Part shown: piece after piece, positions 1-64,000 of the stretch
How the letters are laid out: each line of letters begins with the position of its first letter
How positions within the stretch are numbered: position 1 is the stretch's first letter
Assembly (NCBI GenBank): GCA_020723105.1
Contig: DYJL01000006.1
Span: 1 to 64,000 of the forward strand
Source of the DNA: Nitrospira japonica
GTDB lineage: Bacteria; Nitrospirota; Thermodesulfovibrionia; UBA6902
Length of the DNA: 64,000 nt
Direction of reading: 5' to 3'
Position numbers and translations under genes: made by a program
Notes under the pieces: model-generated
Told to the model about the DNA's origin: nothing
The model's database searches: none
What the model saw: only the letters and a program-made list of their open reading frames with translations

Positions 1-59
1 AAATCACCCTGAGTCAACGTTCCTTCGGTAACATTTTATTCTGAGGCAACTGGCCCCCC

Positions 60-1439
60 CTAATTTTCAGTGATAGTTTTCCTTTCTATCCCGTATTTTT
101 TCAGTTTATGCCTGAAGGACCTGAAAGTGAGGTTAAGGAGTTTTGCTGCCTCTGTCTTGACGCCGTTTGTCTGTTCAAGCGCATTCAGCAGATAGGCTTT
201 TTCCATTTCTTCCATGAGTTTTTCAAAGTTTATGCCTCCCCGGGGGACCGCGATTCCTTTAGTTAACGTTGAAGAGGACCTGATTTCTTCAGGAAGATGT
301 GTTGCGCCAATTATTTCATTTTCACACAGCAGGACTACTCTCTCAATAATATTTTCAAGTTCTCGTATGTTACCTTTCCACTGGTAGTTTTTGAGTATCT
401 CAAGCGCCTCTTCGGAAAACTTCTTTTTGTCAGCGGTAAACTTTCTCAGGAAATGCTCTACCAGAAGGGGGATATCATCCCGGCGTTCTCTAAGAGGGGG
501 AATTTTTACTGACAGGACATTAAGCCTGAAGTACAGATCTTCCCGAAACACCCCTTTTTCTACAAGCGCATTAATATCTTTGTTTGTAGCAGCTATTATC
601 CGTACATCAACCTTAACATCTGATACGCCCCCGACGCGCCGGAAAGTTCTGTCTTCGATAACACGTAACAGCTTGGCCTGCAAACTCAGAGGCATTTCGC
701 CTATTTCATCCAGAAAAAGAGTGCCGTCATTTGCAAGTTCAAACAGGCCCTGCTTGTTGGCAGCAGCTCCTGTAAAGGCGCCTTTCATATAGCCAAAGAG
801 TTCGCTCTCAAGAAGTCCTTCAGGAATTGCAGCGCAATTAATGGCCACGAAATGCTGGTCTTTTCTCGGGCTGAGACCATGGATAGCCTTAGCGACAAGT
901 TCTTTCCCTGTCCCGCTTTCGCCGGTTATAATGACATTTGCATTGCTTTCAGCCGTCTTGGATATTAAAGAGAAAAGCTCCTTTATTGCCGGTCCCTGGC
1001 CTATAATATTTTCCAGAGAAGGTGTCTTTAACTGTTCTCTCAGGATGGATACATCTTTCTGGAGCTTCTGTTTCTCAAGGGCATTTTTCACTACAAGTCT
1101 GATATCGTCCATCTGAAACGGCTTTGTAATGTAGTCAAAGGCCCCAAGCTTCATGGCCTCTACAGCAGATTCAGTGGTGCCAAAGGCAGTAATTATTACG
1201 ACAACGGTATCAGGGGAGATTTTCTTGACGTTTCTGAGCAACTCCATGCCGCCGACTTTCGGCATTTTCATGTCTGAAATAATGAGGTCAAAAAAGTCAT
1301 TTTTCATTATTTCAAGAGCAACTTCGCCGTTACTGGCAACGGTAATGTTGTAACCTTCGCTTTTAAGGAAGATCTCAAGTATCTCCCTCATGCTTTTTTC
1401 GTCGTCAACAACCAGAATTTTGCCCTTTATTTTTTTCAT
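60..1439 (-). CDS. pilR: PilR-like sigma-54-dependent response regulator (NtrC family)
   Basis: 459-residue transcription activator of the NtrC class. An N-terminal receiver domain (about residues 5-125) has the acidic pocket and a phosphoacceptor Asp near residue 56 (ISDMKMP). A sigma-54 AAA+ domain follows, with Walker A GESGTGKE and the sigma-54 contact loop GAFTGA. The protein ends in a Fis-type helix-turn-helix (KTEAAKLLNLTFRSFRHKLK). It should activate sigma-54 promoters, classically the major pilin gene. Its ATG overlaps the stop of the upstream sensor kinase (ATGA), so the two are translationally coupled. Being last in the pilB-T-C-S-R series supports the PilR name over generic NtrC. 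No pilin gene is visible in the window. Confidence 0.9.
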   Translation of the reverse strand: MKKIKGKILVVDDEKSMREILEIFLKSEGYNITVASNGEVALEIMKNDFFDLIISDMKMPKVGGMELLRNVKKISPDTVVVIITAFGTTESAVEAMKLGAFDYITKPFQMDDIRLVVKNALEKQKLQKDVSILREQLKTPSLENIIGQGPAIKELFSLISKTAESNANVIITGESGTGKELVAKAIHGLSPRKDQHFVAINCAAIPEGLLESELFGYMKGAFTGAAANKQGLFELANDGTLFLDEIGEMPLSLQAKLLRVIEDRTFRRVGGVSDVKVDVRIIAATNKDINALVEKGVFREDLYFRLNVLSVKIPPLRERRDDIPLLVEHFLRKFTADKKKFSEEALEILKNYQWKGNIRELENIIERVVLLCENEIIGATHLPEEIRSSSTLTKGIAVPRGGINFEKLMEEMEKAYLLNALEQTNGVKTEAAKLLNLTFRSFRHKLKKYGIERKTITEN

Positions 1440-3034
1440 GATTCGTTAGTCATCGGTAAAACTACTCTGAATATTGTGCCGGTTCCGGAGCCTCTGGATT
1501 CAACTTCTATTTTGCCGCCGTGTTCTTCTGTGATTTTCTGGGCAATGGAAAGGCCGAGCCCGGTTCCCTTCTCTTTTGTTGTATAGAAGGGGTAGAAAAT
1601 TTTATCTATGTCGCCTGAGCTTATTCCCATTCCAGTATCTTTAAAGATAATTTCTACCTTATTGAATTTCTTAACTGTGTAGATATCAACTTTCCCGGCA
1701 TCAGAGACCGCATCAAGGGCATTTATGCCGAGGTTCCAGAATACCTGCTGCAATTGTTTTGAGTCTCCTGTGATGAACAGGCTGCCGTTTAATTCCGGCG
1801 ATATTGTAACATTTTTTTTGCCTGTTTCCGAACCTTGCAGAAGGGTGATTACATCCCTCAGTGACTGATGGATGTCAAAGGGGGTTTTATTGGGTTCCTG
1901 GGGCCTTGCATAAAGCAGGAAGTCTGTGATGATGCTGTTGAGACGGTCCATCTCTGAAAGCGCTATTTTCATTAGCCGGTCTGCGTATTCCTCGGAAACT
2001 TTCTTTTCGCTCAGCATTTCAATAGAACCTTTAAGTGAAGCCAGCGGATTTCTGAGTTCATGCGCAATTGAGGCGGAGAGCTCTCCGATAAAGGCCCATT
2101 TCTCTTTTCTCTTTACCTCGGCCTCCATGGCCTTTAATTCTGTCAGGTCCTGGAAGACACCGATAATGCCTATGGGGTTGCCGGAACCATCTTTTAATGG
2201 CGAGAGCCTCATCCCGACAGGAAATGTTTCCCCCTCTCTTTGTATGTCGCCTTCTATTCTGCCCAGAGACTCTCTGAAACTTCCGAGGAAGGGAAATATG
2301 TCTTCAGGGGTTTTGCCGGTGACTTTCTCAAGGGTAAGCTTTGTTATTTCCTGTGCAGAATTATTGAAGGTGATTATCCTTCTGTTCAGGTCTGTTGTAA
2401 ATATGCCGCTTGGCATGCTCTCGATAATGTACCTGCTGAAGGCCTTCAGATCGCTTAAAACTGTTTCTCTTTCCTCAAGGCTTTGCGTGGCCTTATGGAG
2501 TTTCTCAGAGAGGTATCCGCTTAAAAAGGCTACAAGATAAAAAGCGATGAAGTGAGCAAAAATATTATATAGAAAATCTTTTTCTGAATAGAGGGTGAAT
2601 GCAGATATTATTATCCTGTAATACTGGAGATCCAGAAGAGTTCCGTAGAGAATACTGCTCAATGTGGCGACAATGTAGCAGGCGCGCCTGTTCAACAGGA
2701 TACCAGCAGAGAGTATGCTCAGTGGGAACATAAATGAAAACATGCTTCCAATGCCGCCGGTAATGTAGATAAGAAGGGTCTCGGCAACAACGTCAATGAT
2801 TATCTGCGCATATGCAAAGACCTTAAACTGTAAGTCATTCTTTATCCAGTGCAAGCACAGTGCGTAGCATATTGTAAAAAGATAGAGTGAGATTACAAAA
2901 AAGGAAAAAGCCGCCGGACTATATAACCTGTCATATCCAATGCTGAAGATGTAGAAAGACCCGAACAGGAGGGTAACTACAATGAGTCTTATGAGTATCA
3001 GAGCCTTTAAGTTTTTTAACAGATCTTTGCGCAT
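1436..3034 (-). CDS. pilS: PilS-like membrane sensor histidine kinase with PAS domain
   Basis: 532 residues. The N-terminal third holds about six hydrophobic segments (residues 12-175), followed by a PAS domain (about 200-300). A HisKA dimerisation helix carries the phosphoacceptor His near residue 325 in ASIAHELRNP. The C-terminal HATPase domain has the N box (NLGINALDA), DTGMGI and GTGLGLSIA. This is the PilS arrangement: a polytopic membrane sensor phosphorylating the adjacent PilR. The gene overlaps pilR by 4 bp and lies 123 bp downstream of pilC, separated by a repeat. In PilS systems the signal is unassembled pilin in the membrane; here that is inferred from the family. Confidence 0.88.
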   Translation of the reverse strand: MRKDLLKNLKALILIRLIVVTLLFGSFYIFSIGYDRLYSPAAFSFFVISLYLFTICYALCLHWIKNDLQFKVFAYAQIIIDVVAETLLIYITGGIGSMFSFMFPLSILSAGILLNRRACYIVATLSSILYGTLLDLQYYRIIISAFTLYSEKDFLYNIFAHFIAFYLVAFLSGYLSEKLHKATQSLEERETVLSDLKAFSRYIIESMPSGIFTTDLNRRIITFNNSAQEITKLTLEKVTGKTPEDIFPFLGSFRESLGRIEGDIQREGETFPVGMRLSPLKDGSGNPIGIIGVFQDLTELKAMEAEVKRKEKWAFIGELSASIAHELRNPLASLKGSIEMLSEKKVSEEYADRLMKIALSEMDRLNSIITDFLLYARPQEPNKTPFDIHQSLRDVITLLQGSETGKKNVTISPELNGSLFITGDSKQLQQVFWNLGINALDAVSDAGKVDIYTVKKFNKVEIIFKDTGMGISSGDIDKIFYPFYTTKEKGTGLGLSIAQKITEEHGGKIEVESRGSGTGTIFRVVLPMTNES

Positions 3035-3157
3035 ATTTTAAGTGTCAGTGAATAGTGACAGTGTCAGTAAAAAATATAACCGATATTAACCACTGACACT
3101 GACACTAACCACTGACACTGTTCACTGGCCTGGGTCTGTATTGAGTATCCATCCGGC
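3035..3157. repeat. Inverted repeat with heptamer-like arms between pilC and pilS
   Basis: Most of this 123-bp gap is two arms of degenerate short repeats. The left arm (about 3040-3070) is built on AGTGTCAGTGA-like units. The right arm (about 3091-3128) carries the complement (CACTGACACTGAC). The transcript could fold into a long imperfect hairpin. The same class of degenerate 7-bp-period repeat recurs across the window. Confidence 0.7.
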
Positions 3158-4363
3158 TTATTTAACAAGAGTTATAAGCTTGAATATCGGCAAGTACATG
3201 GCAACCACTATGAAACCAACCGTACCGCCCAGAAAGATCATAAGCAATGGTTCTATCATAGAGGTCAGATTGGCAACAGCATTGTCAACTTCGTCGTCAT
3301 AGAAGTCTGCGATCTTGCTGAGCATGCTGTCTAAAGCGCCGGTTGATTCGCCAACTGCTATCATTTGTGTAACCATTGGGGGGAAAACCTTTGAATGAGC
3401 TAACGGCTCGGCAATTGTCTTTCCTTCAGAAACTCCCCGTCTGACGTCTAATACTGCTTTTTCTATAATTTTATTACCTGCAGTTTTTGCTGTTATATTC
3501 AGTCCCTCAAGTATGGGCACGCCGCTGCTTATGAGAGTCCCGAGAGTTCGTGTAAATTTTGCAACAGCGACTTTCTTGAAAAGGATACCGAAGATGGGCA
3601 TTCTCAGTAATATCCTGTCGGTAAATATTTTTCCAGTTTCGGTTCGTCTGAATTGAATTATGAAAATTATAAAGCCGATAACGCCGGCCAGAATTATCAG
3701 GCCTCCTATTCCAGCGAGGAAATTACTGATGTTGATAATAAGCTGTGTGGGCATGGGAAGGGTTCCGCCGAGCTGGGTAAACATTTTGCCAAATGTAGGC
3801 ACAACAAAGACCATGATAATAACTATAACCATGATGGCAACACATATGACAACGGAAGGGTAGACCATAGCGCCTTTTACTTTTCTCTTGAGTTTCTGGG
3901 ATTTTTCTATATATGTGGCCAGACGCACCAGTATGGTATCAAGGATTCCTCCGCTTTCTCCGGCTGCTACCATATTGGCATAGAGGTCAGAAAAAACCCT
4001 TGGGAATTTTCTCAGGGCATCTGCAAAAGTAGAGCCTCCCTCAACGTCACTTTTTATATCCGTAATGTTCTTTGCAAAGGTTGCATTCTCAGTCTGTTTT
4101 GAAAGGATATCCAAGGCCTGCACGAGCGGCAATCCGGCGACAATCATGGTCGCAAATTGTCTGGTAAATATGACGAGATCCTTATCCTTTACCCGGCCGC
4201 CAAAAGAGCTGAAAAGGGGTTTGGGTTTCACAGAAATATCGGTTGGCATAATACGCTGTCTCCTCAGGTGAGTCTGCACTTCTTCTTTGGAGCTTGCAGA
4301 CAGTTCACCGTGCAGGATCTCACCCTGAGGGGATCTTCCGGTCCATTTAAATACTGTTGCCAT
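3158..4363 (-). CDS. pilC: Type IV pilus inner-membrane platform protein PilC (GspF family)
   Basis: 401 residues with the duplicated GspF/PilC architecture. A short N-terminal cytoplasmic segment is followed by two T2SSF repeats (about residues 70-195 and 270-395), each with conserved cytoplasmic helices (FTRQFATMIVAGLPLVQAL and FTRTLGTLISSGVPILEGL). There are three transmembrane segments near 170-195, 220-240 and 375-398. It forms the inner-membrane platform coupling the PilB and PilT motors to pilus extension and retraction. It begins 3 bp after the pilT stop, so it is clearly in the same operon. Length is typical for the family. Confidence 0.95.
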   Translation of the reverse strand: MATVFKWTGRSPQGEILHGELSASSKEEVQTHLRRQRIMPTDISVKPKPLFSSFGGRVKDKDLVIFTRQFATMIVAGLPLVQALDILSKQTENATFAKNITDIKSDVEGGSTFADALRKFPRVFSDLYANMVAAGESGGILDTILVRLATYIEKSQKLKRKVKGAMVYPSVVICVAIMVIVIIMVFVVPTFGKMFTQLGGTLPMPTQLIINISNFLAGIGGLIILAGVIGFIIFIIQFRRTETGKIFTDRILLRMPIFGILFKKVAVAKFTRTLGTLISSGVPILEGLNITAKTAGNKIIEKAVLDVRRGVSEGKTIAEPLAHSKVFPPMVTQMIAVGESTGALDSMLSKIADFYDDEVDNAVANLTSMIEPLLMIFLGGTVGFIVVAMYLPIFKLITLVK

Positions 4364-4366
4364 TTA

Positions 4367-5446
4367 TCATCCTTTCCCTATAGTAGATCTTTGCATCATA
4401 TTTATCAGTTCATCGGGTATGGTAGATTTTGTAAGGGCGTCCTCATATGATATCAGGCCTCTTCTGAACAGCTCAAAAAGCGACTGGTTCATGGTCTGCA
4501 TTCCGAATTTGGCCTGCCCCGTCTGCATCATGGAGTATATCTGATGTGTTTTATCTTCTCTGATGAGATTCCTGATAGCGGGAGTAGGGATAAAAATTTC
4601 AACAGCTAATACCCTGCCCCCGCCGTTTTTTTTAGGAAGAAGCTGTTGCGAAATGATTCCCTCCAGAACAAAAGAAAGCTGGACCCTGATCTGTTCCTGC
4701 TGATGTGCAGGGAACACGTCTATTATACGGTTTATCGTCTGAATAGCGGTATTTGTATGAAGGGTTGCAAAGGTCAAATGGCCGGTCTCTGAAACAGTAA
4801 GAGCGGCTTCAATAGTTTCCAGGTCTCTCATCTCGCCAATAAGAATAATATCAGGATCCTGTCTTAAAACATACCTGAGGGCATCTTTAAAAGAACTGGT
4901 GTCAGAGGCTATCTCCCTCTGATTAATCAGGCAGCTCTTGTGCGGATGAATGAATTCAATCGGGTCTTCTATTGTTATGATATGTTCCTGACGCACTTTA
5001 TTCATCTGGTTGATTATGGCTGCCAGGGTTGAGGATTTACCGCAGCCGGTGGGACCTGTGACTAATATAAGCCCCCTTGGTTTTTTTATAAGTTCGGTAA
5101 TAATAGGGGGCAACCCCAATTCGTTAAAAGTCTTAATGGTAAAGGGGATCATTCTGAAGGCTCCGGCTACAGCGCCTCTTTGCAGAAATATGTTAGCCCT
5201 GAATCTGCTTAGCCCTTTCATCCCAAAAGAGAGGTCCAGCTCGTTGTTTTCTTCAAATTTATGTTTCTGGGTATCGGTAAGAATACTGTAACAGAGGGCC
5301 TTTGTTTCGGCCGGGGTTAGCGGGGCCGTATCAAGAGGAGCCAGTTTCCCGTCAATTCTTAATCGGGGGGGTGTTCCGGTGCTGATATGAAGGTCCGAAG
5401 CCCCCTTGTCAATCATGATTTTCAGCAAGTCATATAAAGTTTCCAT
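4367..5446 (-). CDS. pilT: Type IV pilus twitching motility ATPase PilT
   Basis: 359 residues, the usual PilT size. The N-terminal PAS-like domain is followed by the secretion ATPase core: Walker A GPTGCGKSST, Asp box region, Walker B (DIILIGEMRDLETIEAAL) and His box (TGHLTFATLHT). The AIRNLIRE motif near residues 285-292, a PilT signature needed for retraction, is present and separates it from PilB. It powers pilus retraction and so twitching motility or DNA uptake. It lies between pilB and pilC in the same orientation, 317 bp from pilB because a repeat element occupies the gap. Confidence 0.95.
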   Translation of the reverse strand: METLYDLLKIMIDKGASDLHISTGTPPRLRIDGKLAPLDTAPLTPAETKALCYSILTDTQKHKFEENNELDLSFGMKGLSRFRANIFLQRGAVAGAFRMIPFTIKTFNELGLPPIITELIKKPRGLILVTGPTGCGKSSTLAAIINQMNKVRQEHIITIEDPIEFIHPHKSCLINQREIASDTSSFKDALRYVLRQDPDIILIGEMRDLETIEAALTVSETGHLTFATLHTNTAIQTINRIIDVFPAHQQEQIRVQLSFVLEGIISQQLLPKKNGGGRVLAVEIFIPTPAIRNLIREDKTHQIYSMMQTGQAKFGMQTMNQSLFELFRRGLISYEDALTKSTIPDELINMMQRSTIGKG

Positions 5447-5557
5447 AGCCTACCAATAAGTAAATTATACATCTAATCTGTTCTTATCACTATAATTCTT
5501 CTTAATAAATTGTTATTCGGCACAATCAGAGTAATACTTTACCTCTATATAATGATA

Positions 5558-5767
5558 TTAGCAGGCTGCTGAAAAAGTCTGTAATTGTCATTGCGCCGAA
5601 AAATAGAGATAGAATGAGAAACACTATATTCTACCTGTCATTGCGAGAACCCGAAGGGTTCGTGGCAATCTCATTGAAAAAGACGAGATTGCTTCGCTTC
5701 GCTCGCAAAGACAAGCGAGGGACCTGCTCGCAAAGACAGCTGAAATACTTTTTCAGCAACCTGCTAA
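5558..5767. repeat. MITE-like element with 21-bp terminal inverted repeats at the pilB stop codon
   Basis: The 210-bp element occupies most of the 317-bp pilB-pilT gap. Its left end (5558-5578, TTAGCAGGCTGCTGAAAAAG...) and right end (5747-5767) are inverted copies differing at one position. The inside holds a second imperfect palindrome (TGTCATTGCGAG / GTGGCAATCTC / GAGATTGCTTCG). That inner core is shared with the element at 51666-51797, though the outer ends differ. The right end supplies the TAG stop of pilB (5764-5766). There is no coding capacity for a transposase. The remaining 5447-5557 shows nothing recognisable. Confidence 0.8.
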
Positions 5768-7470
5768 TCTTCAAAGGTGACCCGTAATACTTCTTCTATA
5801 GATGTTAATCCTTCTTTTACCTTTGTCAACCCGCTCATCCTTAAGGTCTTCATTCCCAGCGTTACCGCCATCTTTTTTATCTCAGAGGTAGAACCTCCCT
5901 TAAGGATCAGTTCTTTTAATTCCTCTTTCACAGGCATGACTTCATATAATGCAATTCTCCCTTTATAACCGGTGCCGTTGCAGGATGGACACCCCTTGCC
6001 TCTAACGCATTTGAATGTATTAATCTCATCTTGTGAAAAGCCTATACTTAACAGCGCAGATTCAGGAACAGCTTCTTCTTCTTTGCATTGCTGGCAAACC
6101 TTTCTGCAAAGTCTCTGGGCCAGTATTAATACGACTGATGCAGAGACCAGGAAAGGCTCAATGCCCATATTCAATAGCCTTGATATGGTGCTTGGGGCAT
6201 CATTTGTATGAATCGTGCTCAATACCAGATGCCCTGTTAAAGCGGCCTTTACAGCGATCTCTGCAGTCTCAAAATCCCTGATCTCACCAACCATTATGAT
6301 ATCAGGGTCCTGTCTTAGGAAGGACCTGAGAGCGGCTGCAAAGGTCAATCCTATTTCTTCCCTTACATGCACCTGGTTGATGCCCAAAAGGTTATATTCC
6401 ACAGGGTCTTCAGCAGTCATGATGTTTACGTCTATCTTATTAATGGTGCTCAGGGCTGAATACAGAGTTGTAGTTTTTCCGCTGCCTGTAGGGCCGGTTA
6501 CAAGGACCATGCCGTAAGGTGAACTGATTGCTTCATTGAAATCCGATAAGGCCTGCTCCTCAAAGCCGAGTTTTGTAAGCTCAAGCGAAAGACTGCTTTT
6601 ATCAAGTATTCTCATAACGATCTTTTCGCCGAAGAGTGTTGGCAGTGTTGAGACACGAAGGTCCACGGATCTGTCTTTTATCTTTAGTTTAATCCTGCCA
6701 TCCTGCGGGAGCCTTCTTTCAGCAATATCGAGCTCCGACATAATCTTGATGCGTGATGAAAGGGCCGCCTTTAATTTCATGGGCGGCTGCATCACGTCGT
6801 AGAGCACGCCGTCTATTCTGTAACGCACCCGTAAGGATTTTTCATAGGGTTCAAGATGGATGTCACTTGCTCCTCTTGTTATAGCTTCGCTCAATATTAG
6901 GTTAACGAGTTTTACAACAGGCGCTTCATCCACAGCAGTCTTTAAAGCTGAGATATCCAGGTCTTCTTCTGTTTCCCGTATTAAGTCCAGACCTTCGTCT
7001 TTAAAGTCTGTCATACTGTCCATTACGGTCTGGAGCGCATCTGACTGTTGTTCATAGTATATGGAGATAGCTTCTTTTATTGTCGCTTCAGAAGCTACCA
7101 CAGGCGTGACATTGTAGCCGGTCATGAATTTTATGTCGTCAATGGCAAAGACGTTGGAGGGGTCTGCCATAGCAACTGTAAGGGAAGCGCCGTTTTTTGA
7201 GACAGGAAATATCTGATATTTATATGCAACCTCGTATGGGATAAATTTGACAATAGCCGGGTCAATTTGTTCGCCGGAAAGATTTATTTCAGGAACTCCG
7301 TATTGTTTGCTTAAAAACTGGACTAATCTATCATCGGTTATAAAGCCCAGCTTGATCAGATTAGAACCGATACGGCCGCCTTCTTTTTTCTGTAATTCTA
7401 TGGCCTTGAGAAACTGTTCTTCTGTAATTAATTTATTGTTTACAAGCAACTGGCCGATTTTGGGAGCCAT
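5764..7470 (-). CDS. pilB: Type IV pilus assembly ATPase PilB
   Basis: 568 residues. An N-terminal MshEN domain (about 1-150; c-di-GMP binding in some family members) is followed by the GspE/PilB ATPase. Visible motifs are Walker A GPTGSGKTTT, Asp box (IMTAEDPVEY), Walker B (DIIMVGEIRDFETAEIAV), His box (TGHLVLSTIHT) and a four-cysteine zinc site (CRKVCQQC...CPSC). It hydrolyses ATP to drive pilus extension. It is the first gene of the pilB-T-C-S-R series. Its last codon and TAG stop run into the end of the 5558-5767 repeat. Confidence 0.95.
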   Translation of the reverse strand: MAPKIGQLLVNNKLITEEQFLKAIELQKKEGGRIGSNLIKLGFITDDRLVQFLSKQYGVPEINLSGEQIDPAIVKFIPYEVAYKYQIFPVSKNGASLTVAMADPSNVFAIDDIKFMTGYNVTPVVASEATIKEAISIYYEQQSDALQTVMDSMTDFKDEGLDLIRETEEDLDISALKTAVDEAPVVKLVNLILSEAITRGASDIHLEPYEKSLRVRYRIDGVLYDVMQPPMKLKAALSSRIKIMSELDIAERRLPQDGRIKLKIKDRSVDLRVSTLPTLFGEKIVMRILDKSSLSLELTKLGFEEQALSDFNEAISSPYGMVLVTGPTGSGKTTTLYSALSTINKIDVNIMTAEDPVEYNLLGINQVHVREEIGLTFAAALRSFLRQDPDIIMVGEIRDFETAEIAVKAALTGHLVLSTIHTNDAPSTISRLLNMGIEPFLVSASVVLILAQRLCRKVCQQCKEEEAVPESALLSIGFSQDEINTFKCVRGKGCPSCNGTGYKGRIALYEVMPVKEELKELILKGGSTSEIKKMAVTLGMKTLRMSGLTKVKEGLTSIEEVLRVTFED

Positions 7471-7594
7471 ATTAATGCAGCCTCAAATTCTTTCTTTATG
7501 GATTAGTGATGCAAGTGCACGCAGTAATACCATATTTATTTCTGCTACTTATTCTTATTCGGCAAATTTCCTGTGAAACTGAAGACACTGAACA

Positions 7595-7726
7595 GGATTA
7601 GAGGGGTAGGGATTAGGGAGTAGGGGGTAGGTAAGAAACAAAAAACGGGTTAAGCGGTTTAAGCAGCTTAAACTGGTTTTTAGAAAAAAGGTCGATTATA
7701 TAAATTCTTTCACAGCCTTCTATGTC
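7595..7726. repeat. Partial dispersed repeat with heptamer tract
   Basis: A tract of degenerate 7-bp units (GGGGTAG, GGATTAG, GGAGTAG; about 7600-7633) leads into a core at about 7641-7695 that is shared with 35478-35522. The right end at 7697-7726 resembles the terminal repeat of the elements at 10700-10860 and 28928-29079. No matching left terminus is visible, so this looks like a truncated or hybrid copy. It fills most of the gap between pilB and the penicillin-binding protein. Confidence 0.65.
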
Positions 7727-7749
7727 TGCAATTTATAGATAATGTGGAC

Positions 7750-10608
7750 TTACGTATGTTGGGCTAATGGCATTAGTTTTGGGGCGAGGATTTTCAACAC
7801 CTGAACAGGCAATGAACTTGTAAAGGTATAATTGTCGGCTTCAGGGCCCCCTACATATGCAGTTATTGTGCCAAAAAAGCGGTCCCCGAGGAAGAAGACA
7901 AAGACGGCTGTACGGTTTATGGCTTCGGACCTGATTAACCGTCTGCCGGGACCATATATTTCATGACGATTATCTCCTGTGCCGGTTTTCCCGCCTATTA
8001 CTATCGGTGTTCCATCTGCTTCTGTAAAAGCCCTGTGTATACTATGTGCAGTCCCGTTTTCAACAACCCCAATCATTGCTTCTTTTATTGCATCTGCAAC
8101 TTCCGGAAGCAGTACCCTTTCTCCCTGTGCGGGCTGCTGTCTCAGGATGGTTTCATACGGTGTGTCTTTGGCAAAGTGCAGCTCCTGTATTCTTCGGGAT
8201 GGATACCACATGCCATTGTTAAGGATTATTCCTGCTAATTCTGAAAGAGCTTCAGGCCGGTCTGCTGAGCTGCCGATTGCTGTTGCATAAGAGGGAACCA
8301 GTGAATCAAAAGGATATCTCAGATTTTTCCACGCACGATGGATTTCAGAGAAGGCTTCAAGCTCAAGAATGGTTTTAATTCTGATATCCTGTGCATTCTT
8401 CCAGGGCGTTTTGAAAAGCCAGGTATAAACCTCTCTGAGTTCGTTTTCACTGACTTTAATCAGTTCAGAAAGGCTGGTGTCAGGGTGGTTATACATATAT
8501 GCAGCAGTCCAGAGTTCCAGAGGATGGATATGGGATTTAGCTCCTCTGTCAGTAACAGGATATGTTTCCGGAGCCTGATACTTGCGATAGAAGCGGCGGA
8601 GAAATATTTTCCCTTCCCTGTCAGCAAAACGCTCCAGATAGGCCTGCCTCCCTGGTGCATCAATGTCATTTAAAAGATGCTCAACACCCGGACGCCTGAA
8701 AATATAATGATGGACAATGTCACGCATCATCCGTATAAACACAAGGTTGACGGAATTATGAAAGGCTTCCTGTACAGAGATGACTCTTTTGTCGTACTTG
8801 TTATCAAAATTCGAAAAGGTATGGACCCCGCCGCCTGTGAAGAAAGATTCAGCCGGGCTGGCTGAATAATGTCTTTTCATGGCTGCAGTCAGCGTAGCCT
8901 GCAAACTTATATCACCGGAATTTGAAAGATAATCTATGACCCATTTGCTCAGTTGATCAGCTTCCGGGATGTGGATTGTGCGTAGTTGTTCCTTTGGAAG
9001 TCCGGAATAGCGTTTATGGAGGGCGGCCATAATTTCAAGATATGTAATAAGGGTGCGGAGTTTGGCTGAAGAGCCCAGTTCAAGTTTTACCCCCTCGTTA
9101 ATATTGAAAGGCTGATCAAAGTTGTCAGCCTGTATCCTGAGAAGATTTGCGCCTGGAGTTTTTTCATATAGTGTAAAGCTGTAGATGACATTTGCAGGAT
9201 TTCTGTTTCCCAACAGATGTCCGCCTTGCAGGCCGGCGGCTTTGGTGAATTCGGGTTCTCTTAATTTACTCAGAGTGTCGGTCACTTCTTTTTGTGACCT
9301 GTAATCCAGGCTGTTTGTTACACTAAGATCCAGGAGATCAAGATCGTAAAGACTGGGAACTTTAAGAAGGGAGAGAAGCTTGGGCCGTATGGCGTTTGCT
9401 GCCTTACGATCCACAAAAGAGCTTCTTCTTGAAACCGGCATATATTGTTTAACAGTCAGTTTTGTCAGCAATGCAGCATTCCGCTCCTGTGAAGAGATAA
9501 TGCCGTTGTCAGCAAGCAAACGAATATAGCTGTTGGTTTTGGTTTCAAGGGCGTCTGGCTTCTCAAGCAGATAGTATGTGGGGCGTCTCTGTGCAAGGAA
9601 CAGACTCAAAACCTGCTTATAGGCGCGGGCCCATTCAGTCAGTTTTGATTTTGCAGCATGGGCCTCAGGGCTTTTTGCAAGGCAGTTATTAATGGAATTG
9701 AAATCAGCCTGATACCAGGCATATAAGCCGTCGCCAATGCCGTTAACCTGTCCATAACCCGGAACAGCGCCAAGCGGGATGGAGTTGATATAATCAAGAA
9801 CAATACGAGACCTGCTTTCAGTTGTTTCCTTACCATTGAGATAGGCTCGCAGGGCCGCAGAGGTCATTTGCCTGTACTTTTCATGAATAGAAGAAGTCAA
9901 TCCATCGGGGGAATGACGGTATTTCTCCATCTGAGTGGCCAGAGTGCTTCCGCCCGGGACCCTTTCATCCCTGACGACCAGATGGCGTCCTTTAAACATG
10001 ACCGCTTTTGCAAGACGGTCCCACTCTACTGCCGGATTAAGATATGGCAGTTGGGAATTAAGAAGTTCCTTGTTCTCAATAAAAAGGAGGCTCTTAACAA
10101 TGACTTCAGGTATGTTATCAAACTTATTGTAGATGCGTTCCGGGTAATGAGAGGCAAACAGTATGTTACTGTTCTGGTCTAAAATCTGCAGCCCGGACTG
10201 GGTCTTCTCATGGAATGTTGTGAAATATCCCCTGTCAGTAATCTCAGTGAGATTTTCTGAAAAGCGTGCCTGAGATTTGATTTCATAACCATTGGCAGTT
10301 AACCTGTCTATGAAGGCAGGCAGGAGGGTATACCCCAACCGTTTGTCATAAGGTCCTGTTTTTGGAAAACGTATAGAAGGACTCGGCCCTGGCTCCATCC
10401 AGAACGTCATGCCTTTTGCTGTCTGGTTCAGAAAGAAAGCCTGAAACCGGGAGGTTTGTAACTCATAAACAGTAAGAGTTGCAAGCACTGCTGTAGCTAA
10501 TGCTATCCATCTTAAAGTAAATTTATTGCCCTTTATCCGGTGTACGGGCTTATTTTTGTAATGAAAGAATAATTTTACTATTCCCGTAGGAATTAATGAT
10601 TTCTCCAT
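7750..10608 (-). CDS. Bifunctional peptidoglycan glycosyltransferase/transpeptidase (class A PBP)
   Basis: 952 residues. One N-terminal transmembrane segment (about 30-48) anchors it in the inner membrane. The GT51 transglycosylase domain (about 150-310) shows the IENKELL glutamate motif and the VPGGSTLATQMEKYRHSP region. The C-terminal transpeptidase domain has SxxK (SSAK, about residue 522), SxN (SVN) and the KTGTG motif near the C-terminus. It polymerises and crosslinks glycan strands. It is longer and more divergent than classical PBP1a/1b, so I give no symbol. It stands alone on the minus strand, separated from pilB and the hydrogenase by repeat-filled gaps. Confidence 0.88.
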   Translation of the reverse strand: MEKSLIPTGIVKLFFHYKNKPVHRIKGNKFTLRWIALATAVLATLTVYELQTSRFQAFFLNQTAKGMTFWMEPGPSPSIRFPKTGPYDKRLGYTLLPAFIDRLTANGYEIKSQARFSENLTEITDRGYFTTFHEKTQSGLQILDQNSNILFASHYPERIYNKFDNIPEVIVKSLLFIENKELLNSQLPYLNPAVEWDRLAKAVMFKGRHLVVRDERVPGGSTLATQMEKYRHSPDGLTSSIHEKYRQMTSAALRAYLNGKETTESRSRIVLDYINSIPLGAVPGYGQVNGIGDGLYAWYQADFNSINNCLAKSPEAHAAKSKLTEWARAYKQVLSLFLAQRRPTYYLLEKPDALETKTNSYIRLLADNGIISSQERNAALLTKLTVKQYMPVSRRSSFVDRKAANAIRPKLLSLLKVPSLYDLDLLDLSVTNSLDYRSQKEVTDTLSKLREPEFTKAAGLQGGHLLGNRNPANVIYSFTLYEKTPGANLLRIQADNFDQPFNINEGVKLELGSSAKLRTLITYLEIMAALHKRYSGLPKEQLRTIHIPEADQLSKWVIDYLSNSGDISLQATLTAAMKRHYSASPAESFFTGGGVHTFSNFDNKYDKRVISVQEAFHNSVNLVFIRMMRDIVHHYIFRRPGVEHLLNDIDAPGRQAYLERFADREGKIFLRRFYRKYQAPETYPVTDRGAKSHIHPLELWTAAYMYNHPDTSLSELIKVSENELREVYTWLFKTPWKNAQDIRIKTILELEAFSEIHRAWKNLRYPFDSLVPSYATAIGSSADRPEALSELAGIILNNGMWYPSRRIQELHFAKDTPYETILRQQPAQGERVLLPEVADAIKEAMIGVVENGTAHSIHRAFTEADGTPIVIGGKTGTGDNRHEIYGPGRRLIRSEAINRTAVFVFFLGDRFFGTITAYVGGPEADNYTFTSSLPVQVLKILAPKLMPLAQHT

Positions 10609-10699
10609 AACCTGCCTTGAAATATTTCACATTCAGTTTCTTTATCGGCGTATTCCCTGGCAACTTTAATATTTATCATGCATGGCGAACTCTGTGCAG

Positions 10700-10860
10700 G
10701 ACATGGAAGGCTGTGGAGGAATTTCTATACGACACCTTTGAAAAGGGATTAGGGGATAGGGCGTAGGGATTAGATAAGAAGAAATAAGAAGAACAGTTCG
10801 AAGCAAAAATGTAATATGCCATTTGTCGATTATAGAAATTCTGAAACAGCTTTCCATGTC
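10700..10860. repeat. MITE-like dispersed element, copy A
   Basis: 161-bp element with about 30-bp imperfect terminal inverted repeats (left 10700-10729, right 10831-10860; 25 of 30 positions agree). It contains a degenerate heptamer tract (GGGATTA, GGGGATA, GGGCGTA) and no coding sequence. The whole element is repeated in inverted orientation at 28928-29079. It fills the middle of the 404-bp gap upstream of the hydrogenase; the rest of that gap holds the hydrogenase promoter candidate. Confidence 0.85.
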
Positions 10861-10927
10861 ACTTGAAAGATCTTAAATATAATTTCAGGTCGTTGCTGAT
10901 GAGTGACACGGAATAATTATTTTTTAG

Positions 10928-10956
10928 TTGACATGTATATGTTTTTATGATAATTT
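10928..10956 (+). promoter_or_regulatory. Candidate sigma-70 promoter of the hydrogenase operon
   Basis: TTGACA at 10928-10933 matches the -35 consensus. A 17-bp spacer leads to TAATTT at 10951-10956. Transcription would start about 50 bp before the ATG of the small subunit, which has a strong ribosome binding site (AAGGAGGTGG). Confidence 0.5.
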
Positions 10957-11012
10957 TTCGGTTAAGAAGCGCCTGACCCATCCTTAAATAGCTTAAAGAA
11001 GGAGGTGGACTT

Positions 11013-12101
11013 ATGAAATTTGTGTCTTATGATTTACTGCGGGGAGTATCAGAATCAACAGCAGCTCTCATTGACAGGAAAATATCCCGAAGAGACTTCA
11101 TGAAATTCTGCACCGGAATGGCTGCGTTACTGGCTTTGCCTGCTTCGTTTGCCCCCAAAATTGCCGAGGCCATAAGCGGTAAAAAACCCTATCTCGTATG
11201 GCTTGAATTTCAGGATTGTGCCGGAGATACAGAGGCTTTATTGAGGACCACGGCTCCGGTTGTCGGAGACATAGTCCTGGATGTTTTTGCGGTTGAATAT
11301 CATGAAACAATCATGGCGGCTGCCGGGAAACAGGCTGAAAAATCGCTGATGGATATAGTTAAAAATCATGAAGGGAATTATTTCGTAGTTGTTGAGGGTT
11401 CCATACCTGTTAAAGATGATGGAATATATTGCTGTGTCGGCGGAAGGACGGCCGTTGATATAGCAAGGGAAGTTTGTGGCAATGCGGTTGCAACGATAGC
11501 TGTTGGCACCTGTGCTACATACGGCGGCATTCCTGCTGCACGCCCTAACCCAACAGGGGCCGTTGGCGTAAAAGAGGCCATACCAAATGCAACCGTAATT
11601 AATTTACCAGGTTGCCCCGTGAATGCAGAGAATATTACTGCATGCGTTGTTCACTATCTTACATTTGGAGCCCTTCCCAACACGGACAAACTCGGAAGGC
11701 CTTATTTTGCCTTTGGCAAGAGAATTCATGACAATTGTGAGAGAAGGGCGCATTTTGACGCCGGGCAATTCGCAAGGCAATGGGGCGATGAAGGACACAG
11801 GCAGGGATGGTGCCTTTATGAAATGGGTTGCAAAGGCCCTGAGACCTTCCACAATTGTCCAACCATTAAATACAATGAAGGCACAAGCTGGCCTGTTCAG
11901 GCCGGACACGGATGTCTTGGCTGTTCTGAGCCTCATTTCTGGGATACCATGAGTCCCTTCTATAAGAGACTGCCGAAAGTTCCCGGCGTAAGCATTGAAA
12001 GCACGGCGGATAAAATCGGTGCAGGACTTGCCGCAGCTACAGCCGCAGGTCTTGTAATTCATGGAATCGGAAGGGCTATGTCGCTGAAAAAAGAAGAATA
12101 A
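11013..12101 (+). CDS. hyaA: Periplasmic uptake [NiFe] hydrogenase, small subunit
   Basis: 362 residues. A Tat signal (SRRDFMK, 25-31, plus hydrophobic stretch) sends the folded heterodimer to the periplasm. A C-terminal hydrophobic helix (about 333-352) should anchor it. Iron-sulfur ligands are visible: proximal C69, C167 and C201; distal H239, C242, C267 and C273; medial C282, C301 and C304. The position expected to give the second proximal-cluster Cys (CxxC) is Asp72 (DCAGDTE). A 3Cys/1Asp proximal cluster is known from the actinobacterial-type (group 1h) enzyme of Ralstonia, so this may be functional. It is first in a small/large/cytochrome b/protease operon, hence the hya-style name; the exact group is not assigned. 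Confidence 0.93.
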   Translation: MKFVSYDLLRGVSESTAALIDRKISRRDFMKFCTGMAALLALPASFAPKIAEAISGKKPYLVWLEFQDCAGDTEALLRTTAPVVGDIVLDVFAVEYHETIMAAAGKQAEKSLMDIVKNHEGNYFVVVEGSIPVKDDGIYCCVGGRTAVDIAREVCGNAVATIAVGTCATYGGIPAARPNPTGAVGVKEAIPNATVINLPGCPVNAENITACVVHYLTFGALPNTDKLGRPYFAFGKRIHDNCERRAHFDAGQFARQWGDEGHRQGWCLYEMGCKGPETFHNCPTIKYNEGTSWPVQAGHGCLGCSEPHFWDTMSPFYKRLPKVPGVSIESTADKIGAGLAAATAAGLVIHGIGRAMSLKKEE

Positions 12102-12130
12102 ACAATTCATAGAGAGGGAGGTGAGTTACA

Positions 12131-13840
12131 TTGGCAAAATTAGTAATTGACCCGATAACAAGGATTGAAGGCCACCTCAGGATTGAGGCCAAGGTTGAAG
12201 GCGGAAAGGTCGTTGACGCCTGGAGCTCCAGCACTATGTTCAGAGGGATTGAAATCATCCTGAAGGGGCGGGACCCGAGAGATGCCTGGGCTTTCACGCA
12301 GCGTATATGAGGGGTCTGAACAACGGTTCACGCAACCGCCTCGGTGAGAGCGGTCGAAGACGCATTAGGCATCACAATTCCTGACAACGCAAGAATTATT
12401 CGGAATCTCATTTCAGGTATTCAGTACGTTCAGGATCATGTAATTCATTTTTATCATCTACATGCTCTGGACTGGGTTGATATTGTAAGCGCATTAAAGG
12501 CAGACCCTGCAAAGACTTCAGCGCTTGCACAGTCCATTTCAGACTGGTCCCAATCGGGCACAGATTATTTTAAAGGCATTCAGGACAAACTCAAGGCTTT
12601 TGTTGAAAATGGCCAGCTCGGTCCATTCTCAAATGCTTACTGGGGGCATCCGGCATACAAACTTCCGGCAGAAGCAAATCTCATGGCAGTGGCCCATTAT
12701 CTTGAAGCGCTCGACTGGCAGAGAGACGTTATAAAAATACAGGCCCTTCTTGGAGCAAAGAATCCGCACGCACAGACCTATATTGTAGGCGGCATGTCCA
12801 TTCCTGTGGACCCCAACAGCCAGAATGCGCTTAATGCCGGAAGCATCGCCTTCATGCACGGCCTTGCAAAAAAAGCTCACGAGTTTGTTGACAAGGTATA
12901 TATCCCGGATGTCCTTGCTGTTGCGCCTTTCTATCTGGATTGGGCCGGACATGGAGCAGGCGTCGGCAATTTCCTCAGCTATGGTGAATTCCCAAATGAT
13001 AACAGGAGCAACACTGATAACCTCTGGCTGCAGCGTGGAATAATACTCAATAAGGATCTGTCAAAGGTTCATCCTGTTGATCATACAAAGGTCACAGAAT
13101 ATGTAACCCATTCATGGTATGAATATTCAGGCGGGGACAGTTCAGCAAAACATCCGTGGGAAGGTGAAACTAATTATAAATACACGGGCCCCAAGCCTCC
13201 ATATGAGTATCTCGATACAGATGCAAAATACTCCTGGCTGAAAGCCCCGCGTTACGATGATAAGGCCATGGAAGTAGGCCCTCTCTCAAGGATGCTCGTA
13301 GCCTACGCCTCAGGACATAAGAGGGTGCAGGATGTAGTAAATGGTGTGCTGAAAGCATTGGGTGTGGGCCCGGCAGCATTGTTTTCAACCCTTGGAAGAA
13401 TCGCTGCGCGTGCTATTGAAACCCTGGTGACTGCGGAACAGCTCCCTGTATGGATTGACCAGCTTGCTGCGAATATGAAAAAGGGTGATCTGAAAATTCA
13501 TGCAGGTGAAAAGTGGGATCCGTCCGAATGGCCTGAGGAGGCAAGGGGTTATGGTTTGCACGAGGCTCCAAGAGGAGCGCTTGGCCACTGGGTAAATATC
13601 AGGAACGGGAAGATTGTAAATTACCAGTGTGTGGTTCCCGGCACCTGGAACGGCTCCCCGAGAGACGCCAATAACCAGAGAGGTCCGTATGAAGAGGCGC
13701 TTATAGGAACGCCGGTAGCCAATATTGAGCAGCCTGTTGAGATACTCAGAACAGTCCATTCCTTCGACCCCTGTATGGCGTGTGCTGTTCATGTGGTAGA
13801 CCCTGATGGCAATGAGGTTACAAGGATAAGAATAAAATAA
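12131..13840 (+). CDS. hyaB: [NiFe] hydrogenase large subunit with two in-frame UGA codons (probable double selenoprotein)
   Basis: Catalytic large subunit, 569 residues if both internal UGAs are read through. The TTG start at 12131 has a ribosome binding site (GGGAGGTGA) 5-6 bp upstream. The frame opens with the canonical [20 protein letters not shown], so the GTG at 12344 is not the start. UGA at 12308-12310 (codon 60) and 12317-12319 (codon 63) sit where all relatives have the N-terminal CxxC (RI-C-GV-C-TTVHA). The frame and homology continue unbroken afterwards. The C-terminal motif keeps cysteines (DPC548xxC551xxH554), and the 15-residue tail after H554 fits cleavage by the downstream protease. 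Selenocysteine at both positions is inferred; nonfunctional decay or sequencing error would need two precise hits. Confidence 0.85.
12335..12354 (+). promoter_or_regulatory. SECIS-like hairpin downstream of the two UGA codons
   Basis: ACCGC (12335-12339) pairs with GCGGT (12350-12354). Inside, CTC (12340-12342) pairs with GAG (12346-12348), leaving one bulged A and an apical GGU (12343-12345). The apex is about 24 nt after the second UGA and 33 nt after the first, both within the distance usual for bacterial SECIS elements. A G-rich apical loop with GGU resembles the E. coli fdhF element. A competing small hairpin, CGGTT/AACCG (12324-12338), also exists. I folded this by eye only. Confidence 0.5.
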
Positions 13841-13855
13841 GAAAGGGGGATGGAT

Positions 13856-14509
13856 ATGAAAAATGAGCGAGTGAGAGTATATACCTGGGAATTCCCTATA
13901 AGGTTTGCCCACTGGATTAATTTTCTCTGTATCCTGGCCCTTTCAGTTACGGGTTTCTATATCGGCGCCCCTTTTGTACATGCATATTCCTCGAAACAGT
14001 GGATTATGGGCTGGATGCGGCTCATTCATTTTGTTGCGGCATATGCTTTTATGATGAGTATAATCATCAGGCTCTACTGGTCGCTTATGGGGAATAAGTA
14101 TGCATGCATGTGCAGTTGGCTAAGCAACATTGGGGATGTTGGCAAAGACATCAAGTGCTATCTCCTGCTGGGCGATAAGACGAAATGCCGTGTCGGACAT
14201 TCCGCACTCGCAGGGCTGACGTACCTGATCATCTTTGTAATTTTCATTTTTGAGATCGTTTCAGGTTTTGCCCTGTATTCGGCAAACCATACAGGCGCAA
14301 TCTGGACGCTTCTCGGAGGATGGCTGACAGGCGTTATGCTGCTCCCAACTATCAAATTGTATCATCACATCTTCATGTATGTAATACTTGCATTTGTTAT
14401 GGTTCATGTTTATATTGCATGGTTTTCGGATTCCCGAGATAAGATCGGCCTGATGGGCTCGATTTTCACAGGGTACAAGTTTGTGCCAGAAAAGGATTTG
14501 GAGCAATAA
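13856..14509 (+). CDS. hyaC: Ni/Fe-hydrogenase b-type cytochrome subunit
   Basis: About 217 residues with four transmembrane segments (near 20-40, 60-80, 120-145 and 165-190). Conserved histidines for two b hemes are visible (RFAHWINF near the start, MRLIHF, HSALAG, and KLYHHIFMYVILAFVMVHVY). It takes electrons from the small subunit to the quinone pool. I prefer the ATG at 13856, 6 bp after the GGGGG of the ribosome binding site, over the ATG at 13850, which is too close. It follows the large subunit by 15 bp and is closed by a terminator at 14543. Confidence 0.92.
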   Translation: MKNERVRVYTWEFPIRFAHWINFLCILALSVTGFYIGAPFVHAYSSKQWIMGWMRLIHFVAAYAFMMSIIIRLYWSLMGNKYACMCSWLSNIGDVGKDIKCYLLLGDKTKCRVGHSALAGLTYLIIFVIFIFEIVSGFALYSANHTGAIWTLLGGWLTGVMLLPTIKLYHHIFMYVILAFVMVHVYIAWFSDSRDKIGLMGSIFTGYKFVPEKDLEQ

Positions 14510-14542
14510 AGTTCAGGAATAAGGATTAAGATAAGATATTGT

Positions 14543-14583
14543 AAGCCCCGGAGATGCAATATAGTTTCCGGGGCTTTATTTTA
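14543..14583 (+). terminator. Intrinsic terminator or attenuator between cytochrome b and protease genes
   Basis: A 10-bp perfect stem (14543-14552 with 14567-14576, AAGCCCCGGA/TCCGGGGCTT) is followed by TTATTTT. It sits just before the ribosome binding site of the maturation protease, so it may lower protease expression relative to the structural genes. Confidence 0.75.
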
Positions 14584-14593
14584 GGAGGGGTTT

Positions 14594-15088
14594 TTGAACA
14601 TAGCAGTTTTTGGCATCGGCAATATACTTTTGAGTGATGATGGTGTTGGGGTGCATGCAATAAATAAATTAAAAGAAGAGTACACGTTTCCGCCCTCCGT
14701 TGAGTTGATAGACGGAGGAACTAAGGGGCTGGATCTCCTGCCGCTGTTTGAAGGCAGGGACAAGGTTTTGATTATTGACGCTGCGAATTTCAGGAAAGAG
14801 GCTGGAACTATAGACATCGTAGAAGGCGACAGGCTTCCCGCTTTTCTGAGTTTAAAACTCTCAGTGCATCAGATAGGACTTCCGGATACGCTTTTTGCAA
14901 TGCGTTTACTGGAAATTACTCCTGCCGAGATGTGCCTGATTGGAATACAGCCAGAGTCAATGGAAACAGGGACAGAATTATCAGAGACGATACAGGTAAA
15001 GCTAACGGACCTTGCAGATAACGTTATCCAGAAATTGAGAAGTTGGGGCGTTGACGTGACGCCTGTAAAGGATTCCCATTACATGTAA
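14594..15088 (+). CDS. hyaD: Hydrogenase maturation endopeptidase (HyaD/HybD/HycI family)
   Basis: 164 residues starting at TTG with a strong AGGAGGGG site. The family nickel-sensing residues are present: D16 (GIGNILLSDDGVG), D62 (IIDAAN) and H92 (SVHQIGLPD), matching E16/D62/H93 of E. coli HybD. After nickel insertion it removes the C-terminal tail of the large subunit behind the DPCxxCxxH motif. Its presence argues that the neighbouring large subunit, despite its UGA codons, is still made and processed. The 3' end overlaps uppP on the opposite strand by 10 bp. Confidence 0.93.
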   Translation: MNIAVFGIGNILLSDDGVGVHAINKLKEEYTFPPSVELIDGGTKGLDLLPLFEGRDKVLIIDAANFRKEAGTIDIVEGDRLPAFLSLKLSVHQIGLPDTLFAMRLLEITPAEMCLIGIQPESMETGTELSETIQVKLTDLADNVIQKLRSWGVDVTPVKDSHYM

Positions 15089-15870
15089 TAAAAAAGCACG
15101 ATTGCGCCGAAGATGATACGGTATATTGCAAAGGCGTTAAAGGTATGTCTTGTAACAAATCCGAGGAAGGCCTTTATAACAAGCAAGGCTGAAAAAAAGG
15201 ATACAAGGAAACCAACTGCAAAAATGGGCAGATCATTTGCTGATAGATAGCCAATGTTTTTTAGCAGATCGTATGATGTAGCGGCAAACATGGTGGGTAT
15301 TGCGAGGAAGAAGGAGAATTCTGTAGCGGTTTTCCGCTCTAAGCCGAAACACATAGCACCCATTATTGTTGCACCGGCCCTTGAAACTCCCGGGAAAAGT
15401 GACAGGGTCTGGGCCAGGCCAATGCCCAAAGCCTGTTTAAATGAAACGTCATCTATATCTGTAACAGCCGGTTTTTTTACAATTCTTTCAATTATAACTA
15501 TGGCAATTCCACCAACGATTAGTGCAATGGCAACGGTTACCGGATTAAATAAGTGATGTTTTATAAAGGAATGAGCAATAAGCCCAAAAAATACTGCGGG
15601 AAGAAAGGCTGTCAGGAGATTTATCAAAAAGCGGTTAGTCTTTTCTGTGCCGATACCTTTTATTGTGGAGGAGACCTTTTCACGATACATCCACACTACT
15701 GCCAGTATTGCTCCAAGCTGAATAAATACCTCAAATGTTTTTGCTGTATCATTGGTAAAGCCGAGTATATCGCCTGCAAGAATGAGGTGGCCTGTTGAAG
15801 ATACGGGTAGAAATTCAGTAACACCCTCAACTATCCCAAGCATTGCTGCCTTTAAGATTTCTGTATTCAT
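15079..15870 (-). CDS. uppP: Undecaprenyl-diphosphatase UppP (BacA)
   Basis: 263 residues, highly hydrophobic, with about seven or eight transmembrane segments. Family signatures are present: GIVEGVTEFLPVSSTGHLIL (residues 12-31) with the catalytic glutamates and Ser/His, and the second motif FPGVSRAGATI (about 157-167). It dephosphorylates undecaprenyl pyrophosphate to recycle the lipid carrier for cell-wall synthesis, and confers bacitracin tolerance. It is monocistronic and tail-to-tail with the hydrogenase protease. Confidence 0.96.
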   Translation of the reverse strand: MNTEILKAAMLGIVEGVTEFLPVSSTGHLILAGDILGFTNDTAKTFEVFIQLGAILAVVWMYREKVSSTIKGIGTEKTNRFLINLLTAFLPAVFFGLIAHSFIKHHLFNPVTVAIALIVGGIAIVIIERIVKKPAVTDIDDVSFKQALGIGLAQTLSLFPGVSRAGATIMGAMCFGLERKTATEFSFFLAIPTMFAATSYDLLKNIGYLSANDLPIFAVGFLVSFFSALLVIKAFLGFVTRHTFNAFAIYRIIFGAIVLFYYM

Positions 15871-15961
15871 TAATCAACGATTGTAACAAGTTACAGCGGT
15901 TTTATCCAATCATTTGGTAATGCTGTCAATTTTAAATGCCTTCTGTTAAAATCCTCATCTA

Positions 15962-16222
15962 ATGAGTAACTCATCCCATAACCCTTCAAATGACAAAGAG
16001 AAAAAAAGAGAGCTCTTCCGTTATCTCGGAATAGCGAGCACTGTCGGGATAAACCTTGTAATATGTACATTTATTGGTTTTGCAATCGGCTATTATTTAT
16101 TAGACCGGTTTTTCAATACATTTCCGTGGCTTACCATCATATTTACGGTGTTGGGCATTGTGGCAGGGTTTAAGTATTTGTTTAAAATTGTGTCAAAGAT
16201 AGGCAATGATAAGGGAAAATAG
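15962..16222 (+). CDS. AtpZ/AtpI-type small membrane protein
   Basis: 86 residues: a hydrophilic N-terminus then two transmembrane helices (about 25-48 and 55-76) with GFAIGYYLLDRF. This is the AtpZ-like AtpI superfamily pattern, small proteins normally encoded ahead of F-type ATP synthase genes and implicated in c-ring assembly or Mg/Ca transport. Here no atpB or atpE follows; the next large genes are dsrAB. No obvious ribosome binding site precedes the ATG. Function is from family resemblance only. Confidence 0.7.
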   Translation: MSNSSHNPSNDKEKKRELFRYLGIASTVGINLVICTFIGFAIGYYLLDRFFNTFPWLTIIFTVLGIVAGFKYLFKIVSKIGNDKGK

Positions 16223-16300
16223 AAAATTAATCAGCGAATATCACTTTTATGTCACTCCCTCTGGATAGTCTTTCTCTAAATAGATTACGGATAAGCCGGA

Positions 16301-16669
16301 ATGACATACTGCTATGTTATGGAAATTCTGAAACGGGTACTTAAAAAAAGCATTATTATTATTTTGCCTTCACTGGCAATAGCTTCCCTCTATGAACCCC
16401 GGAAGCTGCCCCTTGGCATTTTCATGGGGTGGTTATTTGGCATTGTGAATTTAAGGTCCCTTACAAAAAACGTTGAGGGGCTTATGGGGTCAGAGAGCGC
16501 TACTCCAAAGATCCTAATTTTAAATCTGATACGGTTGCTTGCGCTTTTTGCTGCCATTTTTGTTCTTGTATATTACAGGGTTGTAAATATATTTGGATTG
16601 TTGATAGGGTTTACAGTGGTGTTTGTATTAATACTTATTGAAGGGTGGAAGGTAGGCACGGGGAAGTAA
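16301..16669 (+). CDS. ATP synthase subunit I-like membrane protein
   Basis: 122 residues with four predicted transmembrane helices (about 16-32, 38-52, 72-90 and 94-115). The FMGWLFGIVNLRSLTKNVEG stretch resembles AtpI / ATP synthase I proteins. It sits 78 bp after the AtpZ-like gene, the usual order (atpZ-atpI-atpB-atpE), but the remaining F0 genes are missing here. The start could also be the ATG at 16319. Confidence 0.6.
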   Translation: MTYCYVMEILKRVLKKSIIIILPSLAIASLYEPRKLPLGIFMGWLFGIVNLRSLTKNVEGLMGSESATPKILILNLIRLLALFAAIFVLVYYRVVNIFGLLIGFTVVFVLILIEGWKVGTGK

Positions 16670-16745
16670 GCATTAAGTGTTTTAACACTGGGAATCTAAA
16701 AGAATATAAATAAGCATAAATGATGTTCTGATTAAATTTTTTTAT

Positions 16746-16775
16746 TTGACGTTGAAACAATGCTTATTTTAATAT
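16746..16775 (+). promoter_or_regulatory. Candidate promoter of dsrAB
   Basis: TTGACG (16746-16751), an 18-bp spacer and TAATAT (16770-16775) form a good vegetative promoter. It would give dsrA a leader of about 135 nt. No other feature is needed to explain the 248-bp gap before dsrA. Confidence 0.5.
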
Positions 16776-16827
16776 GTTTAACTGTTTTTTTTCTGTTCTT
16801 GTTCAAAGTTCACAAATAAAACACTAA

Positions 16828-16863
16828 CGCAAAGGAAAGTTCGAATTTTTTCGTTTTCTTGCG
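16828..16863 (+). promoter_or_regulatory. Hairpin in the dsrA 5' leader
   Basis: Imperfect inverted repeat: CGCAAAGGAAAGTTCGAA pairs with TTCGTTTTCTTGCG across a short T-rich loop. It lies in the predicted untranslated leader of dsrA, about 55 bp before the start codon. It could stabilise the mRNA or be an operator; I cannot assign it to a known element. Confidence 0.4.
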
Positions 16864-16917
16864 CAACTCTAAATTCTCTTGTAGATATGCAAGGGCAAAA
16901 ATAAAAAGGAGGTACAC

Positions 16918-18102
16918 ATGAGCGGGAAGTATAAAACACCAATGTTGGACGAGCTTGAAAAAGGACCGTGGCCCAGTTTTGTTACAGAAATAAAAAAGGC
17001 TGCGAAAAAGAGCCCGATGGCAGATGATGAATTGGGACAGCTTGAAAAATCATATGTCACAAAACGCGGATACTGGAAACATGGCGGTATCGTCGGAGTT
17101 CTTGGATACGGAGGAGGTGTTATCGGAAGATATTCCTCATTACCTGAAGAGTTTCCGGGGATTGCTCATTTCCACACAGTAAGAATTAACCAGACCAGCG
17201 GGTTCTTCTATACTGCAAAGGCCTTAAAAGAAATTTGCGACATCTGGGATAAATACGGAAGCGGACTTACAAATATGCATGGTTCTACAGGGGATCTGGT
17301 TCTCCTTGGAACAACCACTGAAAACCTTGAAGCCATCTTTGCTGAATATTCTTCACGCGGATGGGATCTTGGCGGTTCAGGTTCTGCAATGAGGACCCCA
17401 AGTTGCTGCGTGGGCCCAGGCCGTTGCGAATGGGCTTGCATAGATACCCTTGATATTACATATAACCTTACTCAGGAATTTCAGGATGAACTTCACAGGC
17501 CGGCATTCCCTTATAAATTTAAGATTAAAACTGCTGGTTGTGCAGTAGACTGCGTTGCAGCTATTGCCCGTGCAGACCTGTCCATTATCGGCACATGGAA
17601 AGGCAACATCCAGATTGATCAGGCAGAAGTGAAAAAATATGCAGGGTCAGGCATGAACATACAGGCCGAGATAATTGATTTGTGCCCTACAGAATGCATG
17701 AACTACAATAACGGCGAGATAAAAATTAATGACGCTCAATGCAGCAGATGTATGCATTGTATAGCGAAGATGACAAAGGCGCTGAGACCCGGTAAGGAAA
17801 AGGGTGCAACCCTTCTTGTTGGTAGTAAGGCCCCGATTGTTGTCGGTTCATTACTTTCATGGGTAGTAGTTCCATTTATGAAGGTGGAGCCGCCTTATAC
17901 AGAATTAAAGACCATTATTCGCAGCATGATTGAATGGTGGGATGACACTGCAAAACCGAGAGAGAGAATCGGCGAAGTTCTTGAGGTAAAAGGCATGAGG
18001 CCGTTCCTTGAGCACATTGGAGTGCCTCCTCAGCCGCAGCAGGTCAAAGAGCCGAGAAAAGACCCGTTCTTCTTCTGGGCGGAAAGCGATTTCAAGAAAT
18101 AA
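16918..18102 (+). CDS. dsrA: Dissimilatory sulfite reductase alpha subunit
   Basis: 394 residues. Siroheme/[4Fe-4S] ligand cysteines lie in the SCCVGPGRCEWAC and TAGCAVDC regions (about 161-173 and 206-212). An inserted ferredoxin domain follows (LCPTECMNY...CSRCMHC, about 258-283). With DsrB it forms the alpha2beta2 enzyme that reduces sulfite and loads sulfur onto DsrC. The start has a strong AAGGAGG site. It opens the dsr locus, and the presence of DsrD downstream supports the reductive type. Its product would be cytoplasmic. Confidence 0.98.
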   Translation: MSGKYKTPMLDELEKGPWPSFVTEIKKAAKKSPMADDELGQLEKSYVTKRGYWKHGGIVGVLGYGGGVIGRYSSLPEEFPGIAHFHTVRINQTSGFFYTAKALKEICDIWDKYGSGLTNMHGSTGDLVLLGTTTENLEAIFAEYSSRGWDLGGSGSAMRTPSCCVGPGRCEWACIDTLDITYNLTQEFQDELHRPAFPYKFKIKTAGCAVDCVAAIARADLSIIGTWKGNIQIDQAEVKKYAGSGMNIQAEIIDLCPTECMNYNNGEIKINDAQCSRCMHCIAKMTKALRPGKEKGATLLVGSKAPIVVGSLLSWVVVPFMKVEPPYTELKTIIRSMIEWWDDTAKPRERIGEVLEVKGMRPFLEHIGVPPQPQQVKEPRKDPFFFWAESDFKK

Positions 18103-18137
18103 ATAATAAAACAAATAAGATAAGGAGGAATAAGTAC

Positions 18138-19214
18138 ATGGCATTACCCAAAAGACAAACAGACATTGGACCACCTAAATATGATCAGTTTATTCCGCCT
18201 GTAGTAAAGAAAAACTACGGCAAATGGAAATATCATGAAGTGTTAAGCGGCGGCACTATGGTGCATGTGGCAGAAAGCGGTGACAAGCTTTATACAGTAA
18301 GGGTTGCATCACCAAGGATATTAAGCACCGAGACTATCCGTGAAATCTGTGATATGGCAGAAAAGTATTGTGACGGTTATCTTCGCTTTACTACAAGAAA
18401 CAACGTAGAATTTCTTGTATCTGACCAGAGCAAGATGGAACCTCTTTTGGCAGAACTGAAGGCAAAGAAATATTCTGTCGGTGGTATCGGGCCGAGAATC
18501 AGCAATGTCGTACATACACAGGGTTGGGTGCATTGCCACAGTGCATGTACAGACGCTTCAGGACTTGTTAAGGCAATAATGGATGACGTTTATGAGTATT
18601 TCACAACAAAGGAACTGCCGAATAAAGTAAGGCTTGCAGTTGCTTGCTGTGTTAATATGTGCGGTGCGGTTCATTGTTCTGATATAGCTGTTGTTGCTGT
18701 GCATAGGAAAGTGCCGACAATCGCCCATGAAAACGTTCAGAAGGTATGCGAGATTCCGACAACAGTTGCATCATGTCCGACCTCAGCAATCAGGCCGGAT
18801 CCAAAGAACAAGTCGGTTATAATCAATGAAGATAAATGTATGTACTGCGGGAACTGCTTCACAGTATGTCCTCCGATCGACATTCATAAGCCTGAAGACG
18901 ATGGCGTGGCAATAGTTGTAGGCGGTAAAATCGGCAGTCTGAGAACCAGTCCAAAGTTCTCCAAATTGGCAATTCCATTCTTCTACAATGAACCTCCAAG
19001 ATGGCCCAAGGTCGTTGCTGCAATAAGGAACATCCTTGAGGTATATGCGAAAAATGCAAGGAAACATGAGAGGGTTGGCGAATGGATTGAGAGAATCGGA
19101 TGGGAAGACTTCTTCAATTTGACCGGAATCGAATTTACATTCCAGCATATTGATGACTTCACTTTCGCAAGAGACACATTCAGGACTTCAGCAGCATTTA
19201 AGTATTCAAAATAA
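18138..19214 (+). CDS. dsrB: Dissimilatory sulfite reductase beta subunit
   Basis: 358 residues. Carries the catalytic siroheme-[4Fe-4S] cysteines (WVHCHSACTDAS and ACCVNMCGAVHCSD, about 131-185) and a C-terminal ferredoxin-type cluster site (CPTSAI ... CMYCGNCFTVCPP, about 214-252). It pairs with DsrA. It starts 35 bp after dsrA with an AAGGAGG site. A strong hairpin follows the stop codon at 19231-19257, before dsrD. Confidence 0.98.
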   Translation: MALPKRQTDIGPPKYDQFIPPVVKKNYGKWKYHEVLSGGTMVHVAESGDKLYTVRVASPRILSTETIREICDMAEKYCDGYLRFTTRNNVEFLVSDQSKMEPLLAELKAKKYSVGGIGPRISNVVHTQGWVHCHSACTDASGLVKAIMDDVYEYFTTKELPNKVRLAVACCVNMCGAVHCSDIAVVAVHRKVPTIAHENVQKVCEIPTTVASCPTSAIRPDPKNKSVIINEDKCMYCGNCFTVCPPIDIHKPEDDGVAIVVGGKIGSLRTSPKFSKLAIPFFYNEPPRWPKVVAAIRNILEVYAKNARKHERVGEWIERIGWEDFFNLTGIEFTFQHIDDFTFARDTFRTSAAFKYSK

Positions 19215-19230
19215 AACTATATGGATACAG

Positions 19231-19257
19231 TGGGGGCAGGTTTAAAACCTGCCCCCA
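19231..19257 (+). promoter_or_regulatory. Intercistronic hairpin between dsrB and dsrD
   Basis: Perfect inverted repeat of GGGGGCAGGTTT and its complement across a single central base (19232-19256), extended by one T-A pair. No U-run follows, so it is more likely an mRNA stabiliser or processing site that uncouples dsrAB levels from downstream genes than a terminator. Confidence 0.6.
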
Positions 19258-19282
19258 TAACACCATAGAAAGAGGTGAGGAT

Positions 19283-19531
19283 ATGGAAACAGCAGAATTA
19301 CAGGATAAAATCTTCGCTTTTATGGAAAAGATGAAGGGCAAGAAAAAACTCAAAGAAAAAGACGTTATCAAGGCCCTTGCAGAGGAGACAGGAGAGGCAC
19401 CTGATGCAGTTAAGAAGGCTCTCAGAGGCATGATAGATGTTGGCAGGCTTATGTATTCTTACGGCGGAGGCGCCAGCTCTGTTGAAATTCCAAGCGAAGA
19501 ATACCTCAGAGAAAAAGGACTCATTAAATAA
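19283..19531 (+). CDS. dsrD: DsrD, activator of dissimilatory sulfite reductase
   Basis: 82 residues, the usual size, with a winged-helix pattern (KEKDVIKALAEETGEAPDAVKKALRGMI) and a C-terminal LMYSYGGGASSVEIP strand. DsrD has been shown to stimulate DsrAB sulfite reduction allosterically. It marks reducers rather than sulfur oxidisers. The ribosome binding site is AAAGAGGTGAGG. It follows dsrB in the standard order. Confidence 0.95.
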   Translation: METAELQDKIFAFMEKMKGKKKLKEKDVIKALAEETGEAPDAVKKALRGMIDVGRLMYSYGGGASSVEIPSEEYLREKGLIK

Positions 19532-19582
19532 AGAAGTTATCAGACCACTGATTCGTTATTTTCTATAATGACTTATGATGGT

Positions 19583-19645
19583 GTCATTCCTGCGTAAGCA
19601 GGAATCCAAAACCTTAATCTGGATTCCCGCATTCGCGGGAATGAC
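19583..19645. repeat. REP-like palindromic repeat upstream of cobB
   Basis: Left arm (19583-19608, GTCATTCCTGCGTAAGCAGG...) and right arm (19620-19645) are imperfect inverted copies. Read in the frame of cobB it would encode the repeat-derived peptide VSFLRKQESK...IPAFAGMT, which I treat as noncoding and use as a reason to start cobB at 19689. Confidence 0.85.
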
Positions 19646-19688
19646 ATTTTTTATTTATGGCTACTTGTTTCTGGTTTTTAATTATTCG

Positions 19689-21206
19689 ATGATTCAATCG
19701 CACGATATATCAGTTCCAAGGCTAATTGTTTCCGGTCTCCGAGGGGGAAGTGGGAAGACAATTCTTTCTTTATGTCTTGTTACCCTGTTACGGAGTAAAG
19801 GCTATAAAGTTACGACCTTTAAAAAAGGCCCTGATTATATTGACGCTGGATGGCTGGCAAAGGCGGCCGGCTCTCCATGCTATAATTTGGACCTCTTTAT
19901 GATGACGCCTGAACAGGCGCGGCAGTCTTTTGTAGCACATACCCCTTACCCCTTACCCCTTACTCCTTTTCATATAGCTCTCATTGAAGGCAATAGGGGC
20001 CTGTTTGACGGTATGGATCATGAGGGCACTTACAGCACTGCGGAACTTGCAAAGCTCCTTGGAACGCCAGTGATATTAATTATTGATTGTACAAAAGCGA
20101 CCAGCACGATTGCTGCGATGGTTTTAGGCTGCCAAAAGATGGATTCCAGGGTGCAGATCGGCGGTGTTGTGTTAAACAACATTGCAACGGCAAGACAGGA
20201 AGCAGTAATAAGAAAAGCTATCGAAGAAAAATGCAGCCTGCCTGTTGTCGGCGCAATACCAAGACTGAAGAAATATCCATTTCCTGAGAGACATATGGGG
20301 TTGACACCTTTTCAGGAACATTTGGACGTAGATAAGTCTCTTCAAGATGTAGCAGAGATTGGAGAGAAATATATTGATATAGATCAGGTATTGAAAATTG
20401 CGAACGAGGCGTCGCCATTGGAGACAGGGATTAGGGATCAGGGATTAGGGATTAGCGAAAAAACAACCACTGTCTTTACTAACCCCCAAACCCTAACCCC
20501 TAAACCCTCTGTCAAAATAGGTATCATCAGGGACTCAGCCTTTCAATTTTACTATCAGGAGAATTTTGAAGAGCTTGAAAAAAGGGGTGTTGAACTAATA
20601 GAAGTCAGTCCATTAAGAGAAACAGAGCTTCCTGAAATAGATGCGCTTTACATTGGTGGAGGCTTTCCTGAAACACACGCAATAGCATTGGCTGATAATA
20701 TAAGTTTCAGAAATTCATTGTTTGATGCAATTCAGAGAGAGCTTCCTGTTTACGCTGAGTGCGGTGGATTGATGTATCTGGGAAAGAGTCTAATCCTTGA
20801 GAATAAAACTTATCCTATGGTCGGCGTTTTTCCGATAGTATTCGGTTTAGAAAAGAAACCGCAGGCGCACGGTTATACAATTGTTGAGGTCGAAAAAATA
20901 AATCCATATTTCTCTCATAAGACTATTCTCAGAGGGCATGAGTTTCATTATTCGAAGGTCCTTGAAATAGGGGAATATAATTGCTCTCCCAATATTGGCG
21001 AGGGAAGACAGAAGGAATTTTCAGGGAAAATATATATGGCCTTCAATGTCAAACGCGGAAAAGGAATTGTTGACGGAAAAGACGGCATGTGTTACAAGAA
21101 TGTATTTGCTTCATATACACATCTTCATGCCATTGGTGCGCCTGAATGGTCCGACGGGATGGTAAGGTGTGCAATGAAATTTAAGGATGTTTCGAAAAGT
21201 TTATGA
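19689..21206 (+). CDS. cobB: Cobyrinate a,c-diamide synthase-like amidotransferase (DsrN)
   Basis: About 505 residues. The N-terminal dethiobiotin-synthetase-like ATPase starts with a P-loop (SGLRGGSGKT). The C-terminal class I glutaminase has the nucleophile Cys in ECGGLMYLG and the catalytic His near HGYTIVEV/GHEFHYS. In dsr loci this protein (DsrN) is thought to amidate siroheme using glutamine. The start is set at ATG 19689, because 38 further upstream codons are translated from a REP-like repeat. Two in-frame heptamer-repeat tracts (19941-19966 and 20421-20510) add non-conserved Pro- and Thr-rich segments between conserved blocks. Confidence 0.92.
   Translation: MIQSHDISVPRLIVSGLRGGSGKTILSLCLVTLLRSKGYKVTTFKKGPDYIDAGWLAKAAGSPCYNLDLFMMTPEQARQSFVAHTPYPLPLTPFHIALIEGNRGLFDGMDHEGTYSTAELAKLLGTPVILIIDCTKATSTIAAMVLGCQKMDSRVQIGGVVLNNIATARQEAVIRKAIEEKCSLPVVGAIPRLKKYPFPERHMGLTPFQEHLDVDKSLQDVAEIGEKYIDIDQVLKIANEASPLETGIRDQGLGISEKTTTVFTNPQTLTPKPSVKIGIIRDSAFQFYYQENFEELEKRGVELIEVSPLRETELPEIDALYIGGGFPETHAIALADNISFRNSLFDAIQRELPVYAECGGLMYLGKSLILENKTYPMVGVFPIVFGLEKKPQAHGYTIVEVEKINPYFSHKTILRGHEFHYSKVLEIGEYNCSPNIGEGRQKEFSGKIYMAFNVKRGKGIVDGKDGMCYKNVFASYTHLHAIGAPEWSDGMVRCAMKFKDVSKSL
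19941..19966. repeat. In-frame heptamer tract in cobB
   Basis: Three direct copies of ACCCCTT plus a degenerate fourth (ACTCC) sit inside the coding region and encode a TPYPLPLTP stretch. The period is exactly 7 bp. Confidence 0.8.
20421..20510. repeat. In-frame inverted heptamer tracts in cobB
   Basis: Units of GGGATTA (20427-20455) are followed about 25 bp later by complementary AACCCCT-type units (20480-20510). Together they form a potential hairpin inside the gene. Translated, this is a linker between the ATPase and glutaminase halves, so the enzyme probably tolerates it. Confidence 0.8.
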
Positions 21207-21535
21207 GACGACGACCGTTACAGTGTCCGTTCTGTGATAATTACCTGGCAAGCCCCGCTGATATTCGCATCAGGTCACTGGATATTACCGGAGGCATATG
21301 TACTTGCGGCGCAGTGTATGTCCTGGACCGCAAGGGGCATAACCTTGGTGAGATATATCTGGATGCTTTGACTTTTTTGTGTAAAGGTGATTTCGATAAG
21401 GCCGTAACACTGGTGCCAGAACAATATGAAGAAGAGATTATCGATTATGATATTCACTCAAATACAATAAGCCGGAGAGAGAGTAAAACGGGAAGATTGG
21501 GCAAGATAATTTTTATGAGGTTGAGAGATTTGTAA
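21203..21535 (+). CDS. Small protein of unknown function in the dsr locus
   Basis: 110 residues, overlapping the cobB stop (ATGA), so translationally coupled. An N-terminal CPFC...CTCG pair (residues 8-11 and 33-35) suggests a zinc ribbon or metal site. The rest is mixed alpha/beta with no recognisable motif. Position between dsrN and dsrC suggests a role in sulfite reductase maturation or sulfur relay, but I do not recognise the family and give no function. Confidence 0.75.
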   Translation: MRRRPLQCPFCDNYLASPADIRIRSLDITGGICTCGAVYVLDRKGHNLGEIYLDALTFLCKGDFDKAVTLVPEQYEEEIIDYDIHSNTISRRESKTGRLGKIIFMRLRDL

Positions 21536-21558
21536 ATGTTTTTATAAGATTTTTTTAT

Positions 21559-21587
21559 TTGACCTGTAACGGTTTTATGTATTATAG
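21559..21587 (+). promoter_or_regulatory. Candidate promoter of dsrC
   Basis: TTGACC (21559-21564), a 17-bp spacer and TTATAG (21582-21587). It lies in the 142-bp gap between the small dsr-locus protein and dsrC, and would give dsrC its own transcription start. Confidence 0.5.
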
Positions 21588-21677
21588 TTTTACCTATTTT
21601 CCGGTATTGCCATAATAAATATCTTCCATTTGACATAGAAGATACCAATAAAATTCAAATAAGAAAGGAGTACAATA

Positions 21678-22013
21678 ATGCCAACTATAGAAGTTGATGG
21701 AAAGAATTTTGAAGTAGATGAGGACGGATACTTGCAGGACTGGCAGGAATGGAATGAAAACGTTGCAAAGAAAATGTCACAGGATGACGGTATTGAATTG
21801 ACTGAGTCACATTGGGAAGTTATCAAATTTCTCAGAGACTACTTTGAGAAGTACCAGATAGCTCCGATGATCAAGATACTTACCAAGGAGATTGGTAAGG
21901 TTATGGGACCGGAAAAGGGGAATACAAAGTATCTTTATGAATTGTATCCGGCAGGTCCTGCAAAACAGGCCTGTAGATACGCCGGACTTCCAAAACCGAC
22001 CGGTTGCGTATAA
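21678..22013 (+). CDS. dsrC: DsrC, sulfur-carrier protein of sulfite reduction
   Basis: 111 residues. The C-terminal arm has both redox cysteines, C99 and C110 (QACRYAGLPKPTGCV), ten residues apart as in true DsrC. The single-Cys relatives TusE/RspA lack this pair. DsrAB builds a trisulfide between these cysteines, which DsrMKJOP then reduces. It has a strong AGAAAGGAG site and its own promoter candidate, as expected for a very abundant protein. A hairpin follows the gene. Confidence 0.97.
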   Translation: MPTIEVDGKNFEVDEDGYLQDWQEWNENVAKKMSQDDGIELTESHWEVIKFLRDYFEKYQIAPMIKILTKEIGKVMGPEKGNTKYLYELYPAGPAKQACRYAGLPKPTGCV

Positions 22014-22066
22014 ATATTACCGTTTAAAAATAAACATCATATTTAGTAAACCTTGAGAACCTGAAG

Positions 22067-22087
22067 AGGACAGTATATTACTGTCCT
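22067..22087 (+). promoter_or_regulatory. Hairpin after dsrC
   Basis: Perfect 9-bp stem (22067-22075, AGGACAGTA, with 22079-22087) and a 3-nt loop, with no U-run behind it. It resembles the hairpin after dsrB and could protect the dsrC message or damp expression of dsrMKJOP. Confidence 0.55.
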
Positions 22088-22104
22088 GTGGATAGAGACA
22101 GGAT

Positions 22105-22677
22105 ATGAAGTTAACGAACCTTCTATCAGAGAAAAAGTCTGCTGTCTTAAACAGATGGTATGATGCCATTCTTAATACCTATCCATCTGATACTTCAAGT
22201 TTTCTAAAACAGCAAAAAAACCCGTTCCTGAATCCGGTGGGTTCTACAATATTTCAAGGAATAGAGGATCTCTTTAATGAACTCCTCCAGTGTAAGATGG
22301 AGGGGGAACGGGTTTCTCAGTTCCTTGACAATATTATTCGGATCCGGGCGGTCCAGAACTTTACCCCCTCACAGTGTATCAGTTTCATCCTGTTTTTAAA
22401 GAAGGTAATCAGAGAAGAAATCAAAGACGAACTCGCAACGCAGCATCTGTATGATGAACTGCAGGAGCTGGAGTCGAAAATAGATGAGATGTCTCTTCTG
22501 GCCTTTGATATTTTCATGAAATGCCGTGAGAAACTTTTCCAGTTGAAAGCAGATGAATTGCAGAGGTGGACTTTCAGGAGATTGAAGAAAGCTGATGAAA
22601 TATACAGGCAGGAAAGTGTCCACGAAGACATTTATGATGAAATAACAGAATTTAAAAGAAAAGAGGTAGCCAAATGA
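22105..22677 (+). CDS. RsbRD-N-like domain protein upstream of dsrM
   Basis: 190 residues, mostly helical and soluble. The N-terminus (LLSEKKSAVLNRWYDAILNTYP...FLKQQKNPFLNPVG) fits the RsbRD N-terminal domain family, globin-like sensor modules of stressosome-type regulators. The C-terminal half is charged helix. Its stop overlaps the dsrM start (ATGA), so it is coupled to the electron-transfer complex. It may be a regulatory or assembly partner of DsrMKJOP; that is inferred from position. Confidence 0.75.
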   Translation: MKLTNLLSEKKSAVLNRWYDAILNTYPSDTSSFLKQQKNPFLNPVGSTIFQGIEDLFNELLQCKMEGERVSQFLDNIIRIRAVQNFTPSQCISFILFLKKVIREEIKDELATQHLYDELQELESKIDEMSLLAFDIFMKCREKLFQLKADELQRWTFRRLKKADEIYRQESVHEDIYDEITEFKRKEVAK

Positions 22678-23666
22678 ATGCCATTATTTCCCTTATAGCT
22701 GTTATTGGTCTTGTTTTGATCGCTTTAATAGGAGTCAATGTGGCGAACCTTCATTTCATCTTCGGGGTTGTTGTACCGTATTTTGCGATAGTTGTATTTT
22801 TGATCGGGGTAATCTCCCGTGTCATGAAATGGGGACGCACACCTGTGCCGTTTCGTATACCGACCACCTGTGGACAGCAGCAATCATTCCCATGGATAAA
22901 GCAGTCTAAACTTGACAATCCTTCAACAGCCGCAGGTGTAGTTGGAAGGATGCTCCTTGAAGTTTTATTGTTCCGCTCTCTTTTTAGCAATACAAAATTT
23001 GAATTAAGAGAAGGGCCCAAGATTGCATATGGATCAACAAAATGGCTTTGGTTGGGAGGGCTTGCATTCCACTGGTCCTTTTTTGTGGTATTGGTAAGAC
23101 ATTTAAGGTTATTTACCGAACCTGTTCCAGTCTTCCTCCAGAATATTGAGGCCCTTGACGGTTTTTTACAGGTTGGAATACCGGGGGTACTGATAAGCGG
23201 TGTAGTTCTCCTGTTGGCTGTGACCTATCTTTTCCTGAGAAGGGTCATTGAACCGGCAGTTCGCTATATCTCTCTTGCTGCTGATTATTTCCCGCTTTTT
23301 CTTATAATGAGCATTGCCCTTACCGGTATCCTGATGAGATATTTTCTAAGAGTGGATATAGTTGGTATAAAAGCATTGACAATAGGGTTGGTAAGTTTTA
23401 ATGCAAAGGTGCCGGAAGGTATCAGCGTTGTTTTTTACATCCATCTCTTTCTTGTCAGCACATTGTTTGCATATATACCATTCAGCAAAATAATGCATCT
23501 TGGCGGTGTGTTACTCAGCCCGACAAGAAATCTTCCCAACAACAGTCGTATGGTCAGACATATAAATCCATGGAACTATCCTGTCGAACTTCATACCTAT
23601 TCAGAGTATGAAGACGAGTTCAGAGAAAAAATGAAAAAAGCTGGACTACCAGTTGAGAAGGAGTAA
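22674..23666 (+). CDS. dsrM: DsrM, membrane cytochrome b subunit of DsrMKJOP
   Basis: 330 residues. The five or six transmembrane helices belong to the NarI/HdrE family (near 3-25, 30-50, 120-140, 165-190, 210-235 and 255-280), with histidines suited to b-heme ligation (LAFHWSFFVVLVRHLR, FYIHLF). It should exchange electrons with menaquinol and pass them to DsrK. Gene order dsrM-K-J-O-P with 2-bp or overlapping junctions is intact. Confidence 0.95.
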   Translation: MNAIISLIAVIGLVLIALIGVNVANLHFIFGVVVPYFAIVVFLIGVISRVMKWGRTPVPFRIPTTCGQQQSFPWIKQSKLDNPSTAAGVVGRMLLEVLLFRSLFSNTKFELREGPKIAYGSTKWLWLGGLAFHWSFFVVLVRHLRLFTEPVPVFLQNIEALDGFLQVGIPGVLISGVVLLLAVTYLFLRRVIEPAVRYISLAADYFPLFLIMSIALTGILMRYFLRVDIVGIKALTIGLVSFNAKVPEGISVVFYIHLFLVSTLFAYIPFSKIMHLGGVLLSPTRNLPNNSRMVRHINPWNYPVELHTYSEYEDEFREKMKKAGLPVEKE

Positions 23667-23668
23667 CT

Positions 23669-25279
23669 ATGGCAAAGACGCCGAAACCAGATGAGTTAAG
23701 CAAAATAAATTATACACCGCCCCAGAGCAGCTGGATTGATACCCCTACTGAACTGAAGGAGGGATACTGGTGTTACGGGGCAAAACCGAAAAATCTCGAA
23801 ATACTTCATTTCCCGAATCCCAGAGAATGGAGGGTGCAGGATGAGGACTGGAAACTTCCCGAAAACTGGCAGGAGATAATCCTGGAGGGGATGAAAGAGA
23901 GACTTGATAAATATCGTTCTTTCAAAGTCTTTATGGATATCTGTGTCAGATGCGGGGCATGCGCGGACAAATGCCATTTTTTTATCGGTTCCGGAGACCC
24001 AAAAAATATGCCAGTTCTCAGGGCAGAACTGCTGCGTTCGGTTTACAGGGGAAATTTTACTGCTGCCGGAAAGATCCTTGGGAAAATTGCCGGAGCAAGA
24101 CCGCTTACACTGGCAGTACTTAAAGAATGGTGGTATTATTTTTTCCAGTGTACCGAGTGCCGCCGCTGTTCTGTTTTCTGCCCCTACGGGATCGACACTG
24201 CGGAAATTACCATGATGGGAAGGGAGCTGCTGAACCTTCTCGGTTTAAACACTGACTGGATATCCGGACCTGCGGCAAATTGTTATATGAAGGGCAATCA
24301 CCTCGGCCTTGAACCCCACACGATCGTCGGCAATCTCAGTTATATGCTGGATGATATCGAGACCGCAACCGGGATCAAGATTGAGCCTACATTTAACAGA
24401 AAGGGCGCCGAGATACTTTTTGTAACACCTTCCGGCGATCTTTTCGCGGATCCTGGGACTTATACCTGTATGGGATATCTAATGCTCTTTCATGAGCTTG
24501 GACTTGACTATACATGGAGTACGTACGCATCGGAAGGCGGCAACTTCGGGTTCTTTACTTCCAATGAACTGGCAAAAAGATTGAATTCCAAAATATATGC
24601 TGAAGCCAAAAGGCTCGGCGTAAAGTGGATATTAGGTGGAGAATGCGGACATATGTGGAGGGTACTCAACCAGTACATGGATACATGGAACGGCCCGGCT
24701 GATTTCCTTGAAGTGCCGAAGTCCCCAATAACCGGCACTGTATTTGAAAATACAAAAACAACCAAGATGGTGCACATTGCCGAATTTACAGCGGATCTTA
24801 TAAAAAACGGGAAACTGAAACTGGATCCAAAACGCAATGACAATCTGAAGGTGACTTTCCATGATTCCTGCAATACCTCAAGAGGCATGGGACTTTTTGA
24901 AGAACCCCGTTACATCATCAATAACGTATGCAATAATTTCTACGAAATGGACGAACTCACGATCCGGGAGAAGACATTCTGCTGCGGAAGCGGTTCAGGA
25001 CTGAACGCTGGCGAGAATATGGAGATCAGGATGAGAGGGGGGTTGCCAAGGGCCAATGCCGTAAAAGATGTTGTTGACAAGTATGGCGTCAACATGGTGG
25101 CAAATATCTGCGCTATTGACAGGGCAGTACTGACGGCATCGCTTGATTACTGGGTTCCCGGTACAAAGGTCACCGGAGTTCACGAACTTGTGGCAAATGC
25201 ATTGATTATGAAGGGTGAGAAGGAGAGGACCACAGATCTGCGCGGAGAACCTCTTCCCGGAATGGAGGGCAATGAATAA
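23669..25279 (+). CDS. dsrK: DsrK, HdrD-like catalytic Fe-S subunit of DsrMKJOP
   Basis: 536 residues, cytoplasmic. Two [4Fe-4S] motifs (CVRCGACADKC...; CTECRRCSVFCPYG) precede the C-terminal cysteine-rich CCG-type domains (GGECGHMWR, HDSCNTSRGMG and CCGSGSGLN). These bind the non-cubane type cluster used by heterodisulfide reductases. It is the proposed site where the DsrC trisulfide is reduced. Its stop overlaps the dsrJ start (TAATG). Confidence 0.96.
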   Translation: MAKTPKPDELSKINYTPPQSSWIDTPTELKEGYWCYGAKPKNLEILHFPNPREWRVQDEDWKLPENWQEIILEGMKERLDKYRSFKVFMDICVRCGACADKCHFFIGSGDPKNMPVLRAELLRSVYRGNFTAAGKILGKIAGARPLTLAVLKEWWYYFFQCTECRRCSVFCPYGIDTAEITMMGRELLNLLGLNTDWISGPAANCYMKGNHLGLEPHTIVGNLSYMLDDIETATGIKIEPTFNRKGAEILFVTPSGDLFADPGTYTCMGYLMLFHELGLDYTWSTYASEGGNFGFFTSNELAKRLNSKIYAEAKRLGVKWILGGECGHMWRVLNQYMDTWNGPADFLEVPKSPITGTVFENTKTTKMVHIAEFTADLIKNGKLKLDPKRNDNLKVTFHDSCNTSRGMGLFEEPRYIINNVCNNFYEMDELTIREKTFCCGSGSGLNAGENMEIRMRGGLPRANAVKDVVDKYGVNMVANICAIDRAVLTASLDYWVPGTKVTGVHELVANALIMKGEKERTTDLRGEPLPGMEGNE

Positions 25280-25683
25280 TGTATAACGGAGGAAAGATAA
25301 TAGCTGGGCTTATTATATTTATCGGGCTGTTTACATTCCCTATCTTTTACAATATGGGAAAGGCATCCAAAATGCCTGAGCCAAAATTGGATACCCCCGC
25401 GATAAAGGAATTGCCTGAAGCTGAAAGAAAGTGTGTGGAGTCAAAAGAATATATGAAGGCCAATCATATGCAACTTTTAGACGAATGGAGAGATTTGGTC
25501 TTAAGGGATGGAAATCTGGTCTACGAAAGCACGAGTGGGAAGAAATATATAATGAGCCTTCAGAATACATGTATGCACTGCCATTCCAACAAGAAAGAGT
25601 TTTGCGATAAGTGCCATACATATGCAAATGTAAAACCTTACTGCTGGTCGTGCCATATCTCACCAAAGGAGAATGAGACATGA
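25279..25683 (+). CDS. dsrJ: DsrJ, periplasmic triheme cytochrome c
   Basis: 134 residues. A single N-terminal transmembrane signal anchor (about 6-26) is followed by a periplasmic domain with three CxxCH motifs (CMHCH, CDKCH, CWSCH) clustered in the last 35 residues. DsrJ carries one heme with unusual His/Cys ligation in studied members. Overlaps dsrK and dsrO by 1 and 4 bp. Confidence 0.96.
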   Translation: MYNGGKIIAGLIIFIGLFTFPIFYNMGKASKMPEPKLDTPAIKELPEAERKCVESKEYMKANHMQLLDEWRDLVLRDGNLVYESTSGKKYIMSLQNTCMHCHSNKKEFCDKCHTYANVKPYCWSCHISPKENET

Positions 25684-26474
25684 GTATAAACAGGAGAAAC
25701 TTCTTAAAATTTGCCGGTGCCTCTACCCTTATTGGAGTAACAGGCACAGCTGTTATTGAAAAGATACTGCTGACAGATGCGGAAGCCGCTGTTTCACCGG
25801 GGAGTGAAGCCCTGACAGCAAAGAGATGGGCTATGGTTATTGATGTCAGTAAAATCAAGACAGAAGATGATTACAAAAAAATTATTCATGCCTGTCATAG
25901 CATTCATAATGTGCCTGATATTGGCAATAAAAAAGACGAAGTTAAGTGGATTTGGGAAGAAGACTATGAACACTCATTTCCTGGTGTGTCTGATGAATTC
26001 GTGCCGGAAAGCATAGAACATAAATCTTTCCTTCTTCTCTGCAATCATTGTGCAAAACCAGCCTGCGTACGGGTTTGTCCAACAAAGGCCACATTCAAGA
26101 GACCTGACGGCATTGTGGCTATGGATTACCATCGCTGCATTGGATGCCGTTTTTGCATGGCAGCCTGTCCGTACGGGGCACGAAGCTTTAACTGGAGGGA
26201 TCCAAGGCCGTTTATTAAAGAAGAGACCAAAGAGTTCCCAACCAGAATGAAGGGTGTTGTAGAGAAATGCACTTTCTGTTCAGAGAGGCTTGCACGGGGA
26301 CTTAAACCTGCATGTGTTGAGGCCTCCAATGGAGCTCTGGTGTTTGGGGATTTAGAAGACCCCAACTCCGAGGTACGAAAAGCTTTAAGCGCTCACTACA
26401 CGCTCAGACGGAAACCCGAAGTCGGCACGGCTCCCAGTGTTTACTATGTAATAGGAGGTAATGAACATGCTTGA
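25680..26474 (+). CDS. dsrO: DsrO, periplasmic ferredoxin-like Fe-S subunit
   Basis: 264 residues. A Tat signal (NRRNFLKFAG) is followed by HybA/NrfC-type ferredoxin domains with multiple [4Fe-4S] sites (CNHCAKPACVRVCP, CIGCRFCMAACPYG, CTFCSERL...ACVEA). It wires DsrJ to the membrane subunit DsrP on the periplasmic face. Overlaps dsrJ by 4 bp. Confidence 0.95.
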   Translation: MSINRRNFLKFAGASTLIGVTGTAVIEKILLTDAEAAVSPGSEALTAKRWAMVIDVSKIKTEDDYKKIIHACHSIHNVPDIGNKKDEVKWIWEEDYEHSFPGVSDEFVPESIEHKSFLLLCNHCAKPACVRVCPTKATFKRPDGIVAMDYHRCIGCRFCMAACPYGARSFNWRDPRPFIKEETKEFPTRMKGVVEKCTFCSERLARGLKPACVEASNGALVFGDLEDPNSEVRKALSAHYTLRRKPEVGTAPSVYYVIGGNEHA

Positions 26475-27639
26475 TAAGGCGCTTACAGGAAGTAAAGGTT
26501 ACTGGATATGGATATTCTCCTTGCTTGCCGTCATAGGAGTAGGAGTCCTCTCTTACCTCCATCAGTTTGATTATGGCTTGGGGGTCACAGGCATGAGCAG
26601 GGATGTCTCCTGGGGTTTTTATATTTCACAATTTACATTCCTCGTCGGGGTTGCAGCCTCGGCAGTAATGCTCATAATTCCATATTATCTGCATGATTAC
26701 AAGAAATTTGGCAAGATTGTTATCCTTGGAGAATTCCTTGCGATAGCAGCCGTTACCATGTGTATATTGTTTATATTTGTGGATCTGGGTCAGCCGATGA
26801 GAGTCATGAACGTCATCCTGCATCCGACTCCTAACTCAATACTCTTCTGGGATGCCACAGTCTTGAACGGCTATCTTTTCATTAATTTGATAGTGGGCTG
26901 GACCACACTGACTGCAGACCGCAAAGGCGTTCCACCGCCAAACTGGGTAAAACCTTTTATATATCTTTCAATTCCATGGGCCGTCAGTATTCACACGGTA
27001 ACAGCATTTCTTTATGCGGGGCTTCCGGGAAGGCATTTCTGGCTGACCGCAGTTATGGCAGCTCGGTTTCTTGCATCGGCCTTTGCATCAGGACCGTCAC
27101 TGCTCATTCTCCTTTGCCTGATTGTGAGAAAAGTCAGCAAGTTCGATCCTGGCAAAGAAGCCATTCAGACGCTGGGCAAGATTGTAACCTATGCAATGTT
27201 TGCAAACGTGTTCCTGCTGGGTCTTGAATTCTTTACAGCATTCTACAGTCAGATACCCGGACATATGCATTCATTCGTATATCTTTACGCCGGACTTGAT
27301 GGCTACAGCAAGCTCGTACCGCTTATGTGGATATCATCTATCCTTGCCATAATCTCGTTGGTAATGCTGGTGAATCCAAATATCAGAAGGAAAGAAAATC
27401 TGCTCGCTACTGCGTGCGTAATGATATTTATTTCTCTCTGGATTGATAAGGGATTCGGACTGGTAGTAGGAGGGTTTGTGCCGAATATGTTCGAGAGGGT
27501 AACTGAATACTGGCCTTCACTGCCTGAGACCCTGATCACGCTGGGTGTATGGTCCATAGGATTTTTGATCCTTACCGTTCTTTACAAAATAGCGATTGCC
27601 GTAAGAGAGCGGACTGCCTCATGGCCTGAGCTTCATTAA
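26467..27639 (+). CDS. dsrP: DsrP, NrfD-family quinone-interacting membrane subunit
   Basis: About 390 residues with roughly ten transmembrane helices of the NrfD/PsrC family and the MSRDVSWGFYISQFTFLVGVAASA signature split across the first helices. It likely binds menaquinol. Two ATGs are possible; the second (26467) is better spaced (about 7 bp) from the AGGAGGT site than the first (26461). It is last in the dsr locus, closed by a strong terminator at 27660. Confidence 0.95.
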   Translation: MLDKALTGSKGYWIWIFSLLAVIGVGVLSYLHQFDYGLGVTGMSRDVSWGFYISQFTFLVGVAASAVMLIIPYYLHDYKKFGKIVILGEFLAIAAVTMCILFIFVDLGQPMRVMNVILHPTPNSILFWDATVLNGYLFINLIVGWTTLTADRKGVPPPNWVKPFIYLSIPWAVSIHTVTAFLYAGLPGRHFWLTAVMAARFLASAFASGPSLLILLCLIVRKVSKFDPGKEAIQTLGKIVTYAMFANVFLLGLEFFTAFYSQIPGHMHSFVYLYAGLDGYSKLVPLMWISSILAIISLVMLVNPNIRRKENLLATACVMIFISLWIDKGFGLVVGGFVPNMFERVTEYWPSLPETLITLGVWSIGFLILTVLYKIAIAVRERTASWPELH

Positions 27640-27659
27640 TTTATTAGTATTAAAATTTT

Positions 27660-27703
27660 AACCCCGTTAAGAATGAAAATTTTTAACGGGGTTTTTGTTT
27701 TTT
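27660..27703 (+). terminator. Intrinsic terminator of the dsr locus
   Basis: An 11-bp stem (27660-27670, AACCCCGTTAA, with 27683-27693) is followed by a T-rich run to about 27703. It separates dsrP from the convergent VOC gene. Confidence 0.9.
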
Positions 27704-28284
27704 TATTCCTCCCCCTCAAACAGCTTTCTTAACTCTCCAGGATAGACCTTTCTTTCATTTTTCGAAGTTGGCTTTTTAACATCGGGCCATTTACCAGACA
27801 GAGGCGCGGGGCCTTCTTTTGCTGCGTTTGAAGGAGACGGATCTTTCATCCTGTATTTATCGTGTATGTCATGTTTCTCAATACTGTAGCAGAACTCAAG
27901 CTGGATTCCGTTGGGGTCTGTGGAAAATATGGAGTGAATAAACCCGTTGTCAATGGCTTCTGTAACCCAGACACCGGCTGCTGTCAAGCGGTCCTTGAGC
28001 GCCCAGAACTGCTCCCCGTCTGTCATCTCAATGCACAGGTGATCAAAAACAATCGGTCCCTTAGCAGGCCTTCCTGCATCCTTGTCAGGGACCGGTTCAG
28101 CCTCGGGCCATTCGAAGAATGCAATCAGGCTGACCCCGGGTAATTCAAAGAAATATTGCCTGTTTCCTTTATTGCCAATACCTGCTATTAGCTTCATGCC
28201 GAGTAAATCTCTCCAGAAACGGATAGTGGTATCCATATCGTTTGTTGCCAGAGCTATGTGATTGATTCCTTTGTAATGGATCAT
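27703..28284 (-). CDS. VOC-family (glyoxalase/bleomycin-resistance-like) protein
   Basis: 193 residues. An N-terminal vicinal-oxygen-chelate fold (INHIALATNDMDTTIRFWRDLLGMKLI ... DHLCIEM ... FSTDPNGIQLEFCY) has metal-ligand candidates at H9, H near 91 and E near 138. The charged C-terminal tail is not conserved. Substrate unknown; members include lyases, dioxygenases and binding proteins. Its ATG overlaps the stop of the response regulator upstream (ATGA), so the two are one transcript. Confidence 0.85.
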   Translation of the reverse strand: MIHYKGINHIALATNDMDTTIRFWRDLLGMKLIAGIGNKGNRQYFFELPGVSLIAFFEWPEAEPVPDKDAGRPAKGPIVFDHLCIEMTDGEQFWALKDRLTAAGVWVTEAIDNGFIHSIFSTDPNGIQLEFCYSIEKHDIHDKYRMKDPSPSNAAKEGPAPLSGKWPDVKKPTSKNERKVYPGELRKLFEGEE

Positions 28285-28850
28285 TTTCCCCTCTTTTTAA
28301 TGCCGGACTGTTTTATGATTTCTGAAAGTTCTTCATCATTTTCTGATATTTCAGGCAAGACAAAATGCCCCTCAGGGTCTTTTTCCAGGCTTGTAATTCC
28401 CGGATGCTTTTTCTCAAGCTGCCTGAGTTCCGAAGCCTGCCGCTTTACTGTCTTTAGAAGCCTCCTGTTTTCTTCCTCAAGGTTGTACTTTTCAATAGCA
28501 GAGCGGATGGAGAGATTAAGCACAATATCGTCCCACGGTTTTGAAAAGAACCTGTAAATCTCGCCGTTATTGACGGCCTTCATGGCGGCCTGAATACTTG
28601 CATGTCCTGTAAGCATAATCCTGACAGTTTCAGGAAACAGATTTTTTACTGCTGACAGAAACTCAGTGCCTGTCATTCCCGGCATCTTTTCATCTGATAT
28701 CACAAGCTTAATCCTGTGGTCTTTTAGAATATTAAGGCCTTCAATGCCGTTGTTTGCAGTGAAGAAAGTATAAGGTTCTTCCATTAATGACCTTTTGATT
28801 GCTGATATTACATTTGGGTCATCATCAACTATTAAAATGGAATTGTTCAT
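28281..28850 (-). CDS. Single-receiver response regulator with coiled-coil tail
   Basis: 189 residues. The receiver domain (1-125) has the DDD pocket, phosphoacceptor near D53 (VISDEKMPG) and FSKPW at the conserved Lys. The tail is helical (EEENRRLLKTVKRQASELRQLEKK) without a DNA-binding or enzymatic output. Its receiver closely resembles those in the two regulators downstream at 29120 and 30432, suggesting a local duplication. Output probably goes through protein contacts. Confidence 0.85.
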   Translation of the reverse strand: MNNSILIVDDDPNVISAIKRSLMEEPYTFFTANNGIEGLNILKDHRIKLVISDEKMPGMTGTEFLSAVKNLFPETVRIMLTGHASIQAAMKAVNNGEIYRFFSKPWDDIVLNLSIRSAIEKYNLEEENRRLLKTVKRQASELRQLEKKHPGITSLEKDPEGHFVLPEISENDEELSEIIKQSGIKKRGK

Positions 28851-28927
28851 GTGATCCTCCGTATTGTTCTCTAACCGGCATTTTCATATAGTTTATGTTA
28901 TTAATAAAATACATTTAAGATATTACA

Positions 28928-29079
28928 GACATGGCAGCCTGTTTCAGAATTTCTACAATCGACAAACAGCATATTAAATTTTTGCTTCAGGCTGTTTTTT
29001 ATCTTTTTTTATCTAATCCCTACCCCCTAATTCCTTTTCAAGGGTGTCGTATAGAAATTCTTCCACAGCCTTCCATGTT
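28928..29079. repeat. MITE-like dispersed element, copy B
   Basis: 152 bp, the inverted counterpart of 10700-10860: reverse-complementing it aligns nearly end to end. Termini at 28928-28957 and 29050-29079 are imperfect inverted repeats. It lies between two regulator genes and includes a heptamer tract (CTAATCC, CTACCCC). No coding potential. Confidence 0.85.
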
Positions 29080-29119
29080 TGTAACCATTGGATTAGAATT
29101 CGCTATAAATAAATCCGGG

Positions 29120-30448
29120 CTACGCCTTCAACAGGACAAAAATACCCGTATCCGATGGATCCAACTGGTAATAGCGCTTGATGGACTCAATGTGTTTTCC
29201 ATTCAGAGTGGTTCCTTTGGATAAAAGGGTAAGGCCTGTTCCGCTTTTTACCTCCCTTGCCAGAATCATGCCGGGACGCAGTTCGTTTGGCTTCATTTCT
29301 GCTTCGACCCATGCGACCTCATGCGAAATCCCTGTGTATATTTCCCTTACTGCTTTTTCATAATATTTAAGAAGCCGTAGATCAAAGCGTAACCCCAGCT
29401 CTTTTACTATACTCTTTAGAATATGTTCAACAGGATTTGAGCCTTCAAATCTGTTAAAAGTCCTGTCAATAAAATCTGCAAGGCAAATAATCCGGGAACC
29501 CAGGGGTATTTGATCCCCTGAGAGTTTGTCAGGAAATCCCATGCCGTTATGCCATTCATGATGGTGCCTTATTAATATCCCGGCCTCCCTCAAATTTTCC
29601 ACACGGTCAATAGCGGTCTGTCCCCTTACAGGGTGCTGCATATATTGTTTTTTTCCCTCAGCATCCATCTCCTCAAATTCCATCAGGAGCAGGTGTTCCG
29701 GTATTCCTATTTTCCCTATATCATGCAAAAGAGCTGCTGCAGTAATATTTTCTATTTCACTCTCTGGGAGGTTCATGGCCTGGGCAATTTTTACCGAGAG
29801 ATCAGCGACGTTTTTGGAATGACTGCTGGTCTTTTTGTCGAGGAGTTCAATCAGTCCTGCAAAGGCCCTGATGGAACTCTTGAAATTCTTTTTCAGATTT
29901 TCATTAAGTTTTCCCAGTTCTTCATTTTTATGCTGTATTTCTACAGTCTGCTCCTGCACAAAAAACTCAAGCTGAGAATTCCACTGCTTTAATTCCTCAT
30001 TCTGCTTTTTTATTATCTCCTGCAGCTTCTTATTTTCCTTAATGAGTGCGAATCTCCTGGCGGCCTCTCCTATAACCTGGATAAGCTCCTCATCATTCCA
30101 GGGTTTTGTTATGTACCTGTAAGCGCCTCCCTTGTTTATTGCGTCTGCAACTGCAGTTATATCAGCATAGCCGGTAAGCAGTATTCTGATGGAGTCTGGC
30201 AGAATAGCCTTTGCCTTCTCAAGAAATTCGGAGCCTTTCATGCCGGGCATCCGCTGGTCGGAAATAATAAGCCCGATGTTTGGGTTGGAGTTAATGATTT
30301 CCAAGGCTTCCTCGGCAGAGTTCGCAAGAATAACAGTGTACTCTTCATCCATGAATAAGCGTCTGAGCGCCTGAAGCACATTCTTTTCGTCGTCAACAAA
30401 AAGTATTTCTATGCTGGTGTTGGATTTTATGTCATGAACGGTTTCCAT
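29120..30448 (-). CDS. HD-GYP domain response regulator (probable c-di-GMP phosphodiesterase)
   Basis: About 442 residues. An N-terminal receiver (FVDDEKNVLQAL ... ISDQRMPGMKG ... YITKPW) and a coiled-coil linker lead to an HD-GYP-like domain with LLHDIGKIGIPE (HD pair), HPVRGQTAI, RHHHEWHNGMGFPDKL and DFIDR. The GYP loop reads as GMGFPD rather than the canonical GxGYP, so activity is likely but not certain. I start at ATG 30448, the METVHD methionine. It follows the upstream regulator with a 17-bp overlap. Confidence 0.88.
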   Translation of the reverse strand: METVHDIKSNTSIEILFVDDEKNVLQALRRLFMDEEYTVILANSAEEALEIINSNPNIGLIISDQRMPGMKGSEFLEKAKAILPDSIRILLTGYADITAVADAINKGGAYRYITKPWNDEELIQVIGEAARRFALIKENKKLQEIIKKQNEELKQWNSQLEFFVQEQTVEIQHKNEELGKLNENLKKNFKSSIRAFAGLIELLDKKTSSHSKNVADLSVKIAQAMNLPESEIENITAAALLHDIGKIGIPEHLLLMEFEEMDAEGKKQYMQHPVRGQTAIDRVENLREAGILIRHHHEWHNGMGFPDKLSGDQIPLGSRIICLADFIDRTFNRFEGSNPVEHILKSIVKELGLRFDLRLLKYYEKAVREIYTGISHEVAWVEAEMKPNELRPGMILAREVKSGTGLTLLSKGTTLNGKHIESIKRYYQLDPSDTGIFVLLKA

Positions 30449-31277
30449 TGTTTTCTTCTCCCTCATCGTCAAAGACAAGGATGATGCCTTCCTGCCCGTC
30501 GGAATATTTCATATGCACTCCTTTGACTCTGAGGCTGGTTTCATTTTTTGATATGAGCGCTGTGACATGCCCTTTCTCAGTGACGCCTTCCACAACGGCG
30601 TTGATTTCTTCTGGAAGCGCATCCCTCCGGTCCATTCCCAATATGTTTCCATCATCGCCTCTGTTGAAAAGTTCAATCCCCATTTTATTGCATTGCACCA
30701 CCGAGCCCTCTGGATCTATGCCGATAACAGCTACGGGCAGGGAATCGAGGATATTCTGTGAGCAGGCAAGTATACGGTTTTGCATCACTAAATCCGCGGT
30801 TCTTTCAGCAACGAGCCTCTCAAGATTATTATTTATTTCCCGAAGCTCTTTATTTTTCACCTCCAGTTCTTTTGTCAACTGGATATTTTTTTTCTTGATG
30901 AAGTATCGGTCCAGGGCATTGGATATGGCATCCTTTAATTCGGTGTCGTTCCAGGGTTTTGGGATAAATTTATAAATCTGTCCTTCATTTACAGCCTCAA
31001 CTATTGCTGAGGTGTCTGCATAACCTGAAAGGACTATTCTGATTGTGTAGGGCCAGTGCTGATAAACTTTTTTGAGGAAATCCACCCCGTTCATTCCGGG
31101 CATCCTGTAATCTGATACGACAATTTGAACAGGTTCTGTCTTCTTGAGAACCTCAAGTCCTTCAGCCCCTGAATTTGCAGTAATTATTTCGTAGTCGCTG
31201 TCAATAAAAAGCCTCTTCAGGGATCTCAGGACATTTTCTTCATCGTCTACGCATAATATCCTTACCTGTTCATCCAT
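30432..31277 (-). CDS. Receiver-PAS response regulator
   Basis: About 281 residues from ATG 31277, which overlaps the kinase stop (ATGGATGA). The receiver (ILCVDDEENVLRSL ... VVSDYRMPGMNG ... FIPKPW) is followed by a coiled coil and a PAS-like domain (SLPVAVIGIDPEGSVVQCNKMGIELFN). No HisKA or DNA-binding output is present. It probably relays between the large kinase upstream and the HD-GYP protein downstream. Confidence 0.85.
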   Translation of the reverse strand: MDEQVRILCVDDEENVLRSLKRLFIDSDYEIITANSGAEGLEVLKKTEPVQIVVSDYRMPGMNGVDFLKKVYQHWPYTIRIVLSGYADTSAIVEAVNEGQIYKFIPKPWNDTELKDAISNALDRYFIKKKNIQLTKELEVKNKELREINNNLERLVAERTADLVMQNRILACSQNILDSLPVAVIGIDPEGSVVQCNKMGIELFNRGDDGNILGMDRRDALPEEINAVVEGVTEKGHVTALISKNETSLRVKGVHMKYSDGQEGIILVFDDEGEENNGNRS

Positions 31278-34200
31278 TGTCATTCTCCACAGTAACCGGC
31301 AGTCTGACAGTGAATGTGGTTCCCTGTCCTGCCTTGCTTGCGACTTCAATTCCACCACCGTGTTTTTTGACTATGTCATACGTTATGCTCAGGCCCAGTC
31401 CAGTCCCTTTTCCAACCGGTTTCGTAGTGAAAAATGGCTCAAATATCCTGTTAAGCTTATCTTCAGGTATGCCGCTACCTGAATCTGATATTGAGATATT
31501 GATAAAGCCGTCGCCATTCCATGTCTTTATCTTTATCTCTCCCTGCTTCTCAATGGCCTGTGCTGCGTTGACGAGAAGGTTCATGAATACCTGATTCAAC
31601 TGATGGGGATAGCATTTGCTTTGAGGTATTTCACCATATTCTTTTGTCACTGTGGCCTTATATTTCAGTTCATTCCATACGATATTTAAGGTGCTTTCAA
31701 TACACTCATTGATATCTGCGAATTTGTATTCGGCCTCATCAACCCTTGAAAAACTCTTGAGGTTCTGCACAATCTTTTTGACGCGGTCTGTTCCTTCAAG
31801 GGATTCTTTTATCAATTGCCCGAGGTCTTCGAGTATATAATCAAGCTTGAGCTTTTTCTTTAGCTCGTTCAGGCGTTCTGACGCATCCGTTGAGTTAAGG
31901 GATTCAATAATCTCAATTTGTGTATTGATAAATTCTGCCAGCTTATTCAGGTACTTGCTGAGCGTGCCGAGATTGCTTGATATAAAGCCCATAGGATTGT
32001 TGATTTCATGTGCTACGCCCGCAGCAAGCTGCCCTATAGATGCCATCTTTTCACTCTGAAGTATTTGCACTTGTGTTGCCTTCAATTTTGTATAAGCGTC
32101 CTCGAGTTCCTTGTTTTTCATTTCAAGCACGTGCATCATGTTATTGAATTGCTCTACTATCTGATATACAGGGTCTGCTGTTGCGATTTTGAAAACATTA
32201 CACTCTGCGCAGTTTTTATATTTTTGCGCAAAGGCTCCCTGTATCTGTCCGCCGCAGAAGGTGCCGGCTATCTGCCAGCATCTTGAAGCCTCTTTGCCGT
32301 GGCAGGGACAACTTTCTTTTGTGCAGTTTTTTATTTCATAGCATTTCTTCAAATGCGGGTTCCACATATCCATTCCAAACTTCTTATGATGAGTGACATT
32401 TAGAATAAGGGTGGTTATTCTTTCAAGGGCGCTTGAAAGTTTTTCCCTTTCATCGTTGATTTCTTTTGTGGTTATCTCCAGTTTTTCCGAAACCCGTTTT
32501 ATTTCAGTGGCGTCGTGCAGGGTTATGACGTTCCCTGAATACCCGATATCTTCTGAGCTGAAAGGATAAGAGTTAAGCACAAACCATTTTCCTGTAGAGG
32601 TTTGATGCAGGTCTACGCCGCCCGCATAAAAGGTATGGGTTTCCAAACCCTCTTCCGCAATAATGTCTTCCCAGTTTCTACCGATTATTTCAGAGTACTG
32701 TTTTCCTACAAAGTCTCTGACTACTCTGTTGACTCTCTTTATCTCGCCGCTGTCGTTTGTAATTATTATCATGTCCCCGATGCAGTCCATTGTCTTTTCC
32801 CATTCTTTTTTCACAATCTCTATTTTTTTGAATGTTGCATTCAGTTCATTATGCTCTTTTATGAGCATCTGCTGACTTTCCCGCGCTCTTTCCTCGGCGT
32901 CCTTTCTCAGGGTTATATCTTCTCCTGAACTGAGAGTGCCGCTGACTTTGCCGTTGTTATCTCTTAACAGGGTATTTTGCCAGGCGATTATCCTTTCTTC
33001 TCCGCTTCTTGTGATAACCGAGTTTTCATAATACGATAAATTGTAGATTTCTCCGTTCATTATTTTTTCAAAAACCTGTTTGATGTCATCTCTTATTTTT
33101 ACTGGTAAGAAATTATCAAACCAGTTGCTGCCGATGATTTCATGTTCTTCATAGCCCAGGATTTCACAGCCTCTCTTGTTTATCAGGGTAATATTCCCTT
33201 GCGAGTTAAGAGCCAGAAGCATTACACTGGCAACATCGAGGTAGTTTTGCGCCTTGTCTTTTTCCTTACGCAGAGTCTCCTGAACCTTTGCATATTCTGT
33301 ATTGTCTTTGGCGACTATAACTATTTCGTCCAAATTATTGGTTCCGCTATTGATGGAAGAGGCTGAGATGATTACCGGGATGGTGGCCCCCTCCTTTGTT
33401 TTGTAAAATGTTGCAGTGTTTGGGAAACAGCCTTCCTTAAAAAGCCTTTGCACGTTGCCAAAGCATGTCCTGTCATCTCCGCATAATACAGTAAAAGGCC
33501 GGCCCATGAGATATTCTTTGTTGTAGCCGAGCAGTTTCTCTGCAGCCTGATTTACCATCCTGATCTTTAAGTCCTTATCAACTATCATCACGATGTCAAT
33601 CATTGAATTTATCATCATGTCAAGGTAATCACGCGATACTGTAGTATCTTTTAAATCCTCAGTCATTTTGTTGAAAGTAGCCCCGAGTTGTCCTATTTCA
33701 TCTTTTGTTGCGACCACGGCTTTACGCTCCAGATTGTAGCTGCCAATATCCTTTGCTGCTTCTGCAAGGGTCTGAAGAGGTCGTGTTATTCTGGATGCAA
33801 AGACTACCGCAATTCCGATGCCGAGGACTATGACGGTCATTATTATTTCCAGGACAAATAAAATTATATCAGTGACTTTCTGCTGTAAAGGGCTTTCAGA
33901 AAAGCCCACGTAGAAAAAGCCGGCATGACTGCCTACAACTGGCACACTGACTTCAAAGATATTCCCTTCGTTTGTAGCAAACTGCTGAATATTATATCTG
34001 CCTTTCATATAAGCCTTGTTAATGGGAATGAGCGCCTCAGGAAAGCCTTCTTTAAATGTATGAGCCATTACTGTATTATTCACATCTAATACAAACACAT
34101 ATTCAACTTCGCTATTATTGGATTTAAATTCATTGAGGGCCATCTGGAGATTTAATTTGTTTTCGGTCAATAAATTGTTGGTATTCATATCTGCCAGCAT

Positions 34201-34341
34201 CTGAGTCAGATAAATGCCTCTTTCCCTGAGTTCTGTCAGCAGATTTTTTGTAAGAGCGGTCTTAACGAAGATAATCACTGCCAGGCCCAGAAATACGATT
34301 AATCCGACAGTGAGTATGAGGATTTTGCTGCGTAACTTCAT
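31270..34341 (-). CDS. Large hybrid-sensing histidine kinase (periplasmic sensor, HAMP, three PAS, Cys-rich domain)
   Basis: 1023 residues. Transmembrane helix 1 (about 7-29), an extracytoplasmic sensor of about 130 residues, TM2 (about 163-183), HAMP, three PAS domains (about 245-350, 360-480 and 515-625), then a cysteine-rich module (about 665-740). The module has CYEIKNCTKESCPC, CWQIAGTFCGG and CAEC, matching the so-called two-CW pattern. HisKA (GVAHEINNPMGF) and HATPase (GTGLGLSI) domains follow. It is a full sensor kinase. The Cys-rich block suggests metal or redox sensing. It sits directly downstream of the PhnD-like lipoprotein gene (58-bp gap). Confidence 0.92.
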   Translation of the reverse strand: MKLRSKILILTVGLIVFLGLAVIIFVKTALTKNLLTELRERGIYLTQMLADMNTNNLLTENKLNLQMALNEFKSNNSEVEYVFVLDVNNTVMAHTFKEGFPEALIPINKAYMKGRYNIQQFATNEGNIFEVSVPVVGSHAGFFYVGFSESPLQQKVTDIILFVLEIIMTVIVLGIGIAVVFASRITRPLQTLAEAAKDIGSYNLERKAVVATKDEIGQLGATFNKMTEDLKDTTVSRDYLDMMINSMIDIVMIVDKDLKIRMVNQAAEKLLGYNKEYLMGRPFTVLCGDDRTCFGNVQRLFKEGCFPNTATFYKTKEGATIPVIISASSINSGTNNLDEIVIVAKDNTEYAKVQETLRKEKDKAQNYLDVASVMLLALNSQGNITLINKRGCEILGYEEHEIIGSNWFDNFLPVKIRDDIKQVFEKIMNGEIYNLSYYENSVITRSGEERIIAWQNTLLRDNNGKVSGTLSSGEDITLRKDAEERARESQQMLIKEHNELNATFKKIEIVKKEWEKTMDCIGDMIIITNDSGEIKRVNRVVRDFVGKQYSEIIGRNWEDIIAEEGLETHTFYAGGVDLHQTSTGKWFVLNSYPFSSEDIGYSGNVITLHDATEIKRVSEKLEITTKEINDEREKLSSALERITTLILNVTHHKKFGMDMWNPHLKKCYEIKNCTKESCPCHGKEASRCWQIAGTFCGGQIQGAFAQKYKNCAECNVFKIATADPVYQIVEQFNNMMHVLEMKNKELEDAYTKLKATQVQILQSEKMASIGQLAAGVAHEINNPMGFISSNLGTLSKYLNKLAEFINTQIEIIESLNSTDASERLNELKKKLKLDYILEDLGQLIKESLEGTDRVKKIVQNLKSFSRVDEAEYKFADINECIESTLNIVWNELKYKATVTKEYGEIPQSKCYPHQLNQVFMNLLVNAAQAIEKQGEIKIKTWNGDGFINISISDSGSGIPEDKLNRIFEPFFTTKPVGKGTGLGLSITYDIVKKHGGGIEVASKAGQGTTFTVRLPVTVENDNG

Positions 34342-34399
34342 CTAAAACACCTTTCAGATCTCTCAACCCCTTTGTTCTTATACAAAGCCAGGCTGGTCT

Positions 34400-35332
34400 C
34401 TATTTTTTTATTTCTTTCTGGGCTTCCACCCATCGCTTCATTTCCCTGATAGAATCATAGGCCTTATCGTCTATTGGTATGAACTTTTCTATCATCATAC
34501 CTTTGAGAATTTCCTGCCCTTTCTTGTCATTGTGAGCGTTCAAGAAAATCTGCCGCAGTGTTTCTTTTAATTCAGGGTCTATTCTATGACGGACTACAAC
34601 AGGCGGAATTCCATGAGGAGGCGACTTCTCAATTATTCTGGTTTTTGAGGTAAACTCCGGATTTGTACGATTTGCATATTCCCATATAAGGCTGTCAACG
34701 GCAGCTCCGTCTACAGCCCGTATTGCTACAGCTTTGATGGATTTGTCATGGGCATGTGTGAAGTAATAGCTTTTAAAAAAAGTGTCAGGCGTCTCCTTCA
34801 TTTTAGCAAGCATATATGTGGGATTTAATTTTCCAGTGTTGGATAACGGATCAGTAAAGGCAAAGGTTTTTCCACGAAGCTCTTTAAAACTTTTGACAGG
34901 GCTGTCTTTCGGTACAATAATGTATGAATAATAGACAGCTTCGCCATATGCCAAGGGCGCAACCAGGAGTTCAAGCTCGAATTCAGCATGTCCATCTACA
35001 TACGGGCCGCCGCATACAAAGGCTACGTCAAGCTCCTGATTTTTCAGCATATTATTGATTATTGCATAGTTCTCCCTGTCAACAAATTCTACTTTTCTTC
35101 CGAGGTGATCTCCTATATAATTCAGAAGCTGTTTATAGTAGACAAATCCTGCTCTGGGAGTAGTCATGCCTCCAATTGCGATGCGGAGAGGCTTCTCTCC
35201 TGATGGTTGTTCCGTAGTTTTCAGGTCTGTCTTTTTTGAAAGGTCTATTTTCTTGACATCATCGTTATTGCTGCAGCCCCAGGTCCCGATGATAAAGAGA
35301 CCTATAAAAATCAAAAAATATTTTTTTGCCAT
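34400..35332 (-). CDS. PhnD-like periplasmic substrate-binding lipoprotein
   Basis: 310 residues. A lipoprotein signal peptide ends at the lipobox near GTWGC (Cys about 20). The rest matches the phosphate/phosphite/phosphonate-binding PhnD family (LRIAIGGMTTPRAGFVYYKQLLNYIGDHLGRKVEFV ... AFVCGGPYV ... FAFTDPLSNTG). No ABC permease or ATPase genes lie nearby. Instead it heads a signalling cluster, so it may act as a ligand-binding partner of the adjacent kinase. The ligand cannot be told from sequence. Confidence 0.88.
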   Translation of the reverse strand: MAKKYFLIFIGLFIIGTWGCSNNDDVKKIDLSKKTDLKTTEQPSGEKPLRIAIGGMTTPRAGFVYYKQLLNYIGDHLGRKVEFVDRENYAIINNMLKNQELDVAFVCGGPYVDGHAEFELELLVAPLAYGEAVYYSYIIVPKDSPVKSFKELRGKTFAFTDPLSNTGKLNPTYMLAKMKETPDTFFKSYYFTHAHDKSIKAVAIRAVDGAAVDSLIWEYANRTNPEFTSKTRIIEKSPPHGIPPVVVRHRIDPELKETLRQIFLNAHNDKKGQEILKGMMIEKFIPIDDKAYDSIREMKRWVEAQKEIKK

Positions 35333-35450
35333 GTTACATTACCCCTTTACTTTTAAAACTGTACCCATCCTTTTATGCTACATATAAGCGTCCTCTTCCC
35401 TTAATTATATCGGATTTAACATGCTAAAGCTTAAGATAATGGGGGAATCG

Positions 35451-35524
35451 AGGGATTAGGGGATAGGGGATAAAAACTAAAAACGGTTTAAGCGGCTTAA
35501 GCCGATCTTTAAAAAAAGGTCGTT
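35451..35524. repeat. Dispersed repeat core with heptamers
   Basis: Heptamer units (GGGATTA, GGGGATA; 35451-35472) lead into a palindrome CGGTTTAAGCGGCTTAAGCCG-like core (35484-35504) and an AAAAAAAGGTCG tail. The core matches 7641-7695. It abuts the 3' end of the glutamate synthase gene; no terminal inverted repeats are seen. Confidence 0.7.
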
Positions 35525-35534
35525 TATAACGGCT

Positions 35535-37868
35535 TTAAATATTCTCCACCATCTCCCACACGCCGCAGGGGCATATGCCGGCGCAGAAACTGCAGCCGAT
35601 GCAGAGGTTTTCGTCAACTACGTATTCATATGAGCCGTCTTCATATTCTTTCCTGCTGATGGCCCCGTAATAACAGGTAGCTTCGCACATATGACAATCC
35701 CTGCACACTGCGCAGGACATGCAGCGGTTGGCCTCAGTCTCGGGTTTGAAAGGTTCACCTTTACAGATATCGTAGTAGGCGGTCTTAATCTTTTCATATG
35801 GAACCAGGGGTTTTGGAGAGGGCCTGTAATAAGATTTTCCTGAGAGAAGTGCATGAACAGCATCTGCTGCTTTTCTGCCGTGGCCGATGGCATGTGTTAC
35901 AAGACCGAGCTTTGTGGCATCACCGATTGCAAATACCTTAGGGTCTGAGGTATGACCGACTTCGTCAGCCTCGATCCATCCGTTTTTGTTTGTATGCACA
36001 GATGGCGGCAGAAACTCCGTCATCGGTGTATCGCCTATTGAAATAATGACAACATCCGCATCAAGGGTTGTGCCGTCAGTGAAGTAAATCTTTTTTTCTT
36101 TCTTTATGTATTTGTCAGTGAATTTGGGCCAGATAATTTTTGTGCCAAGCTCTTGTGCGATTTCAAGTTCTTTGCCGAATGCGGCGGGTTTCTGGATATC
36201 AACTGCGGTAACTTCCCGGGCTCCGCAGTGAAAAGCCTGAGCGGCTACGTCCATACCGACATTGCCGGCGCCGATGACAACTATTCTTTTATTCTTTAGT
36301 TTTGGAATGCTTCCGGTATTTATTCCTCTCAAAAAGTCATATGCGGAAACTGTATCTTCTGCGCCGCCGATATTCATCATCCTCGGCTTGTGTGCTCCGC
36401 ATGCAACTACTACAGCATCATGCTTTTTGTATATATCTTCAAATTTCTTTTTATTTACAACGGTGTCAAGGTGGATTGCAACTCCTATCTCTTCAAACCG
36501 TGACAGCTCTTTCTTCAGCACTTTCTGAGGCAGCCTCTCTCTTGGAATGCAGAGTTCGAGTTTGCCGCCGAGTTTTCCGGCAGCTTCATAAATATCAACG
36601 TTATGTCCCTTTAATGCAAGCTGCCAGGCAGCGGAAAGTCCGCCCGGGCCCCCGCCGATGACAGCAACCTTTTTTGAAGTTTTCTTTGCCTTCTTAGGTG
36701 CCTTTACATTAAGACTTGCTTTGCCCATTTCCTTTATATTAAAAGCGCTGTCTACTTGCGATCTTGTACAGGCCTGCATGCAAAGGTTAGGGCATACCTC
36801 ACCACATACTGAGGCTGGCAGCGGACTGTATTGCAGAACCAGTTCCAGCGCCTCGTGGAGTTTTCCCGCCCTGATAAGCTGGGCCCGTTTGTGTGTGGGA
36901 ATTCCTGTAGGACATGCATATTCGCAGGGGGGCGCATATTTATAATTGTTCCATAGAGGCTTGTACCTTCTGTCAGTCCCTGTTGTGATATATGGAAGAA
37001 CTGTGAAAGGGTGATTGAGATATTCTGCAAAAATGCCACCTTTGCCGACCCCTGCTTCCCAGACATTGTTACGGAAATCAGTGATTGACATCTTGAAAAC
37101 TTTTTTCTTTGCACGTTCCTGAGCAGTGTAGGGAACGAGCTTCTTCCATGCGTCTCTTGAGCGGGTAAGGTCGTTATAATATTCTGTGCGTTGGATGGCC
37201 TCAAGATAGGGCTTCATGTTTGTGGTAAGCCATTGCCAGTCCTGTTCAGTCAGATCAAGAAGCTTGACATCGCCTTCACTGTAACCCTGAATCGGTCCAT
37301 GGAAGTAAACTACTCCGCTTACCATTCCAACACAGGGACGATAGCCGAGGATGTTTTCAGGATTACGGGGATTTACCCCGCAAACAACTGCAATGCCGCC
37401 TGCTTTAAATTCAGCAAAAGTATCACCAACGTCCCTGAAATACCAGGATTGCGGGGGATCAAACTTAGGATTGTGTTTTGTCATTGTATCGCAGCGCGCC
37501 CCACCACCGCCCTGTACATAGAGAATGCCTTGAGCTGCTGCGTTGTGAGCGCCGTTTGTGACATCTCCGAGCACGGTAATTTTTGCGCCGCAGTTTATCC
37601 ATCCAATGTCGTCAGAGGAGCTTCCTTTTACTACTATCTCAGTGCCAAACAGGCCCATGCTGCCAAGTCTTTGTCCGACAGGCCCTTCTACAGTAAGCTT
37701 TACAGCCTCACCTCTCGGCCAGATTCTGCCGCCTATGCCATGTTGTCCGTCAGCGATAATGTGCAGCTCACGCGCACCCTGACGCACTGCATCCTGGATT
37801 TCTTCTTCAAAAATCCTCGACGGGGTTCGTTTACCGTTGATGTTGCCTTTAAGAATGATTTTTTTCAT
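35535..37868 (-). CDS. Glutamate synthase GXGXG domain fused to FAD/NAD(P)H oxidoreductase and ferredoxin
   Basis: About 777 residues. The N-terminal GltB C-terminal-like GXGXG beta-helix domain (about 1-230) leads into a GltD-type small subunit with Cys motifs (CEYACPTGIPTHKRAQLIRAG; CGEVCPNLC), FAD site (GGGPGGLSAAW) and NAD(P)H site (GAGNVGMDVA). A C-terminal double [4Fe-4S] ferredoxin follows (CRDCHMCEATCYYG; CIGCSFCAGICPCGVW). Start is taken at ATG 37868 (MKKIILKGN); the 17 codons before it read into a palindromic repeat. It completes the split glutamate synthase with the two genes upstream and would feed it electrons. Confidence 0.9.
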   Translation of the reverse strand: MKKIILKGNINGKRTPSRIFEEEIQDAVRQGARELHIIADGQHGIGGRIWPRGEAVKLTVEGPVGQRLGSMGLFGTEIVVKGSSSDDIGWINCGAKITVLGDVTNGAHNAAAQGILYVQGGGGARCDTMTKHNPKFDPPQSWYFRDVGDTFAEFKAGGIAVVCGVNPRNPENILGYRPCVGMVSGVVYFHGPIQGYSEGDVKLLDLTEQDWQWLTTNMKPYLEAIQRTEYYNDLTRSRDAWKKLVPYTAQERAKKKVFKMSITDFRNNVWEAGVGKGGIFAEYLNHPFTVLPYITTGTDRRYKPLWNNYKYAPPCEYACPTGIPTHKRAQLIRAGKLHEALELVLQYSPLPASVCGEVCPNLCMQACTRSQVDSAFNIKEMGKASLNVKAPKKAKKTSKKVAVIGGGPGGLSAAWQLALKGHNVDIYEAAGKLGGKLELCIPRERLPQKVLKKELSRFEEIGVAIHLDTVVNKKKFEDIYKKHDAVVVACGAHKPRMMNIGGAEDTVSAYDFLRGINTGSIPKLKNKRIVVIGAGNVGMDVAAQAFHCGAREVTAVDIQKPAAFGKELEIAQELGTKIIWPKFTDKYIKKEKKIYFTDGTTLDADVVIISIGDTPMTEFLPPSVHTNKNGWIEADEVGHTSDPKVFAIGDATKLGLVTHAIGHGRKAADAVHALLSGKSYYRPSPKPLVPYEKIKTAYYDICKGEPFKPETEANRCMSCAVCRDCHMCEATCYYGAISRKEYEDGSYEYVVDENLCIGCSFCAGICPCGVWEMVENI

Positions 37869-37876
37869 TTTTATTT

Positions 37877-37935
37877 GTAGGGGCAACCCTATGTGGTTGC
37901 CCTCAACCAGGGCAGGCACATAGGCCTGCCCCTAC
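37877..37935. repeat. Short palindromic repeat inside the glutamate synthase operon
   Basis: 59 bp with GTAGGGGCA (37877-37885) and TGCCCCTAC (37927-37935) at its ends and an inner inverted pair (ATGTGGTTGCCC / GGGCAGGCACAT). It occupies the leader of the downstream gene, whose start then lacks a clear ribosome binding site. Confidence 0.8.
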
Positions 37936-37945
37936 ATTTTACAAA

Positions 37946-39607
37946 TCAACACACGTAGCTTATCTGCAGCCTCTCAGCAATTGCATGGTCATCGGTGCTG
38001 ATGCCGTCAGACATGCCTATAGGCAGTTCCATGCTCCGGCCCATAGGCGCAAAAATCTTTTTTAGCTCCACATCCAATGACTTATATACCTCGACCACTC
38101 TTTCCGCAACTACATCAGGGTCCAGCCTTCTGTAAAGTTTTGGATCCTGCGTTGTGATGCCTCTTGGGCATTTGCCGAGGTTGCATACATTGCAGCGGTT
38201 CATTTCATCTCCATGACAGGCTGCTGCAGCCTGCATGATATATTTCCCGATTGAAACAGCAGAGGCGCCGAGCATGAACAGGGCTGCTGCATTTGCAGCA
38301 AGATTCCCCTTTTTCCCGATGCCGCCCGCAGCAATGAGAGGGAGTTCGTTTTGCTTTCCAAGTTTTACAAGATCCAGATAACATTCTCTTATATTAGATG
38401 CAATGGGATGTCCCATCGTATCCATTGACACATTATATGCGGCTCCTGTGCCTCCGTCTTCTCCATCAACCGAGAGAGCAGCAGCATACTGATTTCTTAC
38501 CAGATTGTTCAACACGGCCTTGGCAGTTCGTGTGCCGGAAATCTTTGGATAGACAGGCACCCGGAAACCCCAGGCCATTGACATGGACTGAATCATCTTG
38601 GCGACAGATTCTTCAATAGAATATTTAGTCTGGTGTGTTGGAGGCGAAGGGAGGTCCACGCCCATTGGCACACCGCGGATTTCGGAGATCAATTTTAAAA
38701 CCTTGTGCGCCATAAGGAGTCCTCCGTCTCCGGGTTTTGCTCCTTGTCCGTACTTGATTTCTATTGCACATGGATCTTCAATCATGTGCGGAAGGGCCCT
38801 TACAATTTCATCCCAGCCAAAATAACCCGAAGCTATCTGTGGAATGAAATATTTTATGAAACGTGATTTGAGAAGCCGCTGAGGCATCCCGCCTTCACCG
38901 GAACACATTACAACTGGCAGGCCTTCAATTTCATTAAGATAGGTAATGCCCATTGCAAGCCCTTCCCACATGGTGGGAGACAAGGCGCCGATGGACATGC
39001 TGCCGATCATGACGGGGTATATTTCCCGGACCGGCGGTATGAATTTACCAGAAATCTTATCTACCTCAAGTTTGCCATTAACCATTTTTAATGGCAGGTC
39101 TTCTGCCGGCAGTATCCGGCCGAGATAAGTTCGGATTCTGAATTCGTGTCTGCCTGCATCGAGTGCAGGGTCTGTAAGCATTGAAATGCGTGTGAACCTG
39201 AGCCTGTCAAGAGTGGAAGGCTGAGGATCGTTCCTTCTGCCGCCCCTTCTGTAAGGATGTCCACCTTTATTTTTATGAAAGTTGAATTTACTTTGCGGGT
39301 TATACTCCGGCTCAATAGCCTCATTAGGACACACAAGTGCGCAGGTTGCGCACCCTATGCAGTAGCGTTCAATGTTTGTTGTTTGTTTGACGATGGTTGT
39401 AACATAGCGTATTGATTTTGGTTCAGGTGTTCCACCCTCTGACTGCACTACACGCTTAACAACGACTGCAGGTTCTATCGAAAGCATGGGACATACTGCT
39501 GTGCATTTCCCGCAGCGTTTGCACCTGTCGTCACGCCATCTGACTATATAGGGCAGGTCTTTTATTGCCAGTTCGTGATTATGGTCTAACCGTGAAGCTG
39601 GTTCCAT
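37946..39607 (-). CDS. Glutamate synthase FMN-binding (central) subunit with ferredoxin domain
   Basis: 553 residues. An N-terminal two-cluster ferredoxin (CKRCGKCTAVCP, CIGCATCALVCP) is followed by the FMN-binding TIM-barrel glutamate synthase domain (SGEGGMPQRL, IKYGQGAKPGDGG, DGEDGGTGAA, ALGxGG-like AAGGIGKKG). A [3Fe-4S] site is at CNVCNLGKCPRG. This is the archaeal/anaerobe-type synthase core, which turns 2-oxoglutarate plus ammonia into glutamate. A strong AGGAGGTGAT site precedes the ATG; it overlaps the amidotransferase gene by 22 bp. Confidence 0.92.
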   Translation of the reverse strand: MEPASRLDHNHELAIKDLPYIVRWRDDRCKRCGKCTAVCPMLSIEPAVVVKRVVQSEGGTPEPKSIRYVTTIVKQTTNIERYCIGCATCALVCPNEAIEPEYNPQSKFNFHKNKGGHPYRRGGRRNDPQPSTLDRLRFTRISMLTDPALDAGRHEFRIRTYLGRILPAEDLPLKMVNGKLEVDKISGKFIPPVREIYPVMIGSMSIGALSPTMWEGLAMGITYLNEIEGLPVVMCSGEGGMPQRLLKSRFIKYFIPQIASGYFGWDEIVRALPHMIEDPCAIEIKYGQGAKPGDGGLLMAHKVLKLISEIRGVPMGVDLPSPPTHQTKYSIEESVAKMIQSMSMAWGFRVPVYPKISGTRTAKAVLNNLVRNQYAAALSVDGEDGGTGAAYNVSMDTMGHPIASNIRECYLDLVKLGKQNELPLIAAGGIGKKGNLAANAAALFMLGASAVSIGKYIMQAAAACHGDEMNRCNVCNLGKCPRGITTQDPKLYRRLDPDVVAERVVEVYKSLDVELKKIFAPMGRSMELPIGMSDGISTDDHAIAERLQISYVC

Positions 39608-40695
39608 ACTATCACCTCCTGTGCATCTGGTTTAACAATAACCATGTCATATTTCATGGGGAACACATCCAATGATTTATCCCTGTCTGGAATAATGCTG
39701 TCAAGGCCGCACTCTTCGGACATAAGTCCATATTTCCCTTTTACACCTCCGACAACGCCGGGCCTCAGTTTTTTTGCATCCTGAACCATAATGCTGGTTC
39801 CGTCAGGAGTAAAGGCAATGACACAATTAGGACCGTCAATGCAAAGCGGTCTCAGGGAAGTTTTCAGCAATCTGATCGTTTCGCTGTCAGGCCTCGCATC
39901 AATTTCCTTTTGCTTGAGCGGAGTAATAACGTCTTTATAATAAGTGAGCGGATAACCGAGCTGTTTGCAGGTATAATGCAAAATGTGGCAAAAGACTTCA
40001 CTGTCACTATTGTAGCCGATATATCCCGGAAAGTTCCTGCTTATTAAAAATTCCCTGATTGGCACAAATGCTGTATTCTCGCCGTTTGTCATCGAACCAT
40101 ATCCCTGGATAAAAAATGGATGGCACGCATACATATTGATTGCGTAATTGGTATTCTGTCTTCCCTGTGCAAAAATAAGCTTTGCCTTGAGAGGGGATTT
40201 ATCAAGACTGAAAAATTCACAGAGTTCAAGAGGGTCGCCAACTTCTTTTAATGTAATAATGTCCGGATAAAATGAAAAGACTATGATGGACTCATCATTT
40301 TCACCAAATTTCCTGAGAGCCAGCCTTGTCTTCAGAAGAAGGTCTTCTTTTACCTCAAAGGGTTTGTCTTTATATACATCGGGATAATCATAAACCCGTG
40401 CAAAATAATGGTCCCGTCCCGCAATCCCTTTAACGGGATTTATCTTGGGGGTCCAGGCATATTTTAATTTAAAACCGAGCTTGTTCATGTAATCATCAAG
40501 CGTCTTCATCCCCTCCTTGGAACAAATTCCGGACAGAATAGGGTAATCTTTCAAATCTTCAAATTCACCTCCGAGGCTTTTCAGGATAAGCCCCATGCCG
40601 GAACCATCATGCCCTTCTTTCATGGTTTCAAGGGCAGTGATATTCTCTATTGGTGAAAAATATTCATTTGATGTTATAGCAGCAAGTCTGCACAT
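39586..40695 (-). CDS. Glutamate synthase glutaminase subunit (class II amidotransferase)
   Basis: 369 residues. Starts MCRLAAI, placing the N-terminal catalytic Cys at residue 2 after Met removal, the hallmark of class II glutamine amidotransferases. Conserved blocks (GHDGSGMGLILK, YACHPFFIQGYGSMTNGENTAF, SDSEVFCHILHYT) fit the N-terminal domain of GltB. It releases ammonia from glutamine for the FMN subunit encoded next. First gene of the three-gene glutamate synthase operon. Confidence 0.9.
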   Translation of the reverse strand: MCRLAAITSNEYFSPIENITALETMKEGHDGSGMGLILKSLGGEFEDLKDYPILSGICSKEGMKTLDDYMNKLGFKLKYAWTPKINPVKGIAGRDHYFARVYDYPDVYKDKPFEVKEDLLLKTRLALRKFGENDESIIVFSFYPDIITLKEVGDPLELCEFFSLDKSPLKAKLIFAQGRQNTNYAINMYACHPFFIQGYGSMTNGENTAFVPIREFLISRNFPGYIGYNSDSEVFCHILHYTCKQLGYPLTYYKDVITPLKQKEIDARPDSETIRLLKTSLRPLCIDGPNCVIAFTPDGTSIMVQDAKKLRPGVVGGVKGKYGLMSEECGLDSIIPDRDKSLDVFPMKYDMVIVKPDAQEVIVWNQLHG

Positions 40696-40709
40696 AGTGA
40701 TATTCCTTA

Positions 40710-40793
40710 AGTGAGAAGTAGGAAGTTAGGAGTGAGAAGTAAACAAAATAATGCATCAAATTTTTTTCTTTACTTTCTACTTCTTACTTCTTT
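40710..40793. repeat. Heptamer-arm inverted repeat
   Basis: Left arm (40710-40743) consists of AGTGAGA, AGTAGGA, AGTTAGG, AGTGAGA units at exact 7-bp spacing. The right arm (40769-40793) is complementary (CTTTCTACTTCTTACTTCT). Within the 467-bp gap between the amidotransferase and ferredoxin genes; the rest of that gap holds the tRNA. Confidence 0.8.
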
Positions 40794-40924
40794 CAGATAA
40801 ATAAAGCGTCAGATACCATTCCCTTTCATACATCTTTATGGTATAAGACGCTTCTGAATGGTAAAAGCACTGCTTTCGAGCGATAATAATAACAATTATA
40901 GATAGTGTTTGTAAACTTCAAAAA

Positions 40925-41001
40925 TGGCGCGCCCAGCAGGAGTCGAACCTGCAACCTACGGATTCGTAGTCCGGCACTCTATCCAATTGAGCTATGGGCG
41001 C
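40925..41001 (-). tRNA. tRNA-Arg (anticodon ACG)
   Basis: Cloverleaf read on the minus strand: acceptor GCGCCCA pairs with TGGGCGC; the D arm starts TAGCTC; the anticodon loop CTACGAA gives ACG for Arg (CGU and, as inosine, CGC/CGA). The T arm carries TTCGACT, and the CCA tail is encoded (40925-40927). One mismatch at the outer pair of the anticodon stem. 77 nt. Confidence 0.93.
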
Positions 41002-41162
41002 GTGATTGATTTTAAATAATTCTATATTGTTCCGTCAAATTGCAATTAATTATGGAAAAAATTACATCACTGATATGCTAAAATGTGCTATTATAAATTC
41101 GTTTAAAAGAAGTTTACACGTCTGAGAAGACAGACTCAATATTAATACTCAAGGAGGTAGAC

Positions 41163-41348
41163 ATGAAAAAACCAGTCGTTGATTATGATGCATGCACTGG
41201 ATGCGGCACATGCGTTGAATTATGTCCTGAGGTATTTGAACTCGGTGACGATGGAAAGGCTTTCGTTAAAGCCGAGGACAAATGTGACACGTGTGATTGT
41301 CAGGAAGCTGCTGATACATGCCCGTCAGAGGCGATAACTTTTCAATAA
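41163..41348 (+). CDS. Single-cluster [4Fe-4S] ferredoxin
   Basis: 61 residues, small and acidic. CTGCGTC (C-x2-C-x2-C from residue 11) with the distant Cys in CPSEAI forms one [4Fe-4S] cluster. The extra pair CDTCDC replaces the usual second-cluster region and might form a disulfide, as in Desulfovibrio/Thermotoga-type monocluster ferredoxins. Soluble electron carrier; plausible donor to glutamate synthase or other reductases. Good AAGGAGG site; followed by a terminator. Confidence 0.92.
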   Translation: MKKPVVDYDACTGCGTCVELCPEVFELGDDGKAFVKAEDKCDTCDCQEAADTCPSEAITFQ

Positions 41349-41400
41349 CTATCGCTCGATCCTCAGAGCCGGGCCGTTAGTTACAGATAGAAATCAGAGG

Positions 41401-41449
41401 CCTCGTCATAAATATTTTCTTTAAATTTATGGCGGGGTTTTTATTTGTT
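41401..41449 (+). terminator. Intrinsic terminator after the ferredoxin gene
   Basis: 13-bp stem with two G-U pairs (41401-41413 with 41425-41437), then TTTTTATTTG. Confidence 0.8.
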
Positions 41450-41469
41450 TCATTTTCTATTAAGTTATT

Positions 41470-41488
41470 GAAAATGAATTTCAATTTC
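41470..41488 (+). promoter_or_regulatory. Candidate Fur box
   Basis: GAAAATGAATTTCAATTTC matches 13 of 19 positions of the Fur consensus and is itself near-palindromic. It lies directly upstream of the -35 hexamer of the fur-feoB promoter, so Fur could repress its own operon in iron-replete cells. Confidence 0.6.
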
Positions 41489-41489
41489 C

Positions 41490-41518
41490 TTGACAAAAAC
41501 TCGCTGCTGTGTTAATAC
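41490..41518 (+). promoter_or_regulatory. Promoter of fur-feoB
   Basis: Near-perfect sigma-70 promoter: TTGACA (41490-41495), 17-bp spacer, TAATAC (41513-41518). Its expected start falls at about 41525, at or next to the ATG at 41526, so the message may be leaderless. Confidence 0.7.
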
Positions 41519-41525
41519 TATTTGC

Positions 41526-42014
41526 ATGATATCTTCAGGTAGAGGCAAGTCTTCTGCGGTCCCGGAACTCACTGAAAAGAAAGAGCAGTTAAAAAGATTT
41601 TTGAGACAGAAGGGGTTTAAGTCCACCCGCCAGCGGGATATTATTGCCGGTGAATTTCTCAAGTGTACCGAGCATGTTACAGCAGAAGACCTGTATAAGA
41701 AAATCAGCAGCAAGCACATCAATATCGGATTTACGACCATATACAGGACCTTAAAACTCCTTGCAAAATCAGGCCTGGCAACAGAGAGGGTTTTTGCAGA
41801 TAACCTGACGAGATACGAGCCCCTCTCAGCAGAGGAACACCATGATCATCTTATATGCATGGGTTGCGGCTCGATTACAGAATTTGAAAATCCAAAAATT
41901 GAAAAGCTGCAGGAAAGGATCGCAGATGAATTTGGGTTTAATACAGTTACGCACAAAATGGAGTTGTACGGATATTGCAGGATTTGCAAGGGGAGGGCGC
42001 TTGACAGGAGATAA
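41526..42014 (+). CDS. fur: Fur-family metal-dependent transcription regulator
   Basis: About 162 residues. The winged-helix DNA-binding half (STRQRDIIAGEFLKCTEHVTAEDLY...TTIYRTLKLLAKSGLA) precedes the dimerisation/metal half (HHDHLICMGCG ... GYCRICKG), with His-rich site and two CxxC zinc motifs. ATG 41526 is chosen because a start at 41490 would lie inside the promoter. The stop overlaps the feoB start (TAATG), making fur-feoB an operon behind a candidate Fur box. Iron (Fur) is more likely than Zur or PerR given feoB. Confidence 0.9.
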   Translation: MISSGRGKSSAVPELTEKKEQLKRFLRQKGFKSTRQRDIIAGEFLKCTEHVTAEDLYKKISSKHINIGFTTIYRTLKLLAKSGLATERVFADNLTRYEPLSAEEHHDHLICMGCGSITEFENPKIEKLQERIADEFGFNTVTHKMELYGYCRICKGRALDRR

Positions 42015-43996
42015 TGGCAATGCATGATCATTCTCATAAACAGCAAGAGGCCCGGAGCGATAAGCCTAAGATATTTCTTATCGGAAACCCGAATGTCGGG
42101 AAAAGCGTCATTTTCGGTCTGATGACGGGACGGTACGTGGTTGTATCAAACTATCCTGGTACAACTGTAGAGGTGACACGAGGAGAAATCGAGATTCAAA
42201 AGGAAAAGTTCCTGATTGTTGATACTCCGGGAGTCAACAGTCTTATTCCGATGAGCGAGGATGAAAAAGTTACAAGGGACATCCTGCTCGATGAGAAACC
42301 AAGGGCTGTAATTCAGGTTATTGATACAAAAAACATTAAGAGAGCGCTTTTTCTCACCTTGCAGCTGATTGAGATGGGAGTTCCGCTTGTTATGGACCTG
42401 AATATGAAAGACGAGGCGTTAAGCAGGGGCATTGATATTAACGACAACAAGCTCAACAATATTCTCGGAGTAGAGGTTGTTTCAACAGTGGCTGTCCAGA
42501 AGAAGGGCATCTCTGCCCTGAAAAGGTCTGTTGCTTATCCAAGGGTTTCTGGATATTCATTTTCTTATGATGCAAACATAGAAGAATATATTTCAAAAAT
42601 AGAAAATTTACTGCCTTCGTCGAACATATCAAAGCGGTCTATTGCTGTGATGATACTTTCGGGAGATAAAACATTGAAGAGCTGGCTGCTGAAGAATTTG
42701 TCAGCAGATAAAATCAGTCTGATAGAAGACCTCAGAGATTCTGCTGCAGAAAAATATTCGATACAGTTGAGCTATGTCATCAGCCAGCAGAGGCTTAAAG
42801 TGGTTGATGGCATTGCCGGGGAAGTATTAACAAAAACAGATCCGGAGAAACAGGGAGTAGCCAGAGTAATTGGCGAAATTACAACACATCCGGTATGGGG
42901 ACTGCCGTTTCTTGTTTTTATACTCTTTCTCATTTATGAATTTGTCGGGAAGCTTGGAGCAGGAATTTTAGTTGATTATTTTGAAGACATTATATTCGGC
43001 AAGTATCTGAATCCATGGGCTATAAAAATAGTAATGGCCGTAATACCAGGGCAGTTTTTACAGGAACTCCTCATCGGTCCTTACGGTATTATTACAATGG
43101 CTCTCACTTATGCAATTGCAATCATATTGCCGATTACAGCGACCTTCTTCATTGCATTCTCTATCATGGAAGATTCAGGCTATTTACCGCGGCTTGCCTC
43201 TATGCTGAATAAAATGTTTCAGACAATGGGATTAAACGGCAAAGCAGTGCTGCCAATGGTGCTGGGTCTGGGCTGTGATACTATGGCTACTTTGACAACC
43301 AGAATTCTGGATACAAAAAAAGAGCGCATAATAGTCACATTGCTTCTGGCCCTCGGGGTCCCCTGTTCAGCACAGATTGGCGTCATACTCGGCATGTTCG
43401 GGAAACAGCCTGTCGGGGCGCTGCTTGTATGGGTTTTTGTTCTGATAAGTGTGATCTTATTTGTCGGATTTATTGCCGCAAAAATCATTCCCGGACGCAG
43501 GACGGATTTTATCCTCGAACTGCCCCCTATCAGGAGGCCCCAGTTATCAAATGTTTTCATGAAAACATTGAGCCGCATCGAGTGGTATCTCAGGGAAGCC
43601 GTCCCTCTTTTTATACTTGGCACTTTAATATTGTTTGTTGCAAACAAGTTAAAAATAATTCCTTTTCTGCAGGATGCGGCATCTCCTGTAATTGTCAGTA
43701 TGCTGGGTTTGCCGGCCCAGGCAACAGAATCGTTCATAATGGGATTTTTAAGGCGCGACTATGGAGCTGCAGGACTTTTTGCCTTGCAGGAACAGGGACT
43801 TCTTAATACAGAACAGGTCGTGGTAAGCCTTGTGACCATTACCCTCTTTATCCCCTGTATTGCCAATTTCTTTATGATAGTCAAAGAAAGGGGGGTAAAG
43901 ACAGCTCTGGCAATGGCAGGCTTTGTATTTCCATTTTCCATCCTTGTAGGCGGACTGCTGCATAGAGTGTTGTTATGGATGAAAATTTTCAATTGA
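42014..43996 (+). CDS. feoB: Ferrous iron transporter FeoB
   Basis: 660 residues. Cytoplasmic G domain with G1 GNPNVGKS, G3 DTPG and a G2 region around YPGTT, then a helical spacer, then about eight to ten transmembrane helices with the two Gate-type segments (GLGCDTMATLTTRIL...VPCSAQ). G1 is typical, but the gate motif GLGCDTMAT departs from the common GFGCNVPA. No FeoA or FeoC is visible. A His-rich N-terminus (MHDHSHKQQ) precedes the G domain. Imports Fe(II) under anaerobic conditions, fitting an organism rich in Fe-S enzymes. Confidence 0.9.
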   Translation: MAMHDHSHKQQEARSDKPKIFLIGNPNVGKSVIFGLMTGRYVVVSNYPGTTVEVTRGEIEIQKEKFLIVDTPGVNSLIPMSEDEKVTRDILLDEKPRAVIQVIDTKNIKRALFLTLQLIEMGVPLVMDLNMKDEALSRGIDINDNKLNNILGVEVVSTVAVQKKGISALKRSVAYPRVSGYSFSYDANIEEYISKIENLLPSSNISKRSIAVMILSGDKTLKSWLLKNLSADKISLIEDLRDSAAEKYSIQLSYVISQQRLKVVDGIAGEVLTKTDPEKQGVARVIGEITTHPVWGLPFLVFILFLIYEFVGKLGAGILVDYFEDIIFGKYLNPWAIKIVMAVIPGQFLQELLIGPYGIITMALTYAIAIILPITATFFIAFSIMEDSGYLPRLASMLNKMFQTMGLNGKAVLPMVLGLGCDTMATLTTRILDTKKERIIVTLLLALGVPCSAQIGVILGMFGKQPVGALLVWVFVLISVILFVGFIAAKIIPGRRTDFILELPPIRRPQLSNVFMKTLSRIEWYLREAVPLFILGTLILFVANKLKIIPFLQDAASPVIVSMLGLPAQATESFIMGFLRRDYGAAGLFALQEQGLLNTEQVVVSLVTITLFIPCIANFFMIVKERGVKTALAMAGFVFPFSILVGGLLHRVLLWMKIFN

Positions 43997-44028
43997 GTTA
44001 AAATAATTTTAGTTCAGCCCGGGGTTAA

Positions 44029-44400
44029 ATGAATTCAGAAAAAAATACAGAAATAAGAAAGGTTGTTATTCTCTGGTTTATTACAGTCGGATATATGAGT
44101 GCAATCTTCTGTTTGTCCTCACAGAACTTTCACGTGCCTGATCTCCCCACAAATTCTGACAAGTTTATTCATGCCTGTATATATTCCCCACTCGCTTTTC
44201 TGCTTTATCTTTCACTGAGCAAGAGCGGGATAAGGAAATATCTTTTTGCCGGAGCCTTCTTACTGGCAGGTATTTATGGTATTACGGATGAGTTCCATCA
44301 ATCTTTTGTACCAGGCAGAAATGCCAGTATTGGCGACGCTGTTGCCGACCTTACCGGTGCGTTTCTGGGAAGCATAGGAGCCAGCTTCTTCAAGACATAG
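44029..44400 (+). CDS. VanZ-like family membrane protein
   Basis: 123 residues with about four transmembrane helices. The family signature is present: SDKFIHACIYSPLAFLLY, then GITDEFHQSFVPGRNASIGDAVADLTGAFLG. VanZ-like proteins are widespread small membrane proteins, one of which raises teicoplanin resistance; the general function is unknown. Ends 11 bp inside the convergent methyltransferase gene. Confidence 0.88.
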   Translation: MNSEKNTEIRKVVILWFITVGYMSAIFCLSSQNFHVPDLPTNSDKFIHACIYSPLAFLLYLSLSKSGIRKYLFAGAFLLAGIYGITDEFHQSFVPGRNASIGDAVADLTGAFLGSIGASFFKT

Positions 44401-45118
44401 AAAGAATCTCTTTTACTTCTGAAGAATATTCATGATCTTTTTCATAAAGATATAGAGGGGGGATAATTTTAAGCCAGGTGCCTGAACCTTTTACAGCTTC
44501 AATTAAAACCATCTTGGCCTCTTCCCCTGTTTTTGAATGCACAAATCTCATCCTTTTGGGCTCCAGCCGGGCCTTTTGCAAAAGACTTGTCAGTTCTGCA
44601 AGTCTGAAGGGATGGTAGATCAGGAAGAACTTGCCTGAATGCTTGAGCAGATAAGATGCGGTTTTGATTAAATCAGGCAGCGTAATTTCTATCTCATGCC
44701 TTGCCACCGCCCGTTCTTCATATACGCTTAGCCTACCCGTCTTTGTTTTTCTGAAAGGAGGATTTGAGAACACAAAATCAAATTTATTGGCCGGATAAAT
44801 CTTTTTTAAGTCCAGAATGTTTTTTTCGAGTATTTCTATGCTTTCGTCGAGATTATTCAGATTTACGTTTCTTGCTGCGCGCGCAGCAAGATTTTTCTGG
44901 ATTTCAACGGCAATAATTTTTGTGCCTTTCAGCCTCTTTGCAAGCAGGATTGATATGACCCCGGAACCCGTGCCAAGTTCAAGGCCTTTTTCAAGCCGTT
45001 TGGCAGAAATAAAGTGTTCGAGCAAAACAGCATCAATGCTGAAGCGATAACCGTTTTTGGCCTGGAACAGTTTTATGTCTTTTATGCTGTCAAGGGTTTC
45101 GTCAGTTTCCTGTTTCAT
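44390..45118 (-). CDS. TrmN6-like tRNA(1)(Val) adenine-N6 methyltransferase
   Basis: 242 residues. The Rossmann SAM-binding domain has the motif ELGTGSGVISILLAKR (about 41-57), and NPPFRK (about 119-124) is the NPPF/Y signature of N6-adenine or N5-glutamine methyltransferases. Closest in layout to YfiC/TrmN6, which methylates A37 of tRNA-Val. HemK/PrmC-type alternatives are less likely by length and context. Overlaps the upstream phosphatase by 17 bp. Confidence 0.8.
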   Translation of the reverse strand: MKQETDETLDSIKDIKLFQAKNGYRFSIDAVLLEHFISAKRLEKGLELGTGSGVISILLAKRLKGTKIIAVEIQKNLAARAARNVNLNNLDESIEILEKNILDLKKIYPANKFDFVFSNPPFRKTKTGRLSVYEERAVARHEIEITLPDLIKTASYLLKHSGKFFLIYHPFRLAELTSLLQKARLEPKRMRFVHSKTGEEAKMVLIEAVKGSGTWLKIIPPLYLYEKDHEYSSEVKEILSMS

Positions 45119-45755
45119 TTATTCTGGGAAGAATATCTAACAATTCATCAAAGCTGTCAATTATGAAGTCTGCATCTTTAAGGGTCTCTCTTTTGCGGAA
45201 GCCATATGTTACTGCAATAGTCCTGATGCCTGCAGCCTTGCCGGCTGCGATATCGTAATTGCTGTCTCCTATGATGACAGTTTCTTTTTGTGAGACGCCG
45301 AATTTTTCCAACAGCTTGAATATCGGGACAGGGGAAGGTTTCTTCTCTGGCACGCTGTCGCTGCCAAATACAATGTCCATAAAATTCAGGAGCCCCAGTC
45401 TATCAAGAATACTTTTTGAAAAACCTTCTCTCTTGTTGGACACCACAGCCTTTTTGTAAGGGGTCAACCGAGACAGGGTTTCTTTTACTTGCGGATAGGC
45501 TTTAGTGTTATCAAATAGATGTTCCGAATAATATTCGAGAAATCTATTGGTAACCATTTCTTTTGATGCAGGGTCCGTTACCGGTATTAGTGATTCAAGC
45601 AGCTTTGAAATGCCTGAGCCCACCATGGCCTTTGTTTCTTCAACAGAATAGATTTTCTGCCCGAAAGGTTTTAACGCATAGTTGATTGCATCAGCAATAT
45701 CCTGTGCAGTGTCTGTAAGGGTTCCATCCAGATCAAATATTAATAATTTAAGCAT
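45102..45755 (-). CDS. gph: HAD-family phosphoglycolate phosphatase-like hydrolase
   Basis: 217 residues. HAD motif I DLDGTLTDT (residues 8-16), motif II in VVSNKR, motif III Lys in KKPSPVPI, and motif IV GDSNYDIAAG. The small helical cap fits Gph-type phosphatases, which remove phosphoglycolate made during repair of DNA 3' ends. Substrate assignment is family-level; pyrophosphatase PpaX is an alternative. Confidence 0.82.
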   Translation of the reverse strand: MLKLLIFDLDGTLTDTAQDIADAINYALKPFGQKIYSVEETKAMVGSGISKLLESLIPVTDPASKEMVTNRFLEYYSEHLFDNTKAYPQVKETLSRLTPYKKAVVSNKREGFSKSILDRLGLLNFMDIVFGSDSVPEKKPSPVPIFKLLEKFGVSQKETVIIGDSNYDIAAGKAAGIRTIAVTYGFRKRETLKDADFIIDSFDELLDILPRINETGN

Positions 45756-45784
45756 AGCTGGTTAATGACAGGCGAAAGTGGTTT

Positions 45785-46904
45785 TTATGCAGACATCCTT
45801 TTTTCTTTTCTGAATAACAGATACTCTTTTATGAAACCATCTATTCCGCCGTCAAGTACGGCATTCACATTGCCTGCCTCATAACCGGTCCTGTGGTCTT
45901 TGATAAGTTGATACGGCTGGAGGGTATAGGACCTGATCTGACTGCCCCAGGCAATGTCTTTTTTCTCTCCGATAAAGCCTTCGATTTTTTCATCCTGTTC
46001 TTTTTTCTTCAGGGTGTAGAGACGTGCCTTGAGTATCTTCAGTGCAGTGGACTTGTTCTTGAACTGGGATCGTTCGTTCTGACAGCTTATAACGATGCCG
46101 GTAGGCATATGAGTAATCCGGACTGCAGAGGAAGTCTTGTTTACATGCTGACCGCCTGCACCGGAGGCCCTGAAGGTGTCTATTTTCAGATCGTCTTCGT
46201 TTACTTCTATTTCAATGTCTTCACTGATGTCCGGATAGACAAGGATGGCAGCAAATGAAGTATGGCGCCTCTTGTTTGCATCAAAAGGCGAAATCCTCAC
46301 AAGGCGGTGAACGCCTGCTTCACATTTTAAATAACCGTATGCATAAGTCCCGCTGATGGTCAGCGTGGCGCTTTTTATCCCGGCTTCTTCACCGGACAGG
46401 AGTTCTACAATTTCCACTTTAAATCCTTTACGCTCAGCCCATCTTATATACATCCTCATCAGTATCTGTGCCCAGTCCTGGCTTTCGGTGCCGCCTGCAC
46501 CAGGATGGATTGTCATTATTGCATTGTTTTTGTCTTCTTCCAGTGAAAGGGTGCTTTTTAATTCAATGTCATCAAGTTCTGATATAAGATTTCCAATGTC
46601 TTCTTCCGCATCTTTTAACAGGCTTTCACCGCCTTCTTCACCGGAAAGCTCCAGAAGGATGTGAAGGTCTTCGTATTTTTTCTCTATTGAATAAAGGGGC
46701 TGGAGGGAATTTTCTATAGCTGATTTTTCCTTAAGCAGTTCCTGTGCTTTTGCCGGATCTTCCCATAAATTTTCAGCTACAAGCTCTTTTTGTAATATTC
46801 CGAGGCGTGCTAATTGAGAGGGGACATCAAAGATACCTCCTGAGGGTATCTATTCTTGATTGAAATTCATTTAATTTATCTTTTAATTCATCGTGCGTAA
46901 CCAT
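45785..46904 (-). CDS. prfB: Peptide chain release factor 2 with programmed +1 frameshift
   Basis: About 372 residues once the frames are joined. ATG at 46904 (ribosome binding site GGAGGT) opens 25 codons ending CTT, then an in-frame UGA (46827-46829). Shifting +1 at CTT-T enters the long frame (DVPSQLARLG...). The main part has the SPF tripeptide that reads UGA (RISPFDANKRRHTSF) and the catalytic GGQ (GAGGQHVNK). Low RF2 lets ribosomes shift and make more RF2. This is intact autoregulation, not a pseudogene, and shows UGA is a stop signal here. Confidence 0.96.
46827..46840 (-). promoter_or_regulatory. prfB programmed frameshift site
   Basis: On the minus strand the site reads AGGAGG-TAT-CTT-TGA, an internal Shine-Dalgarno three bases before the CUU slippery codon and the UGA. 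This matches the classic RF2 frameshift signal (AGGGGGTATCTTTGA in E. coli) at the same codon 26. Confidence 0.95.
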
Positions 46905-47030
46905 AAAACTAATACCTCCAAGTGGTCCAAATAGAATTTTCAGTCTTTACTCATCTGTGTTGAGTTAATTGTTATAGCTATTATACATAAAAAAACAGGA
47001 CTGGAGCTATGATGCGGATTATGTCAGAGG

Positions 47031-47465
47031 TCAGGCAACGTTGATCCTCTGAATGCTGCCGTCAACGCTTAAATATAAAACCTCTGTGATCTGCGCATTT
47101 CTGATCATGCGGTCGCATAATTTACATGGTTTGCCATTAGCGAAACTCTTGTCTTCTTCAAAGCCTGCAATGTAAATGACGGCCCCTTTCATCCTCTCGG
47201 GAGGGGCATTGATTATTGCATTTTGTTCGGCGTGCACGGCTTCACATAGTTCATACCTTTCACCTGATGGGATATTGAGCTCCTGCCTGGTGCACTTTCC
47301 TGTATCTATGCAATTAACAATTCCACGAGGAGCCCCGTTGTAGCCCGTGCTTATTATTACACGATCTTTCACAATAACAGCGCCGTACTTCCTGCGCAGG
47401 CAGGTGGAGCGCGATGAAACCACTTTTGCAATTTCTATAAAATAATTATCCCAGTCAGGGCGCAT
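47031..47465 (-). CDS. dCMP deaminase (ComEB-like)
   Basis: 144 residues. Zinc-dependent cytidine/deoxycytidylate deaminase fold: HAEQNAI (HAE motif) and PCKLCDRMI (PCxxC) supply the metal ligands and catalytic Glu. Converts dCMP to dUMP for thymidylate synthesis. It lies directly downstream of rlpA and nrdJ in one transcription unit, so deoxynucleotide metabolism is clustered here. Confidence 0.92.
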   Translation of the reverse strand: MRPDWDNYFIEIAKVVSSRSTCLRRKYGAVIVKDRVIISTGYNGAPRGIVNCIDTGKCTRQELNIPSGERYELCEAVHAEQNAIINAPPERMKGAVIYIAGFEEDKSFANGKPCKLCDRMIRNAQITEVLYLSVDGSIQRINVA

Positions 47466-47466
47466 G

Positions 47467-48129
47467 TTATTCCTTTGACGTTATCAGGGTGCTGTAGCCT
47501 TCATTGGCAAGTTTGGATGCGACGGCATAAGCGCTGTCACGGCTGTTGAATTTCCCTATTCTGACACGATGAAATCTTTGCCCGTTTTTAACAACTGTTG
47601 TAATATAAACATCTTTGTATTTAAATTCCAGCCCCTGCTTCAGTCGGTCTGCGTTTAATTGGTCCACAAAGGCGCCGACCTGTATGGTCACGGCTGTGGC
47701 TGTAATTGACGGCGAGTACTCTATCCGTTTTATATACCGCAGGTCCCGCCCCAGGTGTTCTATCTTTACAAGACCTACTCCTTTGCCGATGTGGTCAATT
47801 TCACGGGCTGCGCCATAAGAGAGGTCCAGGTCTCTGCCGGCAATGAACGGCCCCCGGTCATTGACAATGACAATAACAGATTTGCCGTTATCAGGGTTGG
47901 TGACGCGCAGCCTTGTGCCGAAATCCATCTCCTTGTGCGCAGCGGTAAACCCGTACATATCGTATCTTTCGCCTGATGAAGTCGGCCTTCCATGGAAATC
48001 CGACCCGTACCATGAGGCGGTCACATAGCCTTCTGCCGGCGGCCTCCTGTACTCCATCGGGGGCAGAGAAGCACAGGAGTAAAGGAAGAGTAAAGAAACA
48101 CATATGCTAAATTTCTTTCTCAACTGCAC
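47467..48129 (-). CDS. rlpA: RlpA-like septal lytic transglycosylase with SPOR domain
   Basis: About 220 residues. A lipoprotein-type signal (ICVSLLFLYSC) is followed by the RlpA double-psi beta-barrel domain (VTASWYGSDFHGRPTSSGERYDMYGFTAAHKEMDFGT...VNDRGPF) and a C-terminal SPOR domain (TIQVGAFVDQLNADRL...) that binds denuded septal peptidoglycan. The likely start is GTG 48129, or TTG 48123 overlapping the nrdJ stop. An upstream start would run back into nrdJ and spoil the signal peptide. Confidence 0.88.
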   Translation of the reverse strand: MQLRKKFSICVSLLFLYSCASLPPMEYRRPPAEGYVTASWYGSDFHGRPTSSGERYDMYGFTAAHKEMDFGTRLRVTNPDNGKSVIVIVNDRGPFIAGRDLDLSYGAAREIDHIGKGVGLVKIEHLGRDLRYIKRIEYSPSITATAVTIQVGAFVDQLNADRLKQGLEFKYKDVYITTVVKNGQRFHRVRIGKFNSRDSAYAVASKLANEGYSTLITSKE

Positions 48130-50438
48130 TTTGTGAATCCGCAGTCCCTGCACACTGCACAGCCGCCTTCGTGCTCCACGGCGCCGCCGCAATCCGGACA
48201 CGCTCCGCAGAGCATTATCATGTTCTTTGTCTCCTTGGGTTTTTTAATTTCCTGAGCCTCTTTGGGATGTGAGCCGTTGCCGTTTTTCCTGCTGCCGCGT
48301 TCTGCATATCTTTCAATAGCCTTTGATATGGCGTCAGAGCAGGAAGATATTTTTCCGCCGTTGGCCCACGCCGGACTGTGGCAACTGATGCCCTTAAGCT
48401 GTTTAACAAGCTCTTCGGATTCAATGTTGCTTCTTAGTGCGAGGCTTATAAGTCTTCCAATGGCTTCTGCCTGGCTTGACGCACAGCCCCCTGCCTTTCC
48501 CATCTGTGTGAAGAGCTCAAAAAGATTGCCATTTTCGTCTTCGTTTATGGTGACATATAAATTGCCGCAGCCTGTCTTCATGAGCCTTGTTGTTCCTGTG
48601 ATCACTTCCGGCCTCTTCTTCGGGGTTATTTTATGTTCAGCTGGTGTTTCTCCACGCTTTGTGGCCTCTGCCCCTTGCCCCTTGTCCCTTGCCCCTTGCT
48701 CCGTCTTTCCTGTGGAAAGTACCTGCTCTTCTCTGGAACCATCCCTGTAGACGGTTACCCCTTTACAGCCGAGGCCATAGGCGAGAAAATACGCATCCTC
48801 AACGTCTTTTGGCAAGGCATAATGTGAAAAGTTGACGGTCTTGGAAACTGCATTATCAACGTGTTTCTGGAAAGCCGCCTGCATTCTTATATGATCAAGA
48901 GGAGATATATCGTGCGCAGTAATGAAGACTTTTTTCACGTCGTCAGGGATATCGCTGATATCATGCAGGCTTCCTTTTTCAGCGATCCTGTCTATGAGCT
49001 CTCTGCTCCAGAACCCCCTTTCTTTTGCTATTTTTTCAAAATGGGGATTGACTTCGTAGAGCTTTGTGCCTTCAAGGACATTACGGACAAAGGCAATTGC
49101 AAACAACGGCTCTATGCCGCTTGAACACCCTGCAATTATTGAAAGTGTTCCTGTAGGGGCAATAGTTGTAGTTGTGGCATTTCTCAGGGGCATCCTGTCT
49201 TTATAAATGCTCATCTCGAAATTCGGGAAGGTGCCTCTTTCATCGGACAGAAAAGATGACTGCTTTTTGCTTTCGGTCTGGATGAATTTCATTACCTCAG
49301 TGGCAAGTCTTGAGGCCTCTTCAGAGTTATATGGTATGCCGAGCTGTATCAGCATGTCAGCCCAGCCCATGACCCCAAGTCCTATTTTGCGGTTAGCCTT
49401 GGTGGCCTCTTCTATTCTCTTTAGTGGATATTTATTGATTACAATTACATTGTCAAGAAAATGGACTGCTCTGTGTACGGTTTCCCTGAGAGAGTTCCAG
49501 TCTACCTCCTTGATGTGTGATGCAGTGCGTGTTATATGCTTTGCCAGGTTTATCGAGCCGAGATTGCAGGACTCGTAGGGCAAAAGGGGCTGTTCGCCAC
49601 ACGGATTTGTGCTTTCTATCTCTCCTATTGACGGTGTTGGATTATACTGATTCATTCTGTCAAGAAAAATAATGCCCGGTTCTCCATTTTTCCAGGCATG
49701 GTGGACTATAAGGGTAAAAACCTCTCTTGCATTCAGTCTGCGCACAGGCGCTTTTGTGTGAGGATTCGTCAAATCATATTCTTCATTCTTCTCAAGCGCC
49801 TTCATGAATGCATCGGTTATGCCGACTGACAGATTAAAATTGTTCAGTTTTGAGTCATGTTCTTTTGCAGAGATAAATTCAAGTATGTCCGGGTGGTCAA
49901 TACGCAGAATGCCCATGTTTGCGCCCCTTCTTGTACCGCCCTGTTTTATGGCCTCTGTTGCCGAGTCAAAAACTGTCATGAATGAAATCGGCCCTGACGA
50001 GATTCCCTTGGTGGAGCCTACAATATCACCCTTGGGCCTGAGCTTTGAAAATGAAAAACCAGTGCCGCCGCCTGATTTATGTATCAATGCAGCATTTTTT
50101 ACTGCCTCAAAAATAGATTCCATGGAATCATCAACAGGGAGGACAAAACATGCAGAGAGCTGACCGAGTCTTCTTCCTGCATTCATGAGGGTTGGGCTAT
50201 TGGGGAGAAACCGTAACGAGGTCATCATATCGTAAAATTCGTTTTCTATGTGAGCTGCTTCCAACTCGGATTTGGCATAATTCAGTTCCACGGTTGCAAC
50301 TGTCTTTGCAACCCTTCTGAAGAGATCCTCCGGAGTCTCTATGGTACGACCCTCTTCGTCTTTCTTCAAATATCTTTTCTCCAGAACCTTTAATGCGCTT
50401 GGTGTCAGATCCAACCTGGTTGAAACCAATTCAGGCAT
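48120..50438 (-). CDS. nrdJ: Class II (adenosylcobalamin-dependent) ribonucleotide reductase
   Basis: 772 residues. RNR core with NSPTLMNAGR, SACFVLPVDDSMESI, and the active-site NPCGE (catalytic Cys and Glu) followed by PYESCNLGSINL. A C-terminal zinc-ribbon (CPDCGG...CRDCGFTKC) replaces the redox tail. Radical chemistry is oxygen-independent and uses B12, matching an anaerobe. A non-conserved segment (EQGARDKGQGAEATKRG) is encoded by an in-frame heptamer tract at 48669-48702. The ATG has a GGGAGGAA site; an NrdR-like box lies in its promoter. Confidence 0.95.
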   Translation of the reverse strand: MPELVSTRLDLTPSALKVLEKRYLKKDEEGRTIETPEDLFRRVAKTVATVELNYAKSELEAAHIENEFYDMMTSLRFLPNSPTLMNAGRRLGQLSACFVLPVDDSMESIFEAVKNAALIHKSGGGTGFSFSKLRPKGDIVGSTKGISSGPISFMTVFDSATEAIKQGGTRRGANMGILRIDHPDILEFISAKEHDSKLNNFNLSVGITDAFMKALEKNEEYDLTNPHTKAPVRRLNAREVFTLIVHHAWKNGEPGIIFLDRMNQYNPTPSIGEIESTNPCGEQPLLPYESCNLGSINLAKHITRTASHIKEVDWNSLRETVHRAVHFLDNVIVINKYPLKRIEEATKANRKIGLGVMGWADMLIQLGIPYNSEEASRLATEVMKFIQTESKKQSSFLSDERGTFPNFEMSIYKDRMPLRNATTTTIAPTGTLSIIAGCSSGIEPLFAIAFVRNVLEGTKLYEVNPHFEKIAKERGFWSRELIDRIAEKGSLHDISDIPDDVKKVFITAHDISPLDHIRMQAAFQKHVDNAVSKTVNFSHYALPKDVEDAYFLAYGLGCKGVTVYRDGSREEQVLSTGKTEQGARDKGQGAEATKRGETPAEHKITPKKRPEVITGTTRLMKTGCGNLYVTINEDENGNLFELFTQMGKAGGCASSQAEAIGRLISLALRSNIESEELVKQLKGISCHSPAWANGGKISSCSDAISKAIERYAERGSRKNGNGSHPKEAQEIKKPKETKNMIMLCGACPDCGGAVEHEGGCAVCRDCGFTKCS
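48669..48702. repeat. In-frame heptamer tract in nrdJ
   Basis: Four 7-bp units (GCCCCTT, GCCCCTT, GTCCCTT, GCCCCTT on the plus strand) inside nrdJ, encoding the linker before the C-terminal domain. Confidence 0.8.
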
Positions 50439-50535
50439 AAATTCCTCCCTTTCTTCGTTAAAAAATTATTTATTAAGTTTGCGTTGTCATGCCACGTAGA
50501 TAAATTTTATTACCCCTTATTTAGAGGCGCTACGA

Positions 50536-50565
50536 AATTAAACCACAATATGTTGTATATGTCAA
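50536..50565 (-). promoter_or_regulatory. nrdJ promoter with embedded NrdR-like box
   Basis: On the minus strand: TTGACA (50565-50560), 18-bp spacer, TTAATT (50541-50536). Between the hexamers, 50543-50558 reads CCACAATATGTTGTAT, which matches 13 of 16 positions of the NrdR box. NrdR-ATP/dATP binding there would block RNA polymerase. Only one box is obvious; many promoters have two. The rest of the 307-bp gap holds a heptamer tract (50651-50692) and nothing else recognisable. Confidence 0.6.
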
Positions 50566-50650
50566 GCAAAAAATAGATATTTTAAAACTCCTTGATTTTA
50601 ATGATATTTTGCTGTGAAAATCCCGTTGATGAAATGTGGATTAATGAAAC

Positions 50651-50692
50651 AGGGGCAAGGGCAAGGGACGATGGGCAAGGGACAAGTGTCAA
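50651..50692. repeat. Heptamer tract
   Basis: GGGGCAA, GGGCAAG, GGACGAT, GGGCAAG, GGACAAG units at 7-bp period, noncoding, upstream of the DUF4380-like gene. Confidence 0.8.
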
Positions 50693-50745
50693 GAAAAATT
50701 TTTTTTTGGCAATATGCTTAATCTGCGGCTATAATAATTTCAATT

Positions 50746-51666
50746 ATGGCAAAGGTGCAAATTCAGAAAACACCCTACGGCGGATGGAAAAATTGTATAC
50801 AGATAAAAAACGAAATTGTAGATCTGATAATAACTGTTGATGTGGGTCCGAGGATTATCCGGTATGGTTTTGTGGGCCGTGAAAATGAGCTGTGTGAAAT
50901 CAAATCCATGATGGGATTAACTGGCGGAAATGAATGGAGGCTTTACGGAGGTCATCGTTTATGGCATAGCCCTGAAGACAGAATAAGGACCTATGAACCT
51001 GATAACGAGCCTGTGGACTGGGAAGAAATATCAAACGGCATCAGGACTCAGCAAAATGTAGAGCCACAGAGCATGATTCAGAAGGAGATGGAAATATCAC
51101 TTTCAGATAACAGCACCTCAGTTACAATCCTTCATCGTTTAACTAACAAAGGATTATGGCCCGTAGAATTATCCGTGTGGAGTATTTCTGCAATGGCAAC
51201 AGGGGGAAAAGAGATAATCCCTTTTACCCAGAGAGACACGGGGCTGCTTCCAAACCGGCTTATGGCATTATGGCCTTATACAAAACTGGATGATTCAAGG
51301 ATATATTTTGGGGAAAAATATATTGTCCTGCAACAGAATCCCGGCATGGTGCATCCCTTAAAGATTGGTATATCCAATGAAAAAGGCTGGGCTGTTTATT
51401 TTAATCATAATCATCTCTTTGTGAAGTATTACACTCATCATATGCAGGCCCGATACCCGGACTTTGGCGTATCTTATGAGACTTATACCAACAATCTGAT
51501 GCTGGAGATGGAAACCCTTTCGCCTGTGGGCCTTCTGGAGCCGGATGCGTGTGTTGAGCATGTTGAAAGCTGGAGCCTGTTTGATAAGGTGCCAAGCCCC
51601 TCGAATAATGAGGCAGAGATTGAGGAAATATTAACCGGGCTGATGCAGGCTTTGTTTCTGAACTGA
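50746..51666 (+). CDS. DUF4380-like / aldose-epimerase-fold protein of unknown function
   Basis: 306 residues, no signal peptide. IDVGPRIIRYGF-type N-terminus, YGGHRLWHSPED and WSISAMATGGKEIIPF fit the galactose-mutarotase-like beta-sandwich of the DUF4380 family. A sugar-binding or sugar-isomerising role is possible but not shown. Its TGA stop (51664-51666) lies at the very edge of a repeat element. No ribosome binding site is evident, and it is transcribed away from nrdJ. Confidence 0.7.
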   Translation: MAKVQIQKTPYGGWKNCIQIKNEIVDLIITVDVGPRIIRYGFVGRENELCEIKSMMGLTGGNEWRLYGGHRLWHSPEDRIRTYEPDNEPVDWEEISNGIRTQQNVEPQSMIQKEMEISLSDNSTSVTILHRLTNKGLWPVELSVWSISAMATGGKEIIPFTQRDTGLLPNRLMALWPYTKLDDSRIYFGEKYIVLQQNPGMVHPLKIGISNEKGWAVYFNHNHLFVKYYTHHMQARYPDFGVSYETYTNNLMLEMETLSPVGLLEPDACVEHVESWSLFDKVPSPSNNEAEIEEILTGLMQALFLN

Positions 51667-51797
51667 TACAAACGCATTAAATGTTATTACATTGTCATTG
51701 CGAGCGACTAACAGGAGCGTGGCAATCTCGTTTCTAATTTTGAGATTGCTTCGTCGTTTCACTCCTCGCAATGACACTTTAGTTATTGCGTTTGTAT
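51666..51797. repeat. MITE-like element at a stop codon
   Basis: 132 bp with 15-bp ends (51666-51680 and 51783-51797, ATACAAACGCATTAA) matching at 14 of 15 positions in inverted orientation. The core (TGTCATTGCGAG ... GTGGCAATCTCG ... GAGATTGCTTCG ... TCGCAATGACA) is shared with 5558-5767. It begins on the last base of the preceding gene's stop codon. Confidence 0.8.
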
Positions 51798-51872
51798 TAA
51801 GTGACGCCGGCTTTCCAGTATCAAGGTTTGAGTTAAATTGCATTTCAATAATTCCATGTGTGATAATCAAAA

Positions 51873-54419
51873 ATGTTTTTAAACCTCGCAAGTTTTAAAA
51901 AACCAAGCAGATACATGGGCTGTGAAGTCAATATGGTCCGGAAAGATGCAGCCCTGAAAGTTGCGCTATGCTTTCCTGATACGTATGAGATAGGAATGTC
52001 CCATATAGGGCTTAAGATACTTTATTCCATAATCAATGACATCCCTTATGCCTCTGCAGAAAGGTTTTATGCGCCCTGGGTGGACGTTGAGGCGCATCTC
52101 AGGAAAAACAACCTTTTACTTGCATCACTGGAAAACAAAATACCCTTGAAAGATTTTGATATCGTTGGTTTTACATTGCAGTATGAGCTTTCATATACAA
52201 ACATTCTTAATATGCTGGATTTAGGAGGGATTCCTGTAAGAAGGGAAGATAGAGGAGATGATTTTCCTGTCATTATTGCAGGAGGGCCCTGTGCTGTAAA
52301 CCCTCTTCCTCTTGGGCCCTTCATAGATGCTTTTGTAATTGGGGATGGTGAAGAAGTAACAGGAGAACTCATAGAAATTTACAAAGATTTCAAATTGAAA
52401 AATGGAAAGACAAAATTATTGGAGCTTATCTCCAAAGTACAAGGCATCTACGTTCCGTCAGTACATGACAGGGATAAGCAAAAAATCAAAAGAAGAATAG
52501 TCAAAGATCTCGACCATGCTCCTTTTCCCGATACCCCGCCTGTGCCTTACACAAATATAGTTCATGACCGTGCAGTAGTGGAGATAGCAAGGGGCTGTAC
52601 GAGGGGATGCCGGTTTTGCCAGGCCGGAATGATTTACAGGCCGTTACGGGAGAGGGCTTTTGATAATGTTATTTCGTTAGCGCAGAATTCCATTCACAAT
52701 ACAGGATATGAGGAAATATCTTTTTCATCTCTCAACACAGGAGACTATAGCGGGCTTGTGCCCTTAATCAGAAATTTCAACAAATTGTGCTCAGGCTCTT
52801 ATACTTCGGTCTCCCTTCCATCATTGAGGGTGGGCTCCATAACCACGGAGATTCTTAAAGAAATAAAAAGTGTCAGAAAGACAGGGTTTACCATTGCACC
52901 TGAGGCTGGAACCAAGAGACTCCGCGACGTCATTAATAAAGATTTTACAGATGAAGAATACGAGGAGACTTTAATAAAACTTTTTACTGAAGGCTGGGAG
53001 AATATAAAACTTTACTTTATGATAGGGCTCCCAACAGAAACCATTACAGACATTGACGGGTTGATTGATATGGCTGTCAGGGCTTTGAGAAAGGGAAGAG
53101 AGCTGACAGGGCGGCGTGTTAATGTTAATGTAGGCATTTCAACCTTTGTGCCAAAGTCACATACGCCATTTCAATGGCTGGGCCAGGAAGTGTTTGAGGA
53201 TCTTCGTCAGAAGCAGGATTATCTCAGGAAAATTTTTAAAAGAAAAGGCATTAATTTTAAAGGACAGCACGTTGAGAACAGCCTTATGGAAGCTGTATTT
53301 TCAAGGGCTGACAGAGAGGCGGCCCTGTTACTGGAGGAAGCGTGGAAAACAGGCTGCCGTTTTGATGGATGGTCGGAACAGTTTGATTTTGACAAATGGC
53401 TGCGCGCATCCAGAAAGACAGGTCTCGACCTTTACAGATATGCATCCCGTAATATTCCTCTTGATGAAGGACTGCCGTGGGATTTTATTGATACTGGAAT
53501 TACAAAAGATTTCATGAAATCAGAGTATAACAAGGCGTTGCAGCAGAAAATCACCCCGGACTGCAGGGATGTCTGTTACGGCTGCGGTCTGGAATGTAAA
53601 GGCAGAAGTCGGGGTACAGAAGATTTCAAATCTCAAATCTCAGATTTCAAACTTCAATTTACACATGACACCGTTTCGTCATACAAAATTAATGTACCCA
53701 CAAGGATGAGGGTCAGGTTCTCAAAGACCGGAGAGATGCGTTATCTTTCTCATCAGGAACTCATGACGGCTATTTTACGGGCCTTGAGGAGGGCCGGGGT
53801 TCCCGTGGCCTATTCAGCAGGGTTTCATCCGCATCCGAAAATATCATTTGGGCCTGCCCTTGCAGCAGGAGTTGAGGGTTTAAATGAATACTTTGACATT
53901 GAGCTTACAGCCTTTATGGAGACTCTGGATTTTATAAAAAAGGTGAACCACAATTTGCCGGAGGGGCTTGAAATTCACAGTGCATCTTTAATTTCACAGA
54001 AAGAACGTTCTCTCAATGACCTGATTTGCCGCTATGAATATGAGATAATTATTGACAAAGAGATTGATAGCCACATAATGTCATTTATGAAGCAGCAGAA
54101 TTGCCTTCTCACAAGAGAAAATAAAGAGAACCCCTCCGGCTCCTCTCATGGAAAGGGGAGGGCTAAAGAGACGGCTCCAATTGATATACGGCCCATGGTG
54201 GAAAAAGCAGATATTAAAGGCAATACTCTTCGTTTGTTACTTGTTGATACAGACATGGCAAATGTGCGCTTGTACGAGGTATTAAAAGAAATGTTTCACA
54301 AACCTGTTGAAGAATTACAGGCGGCCCTGATAAAAAGAATTCGTCTTTATGGTTATAATAGAGGCGCATGGATTGAACCGGTAAGAGCTGAAGAAGAAAC
54401 ATCCCTGCAAAGAGGGTAA
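51873..54419 (+). CDS. B12-binding-type radical SAM protein fused to DUF2344 domain
   Basis: 848 residues. N-terminal cobalamin-binding-like region (ALCFPDTYEIGMSHIGL), radical SAM core with the cluster motif CTRGCRFC (about 233-240), and a C-terminal DUF2344 (TIGR03936) domain (RVRFSKTGEMRYLSHQELM). Such fusions (TIGR03960 plus TIGR03936) are usually encoded next to RNase G, as here, and are suspected in RNA modification. Two in-frame inserts are repeat-like: a heptamer tract at 53622-53659 and a G/C-rich palindrome at about 54130-54165. Confidence 0.88.
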   Translation: MFLNLASFKKPSRYMGCEVNMVRKDAALKVALCFPDTYEIGMSHIGLKILYSIINDIPYASAERFYAPWVDVEAHLRKNNLLLASLENKIPLKDFDIVGFTLQYELSYTNILNMLDLGGIPVRREDRGDDFPVIIAGGPCAVNPLPLGPFIDAFVIGDGEEVTGELIEIYKDFKLKNGKTKLLELISKVQGIYVPSVHDRDKQKIKRRIVKDLDHAPFPDTPPVPYTNIVHDRAVVEIARGCTRGCRFCQAGMIYRPLRERAFDNVISLAQNSIHNTGYEEISFSSLNTGDYSGLVPLIRNFNKLCSGSYTSVSLPSLRVGSITTEILKEIKSVRKTGFTIAPEAGTKRLRDVINKDFTDEEYEETLIKLFTEGWENIKLYFMIGLPTETITDIDGLIDMAVRALRKGRELTGRRVNVNVGISTFVPKSHTPFQWLGQEVFEDLRQKQDYLRKIFKRKGINFKGQHVENSLMEAVFSRADREAALLLEEAWKTGCRFDGWSEQFDFDKWLRASRKTGLDLYRYASRNIPLDEGLPWDFIDTGITKDFMKSEYNKALQQKITPDCRDVCYGCGLECKGRSRGTEDFKSQISDFKLQFTHDTVSSYKINVPTRMRVRFSKTGEMRYLSHQELMTAILRALRRAGVPVAYSAGFHPHPKISFGPALAAGVEGLNEYFDIELTAFMETLDFIKKVNHNLPEGLEIHSASLISQKERSLNDLICRYEYEIIIDKEIDSHIMSFMKQQNCLLTRENKENPSGSSHGKGRAKETAPIDIRPMVEKADIKGNTLRLLLVDTDMANVRLYEVLKEMFHKPVEELQAALIKRIRLYGYNRGAWIEPVRAEEETSLQRG
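53622..53659. repeat. In-frame heptamer tract in the radical SAM gene
   Basis: ATTTCAA, ATCTCAA, ATCTCAG, ATTTCAA, ACTTCAA units at exact 7-bp period, encoding DFKSQISDFKLQF at the junction between the radical SAM and DUF2344 parts. Confidence 0.8.
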
Positions 54420-54441
54420 GACATTTTCAGGATAAACAAAT

Positions 54442-55923
54442 ATGGCTGGTAAAATTATAATCAACATAACTCCCGAACAGACGCGGGTGGCGCTTCTTGA
54501 AAACAGCACACAACTTTCCGAGCTTTATATTGAAAGGAAAAAAGACGCCAGCCTGGTCGGCAATGTCTATAAAGGCAAGGTCGTTAAAATCCTGCCTGGC
54601 ATGCAGTCTGCCTTTGTGGATATCGCCCTCGAAAAAGCCGCCTTCCTGCATGCTGCTGATGTGCTGTCGGGTTTTGATTATTCCATCTTTGGAGAAGATC
54701 TTGAAGATACCGTGCCTCTTCATCTTCCGATTGAAGACCTTCTTCGTGAAGGAGAAGAGGTTTTTGTCCAGGTTTCCAAAGATTCTATAGGTTCTAAAGG
54801 CGCAAGAGTTACTTCCTATATAACACTTCCCGGCAGATATTTAGTGCTAATGCCGGGGGTTGAGCATATTGGCATTTCCCGGAAAATAGTGGAGGAGGAA
54901 GAGAGGGCCAGACTTAAAAACATTGTAAGTGAACTGAGACAAAAAAACTTTGGTTTTATTATAAGAACAGCAAGCGAAGGGTGTACAGAAGAAGAATTGA
55001 AGAAGGATATTGATTACCTTATGCTCCTGTGGGAGAACATCCAGAAAAAGAAAGAGAAACTTAACCCGCCTCATCTTCTCTACAGCGACCTGGACCTGGC
55101 CTTGAGAAGTGTAAGAGACCTCCTGAGCCATGAGATTGATGAAGTAATTATTGACTCAAGCGAGGAACATAAGAAACTTATGGATTTCGTAAACACATAT
55201 TTTCCAAAGCTCATATCCAAGATAAAACTCTATGAAAGCGCAGAACCGATTTTTGATGCATTTGGTATCGAAATTGAGATACCGAAGGCTTTGGGGAAAC
55301 GCATCTGGCTTAAATCCGGCGGATATATTGTAATTGACCAGACAGAGGCTCTGACTTCGATAGACGTCAATACAGGCAAGTTTGTAGGGAAGGCCTCGCT
55401 TGAAGACACTATTTTTAAGACCAACATGGAAGCTGTCAAGGAGATTGCTTACCAGATCCGGCTGAGAAATCTCGGCGGCATTATAATCATTGATTTTATA
55501 GATATGGAAAAAGAAGAGAACAGAAAGAAATTATTTACTGTGTTTCAGGAGGCCATGGCAAAAGACCGGGCCAAATGTACAATACTTGAAGTCTCCGAAC
55601 TGGGGCTTATCCAGATGACCAGAAAAAGAGTGAGGGAAAGTCTCCAGCGGGTATTGTGTGAGCCTTGTCATTATTGTGACGGCAAGGGCTTTGTGAAATC
55701 TCCGACAACGGTATGCTATGAGATATTCATGGAGCTGAGGCGCATTGCCCGTACCAAGAAAAATTGTAAAATTATGGTGACTGCGCATCCTTATGTAGCA
55801 GACCTTATCTTTGAAGATGAAAGAGAAGGCCTCGAACTGATCGAAAAAGAAAACGGATTCAAGATTGTCCTGAAGGCTGATAACACCTTCCATCAGGAAT
55901 TCTTTGAAGTGGCAACGCTGTAG
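54442..55923 (+). CDS. rng: Ribonuclease G (RNase E/G family)
   Basis: 493 residues. N-terminal S1 RNA-binding domain (VGNVYKGKVVKILPGMQSAFVDIALEKAAFLH) and the RNase E/G catalytic core with Mg-binding aspartates in TSIDVNTGKF and IIIDFIDM. The Zn-link CEPCHYCDGKG holds CPxC-type cysteines. It matures rRNA and degrades mRNA. RNase G rather than RNase E because no long C-terminal scaffold follows. It is 22 bp downstream of the radical SAM gene. Confidence 0.94.
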   Translation: MAGKIIINITPEQTRVALLENSTQLSELYIERKKDASLVGNVYKGKVVKILPGMQSAFVDIALEKAAFLHAADVLSGFDYSIFGEDLEDTVPLHLPIEDLLREGEEVFVQVSKDSIGSKGARVTSYITLPGRYLVLMPGVEHIGISRKIVEEEERARLKNIVSELRQKNFGFIIRTASEGCTEEELKKDIDYLMLLWENIQKKKEKLNPPHLLYSDLDLALRSVRDLLSHEIDEVIIDSSEEHKKLMDFVNTYFPKLISKIKLYESAEPIFDAFGIEIEIPKALGKRIWLKSGGYIVIDQTEALTSIDVNTGKFVGKASLEDTIFKTNMEAVKEIAYQIRLRNLGGIIIIDFIDMEKEENRKKLFTVFQEAMAKDRAKCTILEVSELGLIQMTRKRVRESLQRVLCEPCHYCDGKGFVKSPTTVCYEIFMELRRIARTKKNCKIMVTAHPYVADLIFEDEREGLELIEKENGFKIVLKADNTFHQEFFEVATL

Positions 55924-55930
55924 AAAGACA

Positions 55931-56018
55931 TTATTACAAAATCTCCCCTGCCCCCTCTTTTTCAAAGAGTGGAAGTTTACCCCCCCCTTGGGGAAAGGGA
56001 GATTAAGGGGGATTTTTT
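55931..56018. repeat. C/G-rich inverted repeat upstream of larE
   Basis: Arms AAATCTCCCCTGCCCC and GGGAGATTAAGGGGGATTT flank an inner TCTTTTTCAAAGA palindrome. Not translated in my larE model. Confidence 0.75.
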
Positions 56019-56034
56019 TAACCATCAGAACTCT

Positions 56035-56883
56035 ATGACACTCGACGATAAATTCAATAAATTGAAAGAAAACCTGAAGGCGATGGACCAGGTTATCATT
56101 GCATTTTCAGGTGGTGTTGACAGCGCCTTTCTTTTAAAAGCTGCTTCACTTTCCGGTCTCAGCAGACTTCTTGCTGTAACAGGCATATCAGAGAGCCTGC
56201 CACAGGAAGAACTTTTGTTCGCCAGAGAATTTGCAGCATCACTTAATGTTAAACACAGGACCATAACGACTGAAGAGCTCAAGAATATGAATTATGCAAA
56301 TAACCCTCCGGACAGATGTTACTACTGCAAGAAAGATCTTTTCAGCAGGCTCAGAAATATGGCAGCAGAGGAGAATTTCCTTTTCATCCTTGACGGCACC
56401 AATGCAGATGATGCTCATGATTGGCGTCCGGGCAGACGGGCCGCAGCAGAGGAGAGAGTGAAGAGCCCTTTGCTGGATGCTGGTTTCAGTAAAAACGAAA
56501 TCAGAGAACTTTCCAGGCATCTGGGACTTTCAACATGGAATAAGCCTGCAACCCCCTGTCTTTCATCACGCTTTCCTTACGGGCAGAAGATTACGGCAGA
56601 GGCGCTTGAGAGAGTTCATACAGCCGAAAATTTTATAAGGGATTTTGGTATAAAAGAGCTTAGAGTCAGGGACCATCTGGAAACTGCAAGAATTGAGGTT
56701 GCACCAGAAGATTTAAAGATAATGATAACTGATACTGTCAGAGGGGAAATTGTTACGTTCCTGAAATCGCTTGGCTATAAAAACATTACACTCGACCTTC
56801 AGGGGTTCAGAAGCGGCAGTGGGAATGAAGTTTTAATGTCTTATGATAACCACAGAGTCACAGAGACACAGAGAAAAAAGTAA
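56035..56883 (+). CDS. larE: LarE-like ATP-dependent sulfur transferase
   Basis: About 282 residues. PP-loop SGGVDSA at the N-terminus, CYYCKKDLF (residues around 98-106) and CLSSRFPYG fit LarE, which sacrifices a cysteine sulfur to build the nickel-pincer cofactor of lactate racemase-type enzymes. LarB, LarC and LarA are not nearby. Start taken at ATG 56035, since an earlier start would translate a repeat. The C-terminus (DNHRVTETQRK) is itself encoded by the repeat at 56848. Confidence 0.88.
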   Translation: MTLDDKFNKLKENLKAMDQVIIAFSGGVDSAFLLKAASLSGLSRLLAVTGISESLPQEELLFAREFAASLNVKHRTITTEELKNMNYANNPPDRCYYCKKDLFSRLRNMAAEENFLFILDGTNADDAHDWRPGRRAAAEERVKSPLLDAGFSKNEIRELSRHLGLSTWNKPATPCLSSRFPYGQKITAEALERVHTAENFIRDFGIKELRVRDHLETARIEVAPEDLKIMITDTVRGEIVTFLKSLGYKNITLDLQGFRSGSGNEVLMSYDNHRVTETQRKK

Positions 56884-56921
56884 ATTCTTAATCTTCTCTG
56901 TGCCTCTGTGTCTCCGTGGTT
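56848..56921. repeat. CACAGAG-type inverted repeat at the larE 3' end
   Basis: Left arm 56848-56876 (TAACCACAGAGTCACAGAGA...) and right arm 56893-56921 are inverted copies with 3 mismatches in 29. The left arm supplies the last codons of larE. Could also act as a transcription terminator-like hairpin. Confidence 0.85.
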
Positions 56922-56961
56922 ACTTACTTATTTTTGATTATTTACAAAAGACTAATGAACA

Positions 56962-58152
56962 ATGACTGAAAACGTTTACCATAACGAACTCTTGAAATGT
57001 AACCGGTGCGGCGCTTGCAAGGCCTTATGTCCTACATATCTGACTACGCTTAATGAAACCATGGGCGCCAGAGGCCGGGTTGCAATGCTTGGAGAACTTG
57101 AAGAGAAGCGCCTTGCTCCTACAGAAAATCTTGCCGAAAAGATATTCAGTTGCATGCTGTGCGGGGCCTGTAAAAATCTTTGTCCCACAGGAATTAATAT
57201 CCCCGAGATCATATATCAGGGCAGGGCCCGGCTAAAAAAATCATTCACTAAAGGGCTGCTCCTGAGAAAGACTCTGAAATATTCAATATCAAGAACAGAT
57301 ACTGTTTTTTCAATATTACGGGGTATGCATAGACTTTTCTATCAGCCTCTTTATTACAGGGGGATACTGCCTTATATCCCTGAGGTAACCTCAGCGCCTT
57401 TTAAAAGCAGCTTCCAGGTTTATAAAAAATTTAAAAAGCTCAGCAGAATAGCTATCTTTGCCGGCTGCAGTGTGAATTATTTTTATCCCGACCTCGGGAA
57501 GTCTCTCTCTAACATACTGCTTTCAAAGGGGTTTGAGGTTGTTGTTTTCAGAGGGGAGCTATGCTGCGGCGCTCCCTTAAGATCAGCGGGACTGGAAGAA
57601 GAAGCCTTATATCTCGCACAAAGAAATATAGAACATTTCAGTAAGGTAAGGGCTGAGGCCCTAATCAGCATGTGTCCGACATGTACCATGTTTATACGGG
57701 AACATTATCCTGATATTGCAGGCAATACTATTTCCAATCTTATGGATGTGAATGAATTTTTTATCAAATATGATATTGCAAAAAATCTTGAAATCGCTCC
57801 AAGGGTAGTCACATATCATGACCCCTGCCATTTGCGCCATGGCCTTGGGATTACGAATGAACCCAGGCAGATTCTTAAAGGCATTAAAGGGATTAACTAT
57901 GTTGAAATGCAGCATGCCGATGAGTGCTGCGGTTTTGCAGGTTTCTTCAGCCTGTATTTCAAAGACATCTCCAGACATATCGGAAATAAAAAGATTCATA
58001 ATATAGCTGCTACTGCGGCTGATACGGTTGTTACTTCATGTCCGGGGTGTATGATGCAGATAGAGAATTTAAAGAGAGAAGCGAATAAAAAAATAAATGT
58101 TAAACATATAGTTGAAGTGGTTGATGAAGCAATGAGGACTTCTGTAGAATAA
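56962..58152 (+). CDS. GlcF-like iron-sulfur oxidoreductase (CCG domains)
   Basis: 396 residues. Two N-terminal [4Fe-4S] motifs (CNRCGACKALCP; CMLCGACKNLCPTG) and two cysteine-rich CCG domains (CCGAPLRSAG; ECCGFAGFFSLYF), the plan of glycolate oxidase GlcF and related HdrD-like lactate/glycolate dehydrogenase subunits. A matching FAD subunit (GlcD) is not beside it, so the partner is unknown. Glycolate links to the phosphoglycolate phosphatase at 45102 only by guess. Confidence 0.85.
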   Translation: MTENVYHNELLKCNRCGACKALCPTYLTTLNETMGARGRVAMLGELEEKRLAPTENLAEKIFSCMLCGACKNLCPTGINIPEIIYQGRARLKKSFTKGLLLRKTLKYSISRTDTVFSILRGMHRLFYQPLYYRGILPYIPEVTSAPFKSSFQVYKKFKKLSRIAIFAGCSVNYFYPDLGKSLSNILLSKGFEVVVFRGELCCGAPLRSAGLEEEALYLAQRNIEHFSKVRAEALISMCPTCTMFIREHYPDIAGNTISNLMDVNEFFIKYDIAKNLEIAPRVVTYHDPCHLRHGLGITNEPRQILKGIKGINYVEMQHADECCGFAGFFSLYFKDISRHIGNKKIHNIAATAADTVVTSCPGCMMQIENLKREANKKINVKHIVEVVDEAMRTSVE

Positions 58153-58233
58153 TGAACAATGAGTAATGATGAATGAGTAATTGAGGAAATTATTATTCCT
58201 TAATTGTTCATTATTCATTATTAATTGTTAATT
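58149..58233. repeat. AATGAAC-type heptamer inverted repeat
   Basis: AATGAAC, AATGAGT, AATGATG, AATGAGT units (from 58152) face a complementary AATTGTTCATTATTCATTATT arm, giving a hairpin between the GlcF-like gene and the aldolase gene. Confidence 0.8.
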
Positions 58234-58250
58234 AGGAACGGGAGGACTTC

Positions 58251-58895
58251 ATGAAATTTTTTATTGACACGGCAAACACAAATGAAATAAGGGAGGCTTA
58301 TGCCCTTGGGGTCATTGACGGCGTTACGACCAATCCTTCTCTTATCTCAAAGGAAAAAAAAGAGCCCATAAAATTGCTCAGAGAGATCTGTGAGATAGTT
58401 GATGGTCCTGTCAGCGCCGAAGTTGTAAGCCTCGATGCAGATGGAATGGTTAAAGAAGCAAAAAAACTGGCCCGGATCCACAAAAATATTGTAATAAAAG
58501 TCCCTATGACAAAAGATGGACTGAAGGCCACAAAAGTACTTGCAAGACTCAGGATAAAAACAAACGTCACACTGATTTTCTCGCCGAATCAGGCTTTGCT
58601 GGCTGCCAAGGCTGGCGCAACGTTTGTCAGTCCTTTTGTGGGAAGGCTTGACGACATAACACATTACGGCATGGAACTTGTTGGGCAGATTCTCGAAATA
58701 TATGACAATTATGCCTTTGATACAGAGGTTATCGTTGCAAGCATCCGCAATCCGCTCCATGTTTTAGATGCAGCAAGGATGGGCGCCCATGTGGCGACCA
58801 TTCCGTTTTTGGTTATAGAGCAGCTTTCAAAACATCCTCTCACAGACATCGGCATTGAAAAGTTTCTAAAAGATTGGGAGAAGGTGCCGAAGTGA
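58251..58895 (+). CDS. Transaldolase-like fructose-6-phosphate aldolase
   Basis: 214 residues, the short TalC/FSA subfamily. [29 protein letters not shown] at the N-terminus and the Schiff-base Lys in [15 protein letters not shown] (about residue 85). [12 protein letters not shown] is also typical. It moves C3 units in the non-oxidative pentose phosphate pathway or cleaves fructose-6-phosphate; short members can be either transaldolase or FSA. Strong GGGAGGAC site. Confidence 0.92.
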
Positions 58896-58944
58896 ATGCC
58901 GGGGACAGGGATTAGGGTTTAGTAAAAAATGGAGAAAAGAATAT

Positions 58945-59160
58945 ATGCCTATATACGAATATAAATGTGAAGAATGCAATGAGGATTTTGAAAAACTGGT
59001 CTCGGGAACCAATCCTGAGGTCTTATGCCCGAAGTGCAATTCAAAAAATATCAAAAAGAAGTTTTCTCTCTTTGGTATGAGCGGAGTGGAACACCCTGTT
59101 ACCTCTTCAGGCTCAGGCTGTTCATCGTGCAAGGCGTCTACATGTAAGTCGTGCCGGTAG
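58945..59160 (+). CDS. FmdB-family zinc-ribbon protein
   Basis: 71 residues. MPIYEYKCEEC...CPKCNSKNIKKKFS is the FmdB/CxxC zinc-ribbon signature, with a flexible Ser/Gly/Cys tail (CSSCKASTCKSC). Suggested regulator or ribosome-associated role; function undefined. Follows the aldolase gene by 49 bp. Confidence 0.9.
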   Translation: MPIYEYKCEECNEDFEKLVSGTNPEVLCPKCNSKNIKKKFSLFGMSGVEHPVTSSGSGCSSCKASTCKSCR

Positions 59161-59187
59161 AAAGACTGCAGGTTGGGCTTATGCTTC

Positions 59188-60987
59188 CTAATTTTCCGGC
59201 AGATAAATTGTTACGACAGGACTGAATCCGAATATCCCTTCTGACGTATCAAAGGTTCTGGTTTTCTTGTGGTCTTTGATTTCCTCCGCAATATAATCCG
59301 GTAATGATTTTACAGGCCCGTTGGAGATGATGACAATTACCCCCTCTCCCTTGCCCTCTCCCGCGAGGGGAGAGGGTATCACTACGGTATCTCCCCTCCC
59401 TCGACGGGAGGGGACTAAGGGGAGGGTGCTGTAATACTCAGGATTCTTATACTCCCAGGTAAATCTCAACGGCGATTCCTTAATCTCTTCAAAAGGTGGA
59501 GAATATGCTGTATTGTGGTGATAAAGGATTTCTTTCTTTGTATGCAGGTCTAATATCGGAACTGATACGGCAAGGTTGACAATCGTTTCTGTTGAAGGGA
59601 TGGTAAAGACCTCGACACTTTCTGTTTTGACAGAGTCTAAATATTCCCCGGCATTTTTTAGATTTATCATGTTCATTTTTTGCAGGAAGGGAAGATACGC
59701 AACAAGCGCTACAACAAGCGTGGAAGATACGATGCTGAAAACCATAAACCTCTTAGGGTTAAGCGTCCTGATTTTCTGCAGACCATAAGATGCCATAAGA
59801 GTAAGCATCGGGAACAGGACCATTACATAGCGGGACCTTTTTATCTGAAACAGGATAACCAGAAGCAGCAGCCAGCATACGATTATGAACTTCAAGTCTC
59901 TTTTCCGGATAGCCACATAGACAGAGTAAATTGCTGTCAGGGTTATGAGCGGATGTATCTGAAATAGAAAGGTTGAGACAAAACTCTCACCCCATCGCTT
60001 CAACCCGGGGGCCTGATATTCCCGTAGGAACCTGATTTGTTCTGAAAGGACTCCAAATTTAAACCAGACTACGATTGCCAGGAGTATCACTGTAATGAAA
60101 GCAACTGAAAACCCGCGGTAAACGAGAGATTGCGTGCAAGTGCGGGTCTCTGTGCCAGACCTGGGCAACCACAAAGAGTTGCCCCTGCATCCAGTCAGAT
60201 AAACCAGAAAGATAACCGGCAATACTGACAACATCATCCACATGGAATACTTGGAGAGGATGGCGCAGAATATTGCAGTAGATGCAATTGCAATCCATAT
60301 GCCGCCTTTCCCCAGCGCCTTCATAAATGCAAAAATTGAGAATGTGAGGAAAAACATCGCAGGCACGTCAGTAAGCATTAGCGGAATTTGTGAGAAAAGA
60401 TATGGAATTCCAAGAAGCAAGACGCCTGCAAGAAATCCCGTTTCTTCATCCCAGAGGGTTTTTCCCGTGAAAAAGATGGTCATGCATGTCATTGAAAAAA
60501 GAAAAGTCGTAAATATCTGTATGTATATCCGTGATTCACCAAAAAATTTAAAAACCAGACCGTAGAAAAAAGATATTAACGGAGTATCAGTCCATGCGTT
60601 AATCCCGTGGCCCCATTCTCTTATGAAATATGTTATTCCATACATTTCGAGATGTTTTGCCTGAGTAAAGTACCGTGAAGTATCAACAATAACTTCCGGT
60701 ATGCTCCAGAAAGATGCGCTCGCTATGAATGAAGAAAGGAAAATAAACAAGGCAGGCCTTACTTGAAGAAATGGGACCTCTGACAGGATATATGCTGGTA
60801 TGATACCAGTAGCAAGCACTGCAATAAAGAATATCAGGTCTGCATCTGCAAAGGTCCAGGCCCAGCTTGTCAGCCTGTTGTCATCGGCATAACGGAAGAA
60901 ATATTGGATTAAGAAAATTAATAAGATAGATAAAGGTACAAGCAGGAAGATATAAAATTCTTTGCCTCGATGTTTATCCGTGGACAT
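59188..60987 (-). CDS. GT39-type membrane glycosyltransferase
   Basis: 599 residues with about eleven transmembrane helices. The first periplasmic loop carries EWGHGINAWTDTPLISFFYGLVFKFFGESRIYIQ, typical of ArnT/PMT-like (GT39/GT83) transferases that use polyprenyl-phosphate sugars to glycosylate lipid A or proteins. The C-terminal periplasmic part contains an in-frame palindromic insert (59340-59428, reading SRRGRGDTVV...PLAGEGKGEG). Acceptor unknown. Confidence 0.82.
   Translation of the reverse strand: MSTDKHRGKEFYIFLLVPLSILLIFLIQYFFRYADDNRLTSWAWTFADADLIFFIAVLATGIIPAYILSEVPFLQVRPALFIFLSSFIASASFWSIPEVIVDTSRYFTQAKHLEMYGITYFIREWGHGINAWTDTPLISFFYGLVFKFFGESRIYIQIFTTFLFSMTCMTIFFTGKTLWDEETGFLAGVLLLGIPYLFSQIPLMLTDVPAMFFLTFSIFAFMKALGKGGIWIAIASTAIFCAILSKYSMWMMLSVLPVIFLVYLTGCRGNSLWLPRSGTETRTCTQSLVYRGFSVAFITVILLAIVVWFKFGVLSEQIRFLREYQAPGLKRWGESFVSTFLFQIHPLITLTAIYSVYVAIRKRDLKFIIVCWLLLLVILFQIKRSRYVMVLFPMLTLMASYGLQKIRTLNPKRFMVFSIVSSTLVVALVAYLPFLQKMNMINLKNAGEYLDSVKTESVEVFTIPSTETIVNLAVSVPILDLHTKKEILYHHNTAYSPPFEEIKESPLRFTWEYKNPEYYSTLPLVPSRRGRGDTVVIPSPLAGEGKGEGVIVIISNGPVKSLPDYIAEEIKDHKKTRTFDTSEGIFGFSPVVTIYLPEN
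59340..59428. repeat. In-frame palindromic repeat in the glycosyltransferase gene
   Basis: Two nested C/G palindromes (CCCTCTCCCGCGAGGGGAGAGGG and CTCCCCTCCC...GGGAGGGG regions) read in frame near the C-terminus. Comparable to REP or Rickettsia-type in-frame palindromic elements. Confidence 0.8.
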
Positions 60988-61055
60988 CGCTTAATATAAT
61001 ACATTATGAGTAAGTTGTGTGCAGGGTTTCTGAGCCTCCCTTTTTATTCATAAAG

Positions 61056-61214
61056 TTGGAGCAGGTATGGATAAAAATATATTTCGCGATACCTTAGTGA
61101 TAACAGAAAGAATATATCCTGTAAATTTAATATTCTCGCTTCGGCGAGTCGCCTATGGCGACAATATTCAAAAATTTATCGCATTAAAGATGTTTTTATC
61201 CATACCTGCTCCAA
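61056..61214. repeat. MITE-like element with perfect 22-bp terminal inverted repeats
   Basis: Ends at 61056-61077 and 61193-61214 are exact inverted copies (starting TTGGAGCAGGTATGG). Inside are two small hairpins (CTCGCTTCGGCGAG; GTCGCCTATGGCGAC) and no reading frame. It fills most of the 252-bp gap between the glycosyltransferase and the FadL-like gene. No target-site duplication is obvious. Confidence 0.85.
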
Positions 61215-61239
61215 TATGATAGTTTATGAACTATTCAGA

Positions 61240-62523
61240 TTAAAACTTCCAGGAATATCCTGCAGATATCTCCCACTGATCCATTTTTAACTCGATAGTC
61301 TGCTGGCCCGGTACTTCTAACTTATTTGGACCGCTGATACTGTTGGAAAAAGCACGCATTAGTGCAAAATCCAGCTCCTGATCATTGCCTATCTTCCTTG
61401 TAACACCGGCGGTTGCATGCTGTTCAATAACACCCGGGGCCAGGATATTAAAAGGCATTTCACTGTCAGGAATCGGCTGTTCTCCGTAGGAATAACCGGC
61501 ACGCCATACCCATTCCGGACTACTCTTCCACTGCACGCCTACCTTGTAGATTGTCATATCATCCCAGCCAAACCCGGAGCCGTTATCGTTACCAAGTTTG
61601 CTATTTGTCAAGTTGGGCAGCATTGGATTGCCAACTGAGTTAACATCACTATAATAGATTTGCTGCACATCAAATACAAAAGTTAAATCCGGTGTAGCCG
61701 TAAATGCCAGTCCCACAGTCCAGTTGGCCGGTATGTCAAAGTCACCCTGTTCGGCAAACAAGCCCTCATACTTTTCAAATCTGCTCATATAGATTTTGGT
61801 CTGGTATGAAGCGCCAAAATTCAGGTTAGGTAACACCTCTCCAAGATAGCCTATTCTTGCACCGTAACCATATGAGTCATCATGACCGTTATTTGCGATA
61901 TTGTCAGGTTCGCTGGAAAAGCCCATGTCGCCAAGAGTTTGCAGCCCTAACTGTTCAAAGCTTTGATAGGCAAAAATAGGACTAATACCTACTGCGTGTT
62001 TGGGATGCAACTTTCTGGCATAGGTTGGTGCAATAAACAACTGCATTAGATCTATCCCTGTTGATGACACTGAAGAATCATAATATGTATTTGTGTCATA
62101 ATCAGTATTCATACCGCCGTTTCCGTATATTGACACGCCCAGAGAACTTTTTTCATCTAATTTCCAGTTGCCTCCTAAAGAGGGAATTATAAACCAATTG
62201 GTATCGCTTTCAAATGTGCCCGGTTTGAAACCAAAAGTGCCCGGGTAACCAGAGGGGTTACCTCTGACTGTGTATTCCCTGTTCGGATTAAAAAAGGAGA
62301 CCCCAAGATCTATACGATTCCCCATAAACACCATTCCAGCGGGGTTGGTGGATGCAGCCATGGAATCAAGCGGTAATGCTGTGCCTGCCCCTGCCAACGC
62401 CTTGTTCTTGGCACTGTAGCCATGTGAGAAATAACCGTTCGTCGCAGAAGCGGTTGTGACAAAACTCAGCGTTATAATAATAACAACTGCAAAGATCATA
62501 GCTTCTCTAAGATTACGTTTCAT
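61240..62523 (-). CDS. FadL/TodX-family outer-membrane transport protein
   Basis: About 427 residues. Signal peptide (about 1-28, ending TASA) then NGYFSHGYSAKNKALAGAGTALPLDSMAASTNPAG, the plug-forming N-terminus of FadL-like barrels, with alternating beta strands to a C-terminal aromatic residue (SWKF). Imports hydrophobic compounds across the outer membrane. ATG 62523 is favoured over TTG 62529 because of its 8-bp spacing from AGGAGG. Substrate unknown; context with TusA and DsrE hints at sulfur or organosulfur compounds. Confidence 0.88.
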   Translation of the reverse strand: MKRNLREAMIFAVVIIITLSFVTTASATNGYFSHGYSAKNKALAGAGTALPLDSMAASTNPAGMVFMGNRIDLGVSFFNPNREYTVRGNPSGYPGTFGFKPGTFESDTNWFIIPSLGGNWKLDEKSSLGVSIYGNGGMNTDYDTNTYYDSSVSSTGIDLMQLFIAPTYARKLHPKHAVGISPIFAYQSFEQLGLQTLGDMGFSSEPDNIANNGHDDSYGYGARIGYLGEVLPNLNFGASYQTKIYMSRFEKYEGLFAEQGDFDIPANWTVGLAFTATPDLTFVFDVQQIYYSDVNSVGNPMLPNLTNSKLGNDNGSGFGWDDMTIYKVGVQWKSSPEWVWRAGYSYGEQPIPDSEMPFNILAPGVIEQHATAGVTRKIGNDQELDFALMRAFSNSISGPNKLEVPGQQTIELKMDQWEISAGYSWKF

Positions 62524-62572
62524 TAACAAATCCTCCTTTCATTATCTTGGGTATAACCCGTTTAGTTGCCAC

Positions 62573-63571
62573 TTATTTATTAAGTTTAGAGACCGACATT
62601 TCAACTATCTCATCTTCTATTTCGCCAGGCATACTCATATTCTTCATGAACGCCCACATGCCGGCATCCTCAAAATACATCTTCATTCTGTACATGCCGT
62701 CCAGAGTCAATACTTTTACAATCCCTTTGTCTTTGTAAACAACTACTTCTATCGGGAAGGACGCGCCGTGATCAATGCCGGGGAATTTAGAAGAACTGCT
62801 TGAACGCTTCTCTCCCGCGATAGTAAAAGCCCTCCTTTCCATCTTAGTATTAGTGACTCCAAAGATAATAGCGCCATGATCTGAAAGATCATATCTATAA
62901 GTCAACTTCCACCCTTTAGTGTTGTTGAGTATTCCGTCCCTTACTCTTTCCGATACCTTTTTAAATGCATCATCAGTATTGTCTTTAGTACTATGGATCT
63001 CCTTAATTTTGGAAATGAAATCTCCACCCCCCATGCCACTGATTTTTCCCTTGTTTCTTATTTCACCGATCTGTTTTTTCACTCCTGTACCCTGTACTGC
63101 TTCAGCTAAAACGTCAACAATGGTTTTGGCTGAAGTTGAAGAAAGATCATCGAGCTTTGTTTCATCAATTATGGTCCTGTTAATTGATGAAGGGTTGACG
63201 ACAGCGACATTTATCCCTGTCTCATCTTCATATATCCCTGCTCTCAAAGAAAGGGCGAAGGAGGCTTGCATGCCATTTTTCATTATCGACGCAGCATAGT
63301 CTTTTGAGCTGAATATAACGACCCGCGAACGGAAATTGCATCCTTCCGGAACACCTGTATCATAGGTTCCAAGTATTTCCCACCCGGCTTTCTGCAGTCC
63401 CGATTCAACAGCTTTACTTACTGCGTCGAAACCTCCGCCTGCATTTTCAGCGACTTTTACAAAGGTCCCATATTGTTCACCTGCAATAGCCGGGACAACT
63501 GTTGAGAGAAGTATCGCAAAGAATAGGAAAAGAACTCTTACGTCTCTTGATGGCATTGATATTATCCTCAT
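62573..63571 (-). CDS. Periplasmic protein with two DUF302-like domains
   Basis: 332 residues. Signal peptide (about 9-30, VLFLFFAILLSTVVPAIAG). The two halves (about 40-150 and 195-330) each resemble DUF302 (AGWEILGTYDTGVPEGCNFRSRVVIFSS...LRAGIYED and WKLTYRYDLSDHGAIIFGV...IEVVVYKDKG). No catalytic motif is evident. Its start overlaps the tusA stop (ATGA), tying it to sulfur-carrier genes. Function unknown. Confidence 0.72.
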   Translation of the reverse strand: MRIISMPSRDVRVLFLFFAILLSTVVPAIAGEQYGTFVKVAENAGGGFDAVSKAVESGLQKAGWEILGTYDTGVPEGCNFRSRVVIFSSKDYAASIMKNGMQASFALSLRAGIYEDETGINVAVVNPSSINRTIIDETKLDDLSSTSAKTIVDVLAEAVQGTGVKKQIGEIRNKGKISGMGGGDFISKIKEIHSTKDNTDDAFKKVSERVRDGILNNTKGWKLTYRYDLSDHGAIIFGVTNTKMERRAFTIAGEKRSSSSSKFPGIDHGASFPIEVVVYKDKGIVKVLTLDGMYRMKMYFEDAGMWAFMKNMSMPGEIEDEIVEMSVSKLNK

Positions 63572-63795
63572 TTCTTTTTTAAAAAAAAGATAAAGGTTCC
63601 GCCTTCTTCTTTAACCTCTAATAATTCATTTCCTGTCCTGTTAGCAAAGGCTGTTATATCTGACTTTGAACCCCTATCAGTAGCTTCCATTTTCAGAATC
63701 TCTCCGGGCTTCATCTCACTCAGCGCCTTCTTGGTCTTCACAACAGGCATGGGACAATTAAGTCCTTTGCAATCTAATGTTTTAGTAGCTTCCAT
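63568..63795 (-). CDS. tusA: TusA-family sulfur carrier protein
   Basis: 75 residues, typical length. LDCKGLNCPMPVVKTKKAL carries the CPxP motif whose Cys binds persulfide sulfur. TusA passes sulfur among enzymes of sulfur oxidation, tRNA thiolation or sulfite reduction. Strong AAGGAGG site. It lies 13 bp after a DsrE-like gene, a common pairing. Confidence 0.93.
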   Translation of the reverse strand: MEATKTLDCKGLNCPMPVVKTKKALSEMKPGEILKMEATDRGSKSDITAFANRTGNELLEVKEEGGTFIFFLKKK

Positions 63796-63807
63796 CGGTC
63801 CTCCTTT

Positions 63808-64000
63808 TTAAATAAACAAACTTATGTTTGCATCTAACGCAAAATCCAGGAACTCTGCGGCCCCTGCGAGAATCACACCGTCAACAAGGTCTTCTTTTTT
63901 TACTCCGGTCATTTCGAGTGTAGGAGTACAGGCGATCATTTTTACATCCAGATCAAGGCATGTTTTGACGAGTTCAGGGATTGTGGGCCAGTTTATTTTT
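63808..64000 (-). CDS. DsrE/DsrF-like protein (5' end outside window)
   Basis: The C-terminal 63 residues are in view (KINWPTIPELVKTCLDLDVK...GAAEFLDFALDANISLFI), ending at TAA 63808. The pattern (MIACTPTLEMTGVKKEDLVDGVILAGAAEF) matches the DsrE-type peroxiredoxin-like family, including the Cys in IACTPT. These proteins bind or transfer sulfur as multimers. It is the first gene of the tusA-DUF302-fadL unit seen here, continuing past 64000. Confidence 0.8.
   Translation of the reverse strand, partial: KINWPTIPELVKTCLDLDVKMIACTPTLEMTGVKKEDLVDGVILAGAAEFLDFALDANISLFI

Follow-up and report, generated by a model that had tools for sequence, protein, structure and literature searches.

A Nitrospirota group 1 hydrogenase with two predicted selenocysteine nickel ligands and an aspartate in place of a proximal-cluster cysteine

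Introduction

Which kind of hydrogenase is encoded by a locus whose small subunit carries an aspartate where a cysteine of the proximal iron-sulfur cluster is expected and whose large subunit gene contains two in-frame UGA codons, and do the two peculiarities depend on each other? The locus belongs to the window, that is, the whole stretch of 64,000 nucleotides analysed here (contig DYJL01000006.1, Nitrospirota). In the following, SS and LS stand for the small and large subunit, U for predicted selenocysteine (Sec), and D/N for Asp or Asn at SS position 72.

Results

Operon and Physiological Setting

The genes follow each other in the order SS, LS, cytochrome b and maturation protease:

11013–12101, plus strand: hydrogenase SS, 362 aa, with Tat signal (RRDFMK) and predicted C-terminal membrane helix
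12131–13840, plus strand: hydrogenase LS starting at TTG, 569 aa when the UGAs are read as Sec
13850–14509, plus strand: Ni/Fe-hydrogenase b-type cytochrome, the quinone-facing partner (TIGR02125, 145.6 bits, cut-off 121.5)
14594–15088, plus strand: HyaD/HybD-type maturation endopeptidase (TIGR00140, 152.9 bits, cut-off 151.8)

With 451.7 bits against TIGR00391 (cut-off 179.5), the SS scores as a group 1 [NiFe] hydrogenase small subunit (hydA), its N-terminus matches the Tat domain TIGR01409, and its AlphaFold2 model (mean pLDDT of 81, with low confidence in the C-terminal helix) finds group 1 small subunits in a Foldseek search at an E value of 1e-33. HypD is present in the genome, and dsrAB and dsrC, identified by reading, are located close by. 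The locus is best read as encoding a putative group 1 uptake hydrogenase, anchored in the membrane of an anaerobic Nitrospirota bacterium, and operon make-up together with the nearby dsrAB and dsrC fits H2 oxidation at the outer membrane face into the quinone pool.

Proximal-Cluster Motif of the Small Subunit

The SS motif reads VWLEFQ-D-C69-A-G-D72-TEALL, and alignment to solved small subunits puts C69 and D72 into the two columns of the proximal-cluster CxxC. The positions concerned are:

11217–11219 (TGT), plus strand: C69, first proximal-cluster Cys by alignment to solved structures; Cys in all D/N rows
11226–11228 (GAT), plus strand: D72, replacing the second proximal-cluster Cys by alignment to solved small subunits and HofK
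11511–11513, plus strand: C167, third proximal-cluster Cys (GTC motif); Cys in 153 of 153 paired sequences listed
11613–11615, plus strand: C201, fourth proximal-cluster Cys (PGC motif); Cys in 153 of 153 paired sequences listed

Hence, the proposal of the sequence-only reading that Asp replaces a cysteine of the CxxC is borne out, with D72 standing in the second-Cys column of solved structures. The four-Cys proximal cluster typical of TIGR00391 members, which the model does not demand, is not found; the set is C69, D72, C167 and C201. As judged from the alignment, three of the four proximal-cluster cysteines are left in the SS and the fourth position is Asp72. The cysteines of the medial and distal clusters are intact.

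UGA Codons of the Large Subunit

The LS has two UGA codons, as had been stated beforehand, and both fall into its N-terminal Ni-ligand motif:

12308–12310, plus strand: UGA codon 60, in the N-terminal motif, predicted Sec at the place of the terminal Ni ligand
12317–12319, plus strand: UGA codon 63, predicted Sec at the Ni-Fe bridging ligand position
12335–12354, plus strand: SECIS-like hairpin of bacterial type (ACCGC-CTC-GGT-GAG-A-GCGGT), 15 nt downstream of UGA codon 63, with covariation and synonymous constraint
13772–13783, plus strand: C-terminal motif C548-M-A-C551 (DPCMAC), both Cys (TGT and TGT)

When read through, the motif is RI-U-GV-U-TTVHA (U60 and U63), and these residues we take to be, in the standard numbering of D. 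gigas, the terminal Ni ligand and the Ni-Fe bridging ligand. At exactly these two codons, TGA alternates with TGC or TGT among homologues, and over 100 sequences belonging to several phyla have kept UxxU, with an intact downstream frame of 70–94% identity.

In UxxU genes, no third codon positions of the LS are under stronger constraint than those of codons 72, 65 and 73 (0.07, 0.29 and 0.45 bits; mean of the rest 1.74), while such constraint is absent from the region of LS 65–73 in all-Cys genes. The 5-bp stem shows compensatory changes at one pair (A-T, T-A and G-C) and at the next (G-C and C-G). Of 43 distinct UxxU segments, 37 form it, a count including a slightly shifted form which is that of the window itself; 1000 shuffles gave 19 on average and 28 at most. 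Among all-Cys segments, the stem was found in one of 26. The same test in CxxU genes gave a weak result (12 of 26, with 12 of 1000 shuffles reaching 12), and the folding energy of the SECIS region alone gave no signal against codon shuffles. Synonymous constraint and covariation together are decisive evidence for the predicted SECIS element.

The genome also encodes selenoprotein machinery, namely a tRNA-Sec (anticodon UCA), SelA, SelB and SelD. The gene for the latter (G000 contig 88:3446-4357, L278) has itself one in-frame UGA, and the genome's own selenophosphate synthetase is thus a predicted selenoprotein. The presence of tRNA-Sec was also considered as a discriminator between genomes and rejected, as it is nearly class-wide and hence uninformative. 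In-frame UGAs at Cys positions of homologues with a SECIS hairpin downstream mark the LS as a selenoprotein gene, and the conservation of UxxU in more than 100 sequences, the covarying hairpin that all-Cys relatives lack and the Sec machinery of the genome convincingly identify the UGAs as predicted selenocysteines, Sec60 and Sec63 replacing both N-terminal Ni-ligating cysteines.

Other LS variants were encountered as well. CxxU large subunits, in which a single UGA replaces the second N-terminal Cys and Sec is predicted at the bridging position only, occur in Hyb-like enzymes (with a hybAB-sized gap) and in Anaerolineae (L040, L052, L092, L199, L240, L246 and others). In L199 (G345 contig 22), a CxxC+CxxU Hyb-type operon is followed directly, in the same orientation, by a CxxN+UxxU operon. 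All-Cys LS paralogues without recognizable SS upstream (L226, L228 and L236, about 67–71% identical) were seen in genomes that also have a UGA-containing copy.

Asp and Asn at Position 72 Among Relatives

In the window's family, an SS match was obtained in 26 of 37 genomes. The close orthologues have CxxD or CxxN and, where the locus extends far enough, the SS is followed by a large subunit with two UGAs. Among the matches listed, the 93 deduplicated non-Cys rows have D (61%) or N (39%) at position 72 and nothing else, with GAT/GAC and AAT/AAC codons versus TGC/TGT. The sequence-only reading spoke of Asp, which is right for the window but not family-wide, where the residue is D or N (about 39% Asn). 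As D or N stands at this position in dozens of independent MAGs, D72 is not a chance or assembly error. In 12 of 36 Asn rows the motif is C-C-G-N, with an extra Cys70 beside the first proximal Cys (L012, L013, L197, L205, L210, L217 and others). A second proximal variant was observed in Nitrospirota loci L252, L255, L256, L258, L259 and L261, having Asp at the first Cys of the CxxC (D-S/T-G-C) together with all-Cys large subunits reading CGVCPTSHG/A.

SS/LS pairs were drawn from the loci of a whole-phylum search, from fetched regions and from a pattern scan of bacterial genomes; since the scan demanded a UGA at the second N-terminal position, the counts describe a sample and not true frequencies. 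Among the matches listed, duplicates included, UxxU large subunits are paired with CxxD at least 87 times, with CxxN at least 46 times and with CxxC at least 17 times. CxxU large subunits are found with CxxC (at least 30) and CxxD (at least 6), and all-Cys large subunits with CxxC (at least 13), DxxC (at least 6) and CxxD (at least 3).

Phylogenetic Relation Between Sec and Asp/Asn

A mixture-model tree, calculated with the trait columns removed and rooted on Hyb-type enzymes, places the all-Cys genus f11 as sister to a Sec-containing clade that holds every D/N row. Within this clade, the Nitrospirota branch with the window (68 sequences, SH-aLRT 97) is wholly Asp or Asn at about 61:39, and the Chloroflexota are mostly CxxC with few D/N lineages. 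About four changes between Cys and D/N and eight to nine between D and N are counted on the tree. In an LG+G4 tree, f11 falls inside the D clade, which would mean a joint reversal of both traits; the mixture-model placement is preferred because it is less prone to long-branch joins. Among the solved structures compared, none belongs to the clade with universal D/N.

Chloroflexota UxxU enzymes mostly keep CxxC in their SS, so Sec does not need D/N. Asp is kept, on the other hand, where Sec is lost (L203, L208 and L230, CxxD with all-Cys LS) or half lost (L225, L227, L229 and L231). As far as these sequences tell, the two changes are associated but separable, and D/N apparently came up in enzymes that already had Sec, with neither trait needing the other now. 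That both sides of the path from the Ni-Fe site to the proximal cluster are altered in the same enzyme, as had been emphasized before, consequently holds for the window (D72 with UxxU), whereas the coupling is loose in the family, given the Chloroflexota UxxU+CxxC enzymes and L203, L208 and L230. On the trees, which offer only two to three usable independent contrasts, association of D/N with Sec or C155 was not significant, and none of the couplings of D versus N with SS280, SS278, SS70, SS241, LS283, LS223 and LS224 reached significance.

Discussion

Nature of the Proximal Cluster

Our best explanation of the whole, to which we give about even credence, is a functional periplasmic group 1 uptake hydrogenase with Sec60 and Sec63, a proximal [4Fe-4S] cluster held in part by D/N and a role against oxidative damage. 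Ni would be held by two Sec, one terminal and one bridging, and two Cys, while the proximal [4Fe-4S] would sit on three Cys with its fourth iron weakly held by the Asp or Asn oxygen. Such an oxygen could slightly raise the cluster potential and make this corner less prone to thiolate oxidation; together, the Sec pair and the D/N site may bias the enzyme toward H2 oxidation and let it recover quickly from oxidative damage. These protective and potential-raising roles of D/N and Sec are suggested by analogy with other enzymes. The position of Sec60 presumably corresponds to Cys75 in the LS of [NiFeSe] enzymes. For classical [NiFeSe] hydrogenases, one study (PMC7324405) cites as damage sulfinate at non-Sec Cys, oxidation of LS Cys75 and oxygenation of the proximal cluster. 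As both of these places, the N-terminal Ni-ligand Cys and the proximal cluster, are altered here, protection from or reversal of oxidative damage and a modest upward shift in potential are suggested.

Asn, a poor Fe-S ligand, stands in about 39% of the non-Cys rows, so that the ligand need not be a carboxylate; and with eight to nine interchanges of D and N, the conserved feature seems to be the lack of a Cys rather than an Asp ligand. In view of the Asn variants, a [3Fe-4S] or labile cluster has to be taken seriously as an alternative. In its [3Fe-4S] form, which we regard as possible if somewhat unlikely, the cluster would rest on three Cys with D/N72 filling the corner as a non-ligand, resulting in a much higher potential and a strong bias to H2 oxidation as in Huc. 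The free exchange of Asp and Asn over these changes points that way, and CxxD ferredoxins switch between [3Fe-4S] and [4Fe-4S] clusters. Moreover, Huc works with three [3Fe-4S] clusters (PMC10017518). However, Ala, Ser and Gly never occur at position 72, suggesting that an oxygen ligand is wanted. In the published structure of HofK, furthermore, the Asp of a C-x-G-D motif in the same column reportedly binds a proximal [4Fe-4S].

We regard it as improbable that D/N is simply tolerated and functionally neutral, having become fixed in the Nitrospirota branch with the two residues replacing each other by drift. The small number of Cys to D/N changes, about four with the largest clade representing a single event, would suit such drift, and so would the lack of significant association with Sec, C155 or any residue tested; but throughout a clade as wide as the class no residue other than D or N stands here, and D/N reappears in separate Chloroflexota lineages (L141, L107 and the L049/L055/L058/L118 group).

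We consider it quite improbable that a substitute Cys (C155, C70 of the CCGN rows or C141) serves as fourth ligand of an ordinary Cys4 [4Fe-4S]. The candidate most enriched with D/N is:

11475–11477, plus strand: C155, D/N-enriched Cys, probably too far from the cluster to ligate (position inferred)

C155 is found in 92% of D/N rows versus 4% of Chloroflexota CxxC rows, L227, L229 and L231 lack it but have Cys at 151, one helical turn away, and C70 occurs in 12 of 36 Asn rows. However, C155 is missing in seven D/N rows, is present in two C72 rows and behaves mostly as a clade marker on the tree. The model places it where a helix (model residues 102–111) ends, ahead of the strand to C167; this is probably the sheet end away from the cluster. 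C141 is as common in CxxC rows. The search for an alternative fourth ligand gave no Cys shared by all D/N rows and missing from the Cys rows.

Virtually no credence, finally, is left for the LS UGAs being stops in a decaying pseudogene or an assembly error: UGA is a normal stop here too, judging from a prfB (RF2)-like ORF (45785–46516, minus strand) identified by reading, but this reading is opposed by the conservation of the UGAs in several phyla, the intact downstream frame, the SECIS covariation and the Sec machinery. The start of the prfB-like ORF lies within the protein, which agrees with the +1 frameshift usual in this gene.

Novelty and Significance

To our knowledge, every characterized [NiFeSe] hydrogenase has one active-site Sec, which is the terminal ligand in the C-terminal motif. 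For catalytic hydrogenase subunits, UxxC is the only Sec motif given in two reviews of prokaryotic selenoproteins (2022, 2026). In the open-access literature, no description of a UxxU hydrogenase was found; subscription papers were outside this search and may hold an earlier one. It is likely that the locus represents an undescribed hydrogenase lineage of Nitrospirota, Chloroflexota and some MAGs labelled Deltaproteobacteria with Sec at both N-terminal Ni ligands, the Nitrospirota branch having in addition a proximal Cys changed to Asp or Asn and thus a 3Cys/1Asp, 3Cys/1Asn or [3Fe-4S] site.

From a natural double-Sec site, including a bridging selenolate, next to a proximal cluster with a non-Cys position, one could learn how Se and cluster ligands determine O2 recovery, catalytic bias and overpotential, and the tree provides natural controls for this (UxxU+CxxC, UxxU+CxxD, UxxU+CxxN, CxxU+CxxD and CxxC+CxxD). 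Standard gene calling places the LS start after the UGAs and misses the N-terminal Ni-ligand motif, so that H2 oxidizers with UxxU may be miscounted.

Comparison With Known Hydrogenases

The enzyme was previously likened to the actinobacterial-type hydrogenase HofKG (group 1h) of Ralstonia (Cupriavidus). This likeness is confined to the Asp in the second proximal Cys column (C-D-G-D in HofK versus C-A-G-D in the window) and does not extend to kinship, as SS identity is 27% and HofG has an all-Cys L2 motif (SRICGICGDNH, CGIC) and no recoded codons. HofK (L276:11963-13018 on pHG1, NC_005241.1) is identical to PDB 5AA5 chain A; on pHG1 it is annotated as "hydrogenase expression protein HypE". Among the matched solved small subunits it came last, with 99 bits versus 335 for D. 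vulgaris, and group 1h is thus not the closest kin. Given 27% identity to HofK versus 48–50% to standard group 1 enzymes, and the all-Cys HofG, the two Asp residues are most simply seen as convergent at the same ligand position rather than as shared by ancestry. The oxygen insensitivity that the comparison implied cannot be inferred for the window enzyme.

With the standard group 1 enzymes of D. vulgaris Miyazaki F and A. vinosum and Hyd-2 of E. coli, it shares this 48–50% identity, the fold, the medial and distal ligands and three of four proximal ligands, but these have CxxC both in the SS and in the L2 motif of the LS. The O2-tolerant MBH/Hyd-1 enzymes with Cys6 [4Fe-3S] resemble it in being membrane-anchored uptake enzymes with cytochrome b and an altered proximal cluster; however, they gain two Cys, whereas the window SS loses one, and in its alignment to MBH no equivalents of the supernumerary Cys19 and Cys120 of group 1d are found (G71 and G in the C120 column).

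Classical [NiFeSe] enzymes (HysAB and the VhuU/FrhA type, UxxC) likewise use a UGA-encoded Sec as Ni ligand. Theirs, however, takes the place of the first Cys in the C-terminal motif, while the window enzyme is predicted to have Sec at both N-terminal and Cys at both C-terminal positions. As the C-terminal CxxC is still Cys, it is not a classical [NiFeSe] enzyme, and it scores below the respective cut-offs (LS against HysA NF045518, 424 bits, cut-off 780; SS against NF045520, 251.5 bits, cut-off 470). The CxxU hydrogenases (Hyb-like enzymes of Nitrospirota and Desulfobacterota, and Anaerolineae) share the UGA at the second N-terminal, bridging Cys but keep the first, and their SS is mostly CxxC (30 of 36 pairs among the matches listed). 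Huc of Mycobacterium smegmatis (group 2a) also has an altered iron-sulfur relay that reportedly shifts the potential upward (PMC10017518), but it belongs to another group, uses three [3Fe-4S] clusters and has no Sec described. By its predicted ligands, the window enzyme is distinct from every hydrogenase compared at two neighbouring metal sites.
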